From Collinsella aerofaciens (GTDB lineage Bacteria; Actinomycetota; Coriobacteriia; Coriobacteriales; Coriobacteriaceae): a DNA stretch of 8,015 bases. Under the pieces are notes generated by a model. It was given only the letters and a program-made list of their open reading frames with translations. It was not told the DNA's origin and made no database searches. The DNA lies in the NCBI GenBank assembly GCA_014846205.1, contig RKAY01000082.1:1-8015 (forward strand), given 5' to 3'. The first letter of the stretch is position 1; every line of letters begins with the position of its first letter. This document shows positions 1 to 8,015 of this stretch, one piece after another. The translations under genes and the position numbers were made by a program.

Positions 1-22
1 CGCCCCAACGAAAGGTGCAATT

Positions 23-883
23 ATGTCTTTTGCCATCATAACCGACTCCACGTCGGACATCTCCCCCGCCCGTGCCCAAGAGCTCGGCATTTACGTGATT
101 CCGCTGCATGTGATTATCGAGGGTGAGGACCTGCTCGACCAGGTGCAGATTACCGCCCAGGAATACGTCGCGCGCATGGCTGGCTCCGAGCAGCTGCCGC
201 ACACCTCGCAGCCGAGCGCCGGCGAGTTTAAGGCGCTCTTTGACCGTGTGCGCGCCGACGGCCACGATAGCGCGATCTTTATCTCGCTGTGCAGCGAGTG
301 GTCTGCCTGCTATTCCAACGCATGCCTGACGGCCGGGACCCATGAGCTCGACGTGCGCTGCATCGATTCGCGCACCGGCTCGGGCGCCGAGGGCCTGCTG
401 GTGGAGTACGCGCTGGCCATGCGCGAGGACGGTCGCAGCCTGGACGAGACCGAGGCGCAGATCCGCGCGACGCTGCCCGACGCCCACCTGCTGTTGATTC
501 CCCGCACGCTCGAGAACCTGGTCAAGAACGGCCGCGCACCTAAACTCGCCGGCCAGCTCACCCAAATGCTCAACATTCGCCTGGCCGTTTCGCCGGAGTG
601 GAAGTCAGGCGAGATCAAGGCCATCAAGAAGGGTCGCGGTGCCAAGCGCATCGTTGCGAACACCATGGCCGACTGCCTCGAGTTTTTGGCCGAGCACCCG
701 GGCTCCAGCGTGCGCGTGCTCACGACCGGCGCTGCCGAGGAGCAGGAGCTCGTCAACCAAGCGCTCGCAGGCCAGAACTACGTAGACGCCGGCACCGGCC
801 CCATCGGCTGCACCATCGCCACCCACGTAGGCGTCGACGCCATCGCCATCAGTTACTGCCCCCGCTACCAACCCACCAATTAG
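23..883 (+). CDS. DegV family fatty-acid-binding protein (FakB-like)
   Basis: This 286-residue protein has the usual length and layout of the DegV family. FakB members of that family hold a fatty acid in the cytoplasm while the FakA kinase phosphorylates it for phospholipid synthesis. The N-terminal strand FAIITDSTSDI, the TSQPS motif at 61-65, the PRTLENLVKNGR segment at 160-171, the MLNIRLAVSPEW stretch, the KGRGAKR loop near 203-209 and the late ATHVG motif around 267-270 all fit the family. The start ATG has GAAAGG 7 bases upstream. The loop that usually reads roughly S-x-LSGTYQ is CSEWSACYSNA here (about 90-100), so the lipid-head contacts may differ. No FakA kinase gene is in the window, so the partner and the actual ligand are unknown. 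The gene converges on the LOG gene across a repeat-filled gap. Family assignment is firm; fatty-acid kinase function is inferred. Confidence 0.93.
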   Translation: MSFAIITDSTSDISPARAQELGIYVIPLHVIIEGEDLLDQVQITAQEYVARMAGSEQLPHTSQPSAGEFKALFDRVRADGHDSAIFISLCSEWSACYSNACLTAGTHELDVRCIDSRTGSGAEGLLVEYALAMREDGRSLDETEAQIRATLPDAHLLLIPRTLENLVKNGRAPKLAGQLTQMLNIRLAVSPEWKSGEIKAIKKGRGAKRIVANTMADCLEFLAEHPGSSVRVLTTGAAEEQELVNQALAGQNYVDAGTGPIGCTIATHVGVDAIAISYCPRYQPTN

Positions 884-898
884 GGCTACCCATACCAC

Positions 899-961
899 TT
901 GCGGTGGAATAGGGACTGTTTTTGGCTTATCAGCCGCAAATCAATCCCTATTCCACCGCAA
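899..961. repeat. 63-base palindromic repeat, copy 1
   Basis: The arms at 899-915 and 945-961 pair perfectly over 17 bp. They begin with TTGCGGTG and end with CACCGCAA. A single C/A mismatch (916/944) is followed by two more pairs (917-918 with 942-943), and a small inner GGCT/AGCC hairpin sits at 924-935. The element starts 15 bases after the degV stop. A second element of identical length and ends lies at 6453-6515. No T-run follows it on the plus strand, so simple intrinsic termination is not obvious for this copy. Confidence 0.85.
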
Positions 962-978
962 CTTAAAAGCAGTTCATT

Positions 979-1039
979 TGGGACGGGGCTAAAAGACTGG
1001 TATCAAACGTATCAGACCAGTCTTTTTAGCCCCGTCCCA
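979..1039. terminator. Long hairpin between convergent genes, possible bidirectional terminator
   Basis: Bases 979-1001 are complementary to 1016-1039, giving a 23-bp stem with one unpaired T in a T5 versus A4 run and a 14-base loop. The stem carries TGGGACGGGGCT on the left and AGCCCCGTCCCA on the right. It lies between the convergent ends of the degV and LOG genes, 12 bases from the LOG stop codon, a natural place for a shared terminator. No clean T-run follows on either strand, only TTTT after the plus-strand arm. It could instead be another intergenic repeat element. Confidence 0.5.
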
Positions 1040-1050
1040 TTTTAGCTACC

Positions 1051-1809
1051 CTACATCAGCCCGCTCAGGGCGATGTCGACGGCCTCGTTGAGGTCGTCGG
1101 TGATATGCACCAGCTCCGGATCGAGCGGGCTGATCATACCGGCTTCCATCACCGGGCCGTTGAGCCAGTCGAACAGGCCCTGCCAGTACTCGGTGCCCAC
1201 CAAAACGAGCGGCATGCGCTTGACCTTGTGCGTCTGCACCAGTGTGAGCACCTCGAACATCTCGTCGAGCGTGCCAAAACCACCGGGAAACACGATGGCG
1301 CCCGAGCTGTACTTAACAAACATGGTCTTGCGCACAAAGAAGTAGCGGAAGTCCATACCCAGGTTCACGTATTTGTTGAGCCCCTGCTCGTGCGGCAGCT
1401 CGATACCCAAGCCGACCGACTTGCCGTTGGCGCTCGCCGCTCCCCTGTTGGCCGCCTCCATAATGCCAGGGCCGCCGCCGGTGATAACCGCCACGCCGCG
1501 CTGGGCGATCTTGCGGCCGACCGTGCGCGCAGCCTTGTAGAGCTGATCGGTCTTGGGCGTGCGAGCACTGCCGAAGATGGTCACCGCAGGACCAAGCTCG
1601 GCAAGCGCGCCAAAGCCATCGACAAACTCGGCCTGAATGCGCAGCACGCGCCACGGGTCGGCGTGCAACCAATCGGTCGAATCTTCGGGCGCCAGCAGGT
1701 TGGCGTAGGTGTTGTCCTTAGGAATCATGGGGCCGCGCATGACCACGGGGCCGCGGCGGTACGTCTCGTCGTAGGCGGGCTCGCCCTCGACATTCTCATT
1801 CTTAATCAT
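1051..1809 (-). CDS. LOG family protein (TIGR00730-type, nucleoside 5'-monophosphate phosphoribohydrolase fold)
   Basis: The chosen start gives 252 residues. LOG enzymes cleave the N-glycosidic bond of nucleoside 5'-monophosphates; in plants and some bacteria this releases cytokinins, and in other bacteria it acts on ordinary nucleotides. The Rossmann-like core is clear: AVTIFGSARTP near residue 75, GGGPGIMEAANRGA from 111, the RK pair at 160-161 in FFVRKTMF, and the diagnostic PGGFGTLDE at 175-183 (family pattern PGGxGTxxE). The ATG at 1809 (MIKNENVEG) has AGGAG 5 bases upstream; the reading frame runs 38 codons further upstream, but that part overlaps a hairpin and lacks family similarity. 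The first 40 or so residues (PAYDETYRRGP...) form an N-terminal extension before the fold. The natural substrate cannot be read from sequence. The gene is downstream of tgt on the same strand, 210 bases away. Confidence 0.9.
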   Translation of the reverse strand: MIKNENVEGEPAYDETYRRGPVVMRGPMIPKDNTYANLLAPEDSTDWLHADPWRVLRIQAEFVDGFGALAELGPAVTIFGSARTPKTDQLYKAARTVGRKIAQRGVAVITGGGPGIMEAANRGAASANGKSVGLGIELPHEQGLNKYVNLGMDFRYFFVRKTMFVKYSSGAIVFPGGFGTLDEMFEVLTLVQTHKVKRMPLVLVGTEYWQGLFDWLNGPVMEAGMISPLDPELVHITDDLNEAVDIALSGLM

Positions 1810-1823
1810 GGGTACTCCTATCG

Positions 1824-1870
1824 AAAATAGAAACGGGCGGGGTCGACGCCATGCGTCAAACACCCGCCCG
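1824..1870 (-). terminator. Terminator-like hairpin in the leader of the LOG gene
   Basis: Read on the minus strand, CGGGCGGG (1863-1870) pairs with CCCGCCCG (1834-1841). A nested GACGC/GCGTC hairpin (1845-1857) lies inside, and TTTCTATTTTC follows immediately. The ribosome-binding site of the LOG gene begins only a few bases later. It could end tgt transcripts, or act as an attenuator in the LOG leader, since little room remains for a promoter after it. I see no convincing promoter in 1871-2019 and no gene there; that stretch holds only a short CGGTC/GACCG inverted repeat. Confidence 0.5.
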
Positions 1871-2019
1871 AACATCAACCATTCGGTATGGTACCCACGA
1901 TGCATCAAGCGCTTGCAAGGCATCGGCCAGCGGTCACACAGACCGTGTTAGCGAACGCGATGACCGATCGCCGCTTGGCCTTTGCCGTTGCTCACGCCCC
2001 GCAAGCGCGCCCGCAGCTC

Positions 2020-3159
<1,140 letters not shown>

Positions 3160-3196
3160 AAACTGGAACTCCTTGGTTGCGGTTCATACGCAGACC

Positions 3197-3202
3197 ATTA
3201 TA
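3197..3202 (-). promoter_or_regulatory. Promoter -10 box of tgt
   Basis: Read on the minus strand the sequence is a perfect TATAAT, 37 bases upstream of the tgt start. Transcription would begin near 3190 and give a leader of about 30 bases containing the AAGGAG site. No good -35 hexamer is present at 16-18 bases spacing, so the promoter may be weak or activator-dependent. Confidence 0.6.
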
Positions 3203-3238
3203 CGAGCAACCAGCAAACCGCACCGACTCGACAGAAAC

Positions 3239-3254
3239 TGGTGCAAAGGGGTCA
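3239..3254. repeat. 16-base boundary repeat, copy 1
   Basis: TGGTGCAAAGGGGTCA occurs here and again at 6521-6536. In both places it opens a run of hairpins that ends with the 174-base structured repeat next to the stop of a minus-strand gene. Confidence 0.75.
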
Positions 3255-3301
3255 TAGTCGTTGGGGACGTTCTTAAACGACTAGCCGTTGGGGACAGTCT
3301 T
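3255..3301. repeat. Hairpin with tandem TTGGGGAC words
   Basis: TAGTCGTT (3255-3262) pairs with AACGACTA (3276-3283) around a 13-base loop. A 16-base unit, CGTTGGGGACGTTCTT at 3259-3274, recurs at 3286-3301 with two changes. The unit therefore spans the stem and loop and is repeated directly after it, which suggests a degenerate intergenic repeat. No coding potential is seen. Confidence 0.6.
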
Positions 3302-3319
3302 CAGCGCCACCTTGCAAAG

Positions 3320-3377
3320 GAGTGTCCCAATCTGCCGGCACTCAGGGACTGTCCCCAAGTGCCGGCAAGAGTGTCCC
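3320..3377. repeat. Hairpin with GAGTGTCCC direct flanks
   Basis: TGCCGGCACT (3333-3342) pairs with AGTGCCGGCA (3358-3367), a 10-bp stem. Its 15-base loop contains a smaller GGGA/TCCC pairing. GAGTGTCCC occurs as a direct repeat just outside both arms (3320-3328 and 3369-3377). A hairpin flanked by short direct repeats is the layout of a repetitive extragenic or hairpin-type mobile element, but the flanks could also be part of the repeat itself. Confidence 0.6.
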
Positions 3378-3387
3378 TTCACAACAG

Positions 3388-3561
3388 CCAAGGAAACGCC
3401 GACGCTCTGGCACCGACAGCGAAAACCCGCCAGAGCGAGCAAGGTGCCTTGAAACAAGGCGGCATTGACCTTCTGGTCATGCCGCCGAAGTTGAAAGGCA
3501 GATTGCCGCTCTGGCGGGTTTGCAGCGTCAACTGGTTACGCGGTTCGTAGAACCGCGTAAC
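3388..3561. repeat. Structured 174-base repeat, copy A (possible RNA element)
   Basis: The stretch aligns end to end with 6611-6783, about three quarters identical by hand, with an exactly shared 30-base block at 3417-3446. Stems seen: CGCTCTGGC (3403-3411) with GCCAGAGCG (3429-3437); an alternative 15-bp pairing of 3423-3437 with 3507-3521; GCCTTG/CAAGGC (3446-3460); a hairpin around TGACC-TTCT-GGTCA (3459-3485); and a closing 12-bp hairpin GTTACGCGGTTC/GAACCGCGTAAC (3535-3561) with loop GTA. The last hairpin ends two bases from the stop of the dehydrogenase gene. The two pairings of 3429-3437 exclude each other, so a switch between folds is possible. Function is unknown. Confidence 0.75.
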
Positions 3562-3563
3562 TC

Positions 3564-4364
3564 CTAAGGACGCTGGCCCATGCCGCCCTCGAGGGTGACG
3601 GTCTCGCCGTTCATGTACTTAAAGTCAGGGCCGCAGAGCTGAACGACCACGCGGCCGATCTCTTTCTCGACATCGCCGTAATGACCCGCCGGCGGCATGT
3701 GAACGTTGGCCTTGAACGCCTCGGGATAGGCATCCTGGAAGTTCTCGAGCGCAGCAGTCCAGGCAAGCGGGCATACGATGTTGACGTTGATGCCGTCCTT
3801 GCCCCACTCGTTGGCAGCGACGCGGGTCAGGCCGCGGATGCCCTCCTTGGCGGCAGCATAGCTGCACTGGCCATAGTTGCCAAACAGGCCGGCGCCCGAG
3901 GCAAAGTTGACCACGGAACCCTTGGTCTCCTTCAGGTGCGGATAGGCCTTCTGCATGTACAGGTAGGTGGCATACAGGCCAGAGTAAATGGCCAGGTTAA
4001 ACTGGTCCATGGTGTGGTCGGCGATGGTCACGCCCGAAGCGCTGGCCTGAGCGTTGTTGACGACGGCGTCGATGCGACCGAACTCCTCAATCGCCTTGTC
4101 GATAACGTTCTGCACAACGGCCTCGTTGTCCTGGCCGGCGGAGACATCGGCCTGAACAGGCAGAACCTTGACGCCGTACTCAGCCTCGAGAGACTCCTTG
4201 GCGGCCTCGAGCTTGGCGACGTTGCGGCCGGTGATAACGAGGTTCGCGCCCTCCTTGGCAAAAGCGATATCGATGCCGTAGCCGATGGAGCCAGCGGAGC
4301 CGTCCTTGAGCGTGGCCTTGCCGCCGCCGGTGACGATCACGGTCTTACCAGTGAAAAGTCCCAT
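3564..4364 (-). CDS. SDR oxidoreductase resembling NADP-dependent 12-alpha-hydroxysteroid dehydrogenase
   Basis: This 266-residue protein is a classical short-chain dehydrogenase/reductase. The cofactor-binding part begins VIVTGGGKA and continues SIGYGI (26-31). R47 after the second strand favours NADP(H), Asp73 follows the third strand, and NNAQ is at 103-106. Catalytic residues are Ser156, Tyr169 and Lys173 (SYAAAK). From memory, segments such as NNAQASASG, IYSGLYAT, NFASGAGLFGN, SYAAAKEGIRGL and the tail LEGGMGQRP match clostridial 12-alpha-hydroxysteroid dehydrogenase, which oxidises the 12-hydroxyl of cholate and deoxycholate. An extra stretch of about eight residues (TLKDGSAG, 18-25) expands the glycine-rich loop. 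The start is the ATG at 4364, with AAAGGA 6 bases upstream; an in-frame ATG at 4412 lies outside the family fold. Fold and cofactor class are firm; bile-acid activity is inferred, and related sugar or fatty-acyl reductases are alternatives. Confidence 0.88.
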   Translation of the reverse strand: MGLFTGKTVIVTGGGKATLKDGSAGSIGYGIDIAFAKEGANLVITGRNVAKLEAAKESLEAEYGVKVLPVQADVSAGQDNEAVVQNVIDKAIEEFGRIDAVVNNAQASASGVTIADHTMDQFNLAIYSGLYATYLYMQKAYPHLKETKGSVVNFASGAGLFGNYGQCSYAAAKEGIRGLTRVAANEWGKDGINVNIVCPLAWTAALENFQDAYPEAFKANVHMPPAGHYGDVEKEIGRVVVQLCGPDFKYMNGETVTLEGGMGQRP

Positions 4365-4659
4365 ACAAAGTCCTTTCAAATCGCGACGGGCCCGCCCGTC
4401 GACTGCGCGCATCCAACTTCACGCGCCAAAAGCTGAAATGCAACTTTAGCGGGTTCAAGTGAAAAATAAAGCCCATGGCAGGCGAACGGTGCAACGTCTT
4501 TCGGCGAAGGGAATGTCAAGCACGAACTGGACAAAGAGGCCGAATTATTTGTCACCCAAACGAGTCATCGAACACGTTTTGAAACTTTGCTGCGGGGCGC
4601 GGGATGTCGGCGCGAGACTTTATCATAGGGTGACGAACAACGATGAGGAGCACATGCCT
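4365..4659. promoter_or_regulatory. Divergent intergenic region between the dehydrogenase and coiled-coil genes
   Basis: These 295 bases separate two divergently transcribed genes and should hold both promoters. On the minus side a 7-bp hairpin, CGACGGG/CCCGTCG (4384-4401, loop CCCG), lies about 20 bases upstream of the dehydrogenase start and would fall in its leader. On the plus side TATCAT at 4621-4626 resembles a -10 box about 34 bases before the chosen start, but no good -35 partner is seen. The open frame reaching back to 4459 is not supported as coding. None of the repeat families of the other gaps occurs here. Confidence 0.4.
4645..4650 (+). promoter_or_regulatory. Ribosome-binding site of the coiled-coil gene
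   Basis: GAGGAG lies 9 bases before the ATG at 4660 and only 3 bases before the ATG at 4654. The spacing favours the second ATG (MTDELDPQ). The choice changes only two residues. Confidence 0.65.
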
Positions 4660-6423
4660 ATGACAGACGAGCTGGACCCCCAGACTCAACAGCATATTGA
4701 TGATTCAGCAGACGTCGCCGCAGATACTGACGCTGCGACCTGCAATGATACCCACGTCGACGACGCCACTCTGGATAACGGCGCTGCGACGGAAATCCCT
4801 GCGGCCGAAGATGCCGACGAGAAAAACGACGATTCGGCCGCCCAGGACGATGCCACCGAAAAGGACGCTGCCCCGCAAGCAGCAGGCCCCATCGAGGTAT
4901 CTTCGGAAGAAGAGCTCGATGCCGTCATGGATTCCATGATGGATGCCGTCAAAGCGATGAAGGATGCTGTCGCCGATGCCGACGTTGACGCCGAGGAAGA
5001 AGAGGCCGCCGAGGCCGCCTCGACCTTTGTGCCCGGCGAGACCCCCGTTGCCGATCAGGGCAGCACTATGCCCTCGTTTCTGCAGCTCGAACATCCCACG
5101 ATTGGCGCGGACGCCGTCGACCCGCATGCAGCGGGCTTTTCTGTGATCGAAGGCGGCACCGGCAATATCGCCGCGCCGCAAACTACCGATGTTGACGCCG
5201 CTGACACCGGTCGCCCGATCGCCCCGCACGCCCCCGCCGCGAGCCGCGACCTGAGAACCGCCGTCTCGAACACTGCGAACGCCGTGGGCGCCTTTATCGC
5301 ACAGGGAGCCTCGGCCATGCGCGAGATGAACGCCGCGAAAAAGGCACTCGCCGATGCCCGCGACCACCTGGCGGAGTTGGAGCAGCGCATTTCCGATCAG
5401 GCCGAGGAGCTCGAGACGCGGCAGGATATCGCGGGGCGGTACGACCAGATTGTCGCCGACCAGCGCCAGGCAATCACCACGGCACAAAAGACCGCTGCGG
5501 CCGCCGAGATTGACCGCGACGCCCATGCCGCCAAAGCAACTGAGCTCAAGGGCCAGCTCGAGCAAATGAAGACAGAAGATGATGCAGCTGAGCGCCGCCT
5601 GAAGGCCGCACTCGATGCCGTCGAGGCTCGCGAGGCGAGTTCACGCGAAACCGGCAACCGCCTGGTTCGTCGACTCGAAGATTCCAAGCGCATTCGCGAC
5701 AAGGTGAAGGCCGAGCGCGACGCAGGTGTCGCCGCCGCACAGCAAACTGCCGACGCAACACGCGCACAGCTTGAAACGTTACGACGCGAGTATGCCGAGC
5801 TGCAGCGCAATCCTTCGGCGAACCCCGCCAATTACACCGTGCGCACCAGCGAGCTTTCGATGCAGATCTCCGATGCCGCCGATGCCCTGCGCAAGGCCGA
5901 GGAAGACATTCCACGCGTGACCGCCGACCTTGAGCATTCGCTCGCCGCCGCCGAGCAGGCCGTCGAACAGGCACAGGCCCCCATCGCCGATGCCAAACGC
6001 GCACACCAGGCCGTAACGACCGAGGCGGACGCCGCACGCGACGACCTTCAGACGACCAAGACCGCCGCTGCGACGCGCCAGCGCGAACTGCGCGAGAAGA
6101 TCGCCGCGCAGGACAAGGCTCGTCGCGAGCAGGAGCAGGCCATCGCCAACGCCCAGGCGGACGCCGCACATGCGCAGTCGATTATCGAACAGGCGACCGA
6201 GGTGCACGACCATCCCGAGATCACCGAGTCGCTCGCCGGATCCTTGGCGCGCGATAAGGCCGAACACGCCGAAACCGAGCGCGAAGTGGCCCAGCTCGAG
6301 GCTACCGAGGATGACGTACGAGAGCGCACCCGCGACTCACGCATCAAATTCACCGGTGCCATCGTCTGCATCGTCGCCGTGATTCTGGTAATCATCCTGG
6401 TCTGGCTGTTCACGAGCAAGTAA
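4660..6423 (+). CDS. Acidic coiled-coil protein with a C-terminal membrane anchor, function unknown
   Basis: The 587-residue product matches no family I can name. Residues 1-120 are very acidic and rich in Asp, Ala and Glu, and probably disordered. Residues 121-195 form a Pro/Gly/Thr-rich linker. From about 196 to 560 the sequence is heptad-like and rich in Ala, Glu, Gln, Arg and Lys, predicting a long coiled coil that is interrupted at NPSANPANYTV (384-394). A single hydrophobic span at about 564-584 (FTGAIVCIVAVILVIILVWLF) is followed only by TSK. There is no signal peptide, and Arg/Lys residues precede the span, so a tail-anchored protein with its bulk in the cytoplasm is inferred. It stands alone on its strand, with its own upstream region and a palindromic repeat after its stop. 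Roles in envelope organisation, division or chromosome tethering would fit the shape, but nothing in the sequence selects one. Confidence 0.85.
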   Translation: MTDELDPQTQQHIDDSADVAADTDAATCNDTHVDDATLDNGAATEIPAAEDADEKNDDSAAQDDATEKDAAPQAAGPIEVSSEEELDAVMDSMMDAVKAMKDAVADADVDAEEEEAAEAASTFVPGETPVADQGSTMPSFLQLEHPTIGADAVDPHAAGFSVIEGGTGNIAAPQTTDVDAADTGRPIAPHAPAASRDLRTAVSNTANAVGAFIAQGASAMREMNAAKKALADARDHLAELEQRISDQAEELETRQDIAGRYDQIVADQRQAITTAQKTAAAAEIDRDAHAAKATELKGQLEQMKTEDDAAERRLKAALDAVEAREASSRETGNRLVRRLEDSKRIRDKVKAERDAGVAAAQQTADATRAQLETLRREYAELQRNPSANPANYTVRTSELSMQISDAADALRKAEEDIPRVTADLEHSLAAAEQAVEQAQAPIADAKRAHQAVTTEADAARDDLQTTKTAAATRQRELREKIAAQDKARREQEQAIANAQADAAHAQSIIEQATEVHDHPEITESLAGSLARDKAEHAETEREVAQLEATEDDVRERTRDSRIKFTGAIVCIVAVILVIILVWLFTSK

Positions 6424-6452
6424 ACCAGCCGCCAAAAAACGCCTCAACGCAG

Positions 6453-6515
6453 TTGCGGTGAGATAGTTCCTGTTTAGCCATCAAAAAGGCCAATTCAAGA
6501 ACTATCTCACCGCAA
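6453..6515. repeat. 63-base palindromic repeat, copy 2 (possible terminator of the coiled-coil gene)
   Basis: Arms 6453-6469 and 6499-6515 pair perfectly over 17 bp, extended by AG/CT outside. The ends TTGCGGTG and CACCGCAA, the total length, the C/A mismatch (6470/6498) and the two pairs inside it are the same as in copy 1. Five stem pairs differ from copy 1 and all are compensated. A small GCC/GGC pairing (6477-6479 with 6488-6490) replaces the inner GGCT/AGCC of copy 1. CTTTTT follows at 6516-6521, so this copy could end transcripts of the coiled-coil gene, whose stop is 29 bases upstream. Confidence 0.85.
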
Positions 6516-6520
6516 CTTTT

Positions 6521-6536
6521 TGGTGCAAAGGGGTCA
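6521..6536. repeat. 16-base boundary repeat, copy 2
   Basis: This is identical to 3239-3254. Here it directly follows the 63-base palindrome and precedes the hairpin at 6571-6607. Confidence 0.75.
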
Positions 6537-6570
6537 GGCTACTTTGCGCCAACAACGTTTGACCAGATAA

Positions 6571-6607
6571 AACCTGCCAAAATAAACCTGTCCCTTTTTG
6601 GCAGGTT
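6571..6607 (-). terminator. Hairpin with T-run downstream of queA
   Basis: AACCTGCCAAAA (6571-6582) pairs with TTTTGGCAGGTT (6596-6607), a 12-bp stem with a 13-base loop holding CCTGTCCC. On the minus strand the stem runs into TTTTATC, as in an intrinsic terminator. It lies about 180 bases past the queA stop, beyond structured repeat copy B. On the plus strand no T-run follows. It may equally be a repeat element: AACCTG is duplicated inside it. Confidence 0.45.
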
Positions 6608-6610
6608 GAA

Positions 6611-6783
6611 CCACGGCAACGCCGATGTTCTGGCAAAGTCAGCGAAAACCCGCCAGAGCGAGCAAGGTGACGTGAAAGAGGAGGGCATTGACCTTCTGGT
6701 CATGCCCGACGATTGAACGTCAGATTGTCCAAATGCGGCCCGCGCAGCGTCGGCCGGTTACGGCGTTTGTAAAACGCCGTAAC
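6611..6783. repeat. Structured 173-base repeat, copy B (possible RNA element)
   Basis: This aligns with 3388-3561 with one single-base gap; 6640-6669 is the exact 30-base block. Conserved stems: 6626-6634 with 6652-6660, where two C-G pairs of copy A become U-G if read as plus-strand RNA; the TGACC-TTCT-GGTCA hairpin flanked by GGGCA/TGCCC (6683-6706); and the closing hairpin GTTACGGCGTTT/AAACGCCGTAAC (6757-6783) with loop GTA. The last base touches the queA stop codon. The long-range 15-bp pairing of copy A is lost here, because its 3' arm has diverged. Function is unknown. Confidence 0.75.
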
Positions 6784-8001
6784 CTACAAAATGAGCATCG
6801 CGTCGCCAAAGCTGAAGAAGCGGTAGCGCTCCTGGATGGCGGCAGCGTAGGCATCCATGATCTGGTCGCGGGTGGCAAGCGCACTCACGAGCATCATAAG
6901 CGTGGAGCGCGGCACGTGGAAGTTCGTGATCAGCGCGTCGACCACGTGATAGGTCGAGCCGGGCATAAGGTAGAGCTGCGTCGTCGCGTTCTCGCGCACC
7001 ACAATGTCGCCGCGGCCGAGCGTATCGGCCCCGTCCTCACGGCCCTCAAAATAGCGCGCCGTCACGGCCGGATCGGACACCGGCGCATCGGCGTCATACG
7101 CGCTTTCGAGCGAGCGCACCGCCGTGGTACCGACAGCGATCACACGATGGCCCTCGGCCTTCGCCTTATGCACGGCGTCGACAACCTCCTGCGACACGTG
7201 ATAGCGCTCGGTGTGCATCACATGCTGCGTGGGATCGTCCTCCTCCACCAAACGGAAGGTATCGATGCCCACCTCGAGCTCGACGGCGGCAAACTTCGCG
7301 CCCTTTGCCTCGATAGCAGCCATAAGCTCGGGAGTAAAGTGCAGACCCGCCGTGGGAGCGGCAGCCGAGTGCTCTTCCTTCATGGCGTAGACGGTCTGGT
7401 ACTTCTCGGGGTCGCCCTCGTAATCGGTAATGTAGGGCGGCAGCGGCACGTGACCGGCGGCGTGAATGGCCTCGTCGAGCGTGCGCGGCTCGCCGGCGGC
7501 ATTGCAACCGGCCGGCTCAAAGCGCACCAGACGGCCACCGCGGCTATCAGTGACAAAGTCGATGACCTCGGCCGTCAGCACCACGGGAGCCCCCTCGGGC
7601 GCATGGGCGCCACCGGCGCGATACTCAATCTGAGCACCGGGCTTTAAGCGCTTACCCGGCTTGACCAGGCACTCCCAAACGTGGCCCAGCGGGTCAACAT
7701 CCTCGCGGCGCTTGAGCAGCAGCGTCTCGACCACGCCACCCGAGCCGGCTTTGCGACCGATCAGGCGGGCCGGCATCACGCGCGTCTTGTTGATGACGAG
7801 TACATCGCCCGGCTCGATATAGTCGATGATGTCACGGAAGATGCGGTGCTCGACGGTGCCGCCATGCTCCAGCGGCGTTCCCGCCTCGGAGCCCTTGCGA
7901 TCCACCACCAGCAGGTGGCAGGAGTCGCGCGGCTCGGCAGGAGCCTGGGCAATCAGTTCCTCAGGAAGGTTATAGTCAAAATCATCGGTACGCATAGACA
8001 C
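6784..8001 (-). CDS. queA: S-adenosylmethionine:tRNA ribosyltransferase-isomerase
   Basis: QueA moves the ribosyl part of S-adenosylmethionine onto preQ1 in tRNA and isomerises it to epoxyqueuosine, the step after Tgt. Recognisable blocks are FDYNLPEELIAQAP (8-21), DVLVINKTRVMPARL (66-80), HVPLPPYI (184-191), APTAGLHFT (215-223), the GTTAVRSLES block (291-300) and ALITNFHVPRSTLMMLVSA (356-374). The usual GAGTF motif is GIDTF (245-249). The protein has 405 residues against about 340-360 in well-studied homologues; the extra length seems spread over several loops, such as 36-48, 128-138 and 301-330. The start is the GTG at 8001, chosen by its ribosome-binding site; an ATG at 7995 is the alternative. 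The stop abuts structured repeat copy B, and the gene's upstream region lies outside the window. Confidence 0.97.
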   Translation of the reverse strand: MSMRTDDFDYNLPEELIAQAPAEPRDSCHLLVVDRKGSEAGTPLEHGGTVEHRIFRDIIDYIEPGDVLVINKTRVMPARLIGRKAGSGGVVETLLLKRREDVDPLGHVWECLVKPGKRLKPGAQIEYRAGGAHAPEGAPVVLTAEVIDFVTDSRGGRLVRFEPAGCNAAGEPRTLDEAIHAAGHVPLPPYITDYEGDPEKYQTVYAMKEEHSAAAPTAGLHFTPELMAAIEAKGAKFAAVELEVGIDTFRLVEEDDPTQHVMHTERYHVSQEVVDAVHKAKAEGHRVIAVGTTAVRSLESAYDADAPVSDPAVTARYFEGREDGADTLGRGDIVVRENATTQLYLMPGSTYHVVDALITNFHVPRSTLMMLVSALATRDQIMDAYAAAIQERYRFFSFGDAMLIL

Positions 8002-8009
8002 GTCGGATT

Positions 8010-8015
8010 CTCCTT
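8010..8015 (-). promoter_or_regulatory. Ribosome-binding site of queA
   Basis: On the minus strand AAGGAG ends 8 bases before the GTG at 8001, but 14 bases before the ATG at 7995. The spacing supports GTG initiation. Confidence 0.7.

Follow-up and report, generated by a model that had tools for sequence, protein, structure and literature searches.

Why do genes of unrelated function in Collinsella aerofaciens end against the same structured repeat, and does the fold of that repeat matter as RNA or as DNA? The DNA analyzed here, called the window, is a stretch of 8,015 nt (RKAY01000082.1) containing two copies of one element, at positions 3388–3561 and 6611–6783. Each ends against the stop codon of a gene on the minus strand, a short-chain dehydrogenase/reductase (SDR) gene in the case of copy 1 and queA in the case of copy 2. 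A first-pass annotation of the sequence had proposed either a new non-coding RNA (ncRNA) family or a hairpin-forming mobile repeat, and had leaned toward a structured RNA of the plus strand, antisense to the gene ends.

The two copies of the window

The copies align without a gap over their first 96 nt, at 86% identity, and each ends in a 12-bp hairpin with the loop GTA, separated from the stop codon (CTA on the plus strand, starting at 3564 and 6784) by 2 nt in copy 1 and 0 nt in copy 2 (Table 1). This arrangement had been described correctly in the first-pass annotation, and direct reading also bore out its statement that the two hairpins differ at three base pairs, all three of them compensated. 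Clearly, the likeness of the two copies is far beyond chance, given their scores of 176 and 99 bits against a covariance model (both are among the 28 sequences from which it was built) and the dozens of further copies per genome.

What had been overlooked was the main structure, a large imperfect hairpin that lies inside the coordinates already given and whose long-range pairing was missed. In copy 1 it spans ~100 nt (3423–3521), its outer arms are 100% complementary, and the predicted fold of the copy has an energy of −105.9 kcal/mol (z −10). In copy 2 the outer right arm is unpaired with the left arm while the inner stems are intact; the letters of that right arm match another stem type, as seen at locus L126, and a comparable hybrid occurs at locus L239. 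Copy 1 is intact; copy 2 is chimeric, combining arms of two stem types, and its outer stem is broken. The same intergenic regions of the window also hold further palindromic repeats of the GGGGAC and TTGCGGTG types, at 899–961, 979–1040, 3255–3367 and 6451–6517.

Table 1. Features of the two repeat copies and of the genes whose stop codons they adjoin.
Feature	Position in window	Strand	Basis or remark
Copy 1, left flank (CCAAGGAAACGCCGACG... up to the A preceding the GC foot)	3388..3418	+	Aligned with 39 other copies; start taken from the first-pass alignment, an approximate border
Copy 1, large imperfect hairpin with foot (GCGA...GCAGCGTC)	3419..3529	+	Fold and family pairing; outer arms 3423–3437/3507–3521, apical loop ~3471–3474
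Copy 1, 12-bp hairpin, loop GTA	3535..3561	+	2 nt from the SDR stop codon
SDR gene, stop adjoins copy 1	3564..4361	-	Pfam PF13561, PF00106; start codon uncertain
Copy 2, left flank	6611..6641	+	Alignment with copy 1 and other copies
Copy 2, large hairpin region	6642..6752	+	Outer stem broken; right arm from ~6726 of another type (L126-like)
Copy 2, 12-bp hairpin, loop GTA	6757..6783	+	Directly at the queA stop codon
queA (S-adenosylmethionine:tRNA ribosyltransferase-isomerase), stop adjoins copy 2	6784..8001	-	Pfam PF02547

A covarying hairpin at gene ends

Throughout the family, the repeat occurs in high copy number, with a conserved fold whose stems change freely, a fixed orientation and a position flush with gene 3′ ends. 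The first-pass annotation had proposed searching Collinsella for further copies, building a covariance model and comparing it with Rfam. The first family loci were gathered from a species-level genome collection with an exact 19-mer of the window, an approach biased toward that stem type; it returned 67 stretches, of which 59 were from Collinsella and the remaining 8, from unrelated phyla, look like chance matches. With copy 1 as the blastn query, each of 12 Collinsella genomes yielded 26–36 matches, and the covariance model built from 28 sequences (R1) found 30 copies at ≥62 bits in one Collinsella genome (G001) and 27 in another (G014; 31 matches minus 4 opposite-strand shadows). Of the 43 genomes in the genus 33 had at least one match, as did 44 of the 65 in the family, and a broader model (R2), with ten candidates per genome scored, had matches in at least 110 of 296 genomes of the class Coriobacteriia; related genomes are, of course, non-independent samples, and model-made alignments lean toward the model. 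When R2 was run on 702,951 bases from four distant genomes, four matches were obtained. Three of these, in two of the four genomes, were clear: the foot is the same, the hairpin is alike and stop codons lie at −1, +1 and +4 nt. The fourth was weak and lacked a flush ORF.

In Rfam, the window gave eight matches up to an E value of 1 and none at the gathering score, and ten loci whose copies lack a flush ORF or are separated from it by a gap likewise gave no gathering match and no tRNA beside the copy. A phage search for the repeat returned no match, and the one plasmid record matched was a 900-kb replicon of C. aerofaciens (NZ_OY725717.1; L368–L370). Titled plasmid 6, it carries housekeeping genes, among them tyrS and lysS, and is probably part of the chromosome or mislabelled. 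A PMC literature search found no description of this repeat; the excerpts of PMC8040213 mention Collinsella a single time, for a ribosomal-protein leader. Taken together, this is a large, class-wide family without an Rfam match that looks undescribed.

A full-length copy, of ~150–190 nt, consists of the left flank, an imperfect hairpin of ~110 nt and, in most cases, the 12-bp hairpin at the stop codon. In 75 aligned copies, 95.5% of the cells are paired, 44 of the 52 pairs are altered on both sides, and covariation scores 0.526; not one of 500 shuffles equaled the alignment in any of five measures, and slid versions gave at most 0.089. The one opposite-strand row of this alignment (A5; L196) was kept in the pairing test and removed for column conservation. 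Among 147 unique copies, at least two Watson–Crick types occur in 48 of the 52 pairs, at least three in 39 and all four in 16, counted in a pool that, like those behind the wobble counts and stop-codon positions below, includes some weak or partial matches. These figures support the first-pass view insofar as pairing, and not sequence, is maintained. The constant parts are the foot (AGCGA...GCAGCGTC), the G–A mismatches of TGAA/TGAA, the apical CTT and the GGTA-like hairpin loop, all of them unpaired or at the foot. Since paired and unpaired columns are equally variable (mean top-base frequency of 0.76 and 0.77), conservation is limited to part of the loop columns. A local 5′ stem (~3403–3411 with 3429–3437), whose C–G to U–G changes had been taken as a sign of the acting strand, is not family-wide: at locus L115 the outer arm is different but the left flank is of the same type, and this stem cannot form.

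In 101 of the 139 unique copies with enough flank, the gene-side end of the element falls within −6 to +5 nt of a stop codon that belongs to an ORF of ≥100 codons; in the other 38, a stop is found at 6–60 nt (11 copies) or not at all (27 copies). At the opposite end, a stop in the same −6 to +5 interval occurs in only 1 of 124. PGAP genes in the C. aerofaciens record agree at all four copies seen in the portions retrieved, where tyrS, lysS and the genes for a DAHP synthase and a D-2-hydroxyacid dehydrogenase overlap the element by 1 nt or lie 2–3 nt away. Of seven checked copies without the 12-bp hairpin, five have a stop codon between −1 and +7 nt of the foot, and the other two gave no ORF. 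At one locus seen in two genomes (L129 and L200), the element adjoins on its right, in place of a stop codon, ~140 nt of palindrome-rich sequence that precedes the next ORF end; this stretch has no tRNA and no Rfam gathering match, and is possibly an unrecognized RNA gene or a long 3′ UTR. With dnaA taken as the origin and the opposite point as the terminus, the adjoined gene is, in three genomes, co-directional with replication for 23 of 27, 21 of 27 and 23 of 30 copies, versus 170 of 274 sampled ORFs. This excess is modest, with nominal P values of 0.008, 0.065 and 0.069 for each genome singly, the three genomes being related.

Turnover of copies and the choice between RNA and DNA

Stem types change at a fixed site, copies are nested and chimeric, and an IS1111-type insertion sequence (IS) uses the repeat as its target. 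At the end of queA, a copy or remnant was present in all 21 members of the aerofaciens group that were read, in at least three stem types plus hybrids, and was absent from all nine other Collinsella (loci were obtained for 30 of 42 matched genomes); here, then, the stem type switches at one and the same site. Left of the queA end at L246, an IS200-type insertion, TnpA-like by eye, lies inside the inner stem of a copy. At rnpB, the gene for RNase P RNA, the element follows the RNA 3′ end without a 12-bp hairpin. Fourteen of the 16 group loci read are filled and two (L283 and L296) are empty, with no element within the 190 nt viewed at 13 loci of other genomes; short similar stretches flanking the filled sites hint at a putative target duplication of ~7 nt. 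Behind rnpB at L276, L272, L291 and L295, two stem types are represented by copies that are tandem or partial, which provides a natural laboratory for insertion order. For a protein gene, the one candidate empty site, at a deformylase-like gene by eye, was unusable because the neighboring gene differs. Nested remnants, noted as incidental sightings outside any systematic survey, took two forms: at L135, L201, L247 and L259 the hairpin of a newer copy adjoins the right half of an older one, starting in its apical loop, and at L007, L018, L063 and L202 the remnant of the older copy starts near the foot.

A 1530-bp IS1111-type element of the IS110 family (L004:160–1689) is inserted at the exact site ACAG^CGA of the repeat. 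Its 373-aa transposase has the domains PF02371 (Transposase_20) and PF01548 (DEDD_Tnp_IS110), GGATTGGGTCATA/TATGACCCAATCC lie near its ends, and the IS110-family transposase, the subterminal inverted repeats and the long 3′ non-coding region (280 nt) place it in the IS1111 group. Its junction with the foot was seen in 26 loci, some representing the same place twice, and in 16 by a narrower pattern. The 3′ non-coding region contains a 9-nt complement across the junction, a guide match that is only suggestive, being equaled by 99 of 5000 shuffled targets. Upstream at L010 lies a second element of the IS110 type, which has a different target, apparently a palindrome of the GTGCCGGCA type.

RAYT-like or IS200-like Y1 transposases are encoded in 37 of the 43 genomes of the genus. 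Around 15 Y1 genes (13 RAYT-like and 2 IS200-like, viewed mostly in 5 kb and in some cases with one short flank), no match to the element was better than an E value of 0.067. Mobilization by RAYT, as judged by flanking copies, was therefore rejected, and these 15 loci disclosed no mobilizing enzyme for the repeat. On both sides of the Y1 gene at L184 and L186 stands another short palindrome family, GGGGAC-like as in the window, and these palindromes may be true RAYT REPs.

Covariation is what usually establishes that an RNA is structured. If either strand functioned as RNA, G–U pairs on that strand would be expected above A–C. On the plus strand of the 147 unique copies, 132 G–U were counted versus 101 A–C among 7394 cells, whereas the RNase P RNA of related genomes (29 sequences and 100 pairs, leaving out L278, whose 3′ end was unreadable) gave 301 versus 3 among 2900 cells, with a structure from RNAalifold, a tool that leans to G–U. 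Neither strand shows an RNA-type signature, and a weak plus-strand effect is possible, the small G–U excess being on the plus strand. Because G–U is hardly favored over A–C, we infer that the fold is kept at the DNA level, where a single-stranded or extruded hairpin would be recognized by some protein or the arms would be re-templated on each other. Put differently, the choice is between a fold that matters as DNA and arms that serve as templates for each other, although copying alone would be expected to erase the conserved mismatches.

These counts bear most directly on the plus-strand ncRNA, antisense to gene ends, that was originally favored. It would account for the covarying fold, the G–A mismatches on the plus strand and the slight G–U excess there, but a G–U/A–C ratio of 1.3, compared with 100 in RNase P, makes it the least credible of the readings and very improbable indeed. 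Its strand argument was based on the non-conserved 5′ stem, and a simple σ70 scan of 3160–6850 found a lone promoter-like site, on the minus strand at 3883, where 0.6 were expected by chance. A DNA hairpin element of gene ends is more likely than such an RNA; of the two first-pass alternatives, the mobile repeat is supported and the plus-strand RNA is not. Ordinary intrinsic terminators made alike by gene conversion would also be found at gene ends, and both window copies do have TTTT after a G+C-rich arm on the minus strand. That T run is missing from other stem types (e.g., L126, by eye) and does not stand behind the 12-bp hairpin, and a terminator has no need of the conserved foot and internal loops. 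In a sample of 273 gene ends from G014, a perfect hairpin (≥9 bp) that begins no more than 6 nt from the stop was present at only 8, and all eight carry the element's foot motif. This explanation is improbable as well.

A 3′-UTR RNA element of the adjoined minus-strand gene deserves more weight, even if it is rather unlikely. Its hairpin at the stop codon would slow ribosome release or protect the 3′ end, with selection keeping the fold, and it would fit the flush position, the fixed orientation and the retention of a queA copy by all 21 group genomes even though its type changes. Moreover, REPs of E. coli that lie no more than 15 nt from a stop are reported, in the excerpted text of PMC12306157, to lower translation. 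Against it, the minus strand shows no G–U excess (plus-strand A–C being minus-strand G–U, 101 versus 132), copies also adjoin rnpB, a non-coding RNA gene, without the hairpin, the adjoined genes are functionally unrelated, and queA outside the group lacks the element. On balance, the window copies probably belong to a class-wide, REP-like DNA hairpin repeat of gene 3′ ends whose fold is kept as DNA and whose copies would multiply through insertion or replacement, both at gene ends and within older copies. Against this DNA-repeat reading stand the small plus-strand G–U excess, the lean of RNAalifold in the RNase P control, the 38 of 139 copies that are not flush with an ORF and the lack of any mobilizing enzyme among the loci checked. 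In addition, arm-to-arm copying could yield covariation without recognition of the fold, and a useful 3′ UTR would likewise be expected at one and the same gene in every group member. Within the DNA-repeat reading, the hairpin in the mRNA of the adjoined gene may also affect termination or mRNA stability, effects that are reported for E. coli REPs near stops. A more ambitious version, which we offer tentatively, is a structure-recognized mobile DNA hairpin found throughout the class, whose stems would drift by paired DNA-level changes while mismatch loops and foot are kept, and whose copies a yet-to-be-found enzyme would place at stops, at the rnpB 3′ end and in the apical loops of older copies, giving covariation without RNA.

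The strong covariation seen here, with almost no excess of G–U over A–C, probably reflects DNA, which urges caution in automated RNA-motif discovery in microbiomes. The family is also a natural test of how hairpins just behind stop codons affect genes, gives an IS1111-type (guide-RNA) element a defined set of targets, and invites a hunt for a new mobilizer in common gut bacteria.

Comparison with known systems

The repeat is a high-copy extragenic palindrome and in this resembles the REP/BIME/REPIN sequences, which, as the excerpted texts of PMC3733652 and PMC6006769 describe them, are likewise often near stops, vary in their stems under a kept structure and are targets of IS110-family elements. 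ISPa11, of the IS1111 group, is one that targets REP sequences, according to the excerpt of PMC11187229. REPs are given there as 20–40 bp (PMC3733652) or 21–65 nt (PMC6006769) in size, whereas the element, at ~150–190 nt, with a long multi-loop hairpin and a second hairpin, lies well outside that range, and its very regular flush position is also unlike theirs. The CGTC REPs, which have 8–9-bp stems and are reported without a dedicated transposase in the same excerpts (PMC3733652, PMC6006769), invite comparison because the letters CGTC also occur in the foot of the element's large hairpin (GCAGCGTC). That foot is conserved, although in the model employed its first C is part of a pair, and the stem size is off from that of the CGTC families. 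Unlike GTAG REPs, which flank the RAYT gene, no copy of the element was near the 15 Y1 loci checked. The repeat works most like REPs, then, but departs from them in size and in its relation to RAYT.

Integron attC sites offer another parallel, since in them structure rather than sequence is conserved, they stand behind genes and they are the target of some IS1111 elements. Unlike attC, the copies described here are dispersed behind unrelated chromosomal genes. As for the inserted IS, as distinct from the repeat, it resembles the IS1111 group in its two transposase domains, subterminal inverted repeats, 3′ non-coding region and single exact target, and it differs from other IS1111 elements in targeting this repeat, at ACAG^CGA.
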